Positions 1-64,000 of a stretch of DNA of 64,000 nt are shown in pieces. The DNA is taken from positions 1,550,001 to 1,614,000 of the forward strand of contig NZ_AP024202.1 of assembly GCF_021654855.1 (NCBI RefSeq). The letters run 5' to 3'. The notes under the pieces were generated by a model. The model worked only from the letters and a program-made list of their open reading frames with translations. It was not told the DNA's origin and did not search any database. How positions within the stretch are numbered: the first letter of the stretch is position 1; each line of letters begins with the position of its first letter. This stretch comes from Thiomicrorhabdus immobilis (GTDB lineage Bacteria; Pseudomonadota; Gammaproteobacteria; Thiomicrospirales; Thiomicrospiraceae). Position numbers and translations under genes: made by a program.

Positions 1-395
1 GTGGCATCCAAATCAGGCATGAGTACGGTTTTTTCCGGGCTAAGCATTTTGGCGGTTTCACCCATAAAACGCACCCCACAAACCACCAACATGTCTGCTG
101 TGGACTGTGCTCCGAAATTCGCCATCTCCAGAGAGTCGGCAACCACACCGCCGGTTTCCTCCGCCAAAGCCTGCAACTCATCATCCACATAATAATGGGC
201 AACCAATTGCGCATTATTATCCTTTAACAACTGCTTGATTTCAGCTTTCAAAGCCGTCTTTTGCTGCTCATTCAACCAAGGTTGAGTTGGCGCATCAGCC
301 GCCAACTTCTGAATACGCGACTCCAGCTGCACAGGAATGTTCAACGCCTTTTCCTGGGCTTTTTGTTGCTGTGTATCGCTTATTGATTGCGCCAT
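1..395 (-). CDS. nadA: Quinolinate synthase NadA, N-terminal part (cut by window edge)
   Basis: Makes quinolinate from iminoaspartate and dihydroxyacetone phosphate in de novo NAD synthesis, using a [4Fe-4S] cluster. Reading the minus strand from the ATG at 395 gives 131 codons that run off the window. The family segments [18 protein letters not shown] and an LMPDLDAT stretch just before the expected first cluster cysteine are visible. The C-terminal two thirds, with the remaining cluster cysteines, lie outside. The start is 32 nt downstream of the aspS stop on the same strand, so the two may be cotranscribed. Confidence 0.92.
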
Positions 396-427
396 GGCTA
401 AACTCTCTTCACTCAGACTTAAAAGGT

Positions 428-2209
428 TTAAGCTTCACCACGTGCTGGCTTTCTAAAACGTAGAGCCAACTCAGCAAGCTGTGCGTTATCGACCAGGCCT
501 GGTGCTTCAGTTAATAGACAGGCCGCAGACTGGGTTTTAGGGAAAGCGATTACATCACGAATGGAATCGATATCCCCAAGAATCATCACCAAACGATCCA
601 AACCAAATGCCATACCCGCATGCGGAGGACAACCGTACTTCAATGCGTTCAATAGGAAGCCAAACTTATCTTGCGCCTCTTCATCTGAAATGCCTAATAA
701 TTTAAAGACGGCTGCTTGCATATTGGTATCGTGAATACGTACCGAACCACCACCGACTTCCAACCCGTTGATAACCAAGTCATACGCTTTAGACAACATC
801 TGTTCAGGTTCATCGTGGTTTAGAATCTCTTCCGTGGTCGCTTTTGGTTGCGTGAATGGATGGTGAATCGCCGTCATTCGAGCCGTTTCTTCATCCGCTT
901 CAAACATCGGGAAGTCAACCACCCATACCGGTTTGAACTTGCCGTTAAGCATCCCTAAATCTTCACCAATCTTAACACGCAAAGCCCCTAACGCATCGTT
1001 AACGACTTTAGCGTTATCCGCACCAAAGAATACGATATCACCATCTTGCGCACCGACACGTTGCATGATATCCATAACCTGGTCTGGGAAGAATTTAACA
1101 ATCGGCGACTGCAAACCATCAATACCCGCAGATAAATCATTCACCTTGATATAAGCCAAACCTTTTGCACCGTAGATACCCACAAACTTGGTGTATTCGT
1201 CAATCTCTTTGCGGCTCATAGAACCTGCGCCAGGAACCTTAAGGGCTACAACACGACCTTTCGGGTCTTTAGCGGGTGCGGCAAAGACTTTGAATTCGAT
1301 ATCTTGCAACAAATCAGCGATATCGACTAACTGCATATCAATACGCAAGTCAGGACGGTCAATACCGTACTTTTGAATCGCTTCGGAATAAGGCATACGA
1401 GGGAAGTCGCCTTCAAACTCATGACCAATCGTTTCTTTGAAGATGGTTTTGGTTAGCCCTTCCATCAAATTCATTACCGCATCTTCTTCCATAAATGAAG
1501 TTTCGATATCCAACTGGGTGAATTCAGGCTGACGGTCGGCACGTAAATCCTCATCACGGAAACAACGTGTGATTTGATAGTAACGGTCAAAACCTGACAT
1601 CATCAACAACTGCTTGAATAGCTGTGGAGACTGCGGCAAAGCGAAGAATTTGTTCTGGTGAGTTCGACTTGGCACCAAGTAGTCACGCGCACCTTCTGGT
1701 GTTGACTTGGTTAGGATTGGTGTTTCAATATCCATGAAGTTATTGTCATCTAAATAACGACGCATTGAACGAGTCACCTTATAACGCAACATCAAGGTCT
1801 GTTGCATCTCATCACGACGTAAATCGATATAACGATATTTTAGACGAGTCTCTTCACCCACATTCTTATCATCCAACTGAAATGGAATAGGCTCAGCCAT
1901 ACTCAAGACATTCAGCTCGCTGGCAACGATTTCAATTTTACCCGTTGTCATATTAGGGTTGATTGTACCCTCTGTACGTGGAATGACTTTACCGGTAATC
2001 TGCAATACACACTCAGAACGCAAACGCTCCGCTTTAGCAAATACTTCCGCTGTATCAGGGTTAACCACCACTTGCACCAAACCTTCACGGTCACGTAAAT
2101 CGATAAAGATAACCCCACCGTGGTCACGGCGACGATGCACCCAACCTGCAACGGTTACTGTTTGGTCAATAAATGATTCTGTAACTTGCCCACAATACTG
2201 CGTACGCAT
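428..2209 (-). CDS. aspS: Aspartyl-tRNA synthetase
   Basis: Class II aminoacyl-tRNA synthetase that charges tRNA with aspartate in the cytoplasm; 593 aa, the usual length of bacterial AspRS. An N-terminal OB-fold anticodon-binding domain ([20 protein letters not shown], about residues 20-45) is followed by the catalytic core with motif 2 ([18 protein letters not shown]), a bacterial GAD insertion, and motif 3 (GMAFGLDRL) near the C-terminus. The last residues ([16 protein letters not shown]) contain a copy of the window's 12-bp palindrome at 492-503. It lies between a DUF502 gene upstream and nadA downstream, all on the minus strand. Confidence 0.98.
492..503. repeat. Iterated palindrome ACCAGGCCTGGT, copy 1 (in aspS)
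   Basis: Exact 12-bp copy inside the aspS C-terminus, read as P-G-L-V on the minus strand. Confidence 0.9.
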
Positions 2210-2366
2210 ACTCTTTAAACCCTTTTAATTTCACAGCTCTCGCTGTTTTAAATCGCTTTGGTCACCTAAACACTTAGAACAAGTGTTGTAAAGCAACCAC
2301 TAAAAATAAACTATATTTCTAAACAAAATCCAAGCATGACAATCTCAACAACCTCAATAAAACGGG

Positions 2367-3044
2367 TTATTTTGGATCAATCGCTGGAGTCTCTTCAGAG
2401 GAATTCTCAATTTTCTTTGTCTGGTTTTTAGCAAAACCATTCTTCATGCCTGGGACAACCACACCACCAGAGATGACCATCTTCAAAGCGTCATCTACAC
2501 TCATTTCCAACTCAATAATTTCATGTCTTGAGGCCATGATAAAAAACCCCGAAGTTGGATTGGGTGTTGTCGGTACAAACAAATTAACCGTATCACCCAT
2601 TTGAGTTTTCTGCTGAGCTTCACCCTGATGCGTCCCTGTTTGAAACGCCAAAGTCCACAGACCTTTTCGAGGATATTCAATCAAATAGGCCTTTTCAAAC
2701 ATTTGGTCGCCGGAACCAAATACCGCTTCTGCAATTTGTTTGACCGCATTGTAAATGGAACGAACCAAAGGGATACGAGATAAAAAAGACTCCCATATCT
2801 CTACAATCTTACTACCTAAGAAGTTAGCAACCACAAAACCGGTGAATAAAATCAACAAGAAAGACAGAACCACACCAATACCTGGGATATTCACACCCAG
2901 CAGGGTTTCTGGTCTATAAGCATAAGGGATCAACAACAAAGACTGGTCGAATAAATCAACCAAAAATTTGATGACGGCAATAGTCACACCCAAAGGCAAC
3001 CAGATTAACAAGCCAGCTATCAAATAACGCTTAAAAAAAGACAC
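2367..3044 (-). CDS. DUF502 family inner-membrane protein
   Basis: Function unknown. The family is widespread in proteobacteria and often sits beside aspS, as here. The protein is about 225 aa with two hydrophobic segments, about residues 8-30 and 50-75, followed by a soluble domain with the family-type stretch SRIPLVRSIYNAVKQI. I favour the GTG at 3044, which has AAGG about 9 nt upstream, over a TTG at 3053 where the same AAGG would touch the start codon. The C-terminus is a polar tail. The gap to aspS is 157 nt, so cotranscription is possible but not shown. Confidence 0.85.
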   Translation of the reverse strand: MSFFKRYLIAGLLIWLPLGVTIAVIKFLVDLFDQSLLLIPYAYRPETLLGVNIPGIGVVLSFLLILFTGFVVANFLGSKIVEIWESFLSRIPLVRSIYNAVKQIAEAVFGSGDQMFEKAYLIEYPRKGLWTLAFQTGTHQGEAQQKTQMGDTVNLFVPTTPNPTSGFFIMASRHEIIELEMSVDDALKMVISGGVVVPGMKNGFAKNQTKKIENSSEETPAIDPK

Positions 3045-3375
3045 GGAGTTCAACCTTGTTGGACTTTCCTGTAAACCGAAAGCAGATTAAAAATAAATAA
3101 ACGAGTTATTATAAAGGAATTCGTATAACAATTAACACTAGATTTAGACAGAAGCGATGGTTTTAACCATATTTTTTAGAGTTAAGCCAACAACTAGCAG
3201 CTACATAGTAACTAACAAAAAAACCACTACCCTCATTAAGACAATTTAACCCCAATAATCTAGGTTACAGAGTCAGTTTTTGATACAGTTACAAAACAGA
3301 TAACCCTAAAGAACACCCCCTCATCCAACACATTTATAAACAACAATAAGCAACAAAATAACAACAGGCTAAACC
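3045..3375. other. AT-rich divergent intergenic region
   Basis: About 330 bp between the divergent DUF502 and prepilin peptidase genes. It should hold both promoters. A TATAAT on the minus strand (3108-3113) could be a -10 box for the DUF502 gene, but I see no convincing -35 partner. No coding signal, RNA gene or long repeat was recognised. Confidence 0.4.
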
Positions 3376-4161
3376 ATGACAACACTCAGCACCTCTCAAC
3401 TTCTCATTTTCAGCGGCATTCTTGGGCTTGTAATCGGCAGTTTCTTATCCATGTTAACCTGGCGACTTCCTCGAATCATGATGTTAGAAGAAGAGGAACA
3501 GCTAAAAGAGATTAGCCTAGGAGGCTCCAAATGCCCACAATGTGATGCCACCCTTCCCTGGTATCGCCTCATCCCCCTTTTCAGCTGGCTTGCAACCAAA
3601 GGTAGATGCCACAATTGTAAAACCAAAATCTCAGCACGTTACCCTCTGATTGAAGCATTAACCGCCATAATCACCATTACCTGCATGTGGCAATTCGGCT
3701 TAACAACCGAAGGCATAGCCGCCACCTTATTCAGCTGGATTTTAATCGCCATTTTTGTGATTGACTACGAACATCAATTAATCTTAGACAACCTGAGCCT
3801 ACCCCTGCTCTGGCTTGGCTTACTCCTCAATACACAAACTTTATTTGCCACCCCTATTGACGCCATCTGGGGTGCGGCCATTGGATACCTTTTACTATGG
3901 GTAGTCTTTCACAGCTTCAAACTGCTCACCGGAAAAGAAGGCATGGGATACGGAGACTTTAAATTACTCGCGGCTTTAGGAGCTTGGTTTGGCTTTATCG
4001 CGCTCCCACAAATCATTCTGATTGCCGCTGTAACCAGCATTTTGATCAGCCTTATTGGAATCATGCTCAAAACCCGTGATCGAAATACCCTTATGGCATT
4101 TGGGCCTTTTCTTGCCATTGCAGGCTGGGCAACTTTGTTTTTTGGACCCAATATTTTCTAA
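3376..4161 (+). CDS. pilD: Prepilin peptidase / N-methyltransferase PilD
   Basis: Inner-membrane aspartic protease that cleaves the leader of type IV pilins or type II secretion pseudopilins and methylates the new N-terminus. At 261 aa it shows the N-terminal SFLSMLTWRLPR segment, two zinc-type CxxC pairs (CPQC, CHNC, about residues 54 and 78), the first active-site Asp in FVIDYEHQLILD and the second in the GYGDFKLLAALGAW motif, plus several membrane segments. No pil or gsp genes are adjacent: pilB and pilC, which often accompany pilD, are missing, so it stands alone. A strong terminator follows. Confidence 0.95.
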   Translation: MTTLSTSQLLIFSGILGLVIGSFLSMLTWRLPRIMMLEEEEQLKEISLGGSKCPQCDATLPWYRLIPLFSWLATKGRCHNCKTKISARYPLIEALTAIITITCMWQFGLTTEGIAATLFSWILIAIFVIDYEHQLILDNLSLPLLWLGLLLNTQTLFATPIDAIWGAAIGYLLLWVVFHSFKLLTGKEGMGYGDFKLLAALGAWFGFIALPQIILIAAVTSILISLIGIMLKTRDRNTLMAFGPFLAIAGWATLFFGPNIF

Positions 4162-4183
4162 GCACACCAAAAAAATAAAGCAA

Positions 4184-4203
4184 AAATTTCAGACATAAAA
4201 AAA
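4184..4203. repeat. 20-bp direct repeat, copy A, before the pilD terminator
   Basis: aaatttcagacataaaaaaa, identical to 19106-19125. Both copies run directly into a terminator stem, which is GCGCC-type here and CCGGC-type at the other site. Confidence 0.7.
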
Positions 4204-4222
4204 GCGCCTAAGGCGCTTTTTT
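4198..4222 (+). terminator. Rho-independent terminator after pilD
   Basis: An AAGCGCCT/AGGCGCTT stem with an A-run on the left and six T residues on the right. The A/T symmetry may also let it serve the minus-strand gene that ends at 4371. Confidence 0.85.
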
Positions 4223-4370
4223 ATTTAGGGCTAAATTTTAATCATCAAAAAAACATCCGCTAAACACGGCACAACAACAGTTTTTTTAAACTCGAGAAAA
4301 CAGCGAAAACTACATTCCAAACCGATTATGAAAACCTGATTCGTTAGTCCTTAAGTTAGTCATTATGCGA

Positions 4371-4709
4371 TTACGCACCTAACTTAGACTCTACCAATTC
4401 ACACACCTGGGTCATCTTCAACTTATTGCTTTTGACAAAATTCATAACATACTGGAACATTCCTGGATTCTTCTGCTCCAAAGTCGTATCAATAATCAAA
4501 CATTTCTGCCCTTCGTACAGTTCAGGATGGAGCAGATCCGAATAAACCAAACGCTGCATCTCATAGCTTGCGCCCATAGATGAAATACGGTCAATCCAAT
4601 CACTTGGTCTAAATTTGCGCCCATCTTCTGTGACGCCTTCGATAACATATTTACAGTGCTGCACTTTTCTAGCCCATATCCAGAATTTCAAACCTTTAAA
4701 TTCTAACAC
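4371..4709 (-). CDS. DUF3579 family protein
   Basis: Small cytoplasmic protein of unknown function. The core VIEGVTEDGRKFRPSDW, followed by a segment with NPGMFQYVMNFVKSNKLKM, matches the DUF3579 pattern seen in beta- and gammaproteobacteria. The start is uncertain. The open frame begins at a GTG (4709) with no evident ribosome-binding site, just after an in-frame stop, and a later GTG about 15 codons downstream would give a length closer to the family's. No neighbour gives a functional clue. It is convergent with pilD. Confidence 0.75.
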   Translation of the reverse strand: MLEFKGLKFWIWARKVQHCKYVIEGVTEDGRKFRPSDWIDRISSMGASYEMQRLVYSDLLHPELYEGQKCLIIDTTLEQKNPGMFQYVMNFVKSNKLKMTQVCELVESKLGA

Positions 4710-5057
4710 AATAAATTGTTACATTGCCCATCATAAATGCAGTTTTTTCGTAATTTTTAGAATCATGTTTTCATTCAAAACACCGCCAGCACCGCTTACT
4801 TTAAAACAAATCAAGCAAATCACTATAATTTCCTGCATTTTCCCAGCCAATTAGATGAATTCATTAAGCAAACTCCTTCATAAGATGGCATAATATTTCG
4901 TCCAATAAAACGAGTTTTGGTAAGCACAAAATTTAGCATAAAAAATCCTGCAAAATAGACGCTTACAATGAAATCCGGCCGAGCTTTTAAACACTATAAA
5001 GCACGACGCAAAACGCAGTATTAAGCACACAACCCAATTGATGATTAAGGTTTTAAA
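4710..5057. other. Divergent intergenic region upstream of aroG
   Basis: About 350 bp of AT-rich sequence between DUF3579 (minus) and aroG (plus). Short open frames on both strands here lack ribosome-binding sites and recognisable content. It presumably carries the aroG promoter. CATAAT at 4889-4894 is a possible -10 element without a good -35. No tryptophan- or tyrosine-type operator was recognised. Confidence 0.4.
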
Positions 5058-6128
5058 ATGACGCAGTATCAAACAGATGATTTACGCATCAAGAACATCA
5101 CAGAAGTTCGCCCACCTCGTGAATTGCATGATGAATTCCCTCTTACCGAAATGGCCGCTCAAACGGTATACGATACACGTCAACAGATTCACAACATCCT
5201 TGCAGGTCGTGATGATCGACTTTTAGTGGTGATTGGACCTTGCTCTATCCACGATACTGGAGCGGCTCGTGAATACGCAAAAAAATTGAAAGAGCAAATC
5301 GCACACTATAAAGACACCCTTCTTATTGTCATGCGTGTCTATTTTGAAAAACCAAGAACAACGGTTGGCTGGAAAGGGTTAATCAATGATCCAGGTTTGA
5401 ACGAATCTTTTGAAATCAATAAAGGGTTAGGTTTAGCGCGTGAGTTACTACGTGACGTCAATGACATGGGGGTTCCTGCAGCAACAGAATTCTTAGATCT
5501 AATCTCACCTCAATATGTAGCCGACCTGATCTCTTGGGGGGCTATCGGCGCACGAACAACAGAAAGTCAGGGGCATCGTGAACTTGCATCAGGCCTTTCT
5601 TGCCCGGTTGGTTTCAAGAATGGAACCGATGGAGGATTTAAAATCGCCGTTGACGCTATCCGTGCTGCAAACAACCCACACATCTTCATGTCCATGACCA
5701 AAGACGGCCACTCAGCCATCTTTGAAACCAGCGGTAATGAAGACTGTCACGTGATTCTTCGTGGCGGAAACGAAGGCCCTAACTATGAAGCGGAATTCGT
5801 AGCGGATGCCGTCAACCAGCTACAAGCTGCTAAAGTGGAAGATAAGCTGATGATTGACTGTAGCCATGCAAACAGCAGCAAGCAACACGAAAGACAACTG
5901 GTCGTGGCGGAATCCATTGCTGAACAACTTGCTAACGGCTCACCTTACATTATGGGTGCGATGGTTGAAAGCCACCTAGTCGGTGGCCGTCAAGATGTTG
6001 AACCAGGCAAACCGCTTAACTATGGTCAAAGCATCACCGATGCTTGTCTAGACTGGGATGATAGTTTGACCGTTCTAGAAACCTTATCAAAAGGTGTTGC
6101 GGCAAGAAGAGCGCTTAATAGTAAATAA
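5058..6128 (+). CDS. aroG: 3-deoxy-7-phosphoheptulonate (DAHP) synthase, class I
   Basis: Condenses phosphoenolpyruvate with erythrose 4-phosphate, the first step of the shikimate pathway. At 356 aa it has the expected length for the AroF/G/H family. Visible motifs are LLVVIGPCSIHD (about residues 56-67), MRVYFEKPRTTVGWKGLINDP, the central GARTTESQGHRELASG and the metal-ligand segment MIDCSHANSSK. The N-terminal extension that carries feedback inhibition in E. coli paralogues is present, but the sequence alone does not say whether Phe, Tyr or Trp is the inhibitor. It is a single-gene unit ending at a strong terminator. Confidence 0.95.
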   Translation: MTQYQTDDLRIKNITEVRPPRELHDEFPLTEMAAQTVYDTRQQIHNILAGRDDRLLVVIGPCSIHDTGAAREYAKKLKEQIAHYKDTLLIVMRVYFEKPRTTVGWKGLINDPGLNESFEINKGLGLARELLRDVNDMGVPAATEFLDLISPQYVADLISWGAIGARTTESQGHRELASGLSCPVGFKNGTDGGFKIAVDAIRAANNPHIFMSMTKDGHSAIFETSGNEDCHVILRGGNEGPNYEAEFVADAVNQLQAAKVEDKLMIDCSHANSSKQHERQLVVAESIAEQLANGSPYIMGAMVESHLVGGRQDVEPGKPLNYGQSITDACLDWDDSLTVLETLSKGVAARRALNSK

Positions 6129-6170
6129 CCTATTGAAATCAAATTAAGTTATCTCCTTGCTTTATCGAAA

Positions 6171-6207
6171 AATGCCCGGCTTTATGACAAAAACCGGGCA
6201 TTTTTTT
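6171..6207 (+). terminator. Rho-independent terminator after aroG
   Basis: AATGCCCGG / CCGGGCATT stem with a loop of about 14 nt and a run of T residues on the plus strand. Confidence 0.88.
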
Positions 6208-6285
6208 GTGCTCTGAAATCACACAAAAGCAATCTTGTTCAGCAAACATTCAAACAGAAAATTTTCTCGCAACAAGGATAATCCG

Positions 6286-7278
6286 TCAAAAGTGCAAATA
6301 ACCTTTGAGTTCTCCACCCTGCTGATTAAAAACCTCACCATCTTGCAATAGTACAGGTGAAACACTTTCAATCACCCGGCCGATAACCGTGAGCTCAACA
6401 CCGATTTTTGAAGCTTTTTCGTGCATCGTTTTAAAGTCATCTTCAAGCATGGTGAAACAAAGCTGATAATCATCACCACCCGTTAAAATCGTCGTCCAAT
6501 CTTGGGTTTTATCAATATACTTTTGGGTAGCGCTTGAAAGAGGGATTTGACCTAACTCAATTTCAGCATTCAAACCTGGGGTTGATTGCTCGAAGATATG
6601 CCCCATATCCGCTAATAGTCCATCTGAAATATCAATCGCACTGTTCGCATAATCACTCAACAGCCGGCTCAATAAAAGTTGCGGGATCGGACGGTTTAAC
6701 GCAGCCAACAAAAAGCTTTTTTCTTCGGCGCTTAAAGCGTTATCGACCTGTCTTGGCAAACTGTTTTGCGCCACTTTCAAACCTAAAGCGCCATCTCCAA
6801 TAGTATTGGTAACACAAATCAAATCATCACATTGAGCACCTGAACGGCGTACCGCCTTCCCCTGCTCGACCCAACCTTGTGCAGTGACCGTTACCGTTAA
6901 ATGCCCTTTGGTGGTGTCACCACCAATTAACGGGATGGAATACTGTTCACTGATTGCTGTTAAACCTCGAGCAAACTCACCCAACCAGGCCTGTTCATTA
7001 TTGGGCAAAGTCAGCGCCAAAGAGAAAAAACCCGGTTCGGCACCCATAGCCGCCAAATCACTTAAATTAACCGCCAAAGCTTTCCAGGCAATATCATAAG
7101 CATTGGTCTCTTCAGGAAAATGTACTCCACTCACCAAGGTGTCGGTAACCACAACCAACTGGTGATTGGCAGGCACATTCAAAACCGCACCATCATCACC
7201 AATACCAAGCTCATTGGCTTGCAACCCTTTGGACAAAGGCAGAAAACAACTGTTTATTAATTCAAATTCTGAAGCCAT
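6286..7278 (-). CDS. thiL: Thiamine-monophosphate kinase
   Basis: Phosphorylates thiamine monophosphate to thiamine pyrophosphate using ATP. It is 330 aa and PurM/ThiL-like: ELINSCFLPL at the N-terminus, the metal- and nucleotide-binding GIGDDGAVL (about residues 24-33), NLSDLAAMGAEP, LIGGDTTKG and the C-terminal AIDISDGLLADMGHI and GGDDYQLCF. In many gammaproteobacteria thiL follows nusB directly. Here a terminator lies between them, so thiL is probably transcribed on its own. No pgpA follows. Confidence 0.95.
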   Translation of the reverse strand: MASEFELINSCFLPLSKGLQANELGIGDDGAVLNVPANHQLVVVTDTLVSGVHFPEETNAYDIAWKALAVNLSDLAAMGAEPGFFSLALTLPNNEQAWLGEFARGLTAISEQYSIPLIGGDTTKGHLTVTVTAQGWVEQGKAVRRSGAQCDDLICVTNTIGDGALGLKVAQNSLPRQVDNALSAEEKSFLLAALNRPIPQLLLSRLLSDYANSAIDISDGLLADMGHIFEQSTPGLNAEIELGQIPLSSATQKYIDKTQDWTTILTGGDDYQLCFTMLEDDFKTMHEKASKIGVELTVIGRVIESVSPVLLQDGEVFNQQGGELKGYLHF

Positions 7279-7412
7279 CTATCCATACTTCTTCTAGTTA
7301 CCACAAGACCTTTTCATAAAATCAATAACGGATATGCAGTCAAGATTTCTCTGAACCTCGTTCAAAACACTCTCAATCACACTAATACCATTGAACAATT
7401 TAAAGGCCTAAA

Positions 7413-7444
7413 TAAAAAAAGCCCCGCACCGAATGCGAGGCTTT
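7413..7444 (-). terminator. Rho-independent terminator after nusB
   Basis: On the minus strand a GCCTCGCA...TGCGGGGC stem with one G-T type mismatch is followed by seven T residues. It closes the nrdR-rib-nusB transcript before thiL. Confidence 0.85.
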
Positions 7445-7494
7445 GAAAACAAGGCGAAAGCCAAACTGTTTTAACATCTAAAAATCTACGTCAG

Positions 7495-7974
7495 TTAAGC
7501 GAATTCTGCGGCACGCAACTGTTTAGCCGCCTTATCCAAGATTCCGTTAACATACTTGTGACTTTCTTCAGCGCCAAAACGTTTGGCAAGCTCAACACTT
7601 TCGTTGATGACGACTTTATACGGAATTTCAATCTTAGACTGCAACTCATACACACCCATACGCATAATCGCACGCTCAACAGGGTCGATACGCGCTACCG
7701 ATCTATCAAGATAATCAGCATACAGAGCATCAAGAGCTTCAGAACTTTGAGAGACTTCTGAAATAAGCTCTTTGAAGAAATCAAACTCTAAACCTTCTAG
7801 AAGCCCGTCCTCATTGAACTGCTTAATGATTTGAGGAATTTCTTCATTCGTCATTTGCCATTGGTATAAGGCCTGCAAAGCTACACGACGTGATTGAGTT
7901 CGCGGAGCGACCTGACCTTCATTCTCAACCACTTCTTCGCCTTGACCAGGCTGGATATCCTTAATTGTCTTCAT
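7495..7974 (-). CDS. nusB: Transcription antitermination factor NusB
   Basis: RNA-binding all-helical protein that works with NusE/S10 at boxA in rRNA antitermination. At 159 aa it has an N-terminal SRRVALQALYQWQMT segment (about residues 29-43) and the conserved C-terminal ERAIMRMGVYEL and PYKVVINESVELAKRFG stretches. A tail of about 25 residues before the conserved core is longer than in E. coli. Its ATG overlaps the ribH stop, indicating translational coupling at the end of the riboflavin operon. Confidence 0.96.
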   Translation of the reverse strand: MKTIKDIQPGQGEEVVENEGQVAPRTQSRRVALQALYQWQMTNEEIPQIIKQFNEDGLLEGLEFDFFKELISEVSQSSEALDALYADYLDRSVARIDPVERAIMRMGVYELQSKIEIPYKVVINESVELAKRFGAEESHKYVNGILDKAAKQLRAAEFA

Positions 7975-8435
7975 TAAAGCTTCTTCAATACGTTAACCAT
8001 TTCAATTGCCGAAAGCGTTGCTTCCTCACCTTTATTGCCCATTTTGGTACCGGCACGTTCAATTGCTTGTTCAATTGAGTTCACCGTCAAAATACCAAAT
8101 GCAACAGGAATACCATGCTTAAGCATCACACTGCTAATTCCTTTAGTCGCTTCACCAGCCACATAATCAAAGTGTGGCGTACCACCCTGAATAACAGCAC
8201 CTAACGCAACAATCGCATCATATTTACCAGAAGCAGCCATTTTCTCAACGGCCAAAGGAACTTCAAAAGCCCCTGGAACCATAACTTGAGTGATGTTATC
8301 CGAAGAACCACCGTGTCTTTCAATGGTTTCAATGGAACCCTTTACCAAGTGATCAACGACAAAACTATTCCATCTCGTTACGACAAACCCGATTTTCATA
8401 CCATCGGCGTTTAGGTTTCCTTCTACCATTTTCAT
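7974..8435 (-). CDS. ribH: 6,7-dimethyl-8-ribityllumazine synthase
   Basis: Condenses the pyrimidinedione intermediate with dihydroxybutanone phosphate to make lumazine, the penultimate step to riboflavin. It is 153 aa. Recognised motifs: [17 protein letters not shown] near the N-terminus, [15 protein letters not shown], and the substrate-binding [22 protein letters not shown] with the catalytic-region His. The gap of about 118 nt to ribB upstream is the largest in the operon and contains a small TAGCG/CGCTA inverted repeat. It overlaps nusB downstream. Confidence 0.97.
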
Positions 8436-8553
8436 ATTTTTTCTCTTAATCTATTTTATATTAGCGATTTAATCCGCTATTTTGCCACATTTCCCGGAAT
8501 TAAAAAACCGAATCAATTCAACATTCCAATCCAACCATGTCAGCAGAGTTCCG

Positions 8554-9669
8554 TTAATCTTTTTTCTCAACCACTTCGGTAATCTCAAGGCCGAAACCGC
8601 TTAAAGCCGTCATACGCCAAGCTGAACCGATGATTTTCAACTTCTTAATTCCAAGATCAGCGATGATTTGCGCTCCTAAACCATAGGTTTTGGTGTCATC
8701 TTCTGCGATTCTGTCAGGTGATTTCACGCCTAAATCCTTCATCTGATATTGTTGAATCTTATCCAACAACTCTGCGGCTTCCTCATGCTTACGTAAAACC
8801 ACAATGGCGCCACAACCCTCTTCCGCCACCTGCTTCATAGCCTTATCTAAAGACCAACCACACTCTTGACGCTGAGAGCCAAACACATCACATAAAGTAT
8901 CCAGCATATGCACACGTACTGCCGTCGGTTTTTCACTATCGATAGTGCCGTAAACTAAAGCGAAATGCGCTTTCTGCTCAAGTACATCCTGATAACCGAT
9001 CAGCTTAAAATCACCAAACTGTGTTGGCAATTTACATTCAGAAACACGTTCAATGGTTTTCTCATTTTGCAAACGGTACTCAATCAAATCGGCAATCGTA
9101 CCAATCTTCAAATCGTGTTCGGCAGCATAACTTTCCAAATCTTCACGACGCGCCATTGAACCATCTTCATTCATGATTTCAACAATGACAGAAGCCGGCT
9201 CGAAGCCCGCTAAACGTGCCAAATCGCAACCTGCTTCGGTATGGCCTGCACGGGTCAAAACCCCACCTGGTTGAGCCATCAATGGGAAAATATGTCCTGG
9301 AGTGACAATATCCGCCGGTCCCGCACCTGGAGCAACCGCCGTCTGTACCGTAACCGCTCTATCGCCAGCAGAAATCCCGGTTGTCACCCCTTCAGCTGCT
9401 TCGATGGAAACCGTAAAATTAGTACCGTTTTGATCGGTATTATTCGTCACCATCAAAGGCAAATGCAGTTGGTTACAACGCTCTTTGGTTAAAGTTAGGC
9501 AAATTAAACCTCTACCGTATTTCGCCATAAAGTTAATATCAGCGGCATTGCAAGTGCTTGCCGGAACCAAAAGGTCACCCTCATTCTCACGGTCTTCATC
9601 ATCCATTAGAATGACCATTTTGCCTTGTTTGTAATCCGCGATAAGTTCTTCTATTGTATTCAATGGCAT
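8554..9669 (-). CDS. ribB: 3,4-dihydroxy-2-butanone 4-phosphate synthase with degenerate RibA-like domain (RibBX type)
   Basis: The N-terminal half (residues 1-200) is an intact Rib[22 protein letters not shown], and a TPGHIFPL...[16 protein letters not shown] stretch. It makes dihydroxybutanone phosphate from ribulose 5-phosphate. The C-terminal half aligns with GTP cyclohydrolase II but has lost key residues. Where RibA has ECxTGDxFxSxRCDCG for zinc, this protein reads [15 protein letters not shown], so the first Cys aligns with Asp and the second with Gln. RibA's RDYG and NPKK stretches are KTYG and SAWR. The RibA half is therefore probably inactive, as reported for the RibBX class. A separate ribA should exist elsewhere, outside this window. 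Confidence 0.9.
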
Positions 9670-9671
9670 TT

Positions 9672-10322
9672 TTATTTAAATCCGTTTTCTGCTAAAAATT
9701 GTTCGGTTATTGTACCCGTTTGTTTGGCTTGTGGCGCAGTCATCATGCGCTCTAAATAACGAGCCAACAAATCCACTTCCAAATTGACGCTTGAACCTAC
9801 TTGCAGATGTTTGATTGTGGTTTCTTGGCGGGTATGCGGCACAATATTCACCCCAAAAACGCAACCCTCCACCTGATTCACCGTCAAACTGATTCCGTTG
9901 ATGCAAATCGAGCCTTTAGCGGCAATATACTTGCAAATTTCAATAGGTGCTTCAACCTCATAACGCCATGAACGTGCATCTTGAGAAATTGACTTCACAT
10001 GCCCTACACCATCAACGTGGCCGCTAACCAAGTGGCCGCCCAATCTATCCTGCAACGTCAGCGCCTTTTCCAAATTCACAGGCGTACCCACTGACCAATC
10101 ACCGGCGTTCGTCACCGTTAAGGTTTCTCCAGAAACATCGGCGACATAGTAGTTGTCGCCAAACTCAATTGCCGTTAAACAAATACCATTGGCGGCGATA
10201 CTATCGCCAATCTGCACATCACTCATATCAAGCTTACCCACTTGAATTGTGATACGCCAATCTCCATCACGAGGTTCTATCTTAGAAATCGAACCCTCTG
10301 CTTGAATAATTCCTGTAAACAT
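9672..10322 (-). CDS. ribE: Riboflavin synthase, alpha subunit
   Basis: Dismutates two lumazine molecules to riboflavin. At 216 aa it is made of two repeated lumazine-binding barrels: MFTGIIQAEG at the start, ANGICLTAIEF and GHLVSGHVDGVG in the first repeat, NGISLTVNQVEGCVFGVNIVPHT in the second. It sits 2-4 nt from both neighbours (ribD upstream, ribB downstream), so it is an internal cistron of the riboflavin operon. It is called ribC in E. coli nomenclature. Confidence 0.96.
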   Translation of the reverse strand: MFTGIIQAEGSISKIEPRDGDWRITIQVGKLDMSDVQIGDSIAANGICLTAIEFGDNYYVADVSGETLTVTNAGDWSVGTPVNLEKALTLQDRLGGHLVSGHVDGVGHVKSISQDARSWRYEVEAPIEICKYIAAKGSICINGISLTVNQVEGCVFGVNIVPHTRQETTIKHLQVGSSVNLEVDLLARYLERMMTAPQAKQTGTITEQFLAENGFK

Positions 10323-10326
10323 GAAT

Positions 10327-11469
10327 TCAGTCCTTTAATGCCAAAACGATTCGAGCATCATCACCAAAACGATCGATGGATTGGATACGTAAATTGATTT
10401 TATCGGCCATCGTTTCAATACCAGGCAGAACAAACATCGGTTTAGCCATATTCCCCATTAATGAAGGAGCAATAAAACAGTGCAACTCATTCACCAAGCC
10501 CGACTGTATAAATGCGCCGGCAACAATCGCACCCGACTCAACCATAACATCATTAATCTGCTCTACTTCAGCCAAATAACGCAAAATAGATTCGATATCC
10601 AAACGATCATCCTCTGCGGCAACCGCGACCATATCAACACCTTTAGCATCAATCGCTTCTACGATTTCCGGACTGCGTTCAGCGGTTTCACGCGAAGTCA
10701 TTAAAATCGTCCTACCTGGTAAACCTAACATCTTGGCATCTAACGGCATGCTTAAATTAGGATCCAACACCACCCGAATTGGATGACAATTATCTTGGGT
10801 TAAATTTAACTTAGCCAGTTCTTCATCGCTTAAACGCACCGTTAAACTCGGGTTATCGGCCAATACGGTCCCAATTCCGGTAATGAGGGCGCCACAACGA
10901 GCACGCATTCTATGCACCTCTAATCGAGACTCTTCGCCAGTAATCCAGTGGCTTTCGCCATTTTCCATGGCGGTACGGCCATCTAAACTACTGGCCATTT
11001 TCAATCTAACAAAAGGTAGCTGCTTTTCCATCTTTCTAATAAACCCTAAATTAATTTGTTTAGCCTCCGCTTCCAAAACTCCGACCAATACCTCAATACC
11101 GGCGTTTCTAATGCGTTCTATGCCTTGCCCCGCGACCATAGGATTAGGATCTTGCATCGCCACAACCACACGAGCCACTTCAGCCTCAATCAAACCGTCG
11201 GCGCAAGGTGGTGTTCTTCCAAAATGGGAACAAGGCTCTAAAGTGACATAAGCGGTTGCGCCTTTGGCATTAACACCTGCTTGAGCAAGCGCCACCCTTT
11301 CCGCATGAGGCTGACCTGCCCGCTGATGCCAACCCTCTCCCACAACCTGTCCATCTTTGACCAAGACACATCCGACAGCCGGATTCGGTTTGGTCGAATA
11401 CAAACCTTTTTTCGCCAAATCGATAGCTTGCTGCATATAGCGCAAATCGGAAGAGGTTGTGGCAGACAC
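10327..11469 (-). CDS. ribD: Bifunctional pyrimidine deaminase / reductase RibD
   Basis: Deaminates and then reduces the pyrimidine product of GTP cyclohydrolase II. It is 380 aa. The N-terminal deaminase domain carries the zinc motif HAERVALAQAG with the downstream PCSHFGRTPPCADGLIEA (about residues 53-95). The C-terminal reductase domain shows VRLKMASSLDGRTA and the NADPH-site-like MVESGAIVAGAF. It starts at GTG 11469 with AAGGA eight bases upstream. nrdR precedes it by 31 nt, a very common arrangement in proteobacteria. Confidence 0.97.
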   Translation of the reverse strand: MSATTSSDLRYMQQAIDLAKKGLYSTKPNPAVGCVLVKDGQVVGEGWHQRAGQPHAERVALAQAGVNAKGATAYVTLEPCSHFGRTPPCADGLIEAEVARVVVAMQDPNPMVAGQGIERIRNAGIEVLVGVLEAEAKQINLGFIRKMEKQLPFVRLKMASSLDGRTAMENGESHWITGEESRLEVHRMRARCGALITGIGTVLADNPSLTVRLSDEELAKLNLTQDNCHPIRVVLDPNLSMPLDAKMLGLPGRTILMTSRETAERSPEIVEAIDAKGVDMVAVAAEDDRLDIESILRYLAEVEQINDVMVESGAIVAGAFIQSGLVNELHCFIAPSLMGNMAKPMFVLPGIETMADKINLRIQSIDRFGDDARIVLALKD

Positions 11470-11500
11470 GTTTAATCCTTGATAAGTTTGATTGGAGTTT

Positions 11501-11965
11501 TTACTTTGCGGTAGTCATCTTAACTAAACGCTCAATCTCTTCCCTAAAGGCGTTTACATCCTGAAAAGAGCGGTAGACTGAAGCAAAACGGACATAAGCG
11601 ACTTGATCCAAATCGCGTAAAGCATCCATAACCCATTCACCTAGTTGTGAAGATGGAATCTCCCGAACCCCTTCTGACATCAAACGTTTGGTCATTTGAC
11701 TGGCTACCTGGTCAATGGCGTCGCTCGATACCGGACGTTTTTCCAAGGCCTTAATCAACCCACGACGGATTTTATCCTCATCAAATTTCTCGCGATTACC
11801 ATCACTTTTCACTACACGAGGTAAAGACAATTCCGCAGACTCATAAGTCGTAAAACGTTCCGAGCACTCGATACACTCTCTACGACGTCGAACCTGCACC
11901 CCTTCCGTTGCCAAGCGTGAATCAATCACCTTAGTATCAGATGCATTACAAAAAGGACAGTGCAT
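11501..11965 (-). CDS. nrdR: Transcriptional repressor NrdR
   Basis: Zinc-ribbon and ATP-cone repressor of ribonucleotide reductase genes. It starts at the ATG at 11965 preceded by GGGAG, giving [18 protein letters not shown], with four zinc cysteines in two pairs (CPFC and CIEC). The ATP-cone follows ([29 protein letters not shown]). It is 154 aa, close to the usual NrdR length. A longer frame begins nine codons upstream but has no ribosome-binding site. First gene of the nrdR-ribD-ribE-ribB-ribH-nusB unit. Confidence 0.97.
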
Positions 11966-12109
11966 AAAAACTCCCTGAGTTTGTCTTATCACATTTAATT
12001 TAACGCTAATTGATTACCCATTCAACGCGAAATTAAATCTAATAATTTTTTATCAATTCTTCTATAAATTTCTTTATATTTTTTGAAAAAATTCTAAATT
12101 TTAAAAACT

Positions 12110-12137
12110 AAAAAACCACCAGGCCTGGTGGTTTTTT
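12110..12137. terminator. Perfect 28-bp palindrome, terminator after glyA, built on the iterated 12-mer
   Basis: Six A residues, CCACCAGG, then CCTGGTGG and six T residues: every base pairs with its partner. It sits about 65 nt past the glyA stop and upstream of nrdR. The U-run makes it look like a bidirectional intrinsic terminator, and its centre is an exact copy of ACCAGGCCTGGT. Confidence 0.8.
12118..12129. repeat. Iterated palindrome ACCAGGCCTGGT, copy 2 (intergenic)
   Basis: Exact copy at the centre of the 28-bp palindrome between glyA and nrdR. Confidence 0.9.
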
Positions 12138-12202
12138 ATATTCTGTTTAGGCGATAATCAACCTATATTCGATTTTATAAAATGAATCGAAATCAGCCGA
12201 CA

Positions 12203-13474
12203 TTATCTGTAAACAGGCTTGGCTTCACATAAAGCAGAAACTTTTGCGCGAACATCCGCAACAACCGTTTCATCCCAAGTTTCATTTGCTTGGTCACAAG
12301 CATCAATCACATCACACATCCAAGTCGCTAAGTTTGTGCAATCTTCTTCATTGAAACCACGAGTGGTTGCCGCTGCCGTACCCACACGAATACCAGACGT
12401 CACAAATGGTGACATAGGGTCATTTGGTACAGAGTTTTTATTGATTGTAATATGCGCCGCATCTAATGCCGCATCAACCAACTTACCTGTCAAACCTTTT
12501 TCAATTAAGCTAACCAAGAACAGGTGGTTCTCTGTCCCGCCTGAAACCACATCACAACCACGAGCCATAAACACTTTTGCCATCGCCTTAGCGTTAGCAA
12601 TGACATCTGCACAGTAAGTTTTCCACTCAGGCTCTAGACACTCTTTGAATGCCACCGCTTTTGCCGCCATAACGTGAACCAAAGGACCACCTTGACCACC
12701 AGGGAAAATAGCAGAGTTTAGCTTTTTCTCTAACTCAGGATTCGACTTACAAAGAATCAAACCACCACGAGGTCCACGTAATGTTTTATGGGTAGTCGTC
12801 GTTACCACATCCGCGAATGGAACAGGGTTTGGATATTTACCACCTGCAATCAAACCTGCAACGTGAGCCATATCCACGAATAAGTAGGCACCAACCGAAT
12901 CGGCGATTTCACGGAATTTAGACCAGTCGATTACTTGAGAATAAGCAGAGAAACCAGCGATGATCATCTTAGGCTTATGCTCGTTCGCTAATGCCTGAAC
13001 TTCATCATAATCAATCTGACCAGAAACTGGGTCAATTCCGTATTGAACCGCGTTATAAATTTTTCCAGAGAAACTTACGTGAGAACCGTGAGTTAAGTGG
13101 CCACCGTGTGCCAAACTCATCCCTAAAACCGTATCACCTGGGTTTAACAACGCCATATAAACTGCGGCATTTGCTTGAGAACCCGAGTGTGGCTGTACGT
13201 TTGCATAGTCAGCGCCGAATAGTTCTTTTGCACGATCAATCGCAGCTTGTTCAACTACATCAGCAAATTCACAACCACCGTAATAACGCTTGCCAGGGTA
13301 ACCTTCAGCGTACTTATTTGTGAAATAAGAGCCTTGGGCTTCCATTACACGTGGACTTGTGTAGTTTTCAGATGCAATTAACTCAATATGAGATTCTTGG
13401 CGATTTTCTTCATTTTTAATCGCATCAGCAATTAAGTCATCATAGCCAGCGATGGTCATTGATTTTGTGAACAT
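12203..13474 (-). CDS. glyA: Serine hydroxymethyltransferase
   Basis: PLP enzyme interconverting serine and glycine with transfer of the one-carbon unit to tetrahydrofolate. The chosen ATG at 13474 has GGAG about ten bases upstream and gives 423 aa ([15 protein letters not shown]). Motifs: [29 protein letters not shown], and the PLP-lysine region [16 protein letters not shown]. It is single and divergent from ettA. No glycine riboswitch was recognised in the 230-bp upstream region. Confidence 0.97.
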
Positions 13475-13705
13475 TTTTACGGTTCTCCGTTTCAAAAAGA
13501 TCGAATATTTTCAAAGAAGACGATTTTACCTGTTTTACTCCAAATAGCCAAATGTATTCTTAATTTGACCACTATATGTAGTGTTTTTATAACATCGTCG
13601 TTGATTTAAAGCTTTATATAATGGCTTTTTTTAGGTAAAGTTTCTTAAATTAAATTTATACATATCATTAACAAATCATATATAGAAAAATAATTAGGAA
13701 ATCAC

Positions 13706-15376
13706 ATGGCTCAGTTTGTTTACACCATGAACCGCGTGGGAAAAGTTGTCCCGCCTAACCGTCACATCCTTAAAGATATCTCCCTATCGTTTTTTCCAGG
13801 CGCCAAGATCGGTGTTTTAGGTCTAAACGGTTCTGGTAAATCAACCCTACTAAAAATCATGGCAGGCCTGGATACCGACATCGTAGGTGAAGCAAGACCG
13901 CAGCCAGGGATTAAAATCGGTTATCTCGCACAAGAACCGCAACTGGATGAAACCAAAACCGTTCGTGGAAACATTGAAGAAGCGGTTTCTGAAGTGAAAA
14001 ATGCCTTGGCTGAGCTGGATGCGGTGTATGCCGCATACGCTGAACCGGATGCGGACTTCGATGCCCTGGCAAAAAAACAGGCTGAAATCGAAGACATCAT
14101 TCAAGCCAAAGATGGACACAATATCGACCGCACTCTAGAAATTGCCGCTGACGCTCTTCGCCTACCCGACTGGGATACGGATGTTTCTGTGCTTTCTGGT
14201 GGTGAGAAGCGTCGTGTTGCTCTGTGCAAACTTCTGCTTGAAAAGCCTGACATGTTATTACTGGATGAACCAACCAACCACTTGGATGCGGAATCCATCG
14301 CTTGGCTGGAACGTTTCTTACTGGATTTCCCAGGTACGGTGGTCGCCATCACGCACGATAGATACTTCCTAGATAACGCCGCGCAGTGGATTTTAGAATT
14401 GGACCGCGGTGAGGGAATCCCTTATGAAGGCAACTACTCTTCTTGGCTTGAACAAAAAGAGAAACGTTTAGAGCAGGAATCCAAGTCTGAAGCGGCACGC
14501 ATGAAAACCATCAAGAATGAACTTGAGTGGGTTCGTTCTAACGCCAAAGGCCGTCACGCCAAATCTAAGGCACGTATGGCTCGCTTTGAAGAATTAAGCA
14601 GTCAAGAAAACCAGAAACGTAATGAAACCAGTGAAATCTTTATTCCGGTTGCGGAGCGTCTGGGTGAAAAAGTCATCGAAGTGAATCATATATCCAAAGG
14701 TTTTGGTGACCGCCTATTGATCGACGATTTGAACTTCCGTTTACCGCAAGGTGGAATTGTCGGTATTATCGGTGCTAACGGTGCGGGTAAATCGACACTA
14801 TTCAAAATGTTAACAGGCCAGGAAAAACCAGATAGCGGTTCTATCGAATTTGGGGAAACGGTCAAACTTTCTTACGTTGACCAGAGCCGTGATGCCCTGG
14901 ATGATAACAAATCAGTTTGGGAAGAGATTTCTGAAGGTGATGAAATCTTTATGGTCGGCAATACCGAGGTGAACTCACGTGCATACTGCAGTCGTTTTAA
15001 CTTCAAAGGTGGCGACCAACAAAAGAAAATCGGTCAACTTTCAGGTGGTGAACGTAACCGTGTGCATCTAGCCAAAACATTGAGAAGTGGCGGTAATTTA
15101 CTATTATTGGATGAACCAACCAACGATTTAGACGTAGAAACCTTACGAGCGCTTGAAGAAGCTTTACTAGAGTTTGCCGGTTGTGCGGTGGTCATCTCCC
15201 ACGACCGTTGGTTCTTGGACCGTATTGCCACACATATGCTTGCATTCGAGGGTGATTCCCATGTAGAGTGGTTTGAAGGTAACTTCTCAGACTATGAAGA
15301 AGACTTAAAACGCCGCAAAGGGGCTGATGCCGCGCAACCTCACCGAATCAAATACAAGCCGATTTCAAAGGATTAA
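13706..15376 (+). CDS. ettA: Energy-dependent translational throttle protein EttA (ABC-F)
   Basis: Soluble ABC-F ATPase that binds the ribosomal E site and regulates entry into the elongation cycle according to ATP/ADP ratio. It is 556 aa with two ATPase domains: Walker A GLNGSGKST (about residue 38) and GANGAGKST (about residue 353), signature motifs LSGGEKRR and LSGGERNR, and Walker B DEPTNHLD and DEPTNDLD. The linker holds the charged P-site tRNA-interaction helices. The start has AGGAAA eight bases upstream. The next gene begins three bases after its stop, implying coupling. Confidence 0.96.
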   Translation: MAQFVYTMNRVGKVVPPNRHILKDISLSFFPGAKIGVLGLNGSGKSTLLKIMAGLDTDIVGEARPQPGIKIGYLAQEPQLDETKTVRGNIEEAVSEVKNALAELDAVYAAYAEPDADFDALAKKQAEIEDIIQAKDGHNIDRTLEIAADALRLPDWDTDVSVLSGGEKRRVALCKLLLEKPDMLLLDEPTNHLDAESIAWLERFLLDFPGTVVAITHDRYFLDNAAQWILELDRGEGIPYEGNYSSWLEQKEKRLEQESKSEAARMKTIKNELEWVRSNAKGRHAKSKARMARFEELSSQENQKRNETSEIFIPVAERLGEKVIEVNHISKGFGDRLLIDDLNFRLPQGGIVGIIGANGAGKSTLFKMLTGQEKPDSGSIEFGETVKLSYVDQSRDALDDNKSVWEEISEGDEIFMVGNTEVNSRAYCSRFNFKGGDQQKKIGQLSGGERNRVHLAKTLRSGGNLLLLDEPTNDLDVETLRALEEALLEFAGCAVVISHDRWFLDRIATHMLAFEGDSHVEWFEGNFSDYEEDLKRRKGADAAQPHRIKYKPISKD

Positions 15377-15379
15377 AGC

Positions 15380-16291
15380 ATGACTGAAATTCATACTACT
15401 GCATCACATTTAGAAGCCATTGCCAACGCGATGCCCGACCCTATCTTTGTGATGGGTCAAGACGGTACCTATTTAGATATCGTTGGTGGTCAAGCACGCA
15501 ACCTTTATGCGGATGGCTCAGGATTGATTGGGAAAAAATACCATGAAGTATTGCCCGAGCAAATGGCCAACCGTTTTTTAAAAGTGGTGCAGAGAGCGAT
15601 TGCCTCAGGTCAACTACAAGAAATTGAATATCAATTGGCCAATGATGAGGTTGAAGGCATTCAAGAAGGCCCTAAAGGTGGTCAATGGTATGAAGCACGC
15701 GTCTATCCTGTAACCGATGGTACTTATGAGCAACCTGCCGCTATCTGGCTTGCTATCAATATTACCAGCCGTAAACACATGGAAGAGCAGATTGAACATC
15801 TCTCTTCTACCGACCCTCTTACGGAACTGTTCAACCGCGACTTCTTTTTAGGTCTTGTTGATGAAGAATTGAATAAAGCCCGCTTGAACAACAAATCACT
15901 CTCTCTGATTAAAATCAACTTAGACTGTTTTAAACGTGTCACCGATGGTTATGGTCATGAAATCGGCGATAAAGCAATCCTGACTGCCGCGCATGCGATT
16001 AAAAACGTGGTCAAGGAACTCGGTTATATTGGTCGCTTGAGTTGTGATCAATTTATGGTGGTGTTGCCTGAAGTGAAAGCGGTTGATGCTTTCCGTATCG
16101 CCAAACTTGCCCAAGAAACCATCGCTGCGCAAAAAATCAAGCTGGACGATGGACAGACTACCTGTTTAACCAGCCATGCAGGTGTGACAGAACTGCGTGC
16201 TAAAGAAGAGGACAGCCAAGTCTTGTTTCAACGTGTGAATGCGGCAATTCAGGCTGCGGAAGGTACTCGTGATATTACACGTATAATGTAA
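15380..16291 (+). CDS. PAS protein with degenerate GGDEF domain
   Basis: 303 aa. A PAS sensor domain (about residues 8-135, beginning MPDPIFVMGQDGTYL) leads into a GGDEF-fold domain that opens with STDPLTELFNRDFF. Active-site residues are lost: GGDEF reads SCDQF, and the D-x-D of the metal site reads N-L-D-C. It should not make c-di-GMP and more likely acts as a ligand-binding or protein-interaction module. It starts three bases after ettA, with its AAAGGA ribosome-binding site inside the ettA end, so the two are almost certainly translated from one mRNA. Confidence 0.85.
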   Translation: MTEIHTTASHLEAIANAMPDPIFVMGQDGTYLDIVGGQARNLYADGSGLIGKKYHEVLPEQMANRFLKVVQRAIASGQLQEIEYQLANDEVEGIQEGPKGGQWYEARVYPVTDGTYEQPAAIWLAINITSRKHMEEQIEHLSSTDPLTELFNRDFFLGLVDEELNKARLNNKSLSLIKINLDCFKRVTDGYGHEIGDKAILTAAHAIKNVVKELGYIGRLSCDQFMVVLPEVKAVDAFRIAKLAQETIAAQKIKLDDGQTTCLTSHAGVTELRAKEEDSQVLFQRVNAAIQAAEGTRDITRIM

Positions 16292-16333
16292 TATCAAAAA
16301 TTTGACTGCTTGTTTATTGTTAGGAGAAATATC

Positions 16334-16825
16334 ATGTTCAGAACAATCACTAAACTTATCGGCGCTTTCGGATTAAGCCTGTTAATGGCATTTTCGACAA
16401 CCGCAAATGCTGCGGATGACGGTGCCAAGGTCGTCTACCATGTCGACTTTAAGGATCCAACGCGTTATTCCGCTACCTTGACCTCCATTAACAATATCAT
16501 GAACTTTTATGAGTCTGAATTGATGGAGGCGGATGTACACTTGGTGTTTGTAGGCTACGGTTTACGTTTTACAACGGATGATGCTCTAAAAGGAACTCCC
16601 TATGAAGCAGATGAAGCACTCTTGAAGCGCCGAGATGAACTTAAAGGCCGTCTAGATGCATTGATTAATACTCGTGGCGTTAAAGTGCATTTATGTGATA
16701 AAACCCGTGATGAAGTCGGGTTACCACAAGACAAGGTTTACAAAGGTATTCAGTTTGCGCCCTCTGGTGTAGCCAAAATCGCTATTCTACAAAGCGAAGG
16801 TTACTCTTACCTTAAAGTACAATAA
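16334..16825 (+). CDS. Periplasmic DsrE-like protein
   Basis: 163 aa with a clear Sec signal peptide (MFRTITKLIGAFGLSLLMAF, cleavage near ANA-AD) and a DsrE/DsrF-type fold suggested by KVVYHVDFKDPTRYSATL, VHLVFVGYGLRF and a single Cys in VKVHLCDKTRDE. Cytoplasmic DsrE/TusD proteins carry sulfur on a cysteine. Exported relatives are known next to sulfur-oxidation genes, but their role is unsettled. Start chosen at 16334 because of AGGAGA nine bases upstream. soxB lies about 2.3 kb away on the other strand, separated by an insertion sequence. Confidence 0.75.
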   Translation: MFRTITKLIGAFGLSLLMAFSTTANAADDGAKVVYHVDFKDPTRYSATLTSINNIMNFYESELMEADVHLVFVGYGLRFTTDDALKGTPYEADEALLKRRDELKGRLDALINTRGVKVHLCDKTRDEVGLPQDKVYKGIQFAPSGVAKIAILQSEGYSYLKVQ

Positions 16826-16859
16826 TGCATCAACCAGCTTAGATAGCTAACCCATCAAT

Positions 16860-17381
16860 ATGAAAACTAGCAAGACCATTATAAAACCGATAACGATAAA
16901 CTTATTAATGGTCTTCTTTCTTTTTGGCTGCTCGAGTACAACGACACAACCTCCTCAACAACTCCCTCCTCTTGTAAAGCCTGATTATGATGTTGAAAAC
17001 CCCAGCAAAAGCAACAGTTACAATTTAATCAATACACTCAATCGACTGTTAAACAACCAATTCAATGGTGACAGAATAGAAGGGATTGAACGGGTTTCGA
17101 CCATCCAGAAAAACCGACAAATCATCATTCAAGTCATCCACGACCCGGAAATTTGTTACAGCAACCTTATAAAAGAGATTGCACAATCTGCCGGCCGAGT
17201 GAATGGCATCAACTTTCAAAACAGCATGACTTTAAATATTGTTGATCGCTTTTGCGATACAAATCTGTTCTACATCATGCGAAACCAAGCCCTAAAAGAA
17301 GAAATCATAGTTCAATATAAAGACCTCAATGGTAATCAAGTTGCGACACATACAATCAATCAACAACTCTGCAAAATTTAA
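16860..17381 (+). CDS. Predicted lipoprotein of unknown function
   Basis: 173 aa. An N-terminal hydrophobic segment ends in a lipobox (FLFGCSS, Cys about residue 24), followed by a Pro-rich linker and a soluble domain with two further cysteines (PEICYSNL, DRFCDTNLF) and a C-terminal Cys. I do not recognise a family. The ATG has no obvious ribosome-binding site. It follows the DsrE-like gene by 34 nt and may be cotranscribed. An IS element sits about 300 bp downstream. Confidence 0.6.
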   Translation: MKTSKTIIKPITINLLMVFFLFGCSSTTTQPPQQLPPLVKPDYDVENPSKSNSYNLINTLNRLLNNQFNGDRIEGIERVSTIQKNRQIIIQVIHDPEICYSNLIKEIAQSAGRVNGINFQNSMTLNIVDRFCDTNLFYIMRNQALKEEIIVQYKDLNGNQVATHTINQQLCKI

Positions 17382-17389
17382 TTGAACTT

Positions 17390-17401
17390 ACCAGGCCTGG
17401 T
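17390..17401. repeat. Iterated palindrome ACCAGGCCTGGT, copy 3 (intergenic)
   Basis: Exact copy, starting nine bases after the stop of the lipoprotein gene. It could form a short hairpin but lacks a T-run. Confidence 0.9.
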
Positions 17402-17674
17402 TAACTTTAAGTTATATATCTCAAGCCCGATAAACGCTCCATACAAATTTCCAGCTAAACCTCCCTTATTGCTATATTTCTAAGACTAGATGCATTTAAA
17501 TACTCGTGGTTTTAAGTAATAGCTGCAGTTTTTAACAAATAGCTAGGTTTGTCAAAATTGGATTTAGACCGCTTTTATTAAGCCGACCAAGCCAAATCCC
17601 GTCTGGCTAATTCAAGCCAACTCCACCAGGTTCTCTCAATCATAAAAAGATACTCATTCACTAAGCCGGTTAAA

Positions 17675-17699
17675 TGAAGTGACCCCAAAAAGTTGGACA
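17675..17699 (+). repeat. IS inverted repeat (orfB end)
   Basis: TGAAGTGACCCC followed by AAAAAGTTGGACA. Matches the complement of 19074-19098 with a few differences. Confidence 0.85.
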
Positions 17700-17705
17700 T
17701 TTTAG

Positions 17706-18584
17706 TTAAGCGGCACTTAAGGCCTGATTTCGATATTCTATCGGAGTCAGGCCTTTTAGTTTCACCTTGATTCGTTTTGTATTGTAATACTCAATATAAT
17801 CTTTAATCTCTTCCATCAGATGCTCAGCACTATTGAATTTCTTGCGATGGTACATCTCTGTTTTTAAAATCCCAAAAAAGTTCTCAGCAACTGCATTATC
17901 TAAGCAGTTCCCTTTTCTTGACATACTCTGAGTTAATCCATTTTCTTTCAGTAGCTTCTGTACATCACTATGCTGATACTGCCAGCCTTGATCACTGTGG
18001 AATATGGGTTTGACTTTGCCTGTTAACTTATTGATTGCTTCTTTAAGCATGTCGGTCACCAGTGGTAGCCGTGCACTCTTAGCCACTCGATAACTAATCA
18101 CTTCTTGGTTAAACAGGTCAATCACCGGGGATAAGTAAACTCGCTGTTCTCCGACTTTAAACTCCGTGACATCGGTGACCCATTTTTTATCCGGTGCATC
18201 AACATGGAAGTTTCTTTGAAGCACATTCTCGGCAATTCGGCCTACTTGACCTCTATAGGATCGGTAACGCTTTGGCCTGACGAATGACTTCAAGTTCAGT
18301 TCTTGCATTAAACGTTGAACGGCCTTCTTGTTTAAAAAGTGACCTAAGCGTCTTAACGCATAGGTCATGCGTCGATACCCATAACGACCTTTATGTTCAT
18401 TAAAGAGTTGTTGAATCGCTCTTTTAACGTCCGCATAACGATCAGGCAGCGCACTGCGCGCCTGATGGTAATAAAACACACTTCGTGCAAGCCCTGCGGC
18501 CTTGAGAAGATGTTTAAGTGGATAGAACTTTCTAAGCTTATCTATGAGCCCTGCTTTTTCTTGCTTTGGCGTTCTTTTTCCTGA
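17706..18584 (-). CDS. IS3-family transposase OrfB (DDE integrase domain)
   Basis: Catalytic half of the transposase. The integrase core shows WVTDVTEF (first Asp), FHSDQGWQYQH (second Asp) and NFFGILKTE (Glu), with the HTH_21-type segment GRYGYRRMTYALRR before it. The first in-frame GTG is at 18479, but the frame is open further upstream (KLRKFYPLKHLLKAAG, a typical OrfB N-terminus) and overlaps the end of orfA. The natural product is therefore probably an OrfAB fusion made by -1 frameshifting. The 18584 boundary is approximate. Confidence 0.88.
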   Translation of the reverse strand, partial: SGKRTPKQEKAGLIDKLRKFYPLKHLLKAAGLARSVFYYHQARSALPDRYADVKRAIQQLFNEHKGRYGYRRMTYALRRLGHFLNKKAVQRLMQELNLKSFVRPKRYRSYRGQVGRIAENVLQRNFHVDAPDKKWVTDVTEFKVGEQRVYLSPVIDLFNQEVISYRVAKSARLPLVTDMLKEAINKLTGKVKPIFHSDQGWQYQHSDVQKLLKENGLTQSMSRKGNCLDNAVAENFFGILKTEMYHRKKFNSAEHLMEEIKDYIEYYNTKRIKVKLKGLTPIEYRNQALSAA

Positions 18585-19054
18585 AGCAGGGCATCGAGCT
18601 TTTTTAAATAGGCATTCTCCGCTCGACGGTATTCGAGTTCTTCTCGTAACTCTTCTAGGCTCATTTGTTCGGTTGGTTTAATGGTTTCTTGCTTTTGGTT
18701 TTTTTTCATTTTTCTACCCTGCTTTTTAGGTTGTAAGCCTGAAAGGCCGAACCGTTCGAATTGAGTGAGCCAAGTAGAAATCGTACCCGCAGAACTCATG
18801 TTATAGACAATACTGGTATAACTAATAGACCAGTGATTTTCACGCATGTGTTTTAGGATACGATATTTGTCTTCAAAAGAGTATGGTGTGTTACGTTTGA
18901 TAAACGCATTTTGACCATGGAAACGATAGACTTGTGTCCAGTAACGGATATAGCGATCTGGAATACCGAGTCGCTTGGAAATGGACAGACTGGATTCATG
19001 AGAAAGGCATTGCTTAGCAATCGCCAGTTTAAATTCTCGATTGTATTTGGACAT
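18542..19054 (-). CDS. IS3-family OrfA (DNA-binding part)
   Basis: 170 aa. It has two N-terminal helix-turn-helix segments (FKLAIAKQCLSHESSLSISKR; YRILKHMRENHWSISYTSIV), then a basic linker and a leucine-rich coiled coil (SLEELREELEYRRAENAYL) that mediates multimerisation in IS3-family OrfA proteins. The start (MSKYNREFK) lies about 45 bp inside the right inverted repeat end. Confidence 0.88.
   Translation of the reverse strand: MSKYNREFKLAIAKQCLSHESSLSISKRLGIPDRYIRYWTQVYRFHGQNAFIKRNTPYSFEDKYRILKHMRENHWSISYTSIVYNMSSAGTISTWLTQFERFGLSGLQPKKQGRKMKKNQKQETIKPTEQMSLEELREELEYRRAENAYLKKLDALLQEKERQSKKKQGS
18554..18560 (-). promoter_or_regulatory. Probable -1 ribosomal frameshift site of the IS
   Basis: On the minus strand the sequence is G AAA AAG in the orfA frame, close to the A AAA AAG slippery site used by IS150 and IS911. 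Slipping back one base moves ribosomes from orfA into the open orfB frame just before the orfA stop. Confidence 0.6.
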
Positions 19055-19073
19055 GAAAAACCCCCAAAGTTGG

Positions 19074-19098
19074 TGTCCAACATTTGGGGGTCACTTCA
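19074..19098 (-). repeat. IS inverted repeat (orfA end)
   Basis: Read on the minus strand it begins TGAAGTGACCCC, then CAAATGTTGGACA. Partner of 17675-17699. Confidence 0.85.
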
Positions 19099-19105
19099 AA
19101 ACACC

Positions 19106-19125
19106 AAATTTCAGACATAAAAAAA
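19106..19125. repeat. 20-bp direct repeat, copy B, at the soxB terminator
   Basis: Identical to 4184-4203 and, like it, merges into the A-run of a terminator stem. Confidence 0.7.
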
Positions 19126-19145
19126 CCGGCATATAGCCGGCTTTT
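19119..19145 (-). terminator. Rho-independent terminator after soxB
   Basis: On the minus strand a CCGGC-TATAT-GCCGG stem-loop is followed by seven T residues, about 27 nt past the soxB stop. Confidence 0.85.
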
Positions 19146-19171
19146 TATTGCGTGTTAAACAACTTAAAGAA

Positions 19172-21085
19172 TTAAGCCATTTCACCTGGGTATGCTTCGA
19201 TACCTGGATTGTTTTTAACACCCTTAAGCTTAGGATGGTTAACTTTCTTAAGCTTAGTCGAACCTTTATGGTTACGTAGGTAATCAGCTGCAACATCCCA
19301 CATTAGGCGACCTTGACCAACTGCTTCAACCTGCGCCCAACCAGCAACAGTGTATGTTTTGTTCGCTTCTAAAGGAGTTCCATCATCTAGACGCATTTCA
19401 GAGATACGGCTACCGAACTTACCGTTTGGCTCACAAGTATAGTCCATACCACCTAGACGAACCATATCACCACCTGACTGTAGGTATGGGTCTTTTTGGA
19501 ATAGGTTCTCACAGATACCTTCAAGGATATCCTTCATTTGCGCACCAGTCACTTCTGATTTGTAAGTCTCACCATAAGTCATAGATGTTTCATCCATAAC
19601 ACGTTCCATAGTGATCATTTCGCCAGCTAGTACAGAAGTACCCCAACGAACACCTGCAGACATAGCGATTTGAGTATCGTGCTCTTCACGTAGAGAGTTT
19701 ACGATGATCTGATCCCAAGTCCCCATGAAGTTACCACGACGATATAGAGTATCTTCTGCCACAGCTAGTTCTTCACCAAGAATCTCACCATAAGTTTTAC
19801 CTAGACGGTCTTTGTTTACAGCGCGATCTGGGTTACGTGATTCAACGATGTTTTCATCATACTTTTTAGTGTACAAATGATCGATGAAAGTTTGTACTTC
19901 AGCATCTGCAGCAAGAACATTAGAGAATACAGGAAGTAATTTGTAGTCAACACCACGTAATTTACCATTCTGGATATCTAAATCCATGCAACCTACGAAC
20001 TTACCGTTAGAACCCGCGTTAGTTACGTGACATACACCACCTTCTGGAGTCTTAACAGGAGTTGTCTTAGGAATACCATCGTGTGTGTGACCACCAAAGA
20101 TAGCGTCGATACCGCTAACACGTGATGCCATCTTGATATCAACATCCATACCGTTGTGAGAAATCATAACGATAGCCGCTACTTTTTCTTTTTCACGGAT
20201 CTTGTCAACTAGCTCTTGTAAAGCATCTTCACGAAGACCGAAAGACCAATCTGGGAAGTTTGACTGAGGGTTAGCGTTAGCAGTACGAGGGAACGCTTGA
20301 CCAACAACCGCAATACGCTCACCGTTTACAATTTTAATAGTATAAGGCTTGAATGCACGAGCTTCGTCTTCATCATAAAGACCAACACCATTGTGTGCCG
20401 CTACCATTTCACGGTAATCATCACCGAATAAAGAATCTTCTTTGATACGTACGTTTTGCGCTAAGAACTCACCTTTGAATGCGTTAAGGTTTTTAAGAAC
20501 CTCTGCTTCACCGTATGTGAATTCCCAGTGACCAGTCATAATGTCCACACCTAAAAGGTTAGAGGCTTCAACCATGTCCATACCACGTGTGAATAACGCA
20601 GTACCTGAACCGTGCCATAAATCACCACCATCCATAGTTAAAGTGTTATCACGTCCACCAGCTTGTTCACGTAACTTATCTAATAAAGTCTTAACGTGGG
20701 CAAAACCACCAACTTTACCATACTGCTCAGAAGCATCTTGGAAGTTCATGTAAGTGAAAGCATGCGCTAAAGGCGTATTTTCCTTAACACCGATCTCTTT
20801 TAATAATTTTGTACCAACAACGTGTGGTAATTTACCAAAAGCAGGACCAGTTCCTAAGTTAACGTTAGGCTCACGGAAATAAATTGGCTTTAACTGAGCA
20901 TGTGTATCAGTAATGTGTAATAGACGAACCTTACCTTTCATAGGCTGGTTATAAATCTCATCTGATGCCTTCAGAGCAGCAGCTTTATCAGCTCCACCAG
21001 ACATTGCACTAGCTGTACCAGGTAACATCCCTGCTGCTGCAGCCATTGACATTACATGAAGAAATTCGCGGCGATTTAAAGACAT
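19172..21085 (-). CDS. soxB: Thiosulfohydrolase SoxB
   Basis: Periplasmic dimanganese enzyme of the Sox thiosulfate-oxidation pathway that releases sulfate from the SoxYZ-bound sulfonate. It is 637 aa from the ATG at 21085 (GGAGAG upstream). The N-terminus has a twin-arginine signal (NRREFLHVMSM) and an Ala-rich hydrophobic segment, so it is exported folded. Metallophosphatase motifs are HITDTHAQL, MDGGDLWHGSG and FGGHTHDG, followed by a 5'-nucleotidase C-terminal domain. No soxXYZA or soxCD genes are adjacent, fitting the scattered sox genes of Thiomicrospira-type bacteria. It ends at its own terminator. Confidence 0.96.
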   Translation of the reverse strand: MSLNRREFLHVMSMAAAAGMLPGTASAMSGGADKAAALKASDEIYNQPMKGKVRLLHITDTHAQLKPIYFREPNVNLGTGPAFGKLPHVVGTKLLKEIGVKENTPLAHAFTYMNFQDASEQYGKVGGFAHVKTLLDKLREQAGGRDNTLTMDGGDLWHGSGTALFTRGMDMVEASNLLGVDIMTGHWEFTYGEAEVLKNLNAFKGEFLAQNVRIKEDSLFGDDYREMVAAHNGVGLYDEDEARAFKPYTIKIVNGERIAVVGQAFPRTANANPQSNFPDWSFGLREDALQELVDKIREKEKVAAIVMISHNGMDVDIKMASRVSGIDAIFGGHTHDGIPKTTPVKTPEGGVCHVTNAGSNGKFVGCMDLDIQNGKLRGVDYKLLPVFSNVLAADAEVQTFIDHLYTKKYDENIVESRNPDRAVNKDRLGKTYGEILGEELAVAEDTLYRRGNFMGTWDQIIVNSLREEHDTQIAMSAGVRWGTSVLAGEMITMERVMDETSMTYGETYKSEVTGAQMKDILEGICENLFQKDPYLQSGGDMVRLGGMDYTCEPNGKFGSRISEMRLDDGTPLEANKTYTVAGWAQVEAVGQGRLMWDVAADYLRNHKGSTKLKKVNHPKLKGVKNNPGIEAYPGEMA

Positions 21086-21282
21086 AGGTCTCTCCGTTTT
21101 TATGAAAAATACGCCCTTTTTCAAGGGCATTAAAATTTTAGTCAGACAAATTTAAGGGCAAGCCCATATAAAGTCAAATAAATGTAAGTTATCCGCTATT
21201 AGAAAATTCTTATTAGCATTTACTAATAAAGTAACTTTTGAAAATTTTCTTTAAATTCTAGAACTTAAAGAATATACGCTAT

Positions 21283-24200
21283 TTATCCTACCCACTTACG
21301 TGCATTTCTGAATAGACGCATCCAAGGTGCATCTTCCAACCAGTCATCAGGATGCCATGAGTTTTGTACGGTTCTAAATACACGCTCCGGGTGTGGCATC
21401 ATGATCGTCACACGCCCATCAGGCGTGGTCAAACCAGTCATACCAGCTTCTGAACCGTTAGGGTTAAATGGATAAGCTTCCGTCGGCTGACCGATGGCAT
21501 CAACATAACGCAGACCAACCAAACCATCCACATCACTTGCAGAACCCGAACCAAAGTCCATTCGCCCCTCTCCATGAGCAACCGCTACCGGAATTCGAGT
21601 CCCTTCCATGCCTTTCAAAAGGATAGAAGGAGATTCTTGAATTTCAACTTGTGAGAAACGGGCTTCAAACTGCTCAGATTCATTACGAACGAATGCAGGC
21701 CAACTTTCAGCTCCAGGAATGATGTCTTTTAGATTCGAAAGCATCTGACAACCGTTACAAACCCCTAAAGTGAAGGTATCGTCGCGATTAAAGAACGCTT
21801 CAAATTCCGCGCGAGCTGTTTCATTGAATAGGATTGAGTTTGCCCAACCTCTACCCGCACCCAACACATCTCCATAAGAGAATCCACCGCAAGCGACCAG
21901 CCCTTTATAGTCTGCAAACTTGACTTCACCCGATAGGACATCCGTCATATGTACATCGATGGCATCAAAACCGGCTTTAGTGAATGCCGCTGCCATCTCT
22001 TGCTGCCCGTTTACACCCTGTTCACGCAGGATAGCGACCATTGGTCTTGGCTTACCGGCAAATTCAGCGGTAATATCCTCGTTAATATCAAAGGTGACGA
22101 CTGGTGAAATCTCGGTGTTTTCACAATTCTGAATCGCATCAAACTCTTGTTTCGCACAGTTCTCATTATCACGCAAAGCCTGCATACGATAAGAGGTTTC
22201 CGACCACCAGGCCTGGAGCTTTTTACGTGGCATATCAAGCATGATTTTACCATGCGCAGCAATCTGAACTTGATCATCCGTAGAGGTTGAACCGATCCAG
22301 TGTGACATTGAAGATAACGCATATTTATTCAGGATTGCTTCAACCGCTGATTTATCAACACTCTTAACCTGAATTGCAACCCCGACCTCTTCAGCGCATA
22401 ATGCAGCAATGGCTTCAGAACCAAGAGCGCTAACATCAACGTTCAAACCACAATGACCTGCGAACGCCATCTCTAATAACGTGACCAATAAACCACCATC
22501 AGCACGGTCATGATAAGCCAGCATTAAGCCATCTTCCAACATATCTTGTGTGGCATTGAATAGGTTCAACAAATCTTCTGAGTTATCTAAATCTGCAGCA
22601 ACATCACCAATCTGGTTGTAAACCTGCGCTAAACAGCTTGCTCCAACACGATTCTGTCCTTTACCTAAATCGATAACCAATAATTCAGTTTCACCCAAAT
22701 CGGTACGTAATTGCGGCGTTACCGTTTTACGCACATCTTGCACAGGTGCAAAAGTCGTGATGTTCAAAGATACCGGAGAGATAACCGCTTTGGATTCATC
22801 CCCCTCTTGCCAAACGGTTTTCATCGACATCGAGTCTTTACCGACCGGAACTGCAATCCCCAACTCTGGACACAATTCCAAACCTACCGCTTCAACCGCA
22901 TCATAAAGCGCGGAATCCTCACCAGGGTGACCCGCTGCAGCCATCCAGTTAGCAGAGATTTTAATATCACTCATTTTTTCAATTTTCGCACAAGCGATAT
23001 TGGTAATCGCTTCGGCAATCGAAAGGCGTGCAGAAGCCTTAGGGTTAATCAATGCAACAGGAGGACGCTCACCCGAAGCCATAGCTTCACCAGTATAACC
23101 ATTATAATCCGCACAAGTTACCGCAGCATCGGCCACCGGAACCTGCCAAGGACCGACCATTTGATCTCGCGTTACCATACCCGTAATACTTCTATCACCA
23201 ATGGTGATTAGGAAGTTTTTGCTGGCGACCGTCGGTAACTTTAACAAACGCTCGGTCACATCATTAAAATCTAAATTGGCGGTTTCAAAACCTGCTTGAG
23301 GAATATTACGGGTTTCCGCCGTTCTATGCATTTTAGGTGGTTTACCTAACAACACATTCAAAGGCATATCAACCGGATTATTATCAAATACGGTATCATT
23401 TACGATCAACTCTTGTTCCTTAGTCGCTTCACCAACAATCGCGTACAAACAACGCTCACGTTTACAAATCGCTTCAAACTGTTCGATTTTATCCGCATGA
23501 ACCGCAATGACATAACGCTCTTGAGATTCGTTGCTCCAAATTTCCATTGGTGACATACCAGGTTCGTCATTTGGTACCGAACGCAAATCAATTTTTCCAC
23601 CTTTACCCGCGTCATTAACCAACTCAGGGAAAGCATTGGAAATACCACCCGCTCCTACATCATGAATCGATGCGATTGGCGTGTCCTCTCCTAAATAAGT
23701 ACAACGGTCGATAACCTCTTGGGCGCGACGCTCCATTTCTGGGTTCTCACGCTGAACCGAAGCGAAATCCAAAGCCTCAGAACCTGCTCCGGTATCGACA
23801 GAAGAAGCCGCACCACCACCAAGACCGATCAACATCGCTGGCCCACCCAGGATAACCAGTTTTGCACCGACAGGGATATCGCCTTTTTGTACATGCTCTT
23901 CACGGATACTACCTAAACCACCTGCAAGCATAATCGGCTTGTGGTATCCGCGAATTTCTTCACCTTCATGGGTAACATAGGCATTTTCATAAGTACGGAA
24001 ATAACCGTTAATTGCCGGACGACCAAACTCATTGTTAAATCCAGCAGCACCCAACGGCCCTTCAATCATAATCTCAAATGGCGTTACGATTCGGGCAGGC
24101 TTACCATAATCACGCTCCCAAGGCTGCTTAAAGCCAGGAATATTCAAGTTAGACACGGTGAATCCGGTTAAACCAACCTTAGGTTTGGAGCCTTTACCCG

Positions 24201-25152
24201 TTGCACCTTCATCACGGATTTCACCACCAGAACCGGTTGCCGCACCTGGCCAAGGTGAAATAGCGGTTGGGTGGTTATGGGTTTCCACCTTAATCTGGAA
24301 ATGAACATTTTCTTCATTAAATTCATATTGGCGGGTTTGCGGATTCGGGAAGAAACGTGATGCCGGATAGCCTTTAATGACCGCGGCATTATCACTATAG
24401 GCCGACAAAACCCCTTCCGGACTCTTCTGATAGGTATTGCGAATCATACCGAACAATGAATTCGGCTTATCTTCACCATCAATAGTCCAATCGGCATTGA
24501 AGATTTTATGACGACAATGCTCTGAGTTTGCCTGTGCAAACATCATTAATTCAGCATCCACAGGGTTTCGATTCAACCCTGTAAAAGCGTTGATCAAGTA
24601 ATCGATTTCATCATCACTTAAGGCCAACCCCATTTCGGCATTAGCATCAACCAAAGCCTGGCGACCACCACCCAAAATATCGACCGTTGAATAAGGTTTT
24701 GGCGATTGATGAGAGAACAAACCTTCAAGGGTTTCAAAATCGTAGGAAACCTGTTCAACCATTCGGTCATGCACAACCGCAAGCATAGCGGCTTTATCGT
24801 CAGCATTGACACCCTCAAAGGTATAGACTACGCCGCGTTCAATTCTGTGCACACGTCCAATACCGCAAGTATGGGTGATATCGGTCGCTTTTGAAGACCA
24901 AGGAGAAATCGTACCCAAACGCGGGGTCACAATACAGCTGTCGGCTGAAAGAGCTGAACTTTTATCTTCTTCAGAATTATTTAACAGCACCTTCAAGTGC
25001 GCTAATTCAGTACTGGTTAACTCTCCCTCCAAATCTACAAAGTAGACATATTGAGATTGAACATTTTGAATAGTTCCAACTTCTTTTAACTTAGTTAAAA
25101 GTTGATTTAAACGATAAGCTGAATGAGCTGGATTTCCCCAGATAACTTGCAT
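21283..25152 (-). CDS. purL: Phosphoribosylformylglycinamidine synthase
   Basis: ATP- and glutamine-dependent fourth step of purine synthesis. It is 1,289 aa, the large single-chain form found in gammaproteobacteria. The N-terminal PurS-like region, the central tandem AIRS domains ([49 protein letters not shown], later [19 protein letters not shown]) and a C-terminal class I glutaminase ([13 protein letters not shown] nucleophile Cys, [10 protein letters not shown]) are all present. A palindrome copy at 22207-22216 encodes LQAWW. It follows the bamC terminator, so it probably has its own promoter in 25153-25200. Confidence 0.98.
22207..22216. repeat. Iterated palindrome core CCAGGCCTGG (in purL)
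   Basis: Ten-base core intact; the flank is A...A rather than A...T. Read as Q-A-W on the purL strand. Confidence 0.75.
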
Positions 25153-25197
25153 ACTTTTGACCCTTACTGCAGAGACCTAAAATTTATTAAGACTCAT

Positions 25198-25226
25198 AAA
25201 AAACAAAGCCCTCTTGAAATGAGGGC
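25198..25226 (-). terminator. Rho-independent terminator after dapA-bamC
   Basis: On the minus strand a GCCCTC-ATTTCAA-GAGGGC stem-loop is followed by TTTG and six T residues. Confidence 0.8.
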
Positions 25227-25240
25227 AAAATAATATGTGA

Positions 25241-26362
25241 TTATTGTGTTAACAATCCAAGACTTTCAAAAACATAACGTCTCTGCTTCTCATTAAGTGG
25301 AGAAGAGCCTTCTGGAGCAGAAACGGTAAGAATAACCTTTTCAGTCTCTTTTTCGGATTGGGTTAACTTCAATTTAAGCAGATCCGGCAAGGCTTTTTTA
25401 CCTGAATCACGCCAAAACGCTAAACTTGAAAGGAAAGAATCATCTTCTTTAACTGATTTAGGAACTTGAACCCATAGTTCATTATGTGAAGCCTTGACCT
25501 TGTCAATTGACCAACTTGCACGATAAATCATCGCTTGCAAATAACTCCAACTCTTATCCATACTGGCTCTGAAAGCTAAACCTTCTAACTCTTCACCTTC
25601 AACCACTTCAACCATTTGTTCTGTTACTTTTAATTGGGCGAGTGCTTTTTCGCTACTAGATCCAAAGAACACCATGGCTTGATACAACGCTTGAGCTTCC
25701 ATAACCGGATTATAAGGCTTGATACGCCATTGACGATTTATCTCACGTGCTTCATTGGCATCCGGCGAATAAAGTTCACTATGATTGATATACACTCTAA
25801 CAACACCTGATGCTGGATCAGTTTCAACACGCGCCGTGTATTTATCATAGACACCATCGGCCAACTCTGGACGCCAGCTATTCAACAGTTTGGTGATTGG
25901 ACCAACGTCATCCAACGGTACCAATTCGGTACGCGCTTGATAATCGGTTTTCATCACACCAATATCTTTACGCTCCTCAGCTATAGCGAAACCTGTAGAG
26001 ATGAAAAAACGTTTTAAACTTGACCAAACTTGCTCGCTATTAGTTGACTCTATCTCCATCCAACGCTCAGACAAGTTGTTTTTAATTGCCAGCCCTTTAG
26101 CCTTGAAATTCGGAATATAGTCATAGGTATCTTGTTCTGCCAATGCATCTTGCTCTGCTTTTTTCAAAGCTAAAGACATCTCCGTTTGTGGCTTAGCGGG
26201 GTTAAATAAATTTGGTGGCATCTCGAGTGTTTTCACCAACTTACCTTCACTATCACGATAACTTCCATCCGAACCAAACATATTTGAAATTGTTGAACAG
26301 CCACTTAAACTCAAAGTCGCTAAAGATGTAGTTAACACAAACGTTTTTGCATAAAGACGCAT
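25241..26362 (-). CDS. bamC: Outer membrane assembly lipoprotein BamC
   Basis: Lipoprotein subunit of the BAM complex that folds outer-membrane barrels. It is 373 aa from the ATG at 26362. The signal peptide ends in a lipobox (LSLSGCS), followed by the BamC-type N-terminal segment with DSEGKLVKTLEMPPNLFNP and two helix-grip domains. dapA lies 59 nt upstream, as in E. coli and most gammaproteobacteria, which supports the call more than sequence identity alone. A terminator closes the pair. Confidence 0.9.
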   Translation of the reverse strand: MRLYAKTFVLTTSLATLSLSGCSTISNMFGSDGSYRDSEGKLVKTLEMPPNLFNPAKPQTEMSLALKKAEQDALAEQDTYDYIPNFKAKGLAIKNNLSERWMEIESTNSEQVWSSLKRFFISTGFAIAEERKDIGVMKTDYQARTELVPLDDVGPITKLLNSWRPELADGVYDKYTARVETDPASGVVRVYINHSELYSPDANEAREINRQWRIKPYNPVMEAQALYQAMVFFGSSSEKALAQLKVTEQMVEVVEGEELEGLAFRASMDKSWSYLQAMIYRASWSIDKVKASHNELWVQVPKSVKEDDSFLSSLAFWRDSGKKALPDLLKLKLTQSEKETEKVILTVSAPEGSSPLNEKQRRYVFESLGLLTQ

Positions 26363-26421
26363 AAAACTTTTACCTTTAATTGGAGACATTATTTTTTTAT
26401 CTCGATAATATGAAACATGAA

Positions 26422-27303
26422 TTATTTTAGTGTGACGCCAGCCTCTAAAAGAGCTTTACGCACAACCGGCTGACAAGCAGGAGATAATGGAGTAAGAGGT
26501 AAACGAAGAGCCCCGCCCATCAATCCCATCTCAGCGACAGCCCACTTCACAGGAATTGGATTAGATTCAATAAAGATATCTCTATGAATGGCTTGTAAAG
26601 GTGCATCTAGTTCTCGCGCCTTCTGTTCATCACCTGCCAATGCCGCTGCATACACATCATGCAACTGTTTAGGCACGACGTTAGCGGTTACCGAAATCCC
26701 CCCATGACCACCAGCTAAAATAAAATCTACCGCAGTAGCATCATCGCCAGTGTACAAATCAAAATCATCCGGTACACCCGCTTTAATTGTCGCTACACGA
26801 CTGATATCTCCAGTCGCTTCTTTGATACCAATAATATTTTTCACCTTAGCCAAACGAATCACCGTTTCTGGCAACAAGTCACACGCGGTACGACCAGGAA
26901 CGTTATACAAAATCTGCGGGATATCGACTGTTTCAGCAATTTTCTTATAATGTTGATATAAGCCTTCTTGAGTTGGCTTATTGTAATAAGGCGTGACTAG
27001 CAGGCAAGCATCCGCTCCAGCCTCTTTAGCACATTGAGTCAAAGCGATTGCTTCACTTGTTGAGTTTGCACCGGTTCCGGCAATTACTGGAATACGGCCA
27101 TTGACCTTTTCAACAACGAAACGAACTACTTCACAATGCTCATCAAAATCCAATGTTGCTGATTCACCGGTTGTACCCATTGCGACAATGGCATCGGTTT
27201 CTTCAGCTATATGAAATTCCACCAATTTCTGCAAGGCGTCAAAATCTACAGATTCATCTTCTAACATAGGTGTGACTAATGCCACCATACTGCCTCTAAA
27301 CAC
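26422..27303 (-). CDS. dapA: 4-hydroxy-tetrahydrodipicolinate synthase
   Basis: Condenses pyruvate and aspartate semialdehyde, committing to lysine and diaminopimelate. Start set at GTG 27303, with GGAG nine bases upstream, giving MFRGSMVALVTPM, the usual DapA opening. An upstream TTG would add five residues but touches the ribosome-binding site. 293 aa. Motifs: AMGTTGESATLD, VTPYYNKPTQEGLYQHY, the Schiff-base lysine in IGIKEATGD, and GGHGGISVTAN. Leads the dapA-bamC unit. Confidence 0.96.
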   Translation of the reverse strand: MFRGSMVALVTPMLEDESVDFDALQKLVEFHIAEETDAIVAMGTTGESATLDFDEHCEVVRFVVEKVNGRIPVIAGTGANSTSEAIALTQCAKEAGADACLLVTPYYNKPTQEGLYQHYKKIAETVDIPQILYNVPGRTACDLLPETVIRLAKVKNIIGIKEATGDISRVATIKAGVPDDFDLYTGDDATAVDFILAGGHGGISVTANVVPKQLHDVYAAALAGDEQKARELDAPLQAIHRDIFIESNPIPVKWAVAEMGLMGGALRLPLTPLSPACQPVVRKALLEAGVTLK

Positions 27304-27517
27304 GGTGAAGTTCTCCAATCATTTTACAGTAATATAAAAAGTGTAATATTAACCTTTCCACCCTGACACTTCAACCAAATAATAGCCTTATTCAATTCCT
27401 CTTTAAAGCCCTTCTCCAGCTTTCAGCTTTGTTACAAAATTTTCATATTATTTGCGGTTGCTTAGGTTCGTAAAAGTCGGCATACTTAAAGCGTATATTT
27501 AGAACTAGGATATTTTA

Positions 27518-27991
27518 ATGAGCATAAAAATTGGTGAAAAACTCCCTCCTTTCTCTGTAGTAGCAACATCAAATAAAACCCTTACCGAAAACGACCTGTT
27601 AAACCATTACACCGTCATCTATTTCTACCCAAAAGACAGCACACCTGGATGCACTACCGAAGGGTTAGACTTTACCGCCCTATCACCGGAATTCACTAAA
27701 TTAAATACACAAATCTACGGCGCATCACTTGACTCAATGAAGCGTCATGACAACTTTATCGCCAAACAAAACTTTAGCTTTGATTTGATCTCAGATCCAG
27801 AAGGTGAGTTTTGCGACCTGTTTGGTGTTTACCAGATGAAAAAGAATTTCGGTAAAGAATATATGGGTATCGTTCGTAGCACCTTTATTTTTAACGAATC
27901 AGGAGAACTTATCAAAGAGTGGCGCAACGTCAAAGTGAAAGGCCACGCACAAGAAGTACTGGACACTATCAATAGCTTACAAAACAATTAA
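27518..27991 (+). CDS. bcp: Peroxiredoxin, Bcp/PrxQ type
   Basis: Thiol peroxidase that reduces hydrogen peroxide and organic peroxides. 157 aa with the peroxidatic Cys in YPKDSTPGCTTEGLDF (about residue 48). The resolving Cys five residues later found in some PrxQ proteins is absent (CTTEG), so it would be a 1-Cys type or resolved elsewhere; a Cys occurs at EFCDLFG. AGGAT precedes the ATG. The PIN-PhoH gene follows closely and may be cotranscribed. Confidence 0.93.
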   Translation: MSIKIGEKLPPFSVVATSNKTLTENDLLNHYTVIYFYPKDSTPGCTTEGLDFTALSPEFTKLNTQIYGASLDSMKRHDNFIAKQNFSFDLISDPEGEFCDLFGVYQMKKNFGKEYMGIVRSTFIFNESGELIKEWRNVKVKGHAQEVLDTINSLQNN

Positions 27992-28013
27992 CTAAAGCTT
28001 GCAAGGATCTCTG

Positions 28014-29420
28014 ATGACGAATGAATCTAAAAGACTATTTATTCTCGATACCAATGTGCTGATGCATGATCCGATGGCACTCTTCAACTTTGAAGAGCAT
28101 GACATCTTTTTGTCGATGACGGTTCTTGAAGAACTGGATGCGGGCAAAAAAGGCATGTCCGAAGTGTCACGAAATGTGCGTGAAACAAACCGCTTAATTG
28201 ACCAAATCATTAGTGATGCAAGCTTTGAAGAGATTAAGGCCGGCCTATCCTTAGAGCGCATCCACCCTAACCCTAGCCAAGACACCCTTCATCTTGGAAA
28301 ACTGTTTTTTGAAACTGAACCTCTGGCGGTTGACCTACCGGACTACCTACCAAGCCACAAAGCGGACAACCATATCCTGCAAACAGGTCTTGCTTTAAAA
28401 GAGAAATACAGCAATCGCAATGTCACCTTGGTAACCAAAGACATCAACATGCGAATCAAGTCTTCCGCAGTAGGCTTGCATTCTGAAGACTATTTTAATG
28501 ACCGCGTTTTAGAAGATGCTGATCTACTTTATACCGGCTGGGAGCATCTAGAAGATAATTTCTTCGAAACTCATGGTAAAAACATGAAATCCTGGCAGGA
28601 AGGCAGTCGCACATTTTATGAACTCGAGATTGATAGCAAATGCAGATGGTTTCCAAACCAAGGACTTATCAGTCAAAACGATGCCGGTTTTAACGCCATT
28701 GTCAGAAAAATCGGACACGGTAAAGCCACTTTGGAATACATGGAAGATTTTGAGAACCCTCACCACTCCATCTGGGGAATTAACGCAAGGAATACAGAAC
28801 AAAACATTGCCCTCAACTACCTAATGGATCCAGAGATTGATTTTGTATCTTTACTCGGAACCGCAGGTACCGGTAAAACATTACTTACCCTAGCCGCAGC
28901 TCTCGAACAAACCTTAGATCAAAACATCTATAACGAAATCATCATGACTCGTGCCACCATACCAGTAGGTGAAGACATAGGCTTCTTACCTGGGACTGAA
29001 GAAGAAAAAATGACCCCTTGGATGGGTGCGTTAATGGATAATTTGGAAGTCTTAACGGATTCTGATGGTTATACCGACTGGGAAAAGGAGAGTACTCAAC
29101 AACTTCTCAGCAAACGTATCAAAATAAAATCCATGAACTTCATGCGTGGACGAACGTTCCAGAAAAAATTCATCATCTTAGATGAAGCACAGAACCTAAC
29201 CCCGAAACAGATGAAAACGTTGATTACTCGTGCCGGGGAAGGAACCAAAGTGGTTTGCCTGGGTAACATTGGTCAGATTGACTCACCTTACCTTACAGAA
29301 ACCACAACGGGACTGACCTATGTGGTAGACCGCTTCAAACAATGGGAACATAGCGCCCACATCACACTTCAACAAGGTGAAAGATCAAGGCTTGCTGAGT
29401 TTGCTTCTGACAACCTTTAA
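28014..29420 (+). CDS. PIN domain - PhoH-like ATPase fusion protein
   Basis: 468 aa. The N-terminal PIN ribonuclease domain (RLFILDTNVLMHDP with acidic residues, VLEELDAGKKG, LVTKDINMRIKS) is joined to a C-terminal PhoH ATPase domain with Walker A LLGTAGTGKTLLTL (about residue 280) and Walker B FIILDEAQNLTPKQMKT. Proteins of this build (PhoH2/YlaK group) are RNA helicase-ribonucleases in tested cases. ATG 28014 has AAGGAT upstream; an earlier TTG at 27999 is less likely. It is 22 nt after bcp and ends at a terminator. Confidence 0.92.
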   Translation: MTNESKRLFILDTNVLMHDPMALFNFEEHDIFLSMTVLEELDAGKKGMSEVSRNVRETNRLIDQIISDASFEEIKAGLSLERIHPNPSQDTLHLGKLFFETEPLAVDLPDYLPSHKADNHILQTGLALKEKYSNRNVTLVTKDINMRIKSSAVGLHSEDYFNDRVLEDADLLYTGWEHLEDNFFETHGKNMKSWQEGSRTFYELEIDSKCRWFPNQGLISQNDAGFNAIVRKIGHGKATLEYMEDFENPHHSIWGINARNTEQNIALNYLMDPEIDFVSLLGTAGTGKTLLTLAAALEQTLDQNIYNEIIMTRATIPVGEDIGFLPGTEEEKMTPWMGALMDNLEVLTDSDGYTDWEKESTQQLLSKRIKIKSMNFMRGRTFQKKFIILDEAQNLTPKQMKTLITRAGEGTKVVCLGNIGQIDSPYLTETTTGLTYVVDRFKQWEHSAHITLQQGERSRLAEFASDNL

Positions 29421-29446
29421 ACCTATCTTGTAAAACCATCAAAAAC

Positions 29447-29471
29447 AAAAAAGGCCCTTTCGGGCCTTTTT
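29447..29471 (+). terminator. Rho-independent terminator after the PIN-PhoH gene
   Basis: AAGGCCC-TTTC-GGGCCTT stem with A-run before and T-run after. It could also serve the convergent LysR gene. Confidence 0.87.
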
Positions 29472-29531
29472 CATATCTTTGACAACAACCGCTATTCACA
29501 AACCGTTATCACCAACTCATATCAAAATCTA

Positions 29532-30488
29532 CTACTTAGAACGGCCTAATGACTGTTCATCATCCGTAGGAATTCTAAAACCAAGCTCTGTAGCTCTTTC
29601 ACGGCAATAAGTTACCGCAAACTCTAGCAACTCTCCAACCGCTCTATGACGGAACTTATGCTTTTGACGAACATGAGAGAATGGGCGCAGGATAGGTGGA
29701 TCCAACGGAATCGCTTTCAAAGTTCCAAGACGAAGTTCTTTAGACAGGGTCGTACGGGAAACCACCGCTAAACCAACTTCTGATTCCACCGCCATCTTCA
29801 CCGCTTCAGGACTACCAAGCTCCATAACCACATTAAGATCGCTGTAGCTAAAACCTTGCTCACGGATATAAGAATCTATTACCGCTCTAGAACCAGAACC
29901 CTCTTCACGAGAGATATAGCCAAATTTACGGAAATCTTCAACCGTCACCTTATCGCGTTTTGCCAAAGGGTGATCTAAAGGACAAATTAGCTGCATTTCA
30001 TCAATACGACAAACATCAACTTCCAAGTTCTTGTTTTGGACAGGCGCTTCTACCAAACCAAGGTCAATCATATTATTCTCGACCATGGATACAATCGCAT
30101 CAGTATTACCAACCTGAAGACGAATGTTTACATCTTGAAATTGTTTTTTAAATGCACCCAGCAAACTCGGCAACATATATTCAGCAATAGTGGTACTTGC
30201 ACCAATAACCAACGTACCCGTTACTTCACCAGTCAATTCACGAACTTCACTATTCATCTTTTCATAATGTTCAAGAATTTGATCTGCGTAGTCATAAACC
30301 ACTTTACCAGCTTCTGTTAAGGTAATCTTGTTATGAGTACGGTCAAAAAGACGAGTATTAAAGAAGTCTTCTAATTGTTTAACCTGGAAAGTCACCGCCG
30401 GCTGAGTCATATGAAGGGTTTCTGCTGCTTTAGTGAAACTCATTACCTTTGCAACAGTGTGGAACACCTGAAGACATCTATCTGCCAT
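29532..30488 (-). CDS. LysR-family transcriptional regulator, CbbR/CysL-like
   Basis: 318 aa. N-terminal winged helix (VFHTVAKVMSFTKAAETLHMTQPAVTFQVKQLE, residues 9-41) followed by a periplasmic-binding-protein-like effector domain with TGTLVIGASTTIAEYMLP and EEGSGSR. This combination is typical of the CbbR/CysL/YeiE branch, whose members control CO2 fixation or sulfur assimilation. No cbb, cys or other obvious target is adjacent, so the target is unknown. The ATG is preceded by AAAGGA. Possible autoregulatory inverted repeats lie just upstream. Confidence 0.85.
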   Translation of the reverse strand: MADRCLQVFHTVAKVMSFTKAAETLHMTQPAVTFQVKQLEDFFNTRLFDRTHNKITLTEAGKVVYDYADQILEHYEKMNSEVRELTGEVTGTLVIGASTTIAEYMLPSLLGAFKKQFQDVNIRLQVGNTDAIVSMVENNMIDLGLVEAPVQNKNLEVDVCRIDEMQLICPLDHPLAKRDKVTVEDFRKFGYISREEGSGSRAVIDSYIREQGFSYSDLNVVMELGSPEAVKMAVESEVGLAVVSRTTLSKELRLGTLKAIPLDPPILRPFSHVRQKHKFRHRAVGELLEFAVTYCRERATELGFRIPTDDEQSLGRSK

Positions 30489-30538
30489 CCGTTATTTCCT
30501 TTATGGACTATAAATTTATTTTGGTGCAGTGAATATAG

Positions 30539-30582
30539 GACTTTACCCCCTAAAAGTCAAATAACTTAATTGCACTATAAGT
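30539..30582. promoter_or_regulatory. Candidate LysR operator upstream of the regulator
   Basis: Two dyads about 50-95 bp from the start codon: GACTTTA-N5-TAAAAGTC (30539-30558, one unpaired base) and ACTTA-N9-TAAGT (30564-30582). Position and spacing fit LysR-type autoregulatory sites, but the match is only by eye. Confidence 0.35.
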
Positions 30583-30668
30583 CATTTTTGTTCTTTTCAT
30601 TACTTTATAGGTAAAACCACTTACCAATTAAGACTTAAAATTAAATAAAATCCAACCCCATCAAAGGA

Positions 30669-31541
30669 TCAAGATTCATTCTTTTCATCAACATCACTGG
30701 AAACGGTTTGCTGATGTAACAACTTTATTTCACGACGCAACTGTTCGATTTCAGCACTCATATGAACAATTATCCGGTCGACATGCTCGTCATTTAAGGT
30801 CTGCTGTTCGGCCAATCTTTTCTCAGTCGCCTTCATATAAGAAAGGATATCGTCTTCAACTTTTCTTTGGTCCGAACCAATCAGAAACGCCGAAATATTT
30901 GCCGTGACCAGTGAGAAGAAAACCACGCCGAATAAAATCAGCATCACACCAAAAATTCTACCGGCATCTGAAACCGGTACTACATCACCGTAGCCTACCG
31001 TGGTGATAGTAACCAGCGCATACCAAATCCCATCCCAAATCTTTCTATCTTCAATATAAGCAAATAATGCCCCTGCTCCAATAATAATAAAAGCGAAAAT
31101 AGATAAGATTTGACCAAAACGATTGCGCCCTAAAACGGTAATGACGTCTTTAAAAAACCCGTTAAAAAACCGTATGAAAAGCACGAGACGAAGAGAACGA
31201 ACAATAACCGCCCAATCATTACCCCAATCAATGGCTGGAAAGGCAATCAATACAATCAGGACATTTAGCCAGTTTTCTTTTAGGTAACGTAATCTATTCT
31301 CCACATTGTATAAATTAACAACCAACTCGAGTAAAAACACCAACCAAATCGCACTGGTTATCCAATCTGTTTTGACAACACCTTCATTGTAAAAAGTCAG
31401 CAAGCGTGCAAACACCACTAAAAGCGCGATTAAAACCAAAAACTCAAAAACACGCCCAATCTGCCGCGCCTTAACGCTCTCAGCCGCATTGACGCCAGCC
31501 ACACCTAAAAAAGCGTTTATTCTGTGTGTATTAATGATCAT
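30669..31541 (-). CDS. Voltage-gated-type potassium channel
   Basis: 290 aa inner-membrane ion channel. Several hydrophobic segments occupy residues 30-220. A short Arg-rich segment (IVRSLRLVLFIRFF) resembles an S4 sensor, and the pore loop TITTVGYGDVVP holds the K+ selectivity filter TVGYG. The C-terminal 60 residues form a heptad-like coiled coil (AEIEQLRREIKLLHQQ), probably for tetramerisation; no RCK domain is present. The role is likely membrane potential or potassium homeostasis. It lies alone between the LysR gene and the ubi operon. Confidence 0.9.
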   Translation of the reverse strand: MIINTHRINAFLGVAGVNAAESVKARQIGRVFEFLVLIALLVVFARLLTFYNEGVVKTDWITSAIWLVFLLELVVNLYNVENRLRYLKENWLNVLIVLIAFPAIDWGNDWAVIVRSLRLVLFIRFFNGFFKDVITVLGRNRFGQILSIFAFIIIGAGALFAYIEDRKIWDGIWYALVTITTVGYGDVVPVSDAGRIFGVMLILFGVVFFSLVTANISAFLIGSDQRKVEDDILSYMKATEKRLAEQQTLNDEHVDRIIVHMSAEIEQLRREIKLLHQQTVSSDVDEKNES

Positions 31542-31599
31542 TAAACCCTACTCAAATCCAGAAACAATTGCCAAGCTTTAAACCAACCTTAAAACCAAC

Positions 31600-32841
31600 T
31601 TAATTCTTCACCAGCGTTTTAGCCAGCTTAGGCAGAGCTTCACGACCATTGAGCGCCTGCCCCATCAACCAGTTTTTCACCCATGTCAACTTGTTCGCCA
31701 AAGGTAAAAGAGGTTTACGAATGATCGCCTTCAGAGAAGCGTCTTGTTTGAAAAGCCAATCAAAACCTTCCATAGATCTTTGTACTAAAGCGTTGTCGCC
31801 ACGACGCCAACGCTCATACTTCCTCAAAACCGAAAAACTTCCCCAAGCCTTATCAGCCTGCTTGGCGTTTAGCACCGTTTCAACCAAAGCGGCGGCATCC
31901 AACAAACCTAGATTAACCCCTTGACCGGCTTGAGGATGAATCGTATGTGCCGCATCCCCCACCAAGGCTAAATTTGGCTTAACATAGTGCTCGGCATGCC
32001 TTCTTACTAAAGGAAATGCACCACGTTCGGCAACCTCAACCACCTGGCCTAATCGGTAATCAGAGGCTTTAGCTATTTCTTTAGCGAACTCTTCATCAGA
32101 TAAATTTAACGCCCACTGCTGTTTATCCGTCGGTAAATACCAGGCGATTGAACTCACATTATTCCCCATCGACAAGTATGCAAACGGGCCGTTACTTGTA
32201 TAACGCTGCCAACAAGTATCTTGATGGGAAAGTTCGGTTTTAACACAACCTACAACCGCACTTTGCTCATAATCATGGGTATCTAAACCGATATTCGCTA
32301 ACTGTCTTATTTTAGAGAATGCGCCGTCAGCCCCTACCACTAACTGTGTTTTCAGAATCCCAATACCCTCTATCGATAACCAGGCCTGGTCATCTTCAAA
32401 CGCCAACCCTTCTATTTTCGAATCAACCAATGTCGTAATGTTTTCACAGGCGATGGCTTGCTCCCATAAGGCCGCCTGAATGACATTGTTTTCAACCGTA
32501 TACCCTAAATTCGGCTCCTGCATATCTTGGGCGGAAAAATGAACTTCACCAGGCGTAATTTCATCCCAAACATGCATTGCAACAAAAGGATGTAAACGCC
32601 GATCTTCAATCCCTTGCCAAGCACCAAGATTCTTAAGGATTTTTTCTGAAGCTCTGGTTAAGGCGCTGACCCGAACCTGGTAAGGAGAATCTGCTTGCCA
32701 GGAAATATCGACTGCTTGTTTTTCCAGCAGAAGAACCCGCATCCCATTTTGAGCCAAACCTAAAGCAGTGGCGGATCCGACCATTCCACCACCGACAACA
32801 ATCACATCCCAAATGGTGTTCGTTAAATTGGCGTTACTCAT
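31600..32841 (-). CDS. ubiI: FAD-dependent ubiquinone hydroxylase, UbiI/VisC-like
   Basis: 413 aa flavoprotein monooxygenase of the UbiH/UbiI/UbiF family. FAD-binding GGGMVGSATALGLAQNGMRVLLLE at the N-terminus, the family DG motif in VVGADGAFSKIRQL, and the family signature HTIHPQAGQGVNLGLLDA. It introduces a ring hydroxyl in ubiquinone synthesis; which carbon cannot be told from sequence. Assignment to ubiI rests on its place directly after ubiH (4-bp ATGA overlap), as in E. coli. A palindrome copy encodes DDQAWL. Confidence 0.86.
   Translation of the reverse strand: MSNANLTNTIWDVIVVGGGMVGSATALGLAQNGMRVLLLEKQAVDISWQADSPYQVRVSALTRASEKILKNLGAWQGIEDRRLHPFVAMHVWDEITPGEVHFSAQDMQEPNLGYTVENNVIQAALWEQAIACENITTLVDSKIEGLAFEDDQAWLSIEGIGILKTQLVVGADGAFSKIRQLANIGLDTHDYEQSAVVGCVKTELSHQDTCWQRYTSNGPFAYLSMGNNVSSIAWYLPTDKQQWALNLSDEEFAKEIAKASDYRLGQVVEVAERGAFPLVRRHAEHYVKPNLALVGDAAHTIHPQAGQGVNLGLLDAAALVETVLNAKQADKAWGSFSVLRKYERWRRGDNALVQRSMEGFDWLFKQDASLKAIIRKPLLPLANKLTWVKNWLMGQALNGREALPKLAKTLVKN
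32379..32390. repeat. Iterated palindrome ACCAGGCCTGGT, copy 4 (in ubiI)
   Basis: Exact copy read as D-Q-A-W-L. Confidence 0.9.
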
Positions 32842-34076
32842 GCACGACTCCCTCGCATAGCAAACTTTGAAAAACGGCGCTTCACACCTGGCATGGCTTG
32901 CATCGCCATCAGTCCAAGACCTCGTAAATGCCCGACCAAAGGTGAGGTATGTTGGAATATTTGAATCAAGCTATCCGTCAATCCCATGACCTTTTGATGG
33001 TCAGGCTCACGACTTTTGGCATATTCATGTAACCAGGCCTGGTCACCTAAATCAGTCGTCGTATCGTTATTTTTCAAAAATACTTCTATATCCCTAATCC
33101 CTAAATTTAAACCTTGCGCAGCAACCGGATGCTGGGTGTGGGAAGCATTGCCCATCAATACAGCTCGACCTTTAGTCATTTGCGGCACATAAGTTTCTTT
33201 AAGTGGATAGACAATTCTCGGACTCACTTTGGTAAATCGTCCCAAACGCTCGCCCATCTTGGCGGCAAACAAATCCATATATTCGACATCATTCAAAGCT
33301 TTAATCGCATCAACTTCTTCAGAAGAACACACCATAACCGCCTTATGCGCATGGCCATGCATCGGTAGCAACGCAACCGGGCCATCCTGCGTAAAACGCT
33401 CATAGGCCCAACCATGCGGATGCTGCTCGGTTTCAATCTGAGCCAGCACCCCAAAGGCATCATAGGACTTTTCTTCGATGGGTAATTCCAGAATCTCACG
33501 CACTTTCGATTGTGTGCCATCGGCACCCACAATCAATTGCGCATGGATGGTCTGCATCCCCCCTTTTGATTCCCCTTCCAAAGAGACTTCAACCTTTACG
33601 CCTGTTGCAAACTCGGTAAAGCTTTCCAATTGCGCGGGACACAATAAGCTAAGGTTATTCTCTTGCTCGGCAATACCCCAAAGAACCTGCCCCAAATCAC
33701 TCGACTGCACACTAAAGCCTAAAGCATCGACATCCACCTCTTCCGCATGCAAAGTAGTAATACCTAAATAGCCTTTTTGGGAAACGTGGATATGTTCTAT
33801 CGCTGTGGTATAGGGTTTCAGTTGAGACCAAACACCGATTTGCTCTAGAAAGCTTTGCGATCCCTTTGAGAGAGCCAGTACACGACCATCAAATGAGTTT
33901 TGCACACTCTCAAGCTGATTCGTTTTAGGGGCAAAACGTTCTGCGATGACCACCTTTTTACCCAAACGAGATAAACCGATTGCCAGCATCAAACCGACAG
34001 GCCCACCACCGGAGATAAATACATCACAAGAAAGATCATCGTTCAGCTTATCGATATTTGGTTTTGCCGTTGTCAT
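32838..34076 (-). CDS. ubiH: FAD-dependent ubiquinone hydroxylase UbiH
   Basis: 412 aa paralogue of the next gene, with the same family motifs: FISGGGPVGLMLAIGLSRLG for FAD, LIVGADGTQSKVRE, and NASHTQHPVAAQGLNLGIRD. In E. coli UbiH hydroxylates C6 of the ubiquinone precursor ring. The gene follows pepP by 95 nt and overlaps ubiI by four bases, matching the conserved ygfB-pepP-ubiH-ubiI order. A palindrome copy near the C-terminal region encodes GDQAWL. Confidence 0.9.
   Translation of the reverse strand: MTTAKPNIDKLNDDLSCDVFISGGGPVGLMLAIGLSRLGKKVVIAERFAPKTNQLESVQNSFDGRVLALSKGSQSFLEQIGVWSQLKPYTTAIEHIHVSQKGYLGITTLHAEEVDVDALGFSVQSSDLGQVLWGIAEQENNLSLLCPAQLESFTEFATGVKVEVSLEGESKGGMQTIHAQLIVGADGTQSKVREILELPIEEKSYDAFGVLAQIETEQHPHGWAYERFTQDGPVALLPMHGHAHKAVMVCSSEEVDAIKALNDVEYMDLFAAKMGERLGRFTKVSPRIVYPLKETYVPQMTKGRAVLMGNASHTQHPVAAQGLNLGIRDIEVFLKNNDTTTDLGDQAWLHEYAKSREPDHQKVMGLTDSLIQIFQHTSPLVGHLRGLGLMAMQAMPGVKRRFSKFAMRGSRA
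33032..33043. repeat. Iterated palindrome ACCAGGCCTGGT, copy 5 (in ubiH)
   Basis: Exact copy read as D-Q-A-W-L-H. It is only 653 bp from copy 4 and in the same reading frame. Confidence 0.9.
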
Positions 34077-34171
34077 GGTTAAAAAATACTCTTTATGAAT
34101 TTATTAAGGTTTGTAAAATGACCAAACTTTCGATGCGGTCATCTCATCACAAACAAGAGGAGCCTACTTAA

Positions 34172-35479
34172 TCAACGATGTGTAGCCATCCAAGACTCAA
34201 TCTCTGCAACCGTTCTAGGCAAGCCAAACGTTAAGACCTCATTACCGTTTTCGGTTACCAAAACATCATCCTCAATTCTTATGCCGATATTATGCCATTT
34301 TGCATCAACATCCCGATGTTCAGCCGAAATATACAAGCCAGGCTCGACGGTCACCACCATACCTGGCTCAAAATCACGCCATTGTTGGTTGATTTTATAC
34401 TCACCGACATCATGCACATCCATACCCAACCAGTGCCCGGTACCGTGCATAAAAAACGCTTTGTAAGCTTCAGCAGCAATCAATTCATCCACCGAACCCT
34501 GCAAAATCCCCAACTCAACCAAGCCGGTAGTCAAAACCTTTAAAGTCGCTTGATGCGCTGAATCATAAGAGACACCGGGTTTAATCACTTTTATTGCGGC
34601 TTGTTGAGCCTTGAGCACCAACGAATACAGACTGGCCTGTTCATCAGAAAAGGTTCCGCTGGCGGGAAATGTGGTTGTAATATCTCCAGCGTAACCGTCC
34701 ACTTCCGCGCCAGCATCAACCAGCACCAAAGCATTTCTGTCAATTTTGCTGCGGTTTTCCGTGTAATGCAGGATACAAGCATTCTCTGCAGAGGCCACTA
34801 TAGAATTGAAAGCAACCCGCGGTGAGCCTTGTTGCATAAATTCAGCCTCTAAAGCGGCTTGTACCTGATACTCATAATCAGAGGATAAAACAGCTCGCAT
34901 GGCCGCCAAATGACCTTTGACAGAAATCTGAGCGGCACGACGCATACGCTTAATTTCTTCTGCCGATTTGAACACTCGCATCTCATGCAACAGTTTATCC
35001 AAATCCCTAATTTGAGATGGTGCGGAGATTCCTTTACGCACCTTTTGTTTCAACTGGGCAATCCAACTATTTATGGATTCACTCCATTGAGGTAGATGTG
35101 CAAAACTCACAAAAACAGAATCGATGTTCTCTAATAAGACCACCGCTTGTTCGTCTAATTCCTCAATTGACCAGGCCTGGTCAACCTGTAACGTTTTACA
35201 TGCCGATTCCACCCCTAAACGCCTTCCCTGCCAAGTTTCTTGCTCAGGGTCTTTAGGTCGCAAGAACAACGCCGCTCGATTCTGCTGCTGTTTTATTAAA
35301 AACAGAACCGAATCGGGTTCACTGAAGCCCGTTAAATAAAAAAAATCACTCTCAGCTCTAAAGGCAAATTCGACATCGCGGTTGCGAATATGCTCCTCAC
35401 CCGAAGCGATGATAGCCAGGCTATTATCTGGCAGTTGATTAAAGAGTTTGTCTCGGTTCTTAGAGTAAAATGAACTCAT
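34172..35479 (-). CDS. pepP: Xaa-Pro aminopeptidase P
   Basis: Dimetal M24 peptidase that removes N-terminal residues preceding proline. 435 aa from the ATG at 35479. An N-terminal creatinase-like domain is followed by the pita-bread catalytic domain with metal ligands in VLVDAGAEVDGYAGDITTTF (two Asp), FFMHGTGHWLGMDVHDVG (His), VVTVEPGLYIS (Glu) and GIRIEDDVLV (Glu). Second gene of the ygfB-pepP-ubiH-ubiI unit. A palindrome copy encodes VDQAWS in the N-terminal domain. Confidence 0.95.
   Translation of the reverse strand: MSSFYSKNRDKLFNQLPDNSLAIIASGEEHIRNRDVEFAFRAESDFFYLTGFSEPDSVLFLIKQQQNRAALFLRPKDPEQETWQGRRLGVESACKTLQVDQAWSIEELDEQAVVLLENIDSVFVSFAHLPQWSESINSWIAQLKQKVRKGISAPSQIRDLDKLLHEMRVFKSAEEIKRMRRAAQISVKGHLAAMRAVLSSDYEYQVQAALEAEFMQQGSPRVAFNSIVASAENACILHYTENRSKIDRNALVLVDAGAEVDGYAGDITTTFPASGTFSDEQASLYSLVLKAQQAAIKVIKPGVSYDSAHQATLKVLTTGLVELGILQGSVDELIAAEAYKAFFMHGTGHWLGMDVHDVGEYKINQQWRDFEPGMVVTVEPGLYISAEHRDVDAKWHNIGIRIEDDVLVTENGNEVLTFGLPRTVAEIESWMATHR
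35170..35181. repeat. Iterated palindrome ACCAGGCCTGGT, copy 6 (in pepP)
   Basis: Exact copy, extended to TGACCAGGCCTGGTCA (16 bp perfect palindrome, 35168-35183). Read as D-Q-A-W-S. Confidence 0.9.
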
Positions 35480-35518
35480 CAATTTCTCGTTTCAATATTC
35501 GTCTAAAGGGATTAAAAA

Positions 35519-36106
35519 TCAGTGCAAGGTATCCGTTTCTGGCGAGGCATCCATAATAGGAGGCGCTTGAGTAGGGTTAAGCTCTTCGTTGATCGTCAAA
35601 ATCCCCACTCGCACAAATTCAACCAACTCCATAAAATCGGACTCTTCAACATCCGTTAAAGATTCAGAATCACTTAAATCGCCGATATCAATACGTGCAA
35701 TTTGTCCCAAATCTTCAACCAACTCTTGAACTTCACGCGGAATCTCCCTTTCAGCGTCATTTAAAGCGCCAATCAAACCTAAACCGTACAGAATCCCTTC
35801 GCATAGCTGACCCAACATAGCCGCCCTAAACACCAAAGATTCACTGTCATCCGGAATGCATAAATTCAGCTCAAAACCGGAACCGTTCATTCCCTTATTG
35901 GTTTCTTGAAAAACCTCATCTAAAACCTTTAAAAACGACTCTTTTACCGATTTGATTTGAGCCTCTTCAATCAACTTTTTCACCCAAACGGCTTCTTGGA
36001 TATCATTGTCGCCACAGAGCAGCCCAATTAACATTCCTTGAATAAAAGCGGGTGATTCCAATTCCGGAAAAGGCGCAATCGCCTCATTGACTTGTTCAAA
36101 ATCCAT
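35519..36106 (-). CDS. ygfB: YgfB/YecA family protein (UPF0149)
   Basis: 195 aa acidic, helical protein of the UPF0149 family: SPAFIQGMLIGLLCGDND near the N-terminus and QLCEGILYGLGL in the middle, then an acidic stretch with SDSESLTDVEESDFMELVEFVRVGILTI. No enzymatic function is established; the E. coli gene heads the pepP-ubiH-ubiI operon as here, and a Pseudomonas homologue has been linked to transcriptional control. It is divergent from zapA, with both promoters in the 180-bp gap. Confidence 0.88.
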   Translation of the reverse strand: MDFEQVNEAIAPFPELESPAFIQGMLIGLLCGDNDIQEAVWVKKLIEEAQIKSVKESFLKVLDEVFQETNKGMNGSGFELNLCIPDDSESLVFRAAMLGQLCEGILYGLGLIGALNDAEREIPREVQELVEDLGQIARIDIGDLSDSESLTDVEESDFMELVEFVRVGILTINEELNPTQAPPIMDASPETDTLH

Positions 36107-36285
36107 TACAACTATCTCTTGTTAAACGTGTATGATTGGGGAATAATATCACAATTGAAATGGATACTGCCGAATCAAGCTCGGCTCTTGATTGAAGATA
36201 AATTATTTTCGCTGAAAATTCATTCAAACTTCATAAAGACGACTTAAAAAACTTTAAGAAACAACTCAAGACCAGGAGTACCACT

Positions 36286-36567
36286 GTGCTAACGCTAACC
36301 TTAATGAATCACACGTTTGAAATTCCCTGTGAAGCCCATGAGCGTGACAAGTTAATAGAAGCGGCCACCCTGCTTGAAGACAAGCTTGATCAACTTCCTG
36401 GTTTAAAAGGTGAAAGCAAAGTTTTGATGGTTGCACTCAACCTCTGTTTTGACTACCTTCAACTAAAAGACGACACCACACAATACAGCCTTCGCCTAGA
36501 AGACCAACTTGATAATGTGATCAATCAAGTTGCAAATGAAGCCTCTACAGAAAACACAACAAACTAA
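36286..36567 (+). CDS. zapA: Cell division protein ZapA
   Basis: Small protein (93 aa) that bundles FtsZ filaments at midcell. GTG start with AGGAG nine bases upstream. N-terminal beta segment (TLTLMNHTFEIPCEAHERDKL) and a C-terminal coiled coil (residues 60-90), as in ZapA. Placement beside 6S RNA and fau, and opposite ygfB, is the standard gammaproteobacterial layout. Confidence 0.93.
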   Translation: MLTLTLMNHTFEIPCEAHERDKLIEAATLLEDKLDQLPGLKGESKVLMVALNLCFDYLQLKDDTTQYSLRLEDQLDNVINQVANEASTENTTN

Positions 36568-36706
36568 ACCCGCCCCACCTAAACAACCTTAAGCTATTAC
36601 TCTAAACCACTAAGCAGTATCACTACTTTAGTGTGTTTTTTAGCTTTATTTATTAAAAAAATTGATCAAAAAACCTCAACTCATTGCATTTTCTCGAGCA
36701 GCCTTT

Positions 36707-36715
36707 TGTTATAAT
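36707..36715 (+). promoter_or_regulatory. Extended -10 promoter of 6S RNA
   Basis: TGTTATAAT, a TGn extended -10 with a consensus TATAAT hexamer. Transcription would start about 7 nt later, at the 5' end of the predicted closing stem of 6S RNA. The -35 region is weak (TTGCAT is about 20 bp upstream). Confidence 0.65.
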
Positions 36716-36721
36716 GAAGTC

Positions 36722-36897
36722 GGCACATGGTTACCAGGCATAAACCCCGTTCCGATAATTACAATATTGGGGTCAGATACTTGAAATGGTGCGCATCTCG
36801 TTAGCTTTGCTAACCCGAGAAGCCTAAATTTCTTGAGGAGACTGCCACCTGGACTCTCTCGGTCTAGGGCTTTTAGTCTGGTAGCTTGTGCTCCTTA
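36722..36897 (+). ncRNA. ssrS: 6S RNA
   Basis: Regulatory RNA that mimics an open promoter and sequesters sigma-70 RNA polymerase in stationary phase. It lies between zapA and fau, its conserved location. The conserved CGAGAAGCC element is at 36816-36824, following a hairpin TCTCGTTAGC-TTT-GCTAAC-CCGAGA. The ends pair (GGCACA near 36724 with TGTGCT near 36888; TACCAG with CTGGTA), forming the long closing stem with a central bubble. Ends are estimated from the promoter and this stem, giving about 176 nt, close to the E. coli size. Confidence 0.88.
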
Positions 36898-36945
36898 TTA
36901 TTTGCGAGGCGAACAAATAGCCAAACTCAAGGGTTTAAATCAAGC

Positions 36946-37542
36946 ATGACACCTTCCGAAATTCGCAAACATCTCCGTGTACAACGCAACAATCTCAGCA
37001 ATTCAGATCAAACCTTACACGCAAAACAAGCTTTCAACCATTTCAAGCAGCTGCTTCAAACAGAAACTGCTTTTCAAACCCCACAAAAAATCGCATTATT
37101 TTTGTCGCAAGATGGCGAATTGAGCACTCAAGAAACCATTGAATATCTTTGGCAAAAAACACATCATCAAGTCTATCTTCCTGTATTAGAAACACGTGAC
37201 GAATGGCATATGGCATTTGTGCACTACACCGCACAAAGCACCATGATAAAAAATCAATTTGGTATTTTAGAACCGGCCGCACCTCATGAAGACCATTTGA
37301 GCGGTGAAAAAATAGACTGGGTGTTCATGCCATTAGTCGGTTTTGATTTAAAAGGAAATCGTCTTGGCATGGGCGGTGGATACTATGATCGAACCTTTGC
37401 CTTCAAGCTGAATAACCCAATAGAAACAACAAAGCTTATTGGTTGGGCGCATCAGTGTCAACAAGTTGAAAACCTACCTGCAGAAGATTGGGATGTGCCA
37501 CTTGATGGCATTTTGACAGAACAAGGGTATCGCGAATTCTAA
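36946..37542 (+). CDS. fau: 5-formyltetrahydrofolate cyclo-ligase
   Basis: Converts 5-formyl-THF to 5,10-methenyl-THF with ATP. I take the ATG at 36946 (MTPSEIRKHLRVQRNNLS), giving 198 aa; a longer frame starts inside 6S RNA and is unlikely. Motifs: IALFLSQDGELSTQETIEYL and the C-terminal VFMPLVGFDLKGNRLGMGGGYYDRTF, the signature of the family. Directly follows ssrS, and in E. coli the two are cotranscribed. Called ygfA in E. coli. Confidence 0.95.
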   Translation: MTPSEIRKHLRVQRNNLSNSDQTLHAKQAFNHFKQLLQTETAFQTPQKIALFLSQDGELSTQETIEYLWQKTHHQVYLPVLETRDEWHMAFVHYTAQSTMIKNQFGILEPAAPHEDHLSGEKIDWVFMPLVGFDLKGNRLGMGGGYYDRTFAFKLNNPIETTKLIGWAHQCQQVENLPAEDWDVPLDGILTEQGYREF

Positions 37543-37637
37543 TCATCCATCTTCAGTGGAGACTTTCTTCTCCCGTCAGATAAAGAGCCTAATTCAATCA
37601 AGAGCTTTTACGCATACCGACAAATACTTCAAATACC

Positions 37638-37663
37638 AAAAAGGCGCTTAAAAGCGCCTTTTT
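37638..37663. terminator. Bidirectional terminator between fau and amiC
   Basis: AAAAAGGCGCTT / AAGCGCCTTTTT stem with A- and T-runs on both sides, placed between convergent genes. Confidence 0.87.
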
Positions 37664-37689
37664 AACAATCAATGTATTATTTAAACAGT

Positions 37690-39294
37690 TCAAAGTCCGG
37701 CAACCAACTTCTCAGAAACAGGTATTTTCAACTTCTTACCGACATAAAGTGAATTGGCATTTTTAATACCATTTAACTTCTTAAGCGTTTGCGTCGAAAC
37801 CTCATAATTCTCTGCAATCTGTGAAAGGGTATCACCTCTTTGTACTTTGTACTGCACATAAAGCGTTTCGCCCCAACGAGGTTTTTTCGTATTCTGTTCA
37901 ACATACTTAGCCAACCCATCCACTATGGCACTCGCCATTTTAGTCTGGAATTTCCGGCTCATTAGATTACGCGCTTCATGAGGATTTGAAATAAAGGCCG
38001 TTTCAATCAATAACGATGGCATATCAATCGACTTCAATACAGCAAAACCAGCTGACTGTACCGAATGTTTATGCATTTTGACTTTTTTCTGCATTTCACC
38101 CAAAACCGTTTTAGCCAGTTTACGACTCTCCTTAACGGTTGCAGCTCGAGATAAATCACTCAAAGCAAACGCAACATCGTCATCCAAACCTTTCAAGCTA
38201 ACCTCATCCAAAGATGCATTTTCACTTCTTGCCAGAAGTTTAGCCATAGTACTACTCGCACCACGCTCAGAAAGGATATAAACCGAACCCCCTCTTACCG
38301 AGTTATCATGAAACGCATCCGCATGAATCGAGATAAAAAGATCCGCATCTTTCTCTTTGGCAATCTGCACACGCTGCGATAAAGGAATAAAAACATCTTT
38401 ATCACGTGTTAATACCGCGTGCATACCTGGCTGACGATCGATAATCTCTTTTAACGCCTTAGCCATATTCAGAGTGGCCTCTTTCTCGTAGATATGATTA
38501 TGGCCTATCGCACCGGTATCCTTACCACCATGCCCTGCATCGATAGCCACGACAAAATCATGTTTCACTGCAAAAACGGAACTCTCTTGGTCCAATAAAC
38601 TTTGTGTCGCTTTGTTGGCTGTTGAGTTTTTATCTTCCGATGCTTTACTCAACTGCACCAATGGCGTTACTTTACTAGACTCTTTAACCAGTGATTTAGC
38701 CACAGTCGTTTTATGCTCTAGGGTTTTTCTCTCGGCTGTATTGCCACTAGCCTGTTGGCTGGCGACGTTTTTTTCTACAGCAGGTTTTGCATTGACAAGC
38801 TGTTTTTTCGACTCTTTTACCACAGTTTCTGGTTTAGATAGAGACAGACTCTTAGAGGAAGGTTTTTTAGCCATCGTTGCAGGCTTATCGGTGATATCCA
38901 ACACAAGACGTTGGTTACCCTTGGTATTAAGAATAAAGGTTTTATAACTAGGGGTTTTATGGAGATCTAAAACAACACGTACACGTTTAGAGTTGTCGGA
39001 AACACGAATTTTGAATAAGCGGGAATCGGTGATATGTTTGCTTTTAAAGGAAAGTCCATTTTTTGCATCCGTGAAATCGACAACCAATCTTGAAGGGTTG
39101 CTCAATTCAACAATCTTATAATCCTGATAATCCTGAGTTTGCTTTAAGTCAAAAACAACCCGAGTTTTATCGGCAGCCTGCCCGATGCGCATACTAGACA
39201 ACTGCCCATTTGCAAATACCGTTTCCATCCAAAGCAGTAATAGAACACCCAAGGTTGCAGAGATTGTTTTACGAGTTAAATCTAGCGATTTCAT
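37690..39294 (-). CDS. amiC: N-acetylmuramoyl-L-alanine amidase, AMIN-Amidase_3-LysM
   Basis: Periplasmic zinc amidase that splits septal peptidoglycan during daughter-cell separation. 534 aa: signal peptide, an AMIN domain (residues 30-135, MRIGQAADKTRVVFDL), a low-complexity Lys/Ser linker, the Amidase_3 domain with zinc ligands in VAIDAGHGGKDTGAIG, IYEKEATLN and FISIHADAF and the catalytic Glu in LIETAFISNPHE, then one C-terminal LysM (YKVQRGDTLSQIAENYEVS). AmiB and AmiC cannot be told apart safely; LysM and the tsaE neighbour favour AmiB-like usage. Confidence 0.92.
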   Translation of the reverse strand: MKSLDLTRKTISATLGVLLLLWMETVFANGQLSSMRIGQAADKTRVVFDLKQTQDYQDYKIVELSNPSRLVVDFTDAKNGLSFKSKHITDSRLFKIRVSDNSKRVRVVLDLHKTPSYKTFILNTKGNQRLVLDITDKPATMAKKPSSKSLSLSKPETVVKESKKQLVNAKPAVEKNVASQQASGNTAERKTLEHKTTVAKSLVKESSKVTPLVQLSKASEDKNSTANKATQSLLDQESSVFAVKHDFVVAIDAGHGGKDTGAIGHNHIYEKEATLNMAKALKEIIDRQPGMHAVLTRDKDVFIPLSQRVQIAKEKDADLFISIHADAFHDNSVRGGSVYILSERGASSTMAKLLARSENASLDEVSLKGLDDDVAFALSDLSRAATVKESRKLAKTVLGEMQKKVKMHKHSVQSAGFAVLKSIDMPSLLIETAFISNPHEARNLMSRKFQTKMASAIVDGLAKYVEQNTKKPRWGETLYVQYKVQRGDTLSQIAENYEVSTQTLKKLNGIKNANSLYVGKKLKIPVSEKLVAGL

Positions 39295-39415
39295 TAGGTT
39301 AGCCTTTAATAACGTTTTTTATAACTTTACTTTCGCTTACTTTATTACCAAAAACCGTGCCAAATAAAACGTCAATTTAACGTCAACTCAAAGTTAAACG
39401 CCCTTTTGTTCGATT

Positions 39416-39913
39416 TTACGACGATGTTTTTGACATGATTTGCTCTACAAGAGATTTACCTTTTTGTGAAACGGATTGAATCTTAACGGTTCGTCCACAA
39501 TCAGCATAAACAAACTCAAACTCAATATCCGCGCTCGGTAAAATCGGCACCCCTTTTTGCGGCCATTCGATTAATGCCACAAAATTTTCATTGAATAAAT
39601 CCCTTATGGCTAAATACTCTAACTCTTCTGGATCGCAAAGTCTATATAAATCAAGGTGATGTATCGTATTTATAGAAAAATTGTAACTTTCTACTATAGT
39701 ATAGGTTGGACTTTTAACTTTTTGCCCCGGTATGAAGTGTTGAATAAATGCTCGAGAAAAGAAGGACTTACCGGCACCCAAATCACCGTATAGGTAGAAA
39801 ATCAGCCCTTTTTCAAAACCACCGTTCTCAGCCACCAAATTTGCAATCAAACCAGCAAATTCAATACTTTCAGCCTCGTCCAGCAATTGTATTTCGGTAT
39901 GTAATTGAGACAT
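39416..39913 (-). CDS. tsaE: tRNA threonylcarbamoyladenosine biosynthesis ATPase TsaE
   Basis: P-loop ATPase that supports TsaB-TsaD in making t6A37 on ANN-decoding tRNAs. 165 aa from the ATG at 39913, preceded by AAGGG. Walker A YLYGDLGAGKSFFSRAFIQ, the segment KSPTYTIVESYNF and the HLDLYRLCDPEELEYL motif are diagnostic. amiC follows on the same strand, as usual. The nnr (yjeF) gene often found between queG and tsaE is not here. Confidence 0.95.
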   Translation of the reverse strand: MSQLHTEIQLLDEAESIEFAGLIANLVAENGGFEKGLIFYLYGDLGAGKSFFSRAFIQHFIPGQKVKSPTYTIVESYNFSINTIHHLDLYRLCDPEELEYLAIRDLFNENFVALIEWPQKGVPILPSADIEFEFVYADCGRTVKIQSVSQKGKSLVEQIMSKTSS

Positions 39914-40082
39914 TTTCACCCTTAAACACTATCTAATAACTATGTTATATCTACCAACCCTACAAGATAAACCATAGGGAAACCCAGCCAATTCTAGATC
40001 AAGCAACGACACACTTAAATGCCGGCTCATCCAGAATCGAGTTCTTTTATCCAAGTTTTACTAATTTGATACACTATGCGAC

Positions 40083-41288
40083 ATGAATCAAGCCTCCAAC
40101 CCTTCTCAGCCAAAACTTTCTGGCAAAACTCTTGCAGACCAAATCAAGATTTGGGGTCAAGAACTTGGCTTTGCCGACATCGGTATTTCCGATACCGACC
40201 TATCAAACTACGAAGTGCAGTATTTTAACTGGATAGGTGAAAATTTTCATGGCGAAATGGATTACATGCAGCGTCACGGCACCAAACGCACCCGCCCTAA
40301 CGAACTTGAACCCGGCACTTCAAGCATTATCAGCGTTCGTTTAAACTACTTTGACAATGATGCCGAACAGGCCACCCAACAACTACACAACCCTGAAAAA
40401 GCCTATGTTTCCAGATATGCATTAGGTAAGGACTATCACAAATTAATCCGTAAACGCCTACAGGCATTGGCCGACAAAATCCATGCTGTTTGTGATAACT
40501 TTCATTACCGGGCTTTTACGGATAGCGCTCCGGTGCTAGAACGTCCAATCGCTGAAAAAGCAGGCTTAGGGTTTATTGGCAAAAACAGCTTAATCATCCA
40601 CCCACGAGCAGGTTCATGGTTTTTTCTAGGGGAAATCTATACCAACCTGCAACTTCCGGCCGATGAAACCTTTCATAAACAGGGTTGCGGACCTTGCACC
40701 GCCTGCATGGATGAATGCCCCACTCAAGCTATTGTTGCCAATACCGTAATTGATGCTAGGCGTTGCATCTCTTATCTAACCATTGAATATAAAGGCTCTA
40801 TTCCGACAGAACTGCGTCCTTTGATGGGTAACCGCATTTATGGTTGTGACGACTGCCAACTGGTGTGTCCTTGGAATAGATTCACTCAACCTACTGCAGA
40901 GACGGCTTTTAAAGACCAACAACATTTAGACTCTGCCAGCTTAATTGACTTATGGTCATGGAGCGAACCGCAATTCATGAAAAACCTAGAAGGCTCTCCA
41001 ATCCGCAGAATTGGTTATGCACAGTGGAATCGTAACTTAGCCATTGCCATGGGTAATGCAAAAGCGGAAAACCTTCTTTTGGAAACATTTATAACGCATT
41101 TAAAATCCAAGCTTGGCAAAATCAGTCTTTTAGTGGATGAACATATTGAATGGGCCATAATGCAGCTAACCACCAGAGTAGCCGCCAATTCAAGCCAAAC
41201 AGAAACGACCAGGCCTGGTCACATTGAAAAAGATTCAAATATCTCAATCAAACCATATGTTGTAAAGAAATACTATTTACCAAAATAG
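40083..41288 (+). CDS. queG: Epoxyqueuosine reductase
   Basis: Cobalamin-dependent Fe-S enzyme that completes queuosine at tRNA position 34. 401 aa. DSAPVLERPIAEKAGLGFIGKNS is the conserved substrate and cobalamin region. Two [4Fe-4S] clusters are bound by GCGPCTACMDECPTQAI and YGCDDCQLVCPWNRF. The C-terminal tail beyond residue 360 is not conserved and includes a palindrome copy read as T-R-P-G-H, in a frame different from other copies. Divergent from tsaE. Confidence 0.96.
   Translation: MNQASNPSQPKLSGKTLADQIKIWGQELGFADIGISDTDLSNYEVQYFNWIGENFHGEMDYMQRHGTKRTRPNELEPGTSSIISVRLNYFDNDAEQATQQLHNPEKAYVSRYALGKDYHKLIRKRLQALADKIHAVCDNFHYRAFTDSAPVLERPIAEKAGLGFIGKNSLIIHPRAGSWFFLGEIYTNLQLPADETFHKQGCGPCTACMDECPTQAIVANTVIDARRCISYLTIEYKGSIPTELRPLMGNRIYGCDDCQLVCPWNRFTQPTAETAFKDQQHLDSASLIDLWSWSEPQFMKNLEGSPIRRIGYAQWNRNLAIAMGNAKAENLLLETFITHLKSKLGKISLLVDEHIEWAIMQLTTRVAANSSQTETTRPGHIEKDSNISIKPYVVKKYYLPK
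41208..41219. repeat. Iterated palindrome ACCAGGCCTGGT, copy 7 (in queG)
   Basis: Exact copy in the variable C-terminal tail, read as T-R-P-G: the third possible reading frame. Confidence 0.9.
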
Positions 41289-41319
41289 GTTTATAAATTT
41301 GATCGTCTAAACAGCCATC

Positions 41320-41354
41320 AACCAAGCTGACAGGCCGTTAGCTTGGTTAGTTTT
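41320..41354 (+). terminator. Probable terminator after queG
   Basis: AACCAAGCT / AGCTTGGTT stem with an 11-nt loop followed by AGTTTTAT. The T-run is short, so termination strength is doubtful. Confidence 0.5.
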
Positions 41355-41367
41355 ATAGAGCAATGCT

Positions 41368-42732
41368 TTATAAACGATCGAAAATAGAGCCTTGGGTTGG
41401 GGTGAACAACTTGGCATATAACCTGGATGCATAGGTATTGGTCATGCCCGCGATGTAATCTGAAATCACACGTTGTTGCGCTTGTTCATCCGCGGCTTTT
41501 TGGTATTTTTCATAGGAGCTTGAAGGCAGTAAAGCACCAGGGTTTGCACGTAAAGACTTAAACAATTCAAGCACGATAAGCTGGCCTTTATATTCCATCT
41601 GTTTTACCTCTGGAATGGTAATGACATTTTTGAAGACAAACCTTTTCAACAGCTCTAACACTGCTGCCTCGCCCTCTTTTAAAGCGGCTTGATAACGTAA
41701 TAAAGGATGTTCGAAATCGGTATTCTCATCCATGTAAATGGATTCGACCATAATCCCCACCATTTTACTGACGGCATGTTTACGCCCTTTCGAGGAATTA
41801 CTGAAGAGTAAATCCGTCATGTCATCATCCCAAAGCGCATACTGTTTAAAAACCGGATTCTCCATCACCTCTGCTTGCCAGAGATCGCGAGCGACCATTT
41901 TCATCGCCACGGCGTCTTCTAAATCATGAATCCCATAGGCGATATCATCCGCCAATTCCATGATGGTGGTATCCAGCGCCTTGTATTGAGTCTGGCGATG
42001 ACACCCTTTGCAGTCCACCAATTGGGTAAAACGCAATTTATCCTCGGTAGAAAACGGTGCCAACACCCAATCAAACAACGCTTTTTCTTCAAGGTATAAA
42101 CTTTTTGGCGGAGACCAGCGGTTCATTTGCAAGGTTCTAAAATCATCCACCTGGGATTCTTGCAACTGCGCCAAATAGGTTGTATTGGCGGCAATCACAT
42201 CGTTATAAATGGCCGGATATTTCATCACCCCCAAAGCGGTTCTGCGTGATAAATCCAAGCCATTGCTCGCAGTATATTCACCCAACTTCGCCAATATTCT
42301 CAAAGTCTGTGCATTGCCTTCAAAACCACCGTAATGACGCATCATGTAATTCAACGCCACTTCACCACCATGGCCATATGGAGGATGCCCCAAGTCGTGC
42401 GCTAAACAAATCGCTTCAATCAGGTAAAAAGAAGGCAGCCACTCTAAATAATCGGCGTCCTTGCCGTTTTCATTCATACCGACGGTAATCAACTGCTCGA
42501 CCAGACCTGAGCCAATCTGCGCCACTTCCATAGAATGGGTTAGGCGAGTCCGATAAAAATCCGATTCACTGAGGCCAAAAATCTGTGTTTTGGCTTGCAA
42601 ACGTCTAAACGAGGCGGAATGAATCACTCGGGCTCGATCTCGCTGATAAACGATACGGGCCGGTCTTGACGGTAATGACTGTAAATAATCAGAATATCGT
42701 TGTGTCCACTGTTGCGTTTCGATGGAATCCAT
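41368..42732 (-). CDS. dgt: Deoxyguanosinetriphosphate triphosphohydrolase (dGTPase)
   Basis: HD-domain hydrolase that releases triphosphate from dGTP and related dNTPs. 454 aa. HD metal ligands are in RLTHSMEVAQIG, AICLAHDLGHPPYGHGGE and ELADDIAYGIHDLEDA; the N-terminal RDRARVIHSASFRRLQAKTQIF is the usual lead-in. Single gene convergent with queG; no nearby nucleotide-metabolism genes. Confidence 0.94.
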   Translation of the reverse strand: MDSIETQQWTQRYSDYLQSLPSRPARIVYQRDRARVIHSASFRRLQAKTQIFGLSESDFYRTRLTHSMEVAQIGSGLVEQLITVGMNENGKDADYLEWLPSFYLIEAICLAHDLGHPPYGHGGEVALNYMMRHYGGFEGNAQTLRILAKLGEYTASNGLDLSRRTALGVMKYPAIYNDVIAANTTYLAQLQESQVDDFRTLQMNRWSPPKSLYLEEKALFDWVLAPFSTEDKLRFTQLVDCKGCHRQTQYKALDTTIMELADDIAYGIHDLEDAVAMKMVARDLWQAEVMENPVFKQYALWDDDMTDLLFSNSSKGRKHAVSKMVGIMVESIYMDENTDFEHPLLRYQAALKEGEAAVLELLKRFVFKNVITIPEVKQMEYKGQLIVLELFKSLRANPGALLPSSSYEKYQKAADEQAQQRVISDYIAGMTNTYASRLYAKLFTPTQGSIFDRL

Positions 42733-42993
42733 ATTGGCTCTTTAAATAAGTGTTTGAAATAATCAATCACTATAATACTGAAAAAAAACCCAATAGGGTT
42801 ACTGAAAACATCAAATTCCTTTGCAAAACACCTGTTTGTATCCTCTAGCAAATAGACCTTTTAAAATTTAAGCGTTATGCTTATTCTAAGAAAAAGTTTG
42901 GTTAAGGTGATATTCATTGGTTCTGAATAGATTCAAAACCGATCAGGCTTGAATCTTAAGTTAATTGACGAGGGTATTAAAGAGGGTATTTAT

Positions 42994-43236
42994 ATGCAAA
43001 GGATTTCAGGTTACCTATCTAGCAAAACAGCTTTACAGTTTTTTTCGGGCATTAAGTTAGCATTTATGCCTTTAATGTTGCTCATGATGATGAGTACTGC
43101 ATTAACAGGTTGTGAAAAATCTGCGGTTGAAAAGTGTATTGATAAACAAAGCTATCTTTGGGATAACAAAACCAATGACAAAAATGCCAATAAAGCGTAT
43201 TGGGATGCGGTAGCCAAATGCAAACAACAAAACTAA
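42994..43236 (+). CDS. Small predicted lipoprotein
   Basis: 80 aa from the ATG at 42994, which has GAGGG about ten bases upstream (an upstream in-frame ATG at 42949 has none). A hydrophobic segment rich in Leu and Met ends in a lipobox (TALTGCEK). The mature part is only about 40 residues, with two cysteines (EKCIDKQ, AKCKQQ) and a Trp/Lys-rich body. No family recognised. It precedes ydbH by 85 nt. Confidence 0.6.
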   Translation: MQRISGYLSSKTALQFFSGIKLAFMPLMLLMMMSTALTGCEKSAVEKCIDKQSYLWDNKTNDKNANKAYWDAVAKCKQQN

Positions 43237-43321
43237 TTTCACCAAGCCGGGCAAGCACCACCTTTTATTTGTTAGCTCCCACCTAAAATGGCCAATGATT
43301 AAGAGGGGGCATCCTATACAA

Positions 43322-46300
43322 ATGAAATGGTTAAAACGTTTTGGTCTCACGCTGCTTATAGTATTGATTATGGCAATCAGTTTATTCATGTTTGCACGCC
43401 TATGGATTGATAACAGCCTTAAAGAACAGCATATCACCGATATCAAATGGCAAGTCGGTTCCATAGGGATTAAAAACACCCATATCACCGCCTTGGAGTT
43501 CACCTTACAAGACCGTTTCAAGTTTCAAATCCAAAACCTGGATATTCTATGGTCTTTTAGCCAAACGCCAGCAGATGGCTATCGTCAATTTATTGATGCC
43601 CTTTCAATACAGGCTCTCACAATCAATAACCGTTCCAACGACCAACCCAATCAAGCGATGTTCAGAGATACCGCTAGCAATATCTCAGGCAATACCCCGC
43701 TTGTTGAGCATCTGAATTTAATCATTGCAGTAATCAAACAAAGCTCACAACCGAGTGAACCTCTTGCCCACAACCTCGCAACAAACTTAGCACTTACGGA
43801 CACTGAGTACTTGGCCTATGTTCCCAAAATCGTAAACATTGATAAAATCCAATACTCACAACCATGCATTCCATCCAGTACTGGAACATCGAGTGCACAA
43901 CCTCCCACAACAAAAAGTTGTACGGCAATCGGAAATTTAAAATGGGTTAATCAAATAACAGAGCCGGAAATTTCCAGCAAGCTGACTTTCAAACTACAAG
44001 ATGCCTCCCAGCAAAACTTGCTTATCGATACACAACTGAATTTAACCGCCAAACTTGAAGACCGCAAATTGATGCAAACACGGTTAAATGCTGCGCTCAA
44101 CTTAATCGATAAAAATTTATCCGCTGAACAATCGGTACTTAAACTCCAATGGCACAACCAGACCTCAAACCTTGCAAAAAACCAGTTACACACGAATTTT
44201 CAGATTCAAACCCAACCAGGCCTGGTCACAGAGGATTTTGCGACTCGTTGGCAGGAAGTTAACTCGATTTATCGCAACTGGTCTGGCAAAGATTTAGCTT
44301 TTTCACCCAAGGTCCAACCGCAACTCGATTTGGCGATTGAAGCGCATTTTGATTTAAGCCAGCTGAATGGGCCTGATGAATCGAATCCTCCTCAAGCTTT
44401 GCAAGCTTTATTAAATAACCTAATGAAACACTCCGATTTCAACCTGCACTTTGCTGCGTCCAGCAAACAACCTTTGGAAATCAAAAACCAGGCTGAAATC
44501 AACGGCAATCTACAAGCAGAACTGACGGCCAAACACGGTGAAATAAAACAATATCAACTCCAAGGTAGCGGCAAACTTGCCTTCATTAACGATTCAGCCG
44601 CTGACAACTGGCTCAACAACCATAAAATCAGCCTTCCAGAAATGGCGTTTGAGATTAAAAGCCAAAATCAGCTGGCACTTAAGTTAGACCAGCTGGACAA
44701 TTTAAACGCAACACAAAGCCAATTTCCTTTTAGCGTGTTGCTAAACAGTATCAACAACCAAACCACGCCCTCTCAAAAAGTCAACGGTTTCAAGCTGGAT
44801 TTACAAGGCCGTCTACAGCTAAAACAGCAACCAACCATTGAGATAACCAGCGGAAAACTGCTTGCTGAGTTGCCGTACATACAATTCAACCCATCCAATC
44901 AATCCGAACACAACCGTGCCGAACTGGAATTTACCGCTCAGGCTAATCTGGATTCTTGGAAAATCCTTTCTAAAACAGGTTCTTTAAAAAGCAACTTAAC
45001 AACCCAGTTAACGACCAACTCAACAACCGCTGACAAAAAGCGAGCGGATAAACTAGATATCCGCCAAGCAACCCTGGTTTGGCAAGATCTTGAGCTAACC
45101 GCAAACAAAAAACCAATTAACCCAAAAATCAACCTCACCCAAACCTCAGGGGTTTTCAATAGCACAATTGAATCCATGGCATTGCAAGCCAATATTTCAC
45201 ACCCGCTTGTGCAAGCGGAAAAACTCCAACTCAATATAAAACAATTCGCCTTAACGCCGGTTATTGCCAACCAAAAGACCGCCAATCCGAACCTGGGTGG
45301 CTATCAAATAGACGCTCAATATCAATTAGCCAGCAGTAAGGTTGTTGAACCACATCTGTTAACACAATCATGGAAAGGATTCGGCAAAACGAAGGTGAAC
45401 TACCAATTTGAAGACCGTGAAATAAGCCAAATCCAGTTACAAGGTAGCATTTCAAATAAAGCAGGCCTGGTTGTTTTTCATAATGCCTTTTACACCCCTT
45501 CTCAAATCTACAGTGATTGGTTTATCCCCCCCATCTATTTTTTAGCGGGTAATAGCTTGCAAAAAACCTTTAAAGACTGGCCAAAACTGGTTAACGTCGG
45601 GAGCGGAAAAATCCAGGCCAAAGGTACAACAAAACTCCGTTTTACCGATGCCGATGCGACAAAACCACTGCTTGATAATCTCTATAGCCAAGGTGAGGTT
45701 TCAGCGCAAAGTCTCAGCGGGATACTCTCTGAAACCACCTTTAATCAGATATCGACAGATATGACTTTTGAACTCAATAAGAATGCGCTGTCTTTGAATG
45801 TCAAAAAACTCGAGGCCTTACAGATTAACCATGGTGTCATCCTAGGCCCACTGGAGTTTGCCGCGGATTATCAGGCCAGTCTTCAAGCTTTATCCAAAGG
45901 CAAACTTAAAATCAAACAAGCGACCAGCCAAATCTTCAGTGGACAGGCCTGGTTGGATTCTCAAGACATTAACTTAGCCGAGCCTTTTGCAAGCCAACTG
46001 CACATCAATGCGCTTGATATTACCGCTTTGCTGAAACAATACCCGTCAGCTGAAATCAATGGCACCGGTACGCTTTACGGCGAGCTGCCTTTTAAAGTCA
46101 ACCTGCTTAAAAAACCGTATATCACGATACAAAAAGGGTTTTTGAAAGCCAAATCACCGGGTGGCTTACTCAAATACCAACCTGCTTCAGGCGGATTGAA
46201 ACAAACCCATCAGAGCATGCAACTGGTTATGAGTGTGTTAGAAGATTTTCACTATAATCTTTTGGAAAGCCAGGTCACTTATGAAAACGACAATAAGTTG

Positions 46301-46495
46301 CATTTGAAACTTAAATTACAAGGTAAAAATCCTGCGGTTGAATCGGGTAGGCAAGTTAACTTCAACATCCAACTGGAAGAAGATTTACCCGCTTTGATAA
46401 CCAGCATGCAAATCAGCAACCAAGTGAGTGAGACCATCAAAAAACGGATTCAGAGCAAGTTGGAAAACAGTGAAAACAACGGAGATAGCCGTTGA
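43322..46495 (+). CDS. ydbH: YdbH-like AsmA-superfamily intermembrane lipid transport protein
   Basis: About 1,057 aa. One N-terminal membrane anchor (residues 5-28) is followed by a long periplasmic region of repetitive beta-strand sequence, as in the bridge-like AsmA/YdbH/TamB proteins that move phospholipids to the outer membrane. The C-terminal LDITALLKQYPSAEINGTGTLYGELPFKV and the terminal amphipathic segment are family features. The link to YnbE and YdbL immediately downstream makes the call firm. ATG 43322 chosen for its GAGGGGG. One exact and two near palindrome copies lie inside. Confidence 0.85.
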   Translation: MKWLKRFGLTLLIVLIMAISLFMFARLWIDNSLKEQHITDIKWQVGSIGIKNTHITALEFTLQDRFKFQIQNLDILWSFSQTPADGYRQFIDALSIQALTINNRSNDQPNQAMFRDTASNISGNTPLVEHLNLIIAVIKQSSQPSEPLAHNLATNLALTDTEYLAYVPKIVNIDKIQYSQPCIPSSTGTSSAQPPTTKSCTAIGNLKWVNQITEPEISSKLTFKLQDASQQNLLIDTQLNLTAKLEDRKLMQTRLNAALNLIDKNLSAEQSVLKLQWHNQTSNLAKNQLHTNFQIQTQPGLVTEDFATRWQEVNSIYRNWSGKDLAFSPKVQPQLDLAIEAHFDLSQLNGPDESNPPQALQALLNNLMKHSDFNLHFAASSKQPLEIKNQAEINGNLQAELTAKHGEIKQYQLQGSGKLAFINDSAADNWLNNHKISLPEMAFEIKSQNQLALKLDQLDNLNATQSQFPFSVLLNSINNQTTPSQKVNGFKLDLQGRLQLKQQPTIEITSGKLLAELPYIQFNPSNQSEHNRAELEFTAQANLDSWKILSKTGSLKSNLTTQLTTNSTTADKKRADKLDIRQATLVWQDLELTANKKPINPKINLTQTSGVFNSTIESMALQANISHPLVQAEKLQLNIKQFALTPVIANQKTANPNLGGYQIDAQYQLASSKVVEPHLLTQSWKGFGKTKVNYQFEDREISQIQLQGSISNKAGLVVFHNAFYTPSQIYSDWFIPPIYFLAGNSLQKTFKDWPKLVNVGSGKIQAKGTTKLRFTDADATKPLLDNLYSQGEVSAQSLSGILSETTFNQISTDMTFELNKNALSLNVKKLEALQINHGVILGPLEFAADYQASLQALSKGKLKIKQATSQIFSGQAWLDSQDINLAEPFASQLHINALDITALLKQYPSAEINGTGTLYGELPFKVNLLKKPYITIQKGFLKAKSPGGLLKYQPASGGLKQTHQSMQLVMSVLEDFHYNLLESQVTYENDNKLHLKLKLQGKNPAVESGRQVNFNIQLEEDLPALITSMQISNQVSETIKKRIQSKLENSENNGDSR
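44215..44226. repeat. Iterated palindrome ACCAGGCCTGGT, copy 8 (in ydbH)
   Basis: Exact copy read as Q-P-G-L-V-T. Partial copies in the same gene are at 45462-45471 (CAGGCCTGGT) and 45944-45953 (CAGGCCTGGT). Confidence 0.9.
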
Positions 46496-46660
46496 TATCC
46501 TGCTTCTATCAGTAGTTTTTAAACACAGGAAGCAGAATATTAAAAGACTATGAATTCATTCTTAAGCATCCAAGTTTAGCGATGCTTTCTCATGGACTTC
46601 TGCTAAACTGATTACTCAAAACCGATTACTAAGAACTAAAGTCCCATACTGGAGTTTATT

Positions 46661-46891
46661 ATGCTCTCACAAAATATTTTTCATAATGTCAGGCTACCCC
46701 AAAAATCATTCATCGCCTTTAGCCTGGTGTTTACCATGGCTGGCATATCGGCGTGCACACCATCTGTTCAAGTGGCATTACCCAATGAACCGATCAATAT
46801 CAATTTAAACGTCAAGATTCAGCATGAAATACTGATTAAAATTGATAAACAACTCGATAATATGTTTAGTTCATCCAGCGGATTATTTTAA
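46661..46891 (+). CDS. ynbE: YnbE-like outer-membrane lipoprotein
   Basis: 76 aa. Signal peptide with lipobox (GISACTP), then the short mature segment INLNVKIQHEILIKIDKQL typical of YnbE. In E. coli, YnbE multimers in the outer membrane stack onto the C-terminal end of YdbH to complete the lipid-transport bridge, and YdbL modulates that interaction. Gene order ydbH-ynbE-ydbL is conserved here, with 165 nt after ydbH and 11 nt before ydbL. Confidence 0.85.
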   Translation: MLSQNIFHNVRLPQKSFIAFSLVFTMAGISACTPSVQVALPNEPININLNVKIQHEILIKIDKQLDNMFSSSSGLF

Positions 46892-46902
46892 GGAGAGTCA
46901 TT

Positions 46903-47256
46903 ATGAGAATTTTAAAACCCATCAACATATTGATTATCAGTTTATTACTCACCCTCTCGTCTTATGCTTGGTCAATGGATTTGTCTGCAGCTATGGCTCA
47001 GCTCAGCACGGTAAAAAGCCAAGGTCTGGTAGGAGAACAGCAAAATGGCTATTTGGGAGTGGTCAAGAATCAAAACAATGCACAAAGCGTAGTGCAGTTA
47101 ATTAACCAGGCTCGTAACGAACAGTATCAAAAAATGGCGCAAACCCACAATGTGAACTTGTCTGAGATTGAAGCTTTAGCCGGGAAAAAAGCCATCGAAA
47201 AAACCCCTTCAGGGCAATACATCAATATTGATGGAAAATGGATGAAAAAACCTTAA
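46903..47256 (+). CDS. ydbL: YdbL-like periplasmic protein (DUF1318)
   Basis: 117 aa with a Sec signal peptide (cleavage near AWS-MD). Contains LSTVKSQGLVGEQQNGYLGVV and INQARNEQYQKMAQ, the DUF1318 pattern. The family partner acts as a chaperone-like regulator of YdbH-YnbE assembly in E. coli. AAGGAGAG precedes its ATG. Last gene of the operon, followed by a long hairpin. Confidence 0.87.
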   Translation: MRILKPINILIISLLLTLSSYAWSMDLSAAMAQLSTVKSQGLVGEQQNGYLGVVKNQNNAQSVVQLINQARNEQYQKMAQTHNVNLSEIEALAGKKAIEKTPSGQYINIDGKWMKKP

Positions 47257-47273
47257 ATCATTCACTCTGATTA

Positions 47274-47308
47274 AAACATGCAACTGCTTGACACAGCTTT
47301 GCATGTTT
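47274..47308. terminator. Hairpin after ydbL
   Basis: AAACATGCAA / TTGCATGTTT, a ten-base perfect stem with a 15-nt loop. No T-run, so it may be an RNA-end or mRNA-stability element instead of an intrinsic terminator. Confidence 0.4.
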
Positions 47309-47443
47309 ACCTAAACACCAGCTCCTGTCGCTAATCAAGTTTTCTGCTTTTTTACTTAAAATCCCCAAACTAAATATTGATTCACCCCATCCATCTGTTA
47401 ACATTAATTCTGTGTGTTCGCATAATTACGGTGGAGTCTAACA

Positions 47444-49786
47444 ATGAAAGCTTTTGGTCTTATTCTAAAAATATTATTGGGTTTAATTACGATCGTCGTG
47501 ATTGCGATAGGTGTGGTGATTGCAACCGTTGATCCGAATGATTATCGTGATGAGATTACCGGCCTGGTCAAAAAAGAAACCGGGCGAGACTTAACCGTCG
47601 AAACCATGAGTTTGTCATTTTTTCCGCATCTATCTATCGATTTAGAATCCGCCTCATTAAGTAATGCACCAGGTTTCAGCGACTCCCCATTTGTTAGCAT
47701 CGATAAAGTTCAAGTGGGTGCAGCGATATTACCGCTACTTAGTCAAAAACTGGAAGTAGACACTCTTACCCTGCATGGTTTGTCCTTGAATTTAGAACGC
47801 AATAAAGATGGCCAAAGCAACTGGGATGATTTAGTCAAAGCCAAAGACGAAAACGATCACCACGAAGATAAAAAAGATGATGAAGAGCACAGCAATCCAA
47901 TGGATAAGCTTGCGGCTTTGAACTTTGGCGGGATTGACATTCAAAACGGTAAAGTCGTTTGGGATGACCAGCAAAGCCAACAAAAAGTGACACTTGAAAA
48001 TCTAGACTTCACCAGTGGTGCGATTACCTTTGGCGAGTTCTTCTCTATCGCGTTATCTGCCGATAGTAGTGTTAGCCAGCCTCAAATCAACAGTAATTTT
48101 GCCATCAACTTAGAAGCCAAACTTGAAAAAGATGGCCAGTATGCCATTCGTAATTTACATGTTAGCAATACGACGTCAGGCCAAGGCATTCCGGTCAAGC
48201 AAGCCACCACTAAAATAGACTTGCCGAGTTTCGCCTTGGAAAACAACACCCTATCCCTTCCGAGCCTCGCTGTCGATTACGACATTATTGGTGGAAAAGA
48301 TTTCCCTTTGGATACCATTAAAGGCCAGTTAACCTTAAGTGAATTTACCGGTAATCTCGACACCCAAGCATTCAAAGCGAATCAAATTGTATTAAATTCC
48401 GACGTAACCGGTGAAACCATTCCAAATGGTAAAGCCACCATTGGTTTGAATACTTCAGCCGATATTGATTTAAAAGCACAAACGGCTAAACTGCCAAAAC
48501 TGACTGTTAAGGTATTAGACTTAACCGCTAACGGTGATGTGCACGCAAGTCAAATCACTGGCGACGCACTGGTCAATGCCAATATCAATATCGCACAAAC
48601 CAACCTAAGAGCCCTGTTAAATCAATTGAAAATCACCCTGCCTGAAATGGCTGATAAATCAAGTTTAACCAAGTTTGCCGCTTCATTTGGTGTTGTCTTT
48701 GCCAGCAAAAACCAAGCGCTTAAAGTCAATGACCTCAAGTTGGCTTTGGACGACAGTTCATTAACCGGTAATGCCGCGGTAAGCCAGTTCAGCACCCCAA
48801 ATATTCGCTATGATTTAACACTAAACCAAATTGATGTGAACCGTTATCTTCCTCCTAAAAAAGAGCAGCCTGCCAACACCCCAGAACCACAAGCCGATGC
48901 CGACGCTAAAATTGAATTGCCGGTTGAATTACTACGTAAGCTGACTATCGACGGCACAATCAAGGTAGGCAAAGCTTCTTTTGACAAGCTAAAACCACAA
49001 AATATTGTGATGACCACCAAAGGCTCTAAAGGCAAGTTACAAGTTAATCCATTAAAAGCCGACATTTTCAAAACACAAGTATTAGTTAATGCTGGTCTAG
49101 ATGTCACAGGCAAAATGCCAAAATACAGCGTTAAAACCAATACCAATAACCTACCAATAGGTGAAGTCTTGCTCGCCTTTGCCGATAGCGACAAACTCTC
49201 TGGTACCGGAACAATGAAGGCTGATATCACCACGGCTGGCGAACGTGTTTCCGAGTTCAAGAAAAACCTGAATGGTACAGCCTACGTTGACTTGAAAGAT
49301 GGCGCCATCAAAGGCTTTAACCTAGCACAATCCATTCGTGAAGCCAAAGCCAAACTCAGCGGAAAAACCCTGCCTAAAACCGATGAAATCCCACAAACCG
49401 ATTTCAGTTCTTTAGTTGCCGATGTCACGATCAAAAACGGTGTGGTAAACACCAATAGGCTGTCAGCTCAAGCTCCTTTCATGCGTGTCAATGGAAGTGG
49501 TACGGTTGACTTACCTAAAGAGACTTTAGACTATTTAGTTAAAACTAAAATCGTTGCCAGCGATAAAGGTCAAGGCAGCGAAGACTTCAAAGACTTGGAT
49601 GGACTGACCATTCCGGTAAAACTAAAAGGTGCTTTAACCAGCCCTGGTATTTCTTTAGATTTAGAGTCATTAATGTCACAAAAGGCTCAAGCGGAAATAG
49701 AGAAGAAAAAAGACGAAGTGGTCAAAGACGTTCAAAAGAATGTCGAAGACAAGTTGAAAGATGTATTTAAAGGCTTCAAGTTCTAA
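47444..49786 (+). CDS. AsmA family protein
   Basis: 780 aa. N-terminal membrane anchor (LGLITIVVIAIGVVIATV), immediately followed by the AsmA signature DPNDYRDEITGLVKKETGRDLTVE, then long beta-strand-rich periplasmic sequence and a C-terminal DUF-type segment NGTAYVDLKDGAIKGFNLAQSIREA. AsmA proteins carry lipids or tune outer-membrane assembly. A charged His/Asp/Lys insertion (DENDHHEDKKDDEEH, about residues 135-149) is unusual and may bind metal. ATG with GGTGGAG upstream. Possibly cooperates with YdbH upstream, with overlapping transport role. Confidence 0.88.
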   Translation: MKAFGLILKILLGLITIVVIAIGVVIATVDPNDYRDEITGLVKKETGRDLTVETMSLSFFPHLSIDLESASLSNAPGFSDSPFVSIDKVQVGAAILPLLSQKLEVDTLTLHGLSLNLERNKDGQSNWDDLVKAKDENDHHEDKKDDEEHSNPMDKLAALNFGGIDIQNGKVVWDDQQSQQKVTLENLDFTSGAITFGEFFSIALSADSSVSQPQINSNFAINLEAKLEKDGQYAIRNLHVSNTTSGQGIPVKQATTKIDLPSFALENNTLSLPSLAVDYDIIGGKDFPLDTIKGQLTLSEFTGNLDTQAFKANQIVLNSDVTGETIPNGKATIGLNTSADIDLKAQTAKLPKLTVKVLDLTANGDVHASQITGDALVNANINIAQTNLRALLNQLKITLPEMADKSSLTKFAASFGVVFASKNQALKVNDLKLALDDSSLTGNAAVSQFSTPNIRYDLTLNQIDVNRYLPPKKEQPANTPEPQADADAKIELPVELLRKLTIDGTIKVGKASFDKLKPQNIVMTTKGSKGKLQVNPLKADIFKTQVLVNAGLDVTGKMPKYSVKTNTNNLPIGEVLLAFADSDKLSGTGTMKADITTAGERVSEFKKNLNGTAYVDLKDGAIKGFNLAQSIREAKAKLSGKTLPKTDEIPQTDFSSLVADVTIKNGVVNTNRLSAQAPFMRVNGSGTVDLPKETLDYLVKTKIVASDKGQGSEDFKDLDGLTIPVKLKGALTSPGISLDLESLMSQKAQAEIEKKKDEVVKDVQKNVEDKLKDVFKGFKF

Positions 49787-49809
49787 ATGCAACGTGGGAG
49801 AGCGAATCC

Positions 49810-52131
49810 ATGGGATTAGTAAAGACACTTGTCAGTAAAAGTTTCGCTCGCCCTTTTATCTATAGCATCATCATAACGAGCCTAACCGCTTGTGGTGGTG
49901 GCGGTGGGAGTACAACACCTGTTATCCCGGAAGATGATGGACCTGTTGTCATTTATGTTGACGATAATCCATTAGTTCCGGTTCAATATGCTCCTTTTGG
50001 AACCTCTACGATAGCGGGAACCTTAGAACAGCAATCGGTTACCAATGCCACTGTGGCTTGGGATGCCGGTTTTAAAGGCCAAGGAATAACAATTGGCGTA
50101 GTTGACTCTGGAGTCAATCCAAACCATATTGAATTTTATGATGATAATGGTATTTCCAGAATCAACTGGACTGATGCCAGAAGCATTGAATACAATCTTG
50201 CTTCAGATACCCTTATCTACACTAACGATTATAGAGATATCGATAATCCAGACTATCATGGAACTCATGTTTCATCTATTGCCTTAGGGCGTGAATATGG
50301 CGTAGCACCCGAAGCAACACTTTTGCCCGTAAATGTGTTTCTAGATAATTCAACGGCCTACAATATCGCTATTTACGAGGCTGTCGACTACATCGCCTCA
50401 AAAGCTCCCATTGTAAATTCCTCTATTAGTGGAATGGTTAACCTATCTACATTAGGTGGAGCCAATAGTGAACTTAACGATTACTTAACCACTTTAACAA
50501 ACAACACTACAGCCCTTGTTGTAGCTGCTGGAAATGAAGGCAATGCTGTTGGTGCTGAACATTTCATTCACTACAATTCAGCGCAAAACCTGGCAATTCA
50601 ACCCGGCATTGAAAACCAAGTTTTATCTGTAATCGCTTTAGACGATAGCGGTAGCCTTGCCAGCTTCTCTAACTATCCTGGTAGCTGTAGTGATGTAACA
50701 GGAACTCCTGACATCGCTTGCGATGGAACTGTGATGTCAGCTATACAAAACAGCTTTATATCGGTTCCAGGCGTGACGATTGAAGCGGCTTATGGTGGCG
50801 ATACGACAAGCACCATTGAGTACAGCGGAACTTCTATGGCCACCCCGATTGTCAGCGGTGGTTTAGCGCTACTGCTTTCTTCTTGGGACCAATTAACCAT
50901 TCAGCAAGCCGTGCAGATTTTAAAAGATACCGCCAATGATACTGGAGCCTATGCCGATGCCTCTTTGTATGGTGTTGGACTTATGGATATCGCAGCGGCT
51001 TTAACCCCAGTTGGCGACCTAAAATCAAGCGCACTAAGCTCAACCACCACTTCTTACACCCTTGGAGAATCTTCTGTCTCAATCCCCGCTTCCCTGAGTG
51101 GTTTAGCCAGTTTAGCAGGACTTAAGAATGTAGCTTTTTTTGATGACTATAGCCGAGAATTTTTAGTCGATATCACTCCCGCGATTCAAATTGAACAAAC
51201 ACCGCTTGACTGGAATGCATTCTGGTCTAACTCTCAACCTTACCAAATAAACCAAATTGAGCTGGGCGACTATCGACTATCAATGAGTTTTGATAACCTT
51301 AAATCGTCTTCCCCTTTGAAAAATTTCAGCTTGCAGAATGACCGATCTCGTTTTGACTATATGCAAAACAGCTCTGATGATTTAATGCAAAGCCAGCTCA
51401 ATCCGTTGATGAACCTTTTCTACTCCAGCAACCAAAAGGAGTTTGGTAATACCTTAGCCATGCAACAAGCTTTGGGTGCAAATTTATCGCTTTTTAGCTC
51501 AATGCAAGAGCAAGATAAAAACTTTGCCAAAGTGGTCAATAATCAAAATGATATTCTGGCGCAAGTACAGACCATCGGTTTAAGTTATCAACCTTCAAAA
51601 AACTGGTCAGTGGCGCTTTCCACACAACTTCGCAAAGAACAAGATGGTTTAATGGGGCTACAAGGTAGCGGAACCTTTTCTTTTGGTGAAAGCAATCTCT
51701 CGCAAATTAATAGTTTAGCGGTTCAATATTCACAAAATGGCACCCGGATATACAGTCAGCTTCAACAAGGTGAACTGCTGAACTCGCAACATGCCGCAGG
51801 CAGTTATATTCAGGTAGATAAGGCACAAATCGGTCAATTCAAAGTCGGAATCATGCATAAAACCTCAGCACAATCAGCTTGGGGTTTGCAAGCCTATAAC
51901 TACAACCCATTGATTGATTCAGAACTGCGTCTTACCGTTCCAACAGGCATGAGTGCTAATGGAGAGATTGAGAGCCAAACATTTAGCTATCAACAAAAAG
52001 GCAGTTTACAACCTGACACAATTGAACTGTTTTATAAAAAAGGCTTGAACAACACGCTTCAGTATCAGTTCAATGCAATCAAATCACCGGAAGATTCCGG
52101 CTTTGGTTTAAGACTCAGCCGAATCTTTTAA
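49810..52131 (+). CDS. Lipoprotein subtilisin-like protease with barrel-like C-terminus (NalP-type autotransporter?)
   Basis: 773 aa. Signal peptide with lipobox TACGGGGGS, the poly-Gly tether common in surface lipoproteins. The S8 domain spans about residues 75-400, with Asp99 (VVDSG), His150 (YHGTHVSS), Asn in VVAAGNEGN and Ser342 (GTSMATP). The remaining 370 residues hold alternating amphipathic strands and end in Phe (GLRLSRIF), as outer-membrane barrels do. This layout resembles NalP/AspA-type autotransporters, which release themselves or other surface proteins. A full barrel has not been verified. Starts 24 bp after the AsmA gene. Confidence 0.83.
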   Translation: MGLVKTLVSKSFARPFIYSIIITSLTACGGGGGSTTPVIPEDDGPVVIYVDDNPLVPVQYAPFGTSTIAGTLEQQSVTNATVAWDAGFKGQGITIGVVDSGVNPNHIEFYDDNGISRINWTDARSIEYNLASDTLIYTNDYRDIDNPDYHGTHVSSIALGREYGVAPEATLLPVNVFLDNSTAYNIAIYEAVDYIASKAPIVNSSISGMVNLSTLGGANSELNDYLTTLTNNTTALVVAAGNEGNAVGAEHFIHYNSAQNLAIQPGIENQVLSVIALDDSGSLASFSNYPGSCSDVTGTPDIACDGTVMSAIQNSFISVPGVTIEAAYGGDTTSTIEYSGTSMATPIVSGGLALLLSSWDQLTIQQAVQILKDTANDTGAYADASLYGVGLMDIAAALTPVGDLKSSALSSTTTSYTLGESSVSIPASLSGLASLAGLKNVAFFDDYSREFLVDITPAIQIEQTPLDWNAFWSNSQPYQINQIELGDYRLSMSFDNLKSSSPLKNFSLQNDRSRFDYMQNSSDDLMQSQLNPLMNLFYSSNQKEFGNTLAMQQALGANLSLFSSMQEQDKNFAKVVNNQNDILAQVQTIGLSYQPSKNWSVALSTQLRKEQDGLMGLQGSGTFSFGESNLSQINSLAVQYSQNGTRIYSQLQQGELLNSQHAAGSYIQVDKAQIGQFKVGIMHKTSAQSAWGLQAYNYNPLIDSELRLTVPTGMSANGEIESQTFSYQQKGSLQPDTIELFYKKGLNNTLQYQFNAIKSPEDSGFGLRLSRIF

Positions 52132-52149
52132 AGATTTACACTGCCAATC

Positions 52150-53370
52150 ATGTCTGACAACACCCCACTAAAAAGAAGTCTTTCACTACCGCAAATGGTT
52201 CTCTATGGTTTGGGAACCACGGTTGGCGCTGGGATTTATGCGCTCGTTGGTGAACTTGCTGGCATCTCAGGTTATCTGGCGCCGATTGCGTTTTTATTTG
52301 CGGCGTTTTTAGCCGGTTTAACCGCTTTTTCCTTTGCCGAATTGTCTTGCCGTTATCCTAGAGCCGCTGGCGCCGCTTTATACACCCAGAATGGTTTTCA
52401 CTCACATAGACTGACGGTTACCATCGGCTTGCTGGTGGTTGTCGCGGGCTTAGTCTCTTCAGCCGCTTTGATAAGCGCTTTTTCAGGTTATTTAAATCAA
52501 ATCACCCCTTTAGACACATCGACCTCTATTATTTTATTGTGTGCATTCCTCACCGCTGTCGCCTCTTATGGAATAACCGAATCGATCATACTCGCTTCAC
52601 TGATAACCGTCGTCGAGGTAGGCGGTTTAGTATGGATCATATACATTAGCCATGGTGCTTTAACAGAGCTACCAGGCCTGGTTGATTTAATGATTCCAGA
52701 GTTGAACTCAACTAGCTTTAACCTGGTTTTCGCTGGTGCTTTGTTGGCCTTTTATGCCTTTATCGGTTTTGAGGATATGGTGGATGTCGCCGAAGAGGTT
52801 AAGGATGTGCAACGCACCTTACCGCTAGCAATTTTGCTTACCTTAGGCATCACCACCCTGCTTTATATGAGCATTATGGTGATAGCACTGCTATCCATTC
52901 CGCCACAAGAATTGGCCAAAAGCGATGCGCCACTCGCCACCCTATTCAGTTTCCATACTGGACAGTCGCCTCATGTCATTTCACTCATCGGCATGTTTGC
53001 GATTATTAACGGCGCATTGATCCAAATCATTATGGCATCTAGAGTCCTTTATGGCTTGAGCTGTCGTCACCAACTTCCCGCCTTACTCAGTTATGTTCAA
53101 CCGCAAACCAAAACGCCTATTGTGGCAACCTTTTTAGTCGGCCTGAACGTGACGATATTGGCATTAATCGGCAATCTATCCTCTTTAGCAGAACTCACCT
53201 CTTTTATTATGTTGATAGTGTTTTCTGTGGTTAATTTAGCCTTATGGCGAATTAAAAAACTTGAACCCAAGGTTGAAAACTGCCTGTGTTTCCCCCGTTG
53301 GATGGCGCTAATGGCATTTTTGGTCAGTTCAGGTTTTGTGATATTAGAAATCAGCAAAGCTCTTTTTTGA
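52150..53370 (+). CDS. APC-family amino acid permease
   Basis: 406 aa with about 11-12 hydrophobic segments. The N-terminal GLGTTVGAGIYALVGELAGISG is the APC substrate-binding unwound helix; AFIGFEDMVDVAEEVKDVQRTLP matches transmembrane segment 6 and the following loop. Substrate not deducible. Starts 18 nt after the protease stop with no clear ribosome-binding site, possibly coupled. A palindrome copy encodes LPGLVD. Confidence 0.9.
   Translation: MSDNTPLKRSLSLPQMVLYGLGTTVGAGIYALVGELAGISGYLAPIAFLFAAFLAGLTAFSFAELSCRYPRAAGAALYTQNGFHSHRLTVTIGLLVVVAGLVSSAALISAFSGYLNQITPLDTSTSIILLCAFLTAVASYGITESIILASLITVVEVGGLVWIIYISHGALTELPGLVDLMIPELNSTSFNLVFAGALLAFYAFIGFEDMVDVAEEVKDVQRTLPLAILLTLGITTLLYMSIMVIALLSIPPQELAKSDAPLATLFSFHTGQSPHVISLIGMFAIINGALIQIIMASRVLYGLSCRHQLPALLSYVQPQTKTPIVATFLVGLNVTILALIGNLSSLAELTSFIMLIVFSVVNLALWRIKKLEPKVENCLCFPRWMALMAFLVSSGFVILEISKALF
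52671..52682. repeat. Iterated palindrome ACCAGGCCTGGT, copy 9 (in permease)
   Basis: Exact copy read as L-P-G-L-V-D. Confidence 0.9.
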
Positions 53371-53483
53371 TGTAATTCAAGCAAATAAACCGAAACAGCC
53401 GAGATGAATTCTATTGAGAAACTTGCGACTTTTTTAGAGCTCTCTACAATAAACACCATAAAAATTATCCGGAAACGCCCCCA

Positions 53484-54248
53484 ATGAAAAATCAAGTTGC
53501 TTTAATTACCGGCGCCTCAACAGGAATAGGCAAAGCCACCGCGCAAAAACTGGCTTTGGAAGGGGTAAAACTGATTCTACTTGCCCGCAGAGAACCCCTG
53601 TTAAAAACCTTGCAAGCAGAATTATCCGAGCTAACGGATTGCCATATTATCGCTTGTGACATCAATGACCACAAAACACTCCTGACTGAATTGAACCAGC
53701 TTCCGGAAAACTTTCGGAACATTGACATCTTAATCAACAACGCGGGTTTGGCTTTGGGGCTGAATCCGGCTCATGAAACCGATTGGTTAGACTGGCAAAC
53801 GATGATTAACACCAACTGCCTTTCTTTGGCCTTTTTGACCCGTCAAATCTTACCAGGCCTGGTAGAACGCAATCATGGCCATATTATCAACATTGGTTCT
53901 ATTGCCGGCAGTTACGCTTATAAAGGCGCCAATGTGTACGGCGCAACCAAGGCGTTTGTCGAACAGTTTTCAAGCAATTTACGTTCGGATTTATTAGGTA
54001 CGGCGATTAGGGTGACCAACCTAGAACCTGGCATGTTGAATGAGAGTGAATTCTCTTTGGTGCGTTTTAAAGGTGATGAAAGCCGAGCCGACGATGTTTA
54101 TGCCGGGTTAACCCCTCTCAATGCGGAAGACGTCGCCGAAACCATTCGCTGGATTTTAACCCAGCCAGCCCATGTTAATATTAACCGCATAGAAATCATG
54201 CCCGTACATCAAGCTTTAGCGGGCCCGACCACAATCAAAAACCTTTAA
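53484..54248 (+). CDS. Short-chain dehydrogenase/reductase
   Basis: 254 aa classical SDR. Cofactor site TGASTGIGKATAQKLA (residues 8-23), NNAG motif (ILINNAGLALG), catalytic Ser in INIGSIAGSYAY, YxxxK in VYGATKAFVEQFS, and LEPGMLNESEFSLVRF. Similar to the YdfG/serine-3-dehydrogenase branch, for which malonic semialdehyde or hydroxy-acid substrates are known; the actual substrate here is open. A palindrome copy encodes LPGLVE. Confidence 0.92.
   Translation: MKNQVALITGASTGIGKATAQKLALEGVKLILLARREPLLKTLQAELSELTDCHIIACDINDHKTLLTELNQLPENFRNIDILINNAGLALGLNPAHETDWLDWQTMINTNCLSLAFLTRQILPGLVERNHGHIINIGSIAGSYAYKGANVYGATKAFVEQFSSNLRSDLLGTAIRVTNLEPGMLNESEFSLVRFKGDESRADDVYAGLTPLNAEDVAETIRWILTQPAHVNINRIEIMPVHQALAGPTTIKNL
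53852..53863. repeat. Iterated palindrome ACCAGGCCTGGT, copy 10 (in SDR)
   Basis: Exact copy with extended symmetry TACCAGGCCTGGTA. Read as L-P-G-L-V-E. Confidence 0.9.
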
Positions 54249-54305
54249 TTAATTACATTATCAATCGAAAGGTTATTTATTAGGCTATTCTGATATACTT
54301 GTCAA

Positions 54306-54830
54306 ATGATTCGATACCTTAAACTCAAAATGCACAAAATTGGCCGAGCCACCAAGCGCTCGGTTTTTTTGAACAAGTATTTTCCCAAATTCAATGACCG
54401 CATCTATTGGGCTGGCGATAGGTTTTCATTTGCGCGTGCGGGCTTTATCGGTTCATTTAGCATGATGCTACCCATTCCATTTCAAATGGTATTAGGATCC
54501 GTTTTAGCCTACTATTTTAGAGCCAACATTCCACTGGCGACTGCCTTGGCCTGGATTACCAATCCATTAACCATGTGGCCAATCTGGTATGGTGGTTATG
54601 TGTTCGGTACTTGGATTTTAGGAACTCCCGATCTTTTTGAAGCCTCGGCACACATCACGATCGGTTCACAACTTTGGTTTGATGAAATCTTTCCGCTTAT
54701 CTGGAAACCGTTTTATATCGGTAATATGCTTTTGGGCACCATTATCGGTAGTTTCATGTATATCTCTATCGCCCATTTCCACTGGGCAAGTATTATTGGC
54801 CTGCTACGTCGACCTTTTATCAAAAACTAG
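54306..54830 (+). CDS. DUF2062 membrane protein
   Basis: 174 aa, basic N-terminus then at least two membrane segments. FARAGFIGSFSMMLPIPFQMVLGSVLAYYFRANIPLATALAWITNPLT is the DUF2062 core. Function unknown; the family is widespread in proteobacteria. Weak ribosome-binding context. Transcribed in the same direction as its neighbours. Confidence 0.85.
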   Translation: MIRYLKLKMHKIGRATKRSVFLNKYFPKFNDRIYWAGDRFSFARAGFIGSFSMMLPIPFQMVLGSVLAYYFRANIPLATALAWITNPLTMWPIWYGGYVFGTWILGTPDLFEASAHITIGSQLWFDEIFPLIWKPFYIGNMLLGTIIGSFMYISIAHFHWASIIGLLRRPFIKN

Positions 54831-54879
54831 GCTAAGCGGCTCAATTGCTATTGGCTCACAGGCAATCCAAGCAAAAGCC

Positions 54880-54891
54880 ACCAGGCCTGGT
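54880..54891. repeat. Iterated palindrome ACCAGGCCTGGT, copy 11 (intergenic)
   Basis: Exact copy 50 bp past the DUF2062 stop, in the gap before proS. Confidence 0.9.
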
Positions 54892-55026
54892 AATAGCAAA
54901 TTCAATCAAAACCCCCTTTACTTAAAACAGATTACAGCAATCACCTTATTTTCAAAACTCAAACCACTTTAGCGTGCTAAAATACGCGCAAATTAATGCA
55001 TCCAAAATTCAAGGTAATATCCAATC

Positions 55027-56742
55027 ATGAGAACCTCAAATTTACTTATCTCAACCACACGTGAAACCCCTTCTGATGCGGTTGTCATCAGTCACCAATT
55101 AATGTTAAGAGCCGGTATTATCCGTCCTTTAGCGGGTGGCTTATATAACTGGTTGCCATTAGGGGTACGTGTTTTAAGAAAAGTAGAAGCCATTATTCGT
55201 GAAGAGATGAACCGTTCCGGCGCACAAGAAGTCTTAATGCCAGTGGTTCAGCCAATGGAATTATGGGAAGAATCAGGCCGTGCGCAAGATTATGGCCCAG
55301 AACTGTTACGTTTCAAAGACCGTCACCAACGCGATTTTGCCTTAGGCCCAACCCATGAAGAAATCATTACCGATTTAGTGCGTAAAGAGATTCGTAGCTA
55401 TAAACAGCTACCTGCCAACTTCTTTCAAATTCAGACCAAATTCCGTGATGAAATCCGTCCGCGTTTCGGGGTAATGCGTTCTCGTGAATTCATCATGAAA
55501 GACGCCTACTCTTTCCATATGGATCGTGAGAGTTTGCAACAAACTTACGATGAAATGTTTGACGCTTATAACCGTATTTTCACACGTTTAGGTTTGGATT
55601 TCCGTCCTGTTCAAGCAGACACCGGTTCAATCGGTGGTGATGGTTCACATGAGTTCCACGTTTTGGCGGAATCAGGTGAAGATGATATCGCTTTTTCAAC
55701 CGCTTCAGATTTTGCGGCCAACGTGGAGTTAGCCGAAGCGGTTGCACCAAAAGGCGAACGTGCAGCAGCAACCGAAGCGTTGACTGAGGTAGCCACACCA
55801 AACAAACACAGCATTGAAGAAGTGTGCGATTTCTTGCAACTTAAGAAAAAGAAAATCGTTAAAACCTTATTGGTTAAGGGTGCTGATGAAAAACATCCTG
55901 TAGTGGCTTTGGTTGTGCGTGGTGACCATGAACTCAATGAAATCAAAGCGGAAAAATTGGATTTAGTTGCCGAACCGTTTGAAATGGCCAGCGACGAAGA
56001 GATTCTTGCCGCGGCCGGTTGTAATGCTGGCTCAATTGGCCCAGTGGGTTTAAACATTCCGGTGATTGTAGACCGCACTGCGGCTCACATGAGCGACTTT
56101 GTGTGTGGTGCCAATAAAGATGGTTTCCATGTCACTGGCGCAAACTGGGATCGCGATGCGACAGCGACATTAGTGGCCGACATCCGTAATGTGGTAAAAG
56201 GTGATCCAAGCCCTTGCGGTAACGGAAAAATCGAAATCCGTCGCGGTATCGAAGTGGGCCATATCTTCCAACTAGGAAATAAATACTCGACTGCCTTAAA
56301 CGCCACCGTGCAGAACGAAAATAGCCGTTCGCAAATACTTGAGATGGGTTGCTACGGAATTGGGGTAACACGTGTGGTCGCGGCCGCAATCGAGCAGAAC
56401 TTTGATGACAAAGGGATTATCTGGCCAGAGTCCATCACCCCTTTCCAGGTGTGTATTGTGCCAATGCAAATGCACAAGTCACCACGCGTTAAAGAAGCGG
56501 CTGAAGCGATGTATCAAGAGTTGACCGCAAAAGGTATTGAAGTACTGTTTGATGACCGTTCTGAGCGCCCTGGTGTAATGTTCTCTGATATGGATTTGAT
56601 CGGTATACCACACCGTATCGTTATCGGTGAACGTGGTTTGGATAACGGTCAAATCGAATATAAATATCGTCGTGATGAACAGGCTCAAGACGTCGCTACG
56701 GAAGGTTTTATGGACTTCTTAATGGCCAAACTGGAAAAGTAG
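55027..56742 (+). CDS. proS: Prolyl-tRNA synthetase
   Basis: 571 aa bacterial-type ProRS that charges tRNA with proline. Class II motifs: [20 protein letters not shown] (motif 1 region), [38 protein letters not shown] (motif 2), and [18 protein letters not shown] (motif 3). The YbaK-like editing domain is present between motifs 2 and 3 (about residues 225-405), so Ala-tRNA editing is likely retained. C-terminal anticodon domain [17 protein letters not shown] upstream of the ATG; followed by a terminator. Confidence 0.98.
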
Positions 56743-56764
56743 TTCACCCTATAGTCTAGCCATC

Positions 56765-56803
56765 AAAAAAGCGCTACGGTTTTATTACCCTAGCGCTTTT
56801 TTT
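56765..56803 (+). terminator. Rho-independent terminator after proS
   Basis: GCGCTA / TAGCGC stem with 14-nt loop, flanked by six A and seven T residues. Confidence 0.85.
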
Positions 56804-57040
56804 GTATATGCAACATTTAAGCTAGCCGCAATAGTTTTCTACACCGCGCCCTCACTGAAACTCTAATCAAACTGGCATCGACAACTAGCGATGGCCGCCA
56901 AACGCATTCATTATTCAAAATCAAAAAAAATGCCGATTTTGTATGCTAACCGTTCATACCAATTTACTTATTGAACCGACTGATTTATCCTTGAGATTAA
57001 CGGATAAAACACTGTTTTCGATTATAAAGGAATTTGTTTT

Positions 57041-57688
57041 ATGCAACTCCCTATTCCAAATCGCTGTGTCGCCGGTCAATGGTTGGCAGAACTATTACAA
57101 CAAGAACCCCAGATTGAAAACCCAGTGGTACTTGCTTTACCTAGAGGTGGTGTTCCAGTGGCTTATGAAATAGCCTCGGCCTTTAAGGCACCACTTGACC
57201 TTATCTTGGTTCGCAAATTGGGTGCACCACACTTTCCGGAACTTGCGATGGGAGCGATTGCAACCGGCAATATCAAATTCATCAACCCGAATGTCGTTAA
57301 CGCATACCAAATCAGCGAAGATGATATTGCCGAAGTAGAAGCCCATGAACGTCAAGAACTAGAAAGAAGAGAGATTGCCTACAGAGGAAATCGCCCCCAC
57401 GTCAATTTAACAGGGCGTAATGTCATTATCGTTGACGATGGCTTAGCGACAGGAGCGACTATGCATGTAGCCATTGATGCGGTGCGTCTGAAATTGCCCA
57501 ACTCCATCACTGTGGCCGTTCCTGTCGCATCTCCAGACACTGTCGCGGCAATTTCAAAAACGGTCGACAATATCATCTGCCCTTTCCAACCTTACAATTT
57601 GTCATCTATCGGCCAATGGTATAGTGATTTTTCACAAGTGAGCGATAGCCAAGTCAAACAACAATTAGACCAGGCCTGGCAGCAATGA
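57041..57688 (+). CDS. Phosphoribosyltransferase-like protein
   Basis: 215 aa type I PRTase fold with the PRPP loop VIIVDDGLATGATM (about residues 127-140) and ALPRGGVPVAYEIASAF near the N-terminus. It lacks features that would place it in a purine or pyrimidine salvage group. Related proteins are often fused to a dienelactone-hydrolase-like domain; here that domain is the next gene, joined by an ATGA overlap. AAAGGA precedes the ATG. The last codons contain a palindrome variant (DQAWQQ). Confidence 0.88.
   Translation: MQLPIPNRCVAGQWLAELLQQEPQIENPVVLALPRGGVPVAYEIASAFKAPLDLILVRKLGAPHFPELAMGAIATGNIKFINPNVVNAYQISEDDIAEVEAHERQELERREIAYRGNRPHVNLTGRNVIIVDDGLATGATMHVAIDAVRLKLPNSITVAVPVASPDTVAAISKTVDNIICPFQPYNLSSIGQWYSDFSQVSDSQVKQQLDQAWQQ
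57670..57679. repeat. Iterated palindrome core CCAGGCCTGG (end of phosphoribosyltransferase gene)
   Basis: Ten-base core intact, five bases before the ATG of the hydrolase gene. Read as D-Q-A-W. Confidence 0.75.
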
Positions 57689-58365
57689 AGAATGTTGCCG
57701 ACACCCGTTCAGTAAAAGAGTTAGCGGTACAAATATCGGCTGGCGACGCATTGCTTTCCGGGCAACTGCAAATACCAAACAATCCAAAAGGTTTAATCCT
57801 CTTTGTGCATGGCAGTGGCAGCAGTCGTTTCAGCCCTCGTAACCAATATGTCGCTGAACTGTTCAACCAAGCGGGTTTGGCAACCATACTCTTCGACTTA
57901 CTCACTGCAGAAGAAAGTCAAATAGATGAAATAACCCGGGAATACCGTTTCGATATCGAATTACTCAGCCGAAGAACCGTTTGTGCTATCGATTGGGTTT
58001 GCCAACAAACTGAGATTCAAGACATGTCTCTTGGCCTGTTTGGCGCAAGTACCGGTGCGGCAGCGGCCTTGTTTGCTGCATATTCTCGTCCCAAACAAGT
58101 CGGCTGTGTGGTTTCCAGAGGCGGGCGTCCAGACTTGGCAATCAAAGTGTTAAAAAAGGTGCAAGCCCCTACCTTATTGATTGTTGGAGCGTTGGATTAT
58201 GAAGTGATTCAACTCAATGAATTAGCCAAACAGGCCATGCAAACCGAATGTAAGTTGACGATTGTTCAAGGAGCGACCCACCTGTTTACAGAAGCCGGCA
58301 CCTTAGACGTTGCTGCCACGGCAGCCAAAAATTGGTTTTTACAAAAACTTACTGGCAAACAATAA
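57685..58365 (+). CDS. Alpha/beta hydrolase, dienelactone hydrolase-like
   Basis: 226 aa. LILFVHGSGSSRFSPRN is the oxyanion-hole region, the nucleophile elbow is GLFGASTGAAAAL, the acid is in IVGALDYEV and the His in GATHLFTEAG, so the catalytic triad is complete. Substrate unknown. Translationally coupled to the phosphoribosyltransferase (ATGA overlap), so the two proteins probably act together, matching organisms where they form one polypeptide. Confidence 0.85.
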   Translation: MKNVADTRSVKELAVQISAGDALLSGQLQIPNNPKGLILFVHGSGSSRFSPRNQYVAELFNQAGLATILFDLLTAEESQIDEITREYRFDIELLSRRTVCAIDWVCQQTEIQDMSLGLFGASTGAAAALFAAYSRPKQVGCVVSRGGRPDLAIKVLKKVQAPTLLIVGALDYEVIQLNELAKQAMQTECKLTIVQGATHLFTEAGTLDVAATAAKNWFLQKLTGKQ

Positions 58366-58599
58366 GCAAGCAAACCTTTTATTTATCAGACAGTTAACCC
58401 ATATATGATTACAGGTCATGAATAATAGATTTTAATGCGGTTTGATTTAATGCATAAAAAATTACTGTACGCCATTCTTACAACAGCGTCTCCCCTATCA
58501 ACCCAAAATTTATTTTATGCCCGATTATTTTTTTCATCACTTTAAAGGGATTAGCAGGATATAATTATTCATATTATCTTGTATTAACAGGTGTTAAAC

Positions 58600-60153
58600 A
58601 TGCGGCCTATACTTCTATTTATAACTCGTCCCATCGTCATTTCCATATTATGGTTAGGCCTTGCGGTGAGTGCATGGTACACACTATCTCCTTTTGTTAT
58701 ATTCGAAGATATTGCGCAAGCCATTCCTTGGCATTCTGAACATGTTGTTATCGCAATTTTTCTGATTCTTTGGTTGATTTCATTATTATCCCCTAGAATC
58801 ACCAATCAGCTCCACGATGAGATTAAACAACAGGCTAAAGAGCATAAACAGGCGATAAAATCCCTACAGAAAGAGCATCAAGAAGAAAATTGTCAAATAC
58901 AGCAATTAATGCATAGTGAACAATTTGCCTTTTGGGAGTGGAATATAAAGACCAATGAAGTGCAATTTTCGCCACAATGGAAAAAAATGATTGGCCTGGC
59001 GGACTATGACGCACTCAACAATCTGCGTGACCTTCAGCAACGTGTACACCCAAAAGATGAACAGGCTGTACAACATGAAATTTTAAAGGTATTGAGCGGC
59101 AAACAAAAGCTATTTGAATGCACACACCGTGTTCAACATGAAGATGGTCATTACATTTGGGTACATGATAAAGGCCAAGTATTCGAAGGTGCAGATGGCC
59201 ATATTGAAAAACTTTTTGCGATCCGTTTGGATGTCAGCGAACAGAAATGGATAGAATCTGAACTGGAAATCGATTCAATCCTGATTGAACACGCTTCGGA
59301 AGGCATCGCGGTGGCGCGTGAAGACATGAAAATCCTGCATTGTAACAAAGCGTTAAGCCAAACCTTAAAGAAAACCAAAGAGCAGCTAGAGAATTCCGAT
59401 TTAATCGACTTGGTAAATAGCCTGCAAAATAAACCCGATGATTCAATTGTTAAGGCCCTAGAAACCCAAGGTTTTTGGCGTGGTGAACTCAGTTTGTTTG
59501 ATGATAAAAATGAAATCCTGTTGGCAAGTCGTGTCAGTATTAAAAAAATCTTTCACGATACAACGCAAACCATCAATTACAGTTTTATCCACTCAGATAT
59601 CACCGATTTGAAACGAACCCAAACCGCATTGGATACCCTGGCCAATGTCGACAGCGTCACGGGGTTGGCTAACCGTCACAAACTCTACAATATCTTGGAA
59701 ACCGCCTTAAAATCAGAGCACGAAGTCACGTTGATGTTCTTGGATTTGGATAATTTTAAAAACGTCAACGACTCTCTGGGGCATGACATTGGAGACCTGT
59801 TGCTGAAAGCAGTCGGTAAAGAGATCCGTAAACTTATCCCAAGTAAAGCCTTATTGGCTCGTGTGGGTGGTGATGAATTTGTCTTTTACTATGAGCAAGG
59901 TTTAAGTAGCCTAACGTCCACTGAAATAGCGCAACGTATCACCGATAGGCTAAAACAGCCTTTCCATATAAAAGGCCATGAAATCAGAATCGGTTCGAGT
60001 ATCGGTATTGCCCATTACCCACAGCAAAGTTTTGACCGTCAATCACTTCTTAAAGCCTCCGACATGGCGATGTACCATGCTAAACGAGCCGGTAAAGGTC
60101 AATTTTGTGAATTCTCCGATCATTTGGATGAAGATGATAATGAAACCACTTAA
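58600..60153 (+). CDS. Membrane diguanylate cyclase with PAS domains
   Basis: 517 aa from the ATG at 58600 (AGG eight bases upstream). Two N-terminal membrane helices (about residues 5-30 and 45-65) and a short coiled coil lead to a PAS/PAC domain (FAFWEWNIKTNEVQFSPQWKKMIG to IRLDVSEQ), a second PAS (SILIEHASEGIAVAR...) and a GGDEF domain. Catalytic residues are intact (FLDLDNFKNVNDSLGHDIGD; RVGGDEF), so it should make c-di-GMP. The allosteric RxxD I-site five residues before GGDEF is absent (PSKA), so product inhibition is unlikely. No EAL domain. Confidence 0.93.
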   Translation: MRPILLFITRPIVISILWLGLAVSAWYTLSPFVIFEDIAQAIPWHSEHVVIAIFLILWLISLLSPRITNQLHDEIKQQAKEHKQAIKSLQKEHQEENCQIQQLMHSEQFAFWEWNIKTNEVQFSPQWKKMIGLADYDALNNLRDLQQRVHPKDEQAVQHEILKVLSGKQKLFECTHRVQHEDGHYIWVHDKGQVFEGADGHIEKLFAIRLDVSEQKWIESELEIDSILIEHASEGIAVAREDMKILHCNKALSQTLKKTKEQLENSDLIDLVNSLQNKPDDSIVKALETQGFWRGELSLFDDKNEILLASRVSIKKIFHDTTQTINYSFIHSDITDLKRTQTALDTLANVDSVTGLANRHKLYNILETALKSEHEVTLMFLDLDNFKNVNDSLGHDIGDLLLKAVGKEIRKLIPSKALLARVGGDEFVFYYEQGLSSLTSTEIAQRITDRLKQPFHIKGHEIRIGSSIGIAHYPQQSFDRQSLLKASDMAMYHAKRAGKGQFCEFSDHLDEDDNETT

Positions 60154-60170
60154 CAAACCTTTAAGGTTCA

Positions 60171-60182
60171 ACCAGGCCTGGT
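60171..60182. repeat. Iterated palindrome ACCAGGCCTGGT, copy 12 (intergenic)
   Basis: Exact copy 17 bp past the diguanylate cyclase stop. Confidence 0.9.
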
Positions 60183-60249
60183 GAATTTACATTATTTCAA
60201 GAAATTAACTACAATTTAAACACAACTTAAAACAGGGTTCTTGTCGTCC

Positions 60250-60489
60250 ATGGATATCTTTCAAAAAATCTTTTTGTATTTAGGCGCTTTAATTGCGGCG
60301 AGTTTTTTAATTGTCGCGCTGATCGCCCTATCCAACGCCGAGAACGGACAACTGACGGTAGAAGGTCTTTCACATCTAGAAGCTCAATTTGTCTCCTTTT
60401 ATGAGTTCTTTCGTTGGATTGTCTATGTATGGATGATTTCGGCGATTTTTCTTTTTGCACGCTTTCTATTCAGAATGTTTGGCAGATAA
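60250..60489 (+). CDS. Small two-helix membrane protein
   Basis: 79 aa from the ATG at 60250; a TTG at 60241 is too close to the AGGG. Two hydrophobic segments (FLYLGALIAASFLIVALIAL; FRWIVYVWMISAIFLFARFLF) separated by a short acidic loop and a basic C-terminus. No family recognised. It follows the diguanylate cyclase by 96 nt. Confidence 0.55.
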   Translation: MDIFQKIFLYLGALIAASFLIVALIALSNAENGQLTVEGLSHLEAQFVSFYEFFRWIVYVWMISAIFLFARFLFRMFGR

Positions 60490-60661
60490 TTCAATTTGGC
60501 GGCCAAGGCTTAACGACTGACTAGCCGACTGGCCAATTCAATCAATCGTTTATCATGGCACGACCAAAATCGAACGCGATTTCTACAACGGCTGAGAGCA
60601 AGCTTGCTCGCTTCTAATTCCAGCCTAATCTTGCCAATCAATACCCAAATCAATACCCTAT

Positions 60662-61006
60662 TCAATCCCCAGATAGATAATCCATTAAGTGGATATAGAG
60701 TTTTTCCAATCTTTTGATATTGTGCAATGTCTTTTCCCTATCGCAGTCGATACACTGTAATGCCGCTTTGTTTTCATACCATAAACGCTTACAAGTCTGA
60801 ATCGTAAGCCGTAGCTCATAAGGTGTTGGATCACCTACTTCTGCCCATTGACCAGGCATCATATCAATCTCTTTTTCTCTAAAACGATATAGATTTCCAG
60901 CGGAGTGTGGTGTAGCTTGCTTTACCTCATTGACACCTGCACCCTTAGGCTGTTTTACTACGACATCCTTCTGCTCAAACAATTCAAACTGCAACAAACT
61001 TCCCAT
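60662..61006 (-). CDS. Hypothetical protein with a CxxC motif
   Basis: 114 aa starting at the ATG at 61006, eight bases after GGGAG. Mostly polar; the middle reads MMPGQWAEVGDPTPYELRLTIQTCKRLW, followed by ALQCIDCDREKTL with a CxxC pair and a C-terminal helix. Not recognised. Good ribosome-binding site and sensible composition suggest a real gene. Confidence 0.55.
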   Translation of the reverse strand: MGSLLQFELFEQKDVVVKQPKGAGVNEVKQATPHSAGNLYRFREKEIDMMPGQWAEVGDPTPYELRLTIQTCKRLWYENKAALQCIDCDREKTLHNIKRLEKLYIHLMDYLSGD

Positions 61007-61342
61007 AATACACACTCCCTGGAATAACCCATTTCAAGTTGTGATAGGAACCATAAACCTATTGATATTGGCTTTCTTTGAAAACCCCCATATCAAGTTT
61101 ACAACCATCTCCAAAAAAGGGTTCAGCAAAGGATATGCCATAGAAATGCCAAGAAAAGAGGAGGTAAGACCATTACAACCATTACATTCTTGACTAACAA
61201 GTTGATAAATATGGGGTTTACCAGGAAATATTGTTTGTGATTAGATTACATTTGAAATGGAGGTTAAAAAGGATTCACTCCCCCGCCTGCCCTATTGAGG
61301 TGCAGATATGAACTTTTAGAATATTTGAATGATTGGCTATCT
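61007..61342. other. Gene-free region
   Basis: About 336 bp between the orphan CxxC gene and DUF2058, both on the minus strand. It should carry the orphan gene's promoter. Short open frames here lack ribosome-binding sites. Nothing else recognised. Confidence 0.35.
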
Positions 61343-61909
61343 TTACCAAACCAAATCGTCAGGAATCGCAAATTTAGCGTAATATTCCTGGTCCTCCTTG
61401 GAAAGTGAATCGTCAATACCCGAAGATTCCGCAAGAGGAATCAACACACTGTCATCACGTTGCTCAATTTTTTGGGCGGCTTCAGCGGAAATGAGAACAT
61501 ACGCACTCCCTACTCGGGCGATACGAATCGATTCATTGCTCAAGCCTTTATGGATTTTTTGATTGACCGACAAGGTTTTCACGCTATTGCCATCAGCGAA
61601 ATTGTAGGCCAGCTCCCCCTCATATCCACTTATTTTATTGGATTCAATGATCTGTTTTACTTCCGCTTGCTGGGCTTTTTGTGCCTGTTCTTGCTGACGC
61701 TGTAAGTTCAATAAACGGTCGCGTTCGGCTTTTTCCGCGGCGGCCTTAGCGGCAAGCTGAGCGGCTTCACTAACAACCGCTTCACCCTTTTTAGCTTTAT
61801 TCGCACGATTTTTCTTGTTTTGTAGATGCTGCTCTTGTTTGGCCTTTCTGGCCTTTTTATCATCCACCAAACCCGATTTTTTCAGTTGATCAAATAGTGA
61901 TCCCGCCAT
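61343..61909 (-). CDS. DUF2058 family protein (YaiL-like)
   Basis: 188 aa from the ATG at 61909 (MAGSLFDQLKKSGLVDDKKARKA). Highly charged Lys/Ala-rich N-terminal half with coiled-coil character (KAAAEKAERDRLLNLQRQQEQAQKAQ), then a compact C-terminal domain with GELAYNFADG. Matches the DUF2058 family, which has been annotated as polynucleotide-associated, though function is not established. Confidence 0.87.
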   Translation of the reverse strand: MAGSLFDQLKKSGLVDDKKARKAKQEQHLQNKKNRANKAKKGEAVVSEAAQLAAKAAAEKAERDRLLNLQRQQEQAQKAQQAEVKQIIESNKISGYEGELAYNFADGNSVKTLSVNQKIHKGLSNESIRIARVGSAYVLISAEAAQKIEQRDDSVLIPLAESSGIDDSLSKEDQEYYAKFAIPDDLVW

Positions 61910-62002
61910 GATTATCAAACCCTTTAAAAATTGATGCGCTATTCTAACCCATCTTTTTGCTTCACGACAGCAAGCCTCACTATCGGCAGAGGTTAATCCT
62001 AA

Positions 62003-62015
62003 TGACCATTGGTCA
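62003..62015. promoter_or_regulatory. Palindrome TGACCATTGGTCA in a divergent promoter region
   Basis: 13-bp dyad with one central base, between the divergent DUF2058 and RbgA-type genes, about 90 bp from each start. Could be an operator for an unknown regulator. Distinct from the iterated 12-mer although it shares the arm TGACCA. Confidence 0.3.
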
Positions 62016-62104
62016 CTCTAACAACCCCTCATTTTAAGAATTAAAGTCATTCAAGCCGCTAAAACGCTATAATTCTCACAATCAAGCGTTTTAAGGAAAA
62101 TACA

Positions 62105-63049
62105 ATGGCCATACAATGGTACCCGGGACACATGCACAAAGCCCAAAAAGAGGTGCGTGAAATCTTTAATCAAGTCGATGTCTTTATTGAGGTTTTAGAT
62201 GCCCGCATTCCTTTTAGCAGTCAAAACCCATTGATTGAAGAGATTCGTCAAGATAAGCCTACTATTAAGATTCTCAGTAAAACCGACTTGGCAGACCCGG
62301 CTATCACCGAAATATGGCAAACACACATGGAAAAACAGAGCAGTGTAAAGACCTTGGCCTTCAACACCCAAAACTCCGACAAACGTGAGCAACTGCTGAG
62401 CCTGATTAAAAAAATGGTACCTGAAAAAGCCAATAGCGTTAAAACCATTCATGCCTTGATTATCGGTATTCCCAACGTAGGTAAATCGACACTTATCAAC
62501 AGCATCACCGGACGAACCATCGCTAAAACAGGGAATGAACCGGCGGTCACTAAAAACCAGCAACGCATCAAGCTTGAAGACAATATCACCTTAATCGACA
62601 CTCCGGGCATGCTTTGGCCCAATATCGAAAATGAAAACAGCGGTTACCGTTTGGCGATTACCGGCGGAATCAAGGAAACCGCATTTGAATTACCCGATAT
62701 TGCCTCTTACGCGGCAGAGTACTTTTTGGAAGCCTACCCTGAAAAAATTAAGGAACGCTTTAACTTGAAGGAACTGCCTGCCACGGATATGGAACTTTTA
62801 GAGGCCATTGGAAGACAACGCGGTTGCTTGCGTGGCGGCGGGCATGTCGATTTAGACAAGGTTTCACGTATCTTGATTATGGAATACCGTGATAACTCCA
62901 TTGGCAATCTCTCTTTGGAAACACCTGAGATGATAGAGCAAGAGTGGGTTCAAGTTGAAATCCAACGCAAGCTTAAAGAAGAAAAGAAGCAGGCCCGAGA
63001 AGAGTTGAAGAAACTTCGCCGTGCACGCCATAGAAAGAACAAACGTTAA
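62105..63049 (+). CDS. rbgA: Ribosome biogenesis GTPase, YlqF/RbgA family
   Basis: 314 aa circularly permuted GTPase involved in late 50S assembly. Motif order is G4 (KTDLAD), G1 (GIPNVGKSTLINSI, about residue 122), then G3 (LIDTPGMLWP), the permuted order of the YlqF family. N-terminal MAIQWYPGHMHKAQKEV is diagnostic. The basic C-terminal tail (KKLRRARHRKNKR) fits rRNA binding. AAGGAAA precedes the ATG. rlmJ, which modifies 23S rRNA, begins 12 nt later, so both act on the large subunit. Confidence 0.93.
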   Translation: MAIQWYPGHMHKAQKEVREIFNQVDVFIEVLDARIPFSSQNPLIEEIRQDKPTIKILSKTDLADPAITEIWQTHMEKQSSVKTLAFNTQNSDKREQLLSLIKKMVPEKANSVKTIHALIIGIPNVGKSTLINSITGRTIAKTGNEPAVTKNQQRIKLEDNITLIDTPGMLWPNIENENSGYRLAITGGIKETAFELPDIASYAAEYFLEAYPEKIKERFNLKELPATDMELLEAIGRQRGCLRGGGHVDLDKVSRILIMEYRDNSIGNLSLETPEMIEQEWVQVEIQRKLKEEKKQAREELKKLRRARHRKNKR

Positions 63050-63061
63050 AAGGGTTTTGCC

Positions 63062-63913
63062 ATGCTGAGTTATCTACACTCATTTCATGCCGGTAACTTC
63101 GCTGATGTCTTGAAACACAGCATTAGTGCACATATTCTGGATTATTTGACCGAAAAACCCAAACCGGTTTTTTATTTAGATACCCATTCCGGGACAGGAG
63201 CCTTTTCATTACATGACAATGAGGCGCAAAAAACCCAAGAATACTTGAGTGGTATCGGCAAACTATGGGATTTAACGGCACAAGAAACGGAGAACCTACC
63301 AGGCCTGGTTAAATTCTATATTGGGTTAATCCGAGACTTTAACCTAAATGAACGATTGGACACCTACCCAGGTTCACCGTGGTTTGCACAACACCTACTC
63401 AGGGAACATGACCGTTTATCACTGTTTGAACTTCACCCAAGGGAGTTCAAGACATTGCTGCAGAACATTCGTGGCGACCGCCGTATCAAGGCCTTTCAAA
63501 AAGACGGCTTTCACGCCTGTATGAGCCAGCTCCCTCCCAAGGAAAGACGTGGTTATGTCTTGATGGATCCGCCTTATGAAGTCAAGCAAGACTACCAAAC
63601 CGCAACCGATACCCTGATTAAGGCTCACGCTAAGTTTGCCACCGGTACCTATGCTTTATGGTATCCGGTGGTTGACCGCTATCGAATTGATAAAATTGAA
63701 GCGGATTTCGTTAAAAGCGGTATTAAGAATATTCAGCTATTTGAATTGGGCATTGCCGATGACAAAGAAAAAGGCATGACCTCAAGTGGCATGATTGTCA
63801 TCAATCCCCCTTGGACCTTGATGAAACAAGCTCAAGAGGCGTTGCCTTATTTGGCAAAAAAACTGGCTGGCGACCAAGGACATTACCGCTGTATCCAGTT
63901 GGTTAAGGAGTAA
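63062..63913 (+). CDS. rlmJ: 23S rRNA (adenine-2030-N6)-methyltransferase RlmJ
   Basis: 283 aa SAM-dependent methyltransferase that makes m6A2030 in 23S rRNA. N-terminal MLSYLHSFHAGNFADVLKHS is highly characteristic, with SAM-binding VFYLDTHSGTGAFSL and the catalytic DPPY in YVLMDPPYEVKQ. AAAGG precedes the ATG. Cotranscribed with the RbgA gene. A palindrome copy encodes LPGLVK. Confidence 0.95.
   Translation: MLSYLHSFHAGNFADVLKHSISAHILDYLTEKPKPVFYLDTHSGTGAFSLHDNEAQKTQEYLSGIGKLWDLTAQETENLPGLVKFYIGLIRDFNLNERLDTYPGSPWFAQHLLREHDRLSLFELHPREFKTLLQNIRGDRRIKAFQKDGFHACMSQLPPKERRGYVLMDPPYEVKQDYQTATDTLIKAHAKFATGTYALWYPVVDRYRIDKIEADFVKSGIKNIQLFELGIADDKEKGMTSSGMIVINPPWTLMKQAQEALPYLAKKLAGDQGHYRCIQLVKE
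63298..63309. repeat. Iterated palindrome ACCAGGCCTGGT, copy 13 (in rlmJ)
   Basis: Exact copy read as L-P-G-L-V-K. Confidence 0.9.
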
Positions 63914-63943
63914 ACAGGCCTTAGCTACAGATCCGTTTTAGCT

Positions 63944-64000
63944 TTAAAGTTCGGCAAGGTAACTTTTGGCCAATTTGAGCGCCTCTTCGGCAGTCAGTCC
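63944..64000 (-). CDS. C-terminal end of an unidentified minus-strand gene
   Basis: Reading the minus strand from the window edge gives 18 codons, GLTAEEALKLAKSYLAEL, then TAA at 63944. Composition looks like a genuine helical C-terminus, convergent with rlmJ. Too short to identify. Confidence 0.4.
   Translation of the reverse strand, partial: GLTAEEALKLAKSYLAEL

Follow-up and report, generated by a model that had tools for sequence, protein, structure and literature searches.

Subtilase autotransporters of the NalP type have mostly been studied as virulence factors. In the parts of the literature available to us, NalP and SphB1 are described as lipidated proteins that act at the cell surface (PMC9977779, PMC9289746), and RcsF as a lipoprotein able to get to the cell surface by passing through the inside of an outer-membrane barrel (PMC11784454). 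The patatin domain of PlpD, once called a passenger, is exclusively periplasmic (PMC11116518). An open reading frame in the window, by which we mean the whole 64,000-nucleotide stretch of the Thiomicrorhabdus immobilis genome that was analysed, had been likened to NalP and AspA in a reading made from the letters alone, hereafter the sequence-only reading. We conclude that its 773-aa product is a lipoprotein subtilase on a predicted porin-type barrel, a relative of the NalP group and not a member of it. We found no description of a subtilase-porin fusion, or of a class of subtilase-porin-barrel outer-membrane proteins, in the literature searched.

Lipoprotein leader and tether

The ORF occupies 49810-52131 on the forward strand and comprises 773 codons from an ATG start, with GGGAGAG 7 nt ahead of the ATG. 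Its signal peptide (49810..49893, forward strand) carries the lipobox SLTAC, in which residue 28 (49891-49893) would be the lipidated Cys, and Gly29-33 follow directly, as the sequence-only reading had it when it called the product a lipoprotein with a poly-Gly stretch. C28 is invariant across the nine proteins of the genus. Of 30 aligned relatives, 20 have a lipobox, and none of these has Asp at +2; the pattern flagged 21, including L084, which is N-terminally incomplete and was discarded as spurious, and L006, which was flagged at the wrong Cys yet has a real lipobox and is counted among the 20. By the +2 rule for lipoprotein sorting, proteins without Asp at this position go to the outer membrane. 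The 773-aa protein has Gly there (SLTA-C28-G29), and a lipobox Cys with no Asp at +2 makes it a predicted outer-membrane lipoprotein.

Residues 29-72 (49894..50025, forward strand) form a tether that opens with the Gly5 stretch and is predicted to be disordered, with pLDDT <50 for residues 23-71. Tethers are long in relatives of the protein. The Cys-Gly4 pattern has six DNA matches in its own genome, three of which are lipoprotein starts by eye, that of the 773-aa protease included, and the poly-Gly tether appears to be a style common to other lipoproteins of this genome and no special feature. Apart from the protease's own, two lipoprotein starts, at about 2.12 and 2.22 Mb (L165 and L166), have four to five Gly after the Cys; L165 looks Calx-beta-like by eye. 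Relatives L071, L072 and L073 have no lipobox and show a hydrophobic small-residue stretch ahead of the tether, followed in L071 and L073 by Gly-rich sequence.

Subtilisin-fold catalytic domain

Residues 73-400 (50026..51009, forward strand) make up the catalytic domain, with D99, H150 and S342 as the triad and N242 at the oxyanion position, as judged by Pfam, the structure model and the alignment. Peptidase_S8 (PF00082) covers residues 90-390 with an E-value of 2.6e-35, no Pfam propeptide match was present, and a Pfam scan of the whole protein up to E 10 returned nothing besides Peptidase_S8. NCBIfam gave only sub-cut-off matches, to various S8 subfamilies that include the autotransporter peptidase EprS. 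The modelled domain superimposes on Bacillus lentus subtilisin 1c9m with a VIA Z of 34.1 and an rmsd of 2.1 A over 258 residues, and Foldseek matched it to subtilisins at E 1.8e-16. The catalytic domain belongs to Peptidase S8, with the subtilisin fold and the complete Asp-His-Ser triad that had been read from the sequence. PF00082 was matched by 30/30 aligned members, and D99, H150, N242 and S342 are invariant in all 30 full-length proteins, the window's own included, which argues for selected proteolysis. The protein is the sole PF00082 match in its single-contig 2.54-Mb genome. In family members L192 and L193, GAS replaces GTS around the catalytic Ser, with the Asp and His motifs kept by eye.

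Distribution of the protease-barrel combination

Of 32 genomes of the genus that were searched, nine, its own included, hold an orthologue of near full length, and the other eight orthologues are 36-69% identical. Five of the loci carry names, four of them Thiomicrorhabdus and one labelled Hydrogenovibrio sp. Thiomicrorhabdus is a chemolithotrophic genus, and the guess that the organism is a free-living lithotroph agrees with these named relatives.

A C-terminal profile built from nine sequences matched 3 of 369 genomes of the class (E 0.01); one built from 11 sequences matched 18 of 398 genomes of the phylum (E 0.01); and one built from 30 sequences matched 37 of 398 Pseudomonadota genomes (E 0.001), the own genome being counted each time. 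A protease domain lay in the same frame as the barrel at E 1e-3 or better in 29 of the 30 genomes checked out of these 37, the weakest being that of L196 (E 1.2e-6); the seven genomes outside this check include several with only short, weak matches. In the thirtieth (G699), L195 is a stand-alone barrel relative, a 394-aa frame with a signal peptide, no protease and a weak OprB match (E 0.0031). Two matches of the 11-sequence profile were left unaligned, one in G656 (L086, no complete frame) and one in G507 (L058, E 0.0055), and neither gave a barrel match at E 1e-3 when rescanned. An annotated relative, the 'S8 family peptidase' of Sphingomonas parapaucimobilis, is 46% identical over 92% of the query L079. 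The same protease-barrel combination is, as far as sequence profiles tell, widespread in other bacteria.

Kinship of the protease domains

For comparison, seven subtilases were collected that carry the autotransporter barrel PF03797 (7/7) and PATR (6/7). In a tree of 50 catalytic domains these seven formed one clade (100/98), nested in a group with four members of the subtilase-porin-barrel family (100/98), while the 30 family members did not form one clade and well-supported branches forced at least three changes. The sister of the genus clade that includes the 773-aa protein consisted of five barrel-less lipoprotein subtilases from the same genus (95/92). The tree is midpoint-rooted, has several long branches (L071 the longest) and three rows of unusual composition, and does not give the direction of change. 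These placements indicate that the protease module has been combined with two kinds of barrel and also occurs without any. The PF03797 subtilases and the subtilase-porin-barrel family are thus, to judge by their catalytic domains, relatives with different barrels. NalP-type autotransporters may have arisen by a barrel swap to PF03797, or the change may have gone the other way. The parallel with NalP and AspA drawn in the sequence-only reading holds for the catalytic domain and is not supported for the barrel, which looks porin-like, with neither PF03797 nor PATR matched in the protein.

Seven genomes of the genus hold lipoprotein subtilases of about 480 aa without a barrel (L233-L239; e.g. L233:3406-4857, forward strand), and five of these are the ones that the tree places next to the genus clade. 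The genes ahead of them in six of the seven regions are presumably, from inspection by eye, some or all of tolB, pal, cpoB and queC. We considered a two-gene version, with a separate barrel gene beside the barrel-less subtilase, and found none in the seven regions; profile matches there reached only E 0.069 and 0.76, in unlikely frames, and some of the stretches end about 1 kb 3′ of the gene.

Genomic neighbourhood

An AsmA-family gene (47444..49786, forward strand; PF05170, E 6.8e-66) lies directly upstream of the protease gene, with a gap of 23 bp. A row of YdbH-like, DUF1318 and AsmA-family genes occupies 43295-49786, just 5′ of the protease gene, and the DUF1318 gene is one that we take to be YdbL-like. 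Of the nine genus genomes with the protease gene, six carry it directly 3′ of asmA; in the remaining three it lies elsewhere and asmA runs straight into DUF2062. Among the 23 genomes without the protease gene, the asmA loci of 21 were viewed, and 18 have an amino-acid permease, SDR, DUF2062 or ProRS gene within about 1.5 kb 3′ of asmA; in the other three, none of this set occurs in the stretch viewed. As asmA was matched in 32/32 genomes of the genus and the protease gene is sited patchily, we regard the latter as an accessory gene with a favoured place beside asmA.

Neither a promoter-like nor a terminator-like site was seen in the 23 bp gap, although promoter-like matches around it occur only as often as chance would give; asmA and the protease gene are possibly co-transcribed. 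Seven neighbour proteins, scanned around two genus orthologues sited elsewhere and two distant relatives, were of unrelated kinds and included no shared partner. Guilt by association was accordingly set aside, the asmA link being confined to six genomes of the genus.

Linker and predicted C-terminal barrel

The 30-sequence alignment gave an AlphaFold model of the whole protein with a mean pLDDT of 83.9 and a pTM of 0.76; by 10-residue block, pLDDT was mostly 86-97 in the subtilase, 71-93 in the linker and 48-93 in the barrel, the second half of which was mostly near 90. An earlier model, made with a nine-sequence alignment, had only the C-terminal part well built, and the structure search with the barrel used this first model.

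A barrel had been expected somewhere in residues 400-773, and one is indeed predicted, with a span of about 481-773 (51250..52128, forward strand). Residues 403-480 (51016..51249, forward strand) form in the model a separate folded linker of short helices and a hairpin. The linker carries the motif D445-x-Y447-x-R449, with D445 conserved in 100%, R449 in 90% and Y447 in 80% of the 30 members. Against the size of a POTRA domain, our standard for this comparison, the strand-helix-helix-strand-strand stretch at 422-453 is about half as large, and it has no Pfam POTRA match at E 1; we rejected a POTRA-like linker. A KP-43-like C-terminal domain was likewise rejected, being a different beta domain (PMC3765597).

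The best structural match of the barrel was Vibrio cholerae OmpT (6ehe; VIA Z 16.8, rmsd 4.4 A, 255 residues aligned), followed by OmpC-type porins (Z about 15) and CymA (Z 15.1), and Foldseek matched it to Omp36 (5o9c) at E 2.3e-6 with a TMt of 0.46. OmpT, OmpC-type porins and OprB have 16 strands and CymA has 14. The rmsd is large and the TM-scores are modest (about 0.4-0.5), so that the match denotes likeness, not identity. The best 50 structural matches listed comprised porins and CymA and no 12-strand autotransporter barrel, an absence from a list that excludes nothing.

Along the barrel, tight turns alternate with variable loops in the 30-member alignment, and a helix-bearing loop (522-544) would lie at the site of porin loop L3 if the barrel is oriented as we infer from the model. 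The model has 15 hairpin-linked strands over 293 residues when the kinked strands 689-714 and 720-745 are merged, and 16, with a then periplasmic C-terminus, when the short strand 459-462 is counted too. The lipid-facing alternation is weak in strands 481-485, 559-569, 645-660 and 720-730, and 14 strands are thus as possible as 16. The sequence-only reading proposed to look for a barrel of 12 strands whose pore is crossed by a helix, and the model does not point to one: its strand count suggests 14-16, and the linker helices are of 8, 4 and 8 residues. The protein does end in Phe as had been noted (Phe773), and among the 30 members the terminal residue is Phe in 25, Trp in three, Tyr in one and Leu in one.

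Sequence comparisons were weak throughout. PF03797 was not found in the 773-aa protein even at E 10 nor in any of the 30 members at 1e-3, and when C-terminal regions were scanned singly at E 1 it was touched by one of 30, at E 0.021. None of the 30 members had a PATR segment at E 1e-3, and POTRA and Omp85 families were found neither in the 30 members at E 1e-3 nor in their 30 C-terminal regions at E 1. Besides Peptidase_S8, the porin family OprB was the only family matched by any member at E 1e-3 or better; it was found in two of the 30 scanned singly at E 1 (best E 1e-4), along with other single weak matches. The window's own C-terminal region matched no Pfam family at E 1, porin families included. 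Compared by hhalign, the 30-member C-terminal profile had a probability of 4.5 against 14 PF03797 barrels and 45 against 11 Porin_4 sequences, with a control of 2.5 for the PF03797 autotransporter set against the Porin_4 set; the reference sets are the loci that could be aligned (14/20 and 11/16), the remainder being cut, out of frame or left out. Among PDB sequences the profile's sole matches were to a DcaP-like protein (E 0.061) and to porin B (E 0.69). The barrel is apparently covered by no Pfam family. With neither PF03797 nor PATR matched and no long pore helix seen in the model, the 773-aa protein is better kept apart from the type Va autotransporters of the NalP/AspA kind.

Membrane side and proposed function

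We favour, with a probability of about 0.42, a reading in which the protease works on the periplasmic face of the outer membrane. The leader would direct export by Sec, lipidation and delivery to the outer membrane. The subtilase would be held there by both ends: at the N-terminus by a lipid, from which the flexible Gly tether leads off, and at the C-terminus by the porin-type barrel, which the BAM machinery would insert via the C-terminal Phe signal. The protease would remain in the periplasm, docked through the conserved 80-residue linker beneath the barrel mouth, with proteins or peptides at the outer membrane as its substrates. This side is suggested by the default topology of lipoproteins and porins, by the lack of PATR and of a long pore helix, by the barrel-less cousins and by the PlpD precedent (PMC11116518). 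The 14-16-strand porin matches, the porin-like pattern of turns and loops and the stand-alone barrel relative without a protease also favour it.

The periplasmic face is slightly favoured and the surface is close behind. A surface protease like NalP and SphB1 with a different barrel is quite possible; it would cross during barrel assembly, stay lipid-tethered outside, and trim or shed surface proteins or digest external protein. Its catalytic domain is akin to those of the PF03797 subtilases, a type known for activity at the cell surface; two of the seven (L010 and L232) share its leader of lipobox, poly-Gly and Pro-rich sequence, and long tethers recur in relatives. NalP and SphB1 are themselves lipidated and surface-acting, and RcsF is threaded outward through a barrel lumen (PMC9977779, PMC9289746, PMC11784454). 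Four stretches predicted to lie outside (611-616, 697-700, 715-719 and 731-736) are unusually conserved and fixed or nearly so in length, as expected if they hold an external domain; a fifth, 621-627, is conserved but varies in length from 3 to 9. By eye, some of the 611-616 motif is retained in the stand-alone barrel L195, and the conserved outer stretches may therefore serve the barrel itself. Against a surface protease stand the wider porin-like barrel, the absence of PF03797 and PATR matches and of a long pore helix in the model, and in the parts of the literature searched we found no enzyme exported by its own fused porin-type barrel. PF03797 also had no match in the protease's own genome at E 0.001, so that no autotransporter of that kind was found there for it to process.

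We think it unlikely that the protein is a genuine type Va autotransporter with a 12-strand barrel that has diverged past sequence recognition and whose strands the model over-counts. The NalP domain order, the kin catalytic domains, the single marginal PF03797 match and the weak alternation in several strands, the first (481-485) included, speak for such divergence, but about 15 hairpin-linked strands over 293 residues, the hhalign preference for Porin_4 and the OprB matches speak against it. Least probable of all is a solute channel in which the protease domain merely gates or protects and has no substrate of its own, an idea that suits the porin-like fold and the stand-alone barrel relative but sits badly with four active-site residues kept in every member.

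Proteins of this kind are easily mistaken for NalP-type autotransporters, as happened in the sequence-only reading. We tentatively suggest a widespread class that couples a subtilase to a porin-type 16-strand barrel in a single machine, which might be a protease facing the periplasm beneath a pore or else a new type-V-like route by which a porin-type barrel takes a protease to the surface. With a related family of different barrel type at hand in a free-living genus, one can ask whether a wide barrel of the porin type is able to export an enzyme passenger; by analogy with PlpD, the outcome might instead be that the supposed passenger never leaves the periplasm. Beside its AsmA-family gene, the 773-aa protein is a candidate outer-membrane quality-control or processing protease.

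Comparison with known systems

With the subtilisins the protein has in common the fold and the catalytic triad, but it has no Pfam propeptide match and is predicted to be anchored by lipid and barrel. With OmpT of V. cholerae, OmpC, OprB and CymA it probably shares the barrel fold, as judged by structure search, and a helix-bearing L3-like loop, and it has the terminal Phe; porins, however, carry no protease, and the sequence likeness is marginal (OprB in 2/30, best E 1e-4). PlpD, a type Vd fusion of patatin and Omp85, is likewise a single chain in which a globular enzyme precedes a wide outer-membrane barrel. Its barrel is of the Omp85 kind with POTRA, whereas here the enzyme is a subtilase, no POTRA was found in 30 members and a lipobox is present in 20/30. 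Compared with the type Va proteins NalP/AspA, SphB1 and EprS, the 773-aa protein lacks a PF03797 barrel and PATR, shows no long pore helix in its model and has 14-16 strands by count, yet it shares with them a signal peptide, often with a lipobox, a subtilase and a C-terminal barrel with a terminal aromatic residue, and their catalytic domains are related.
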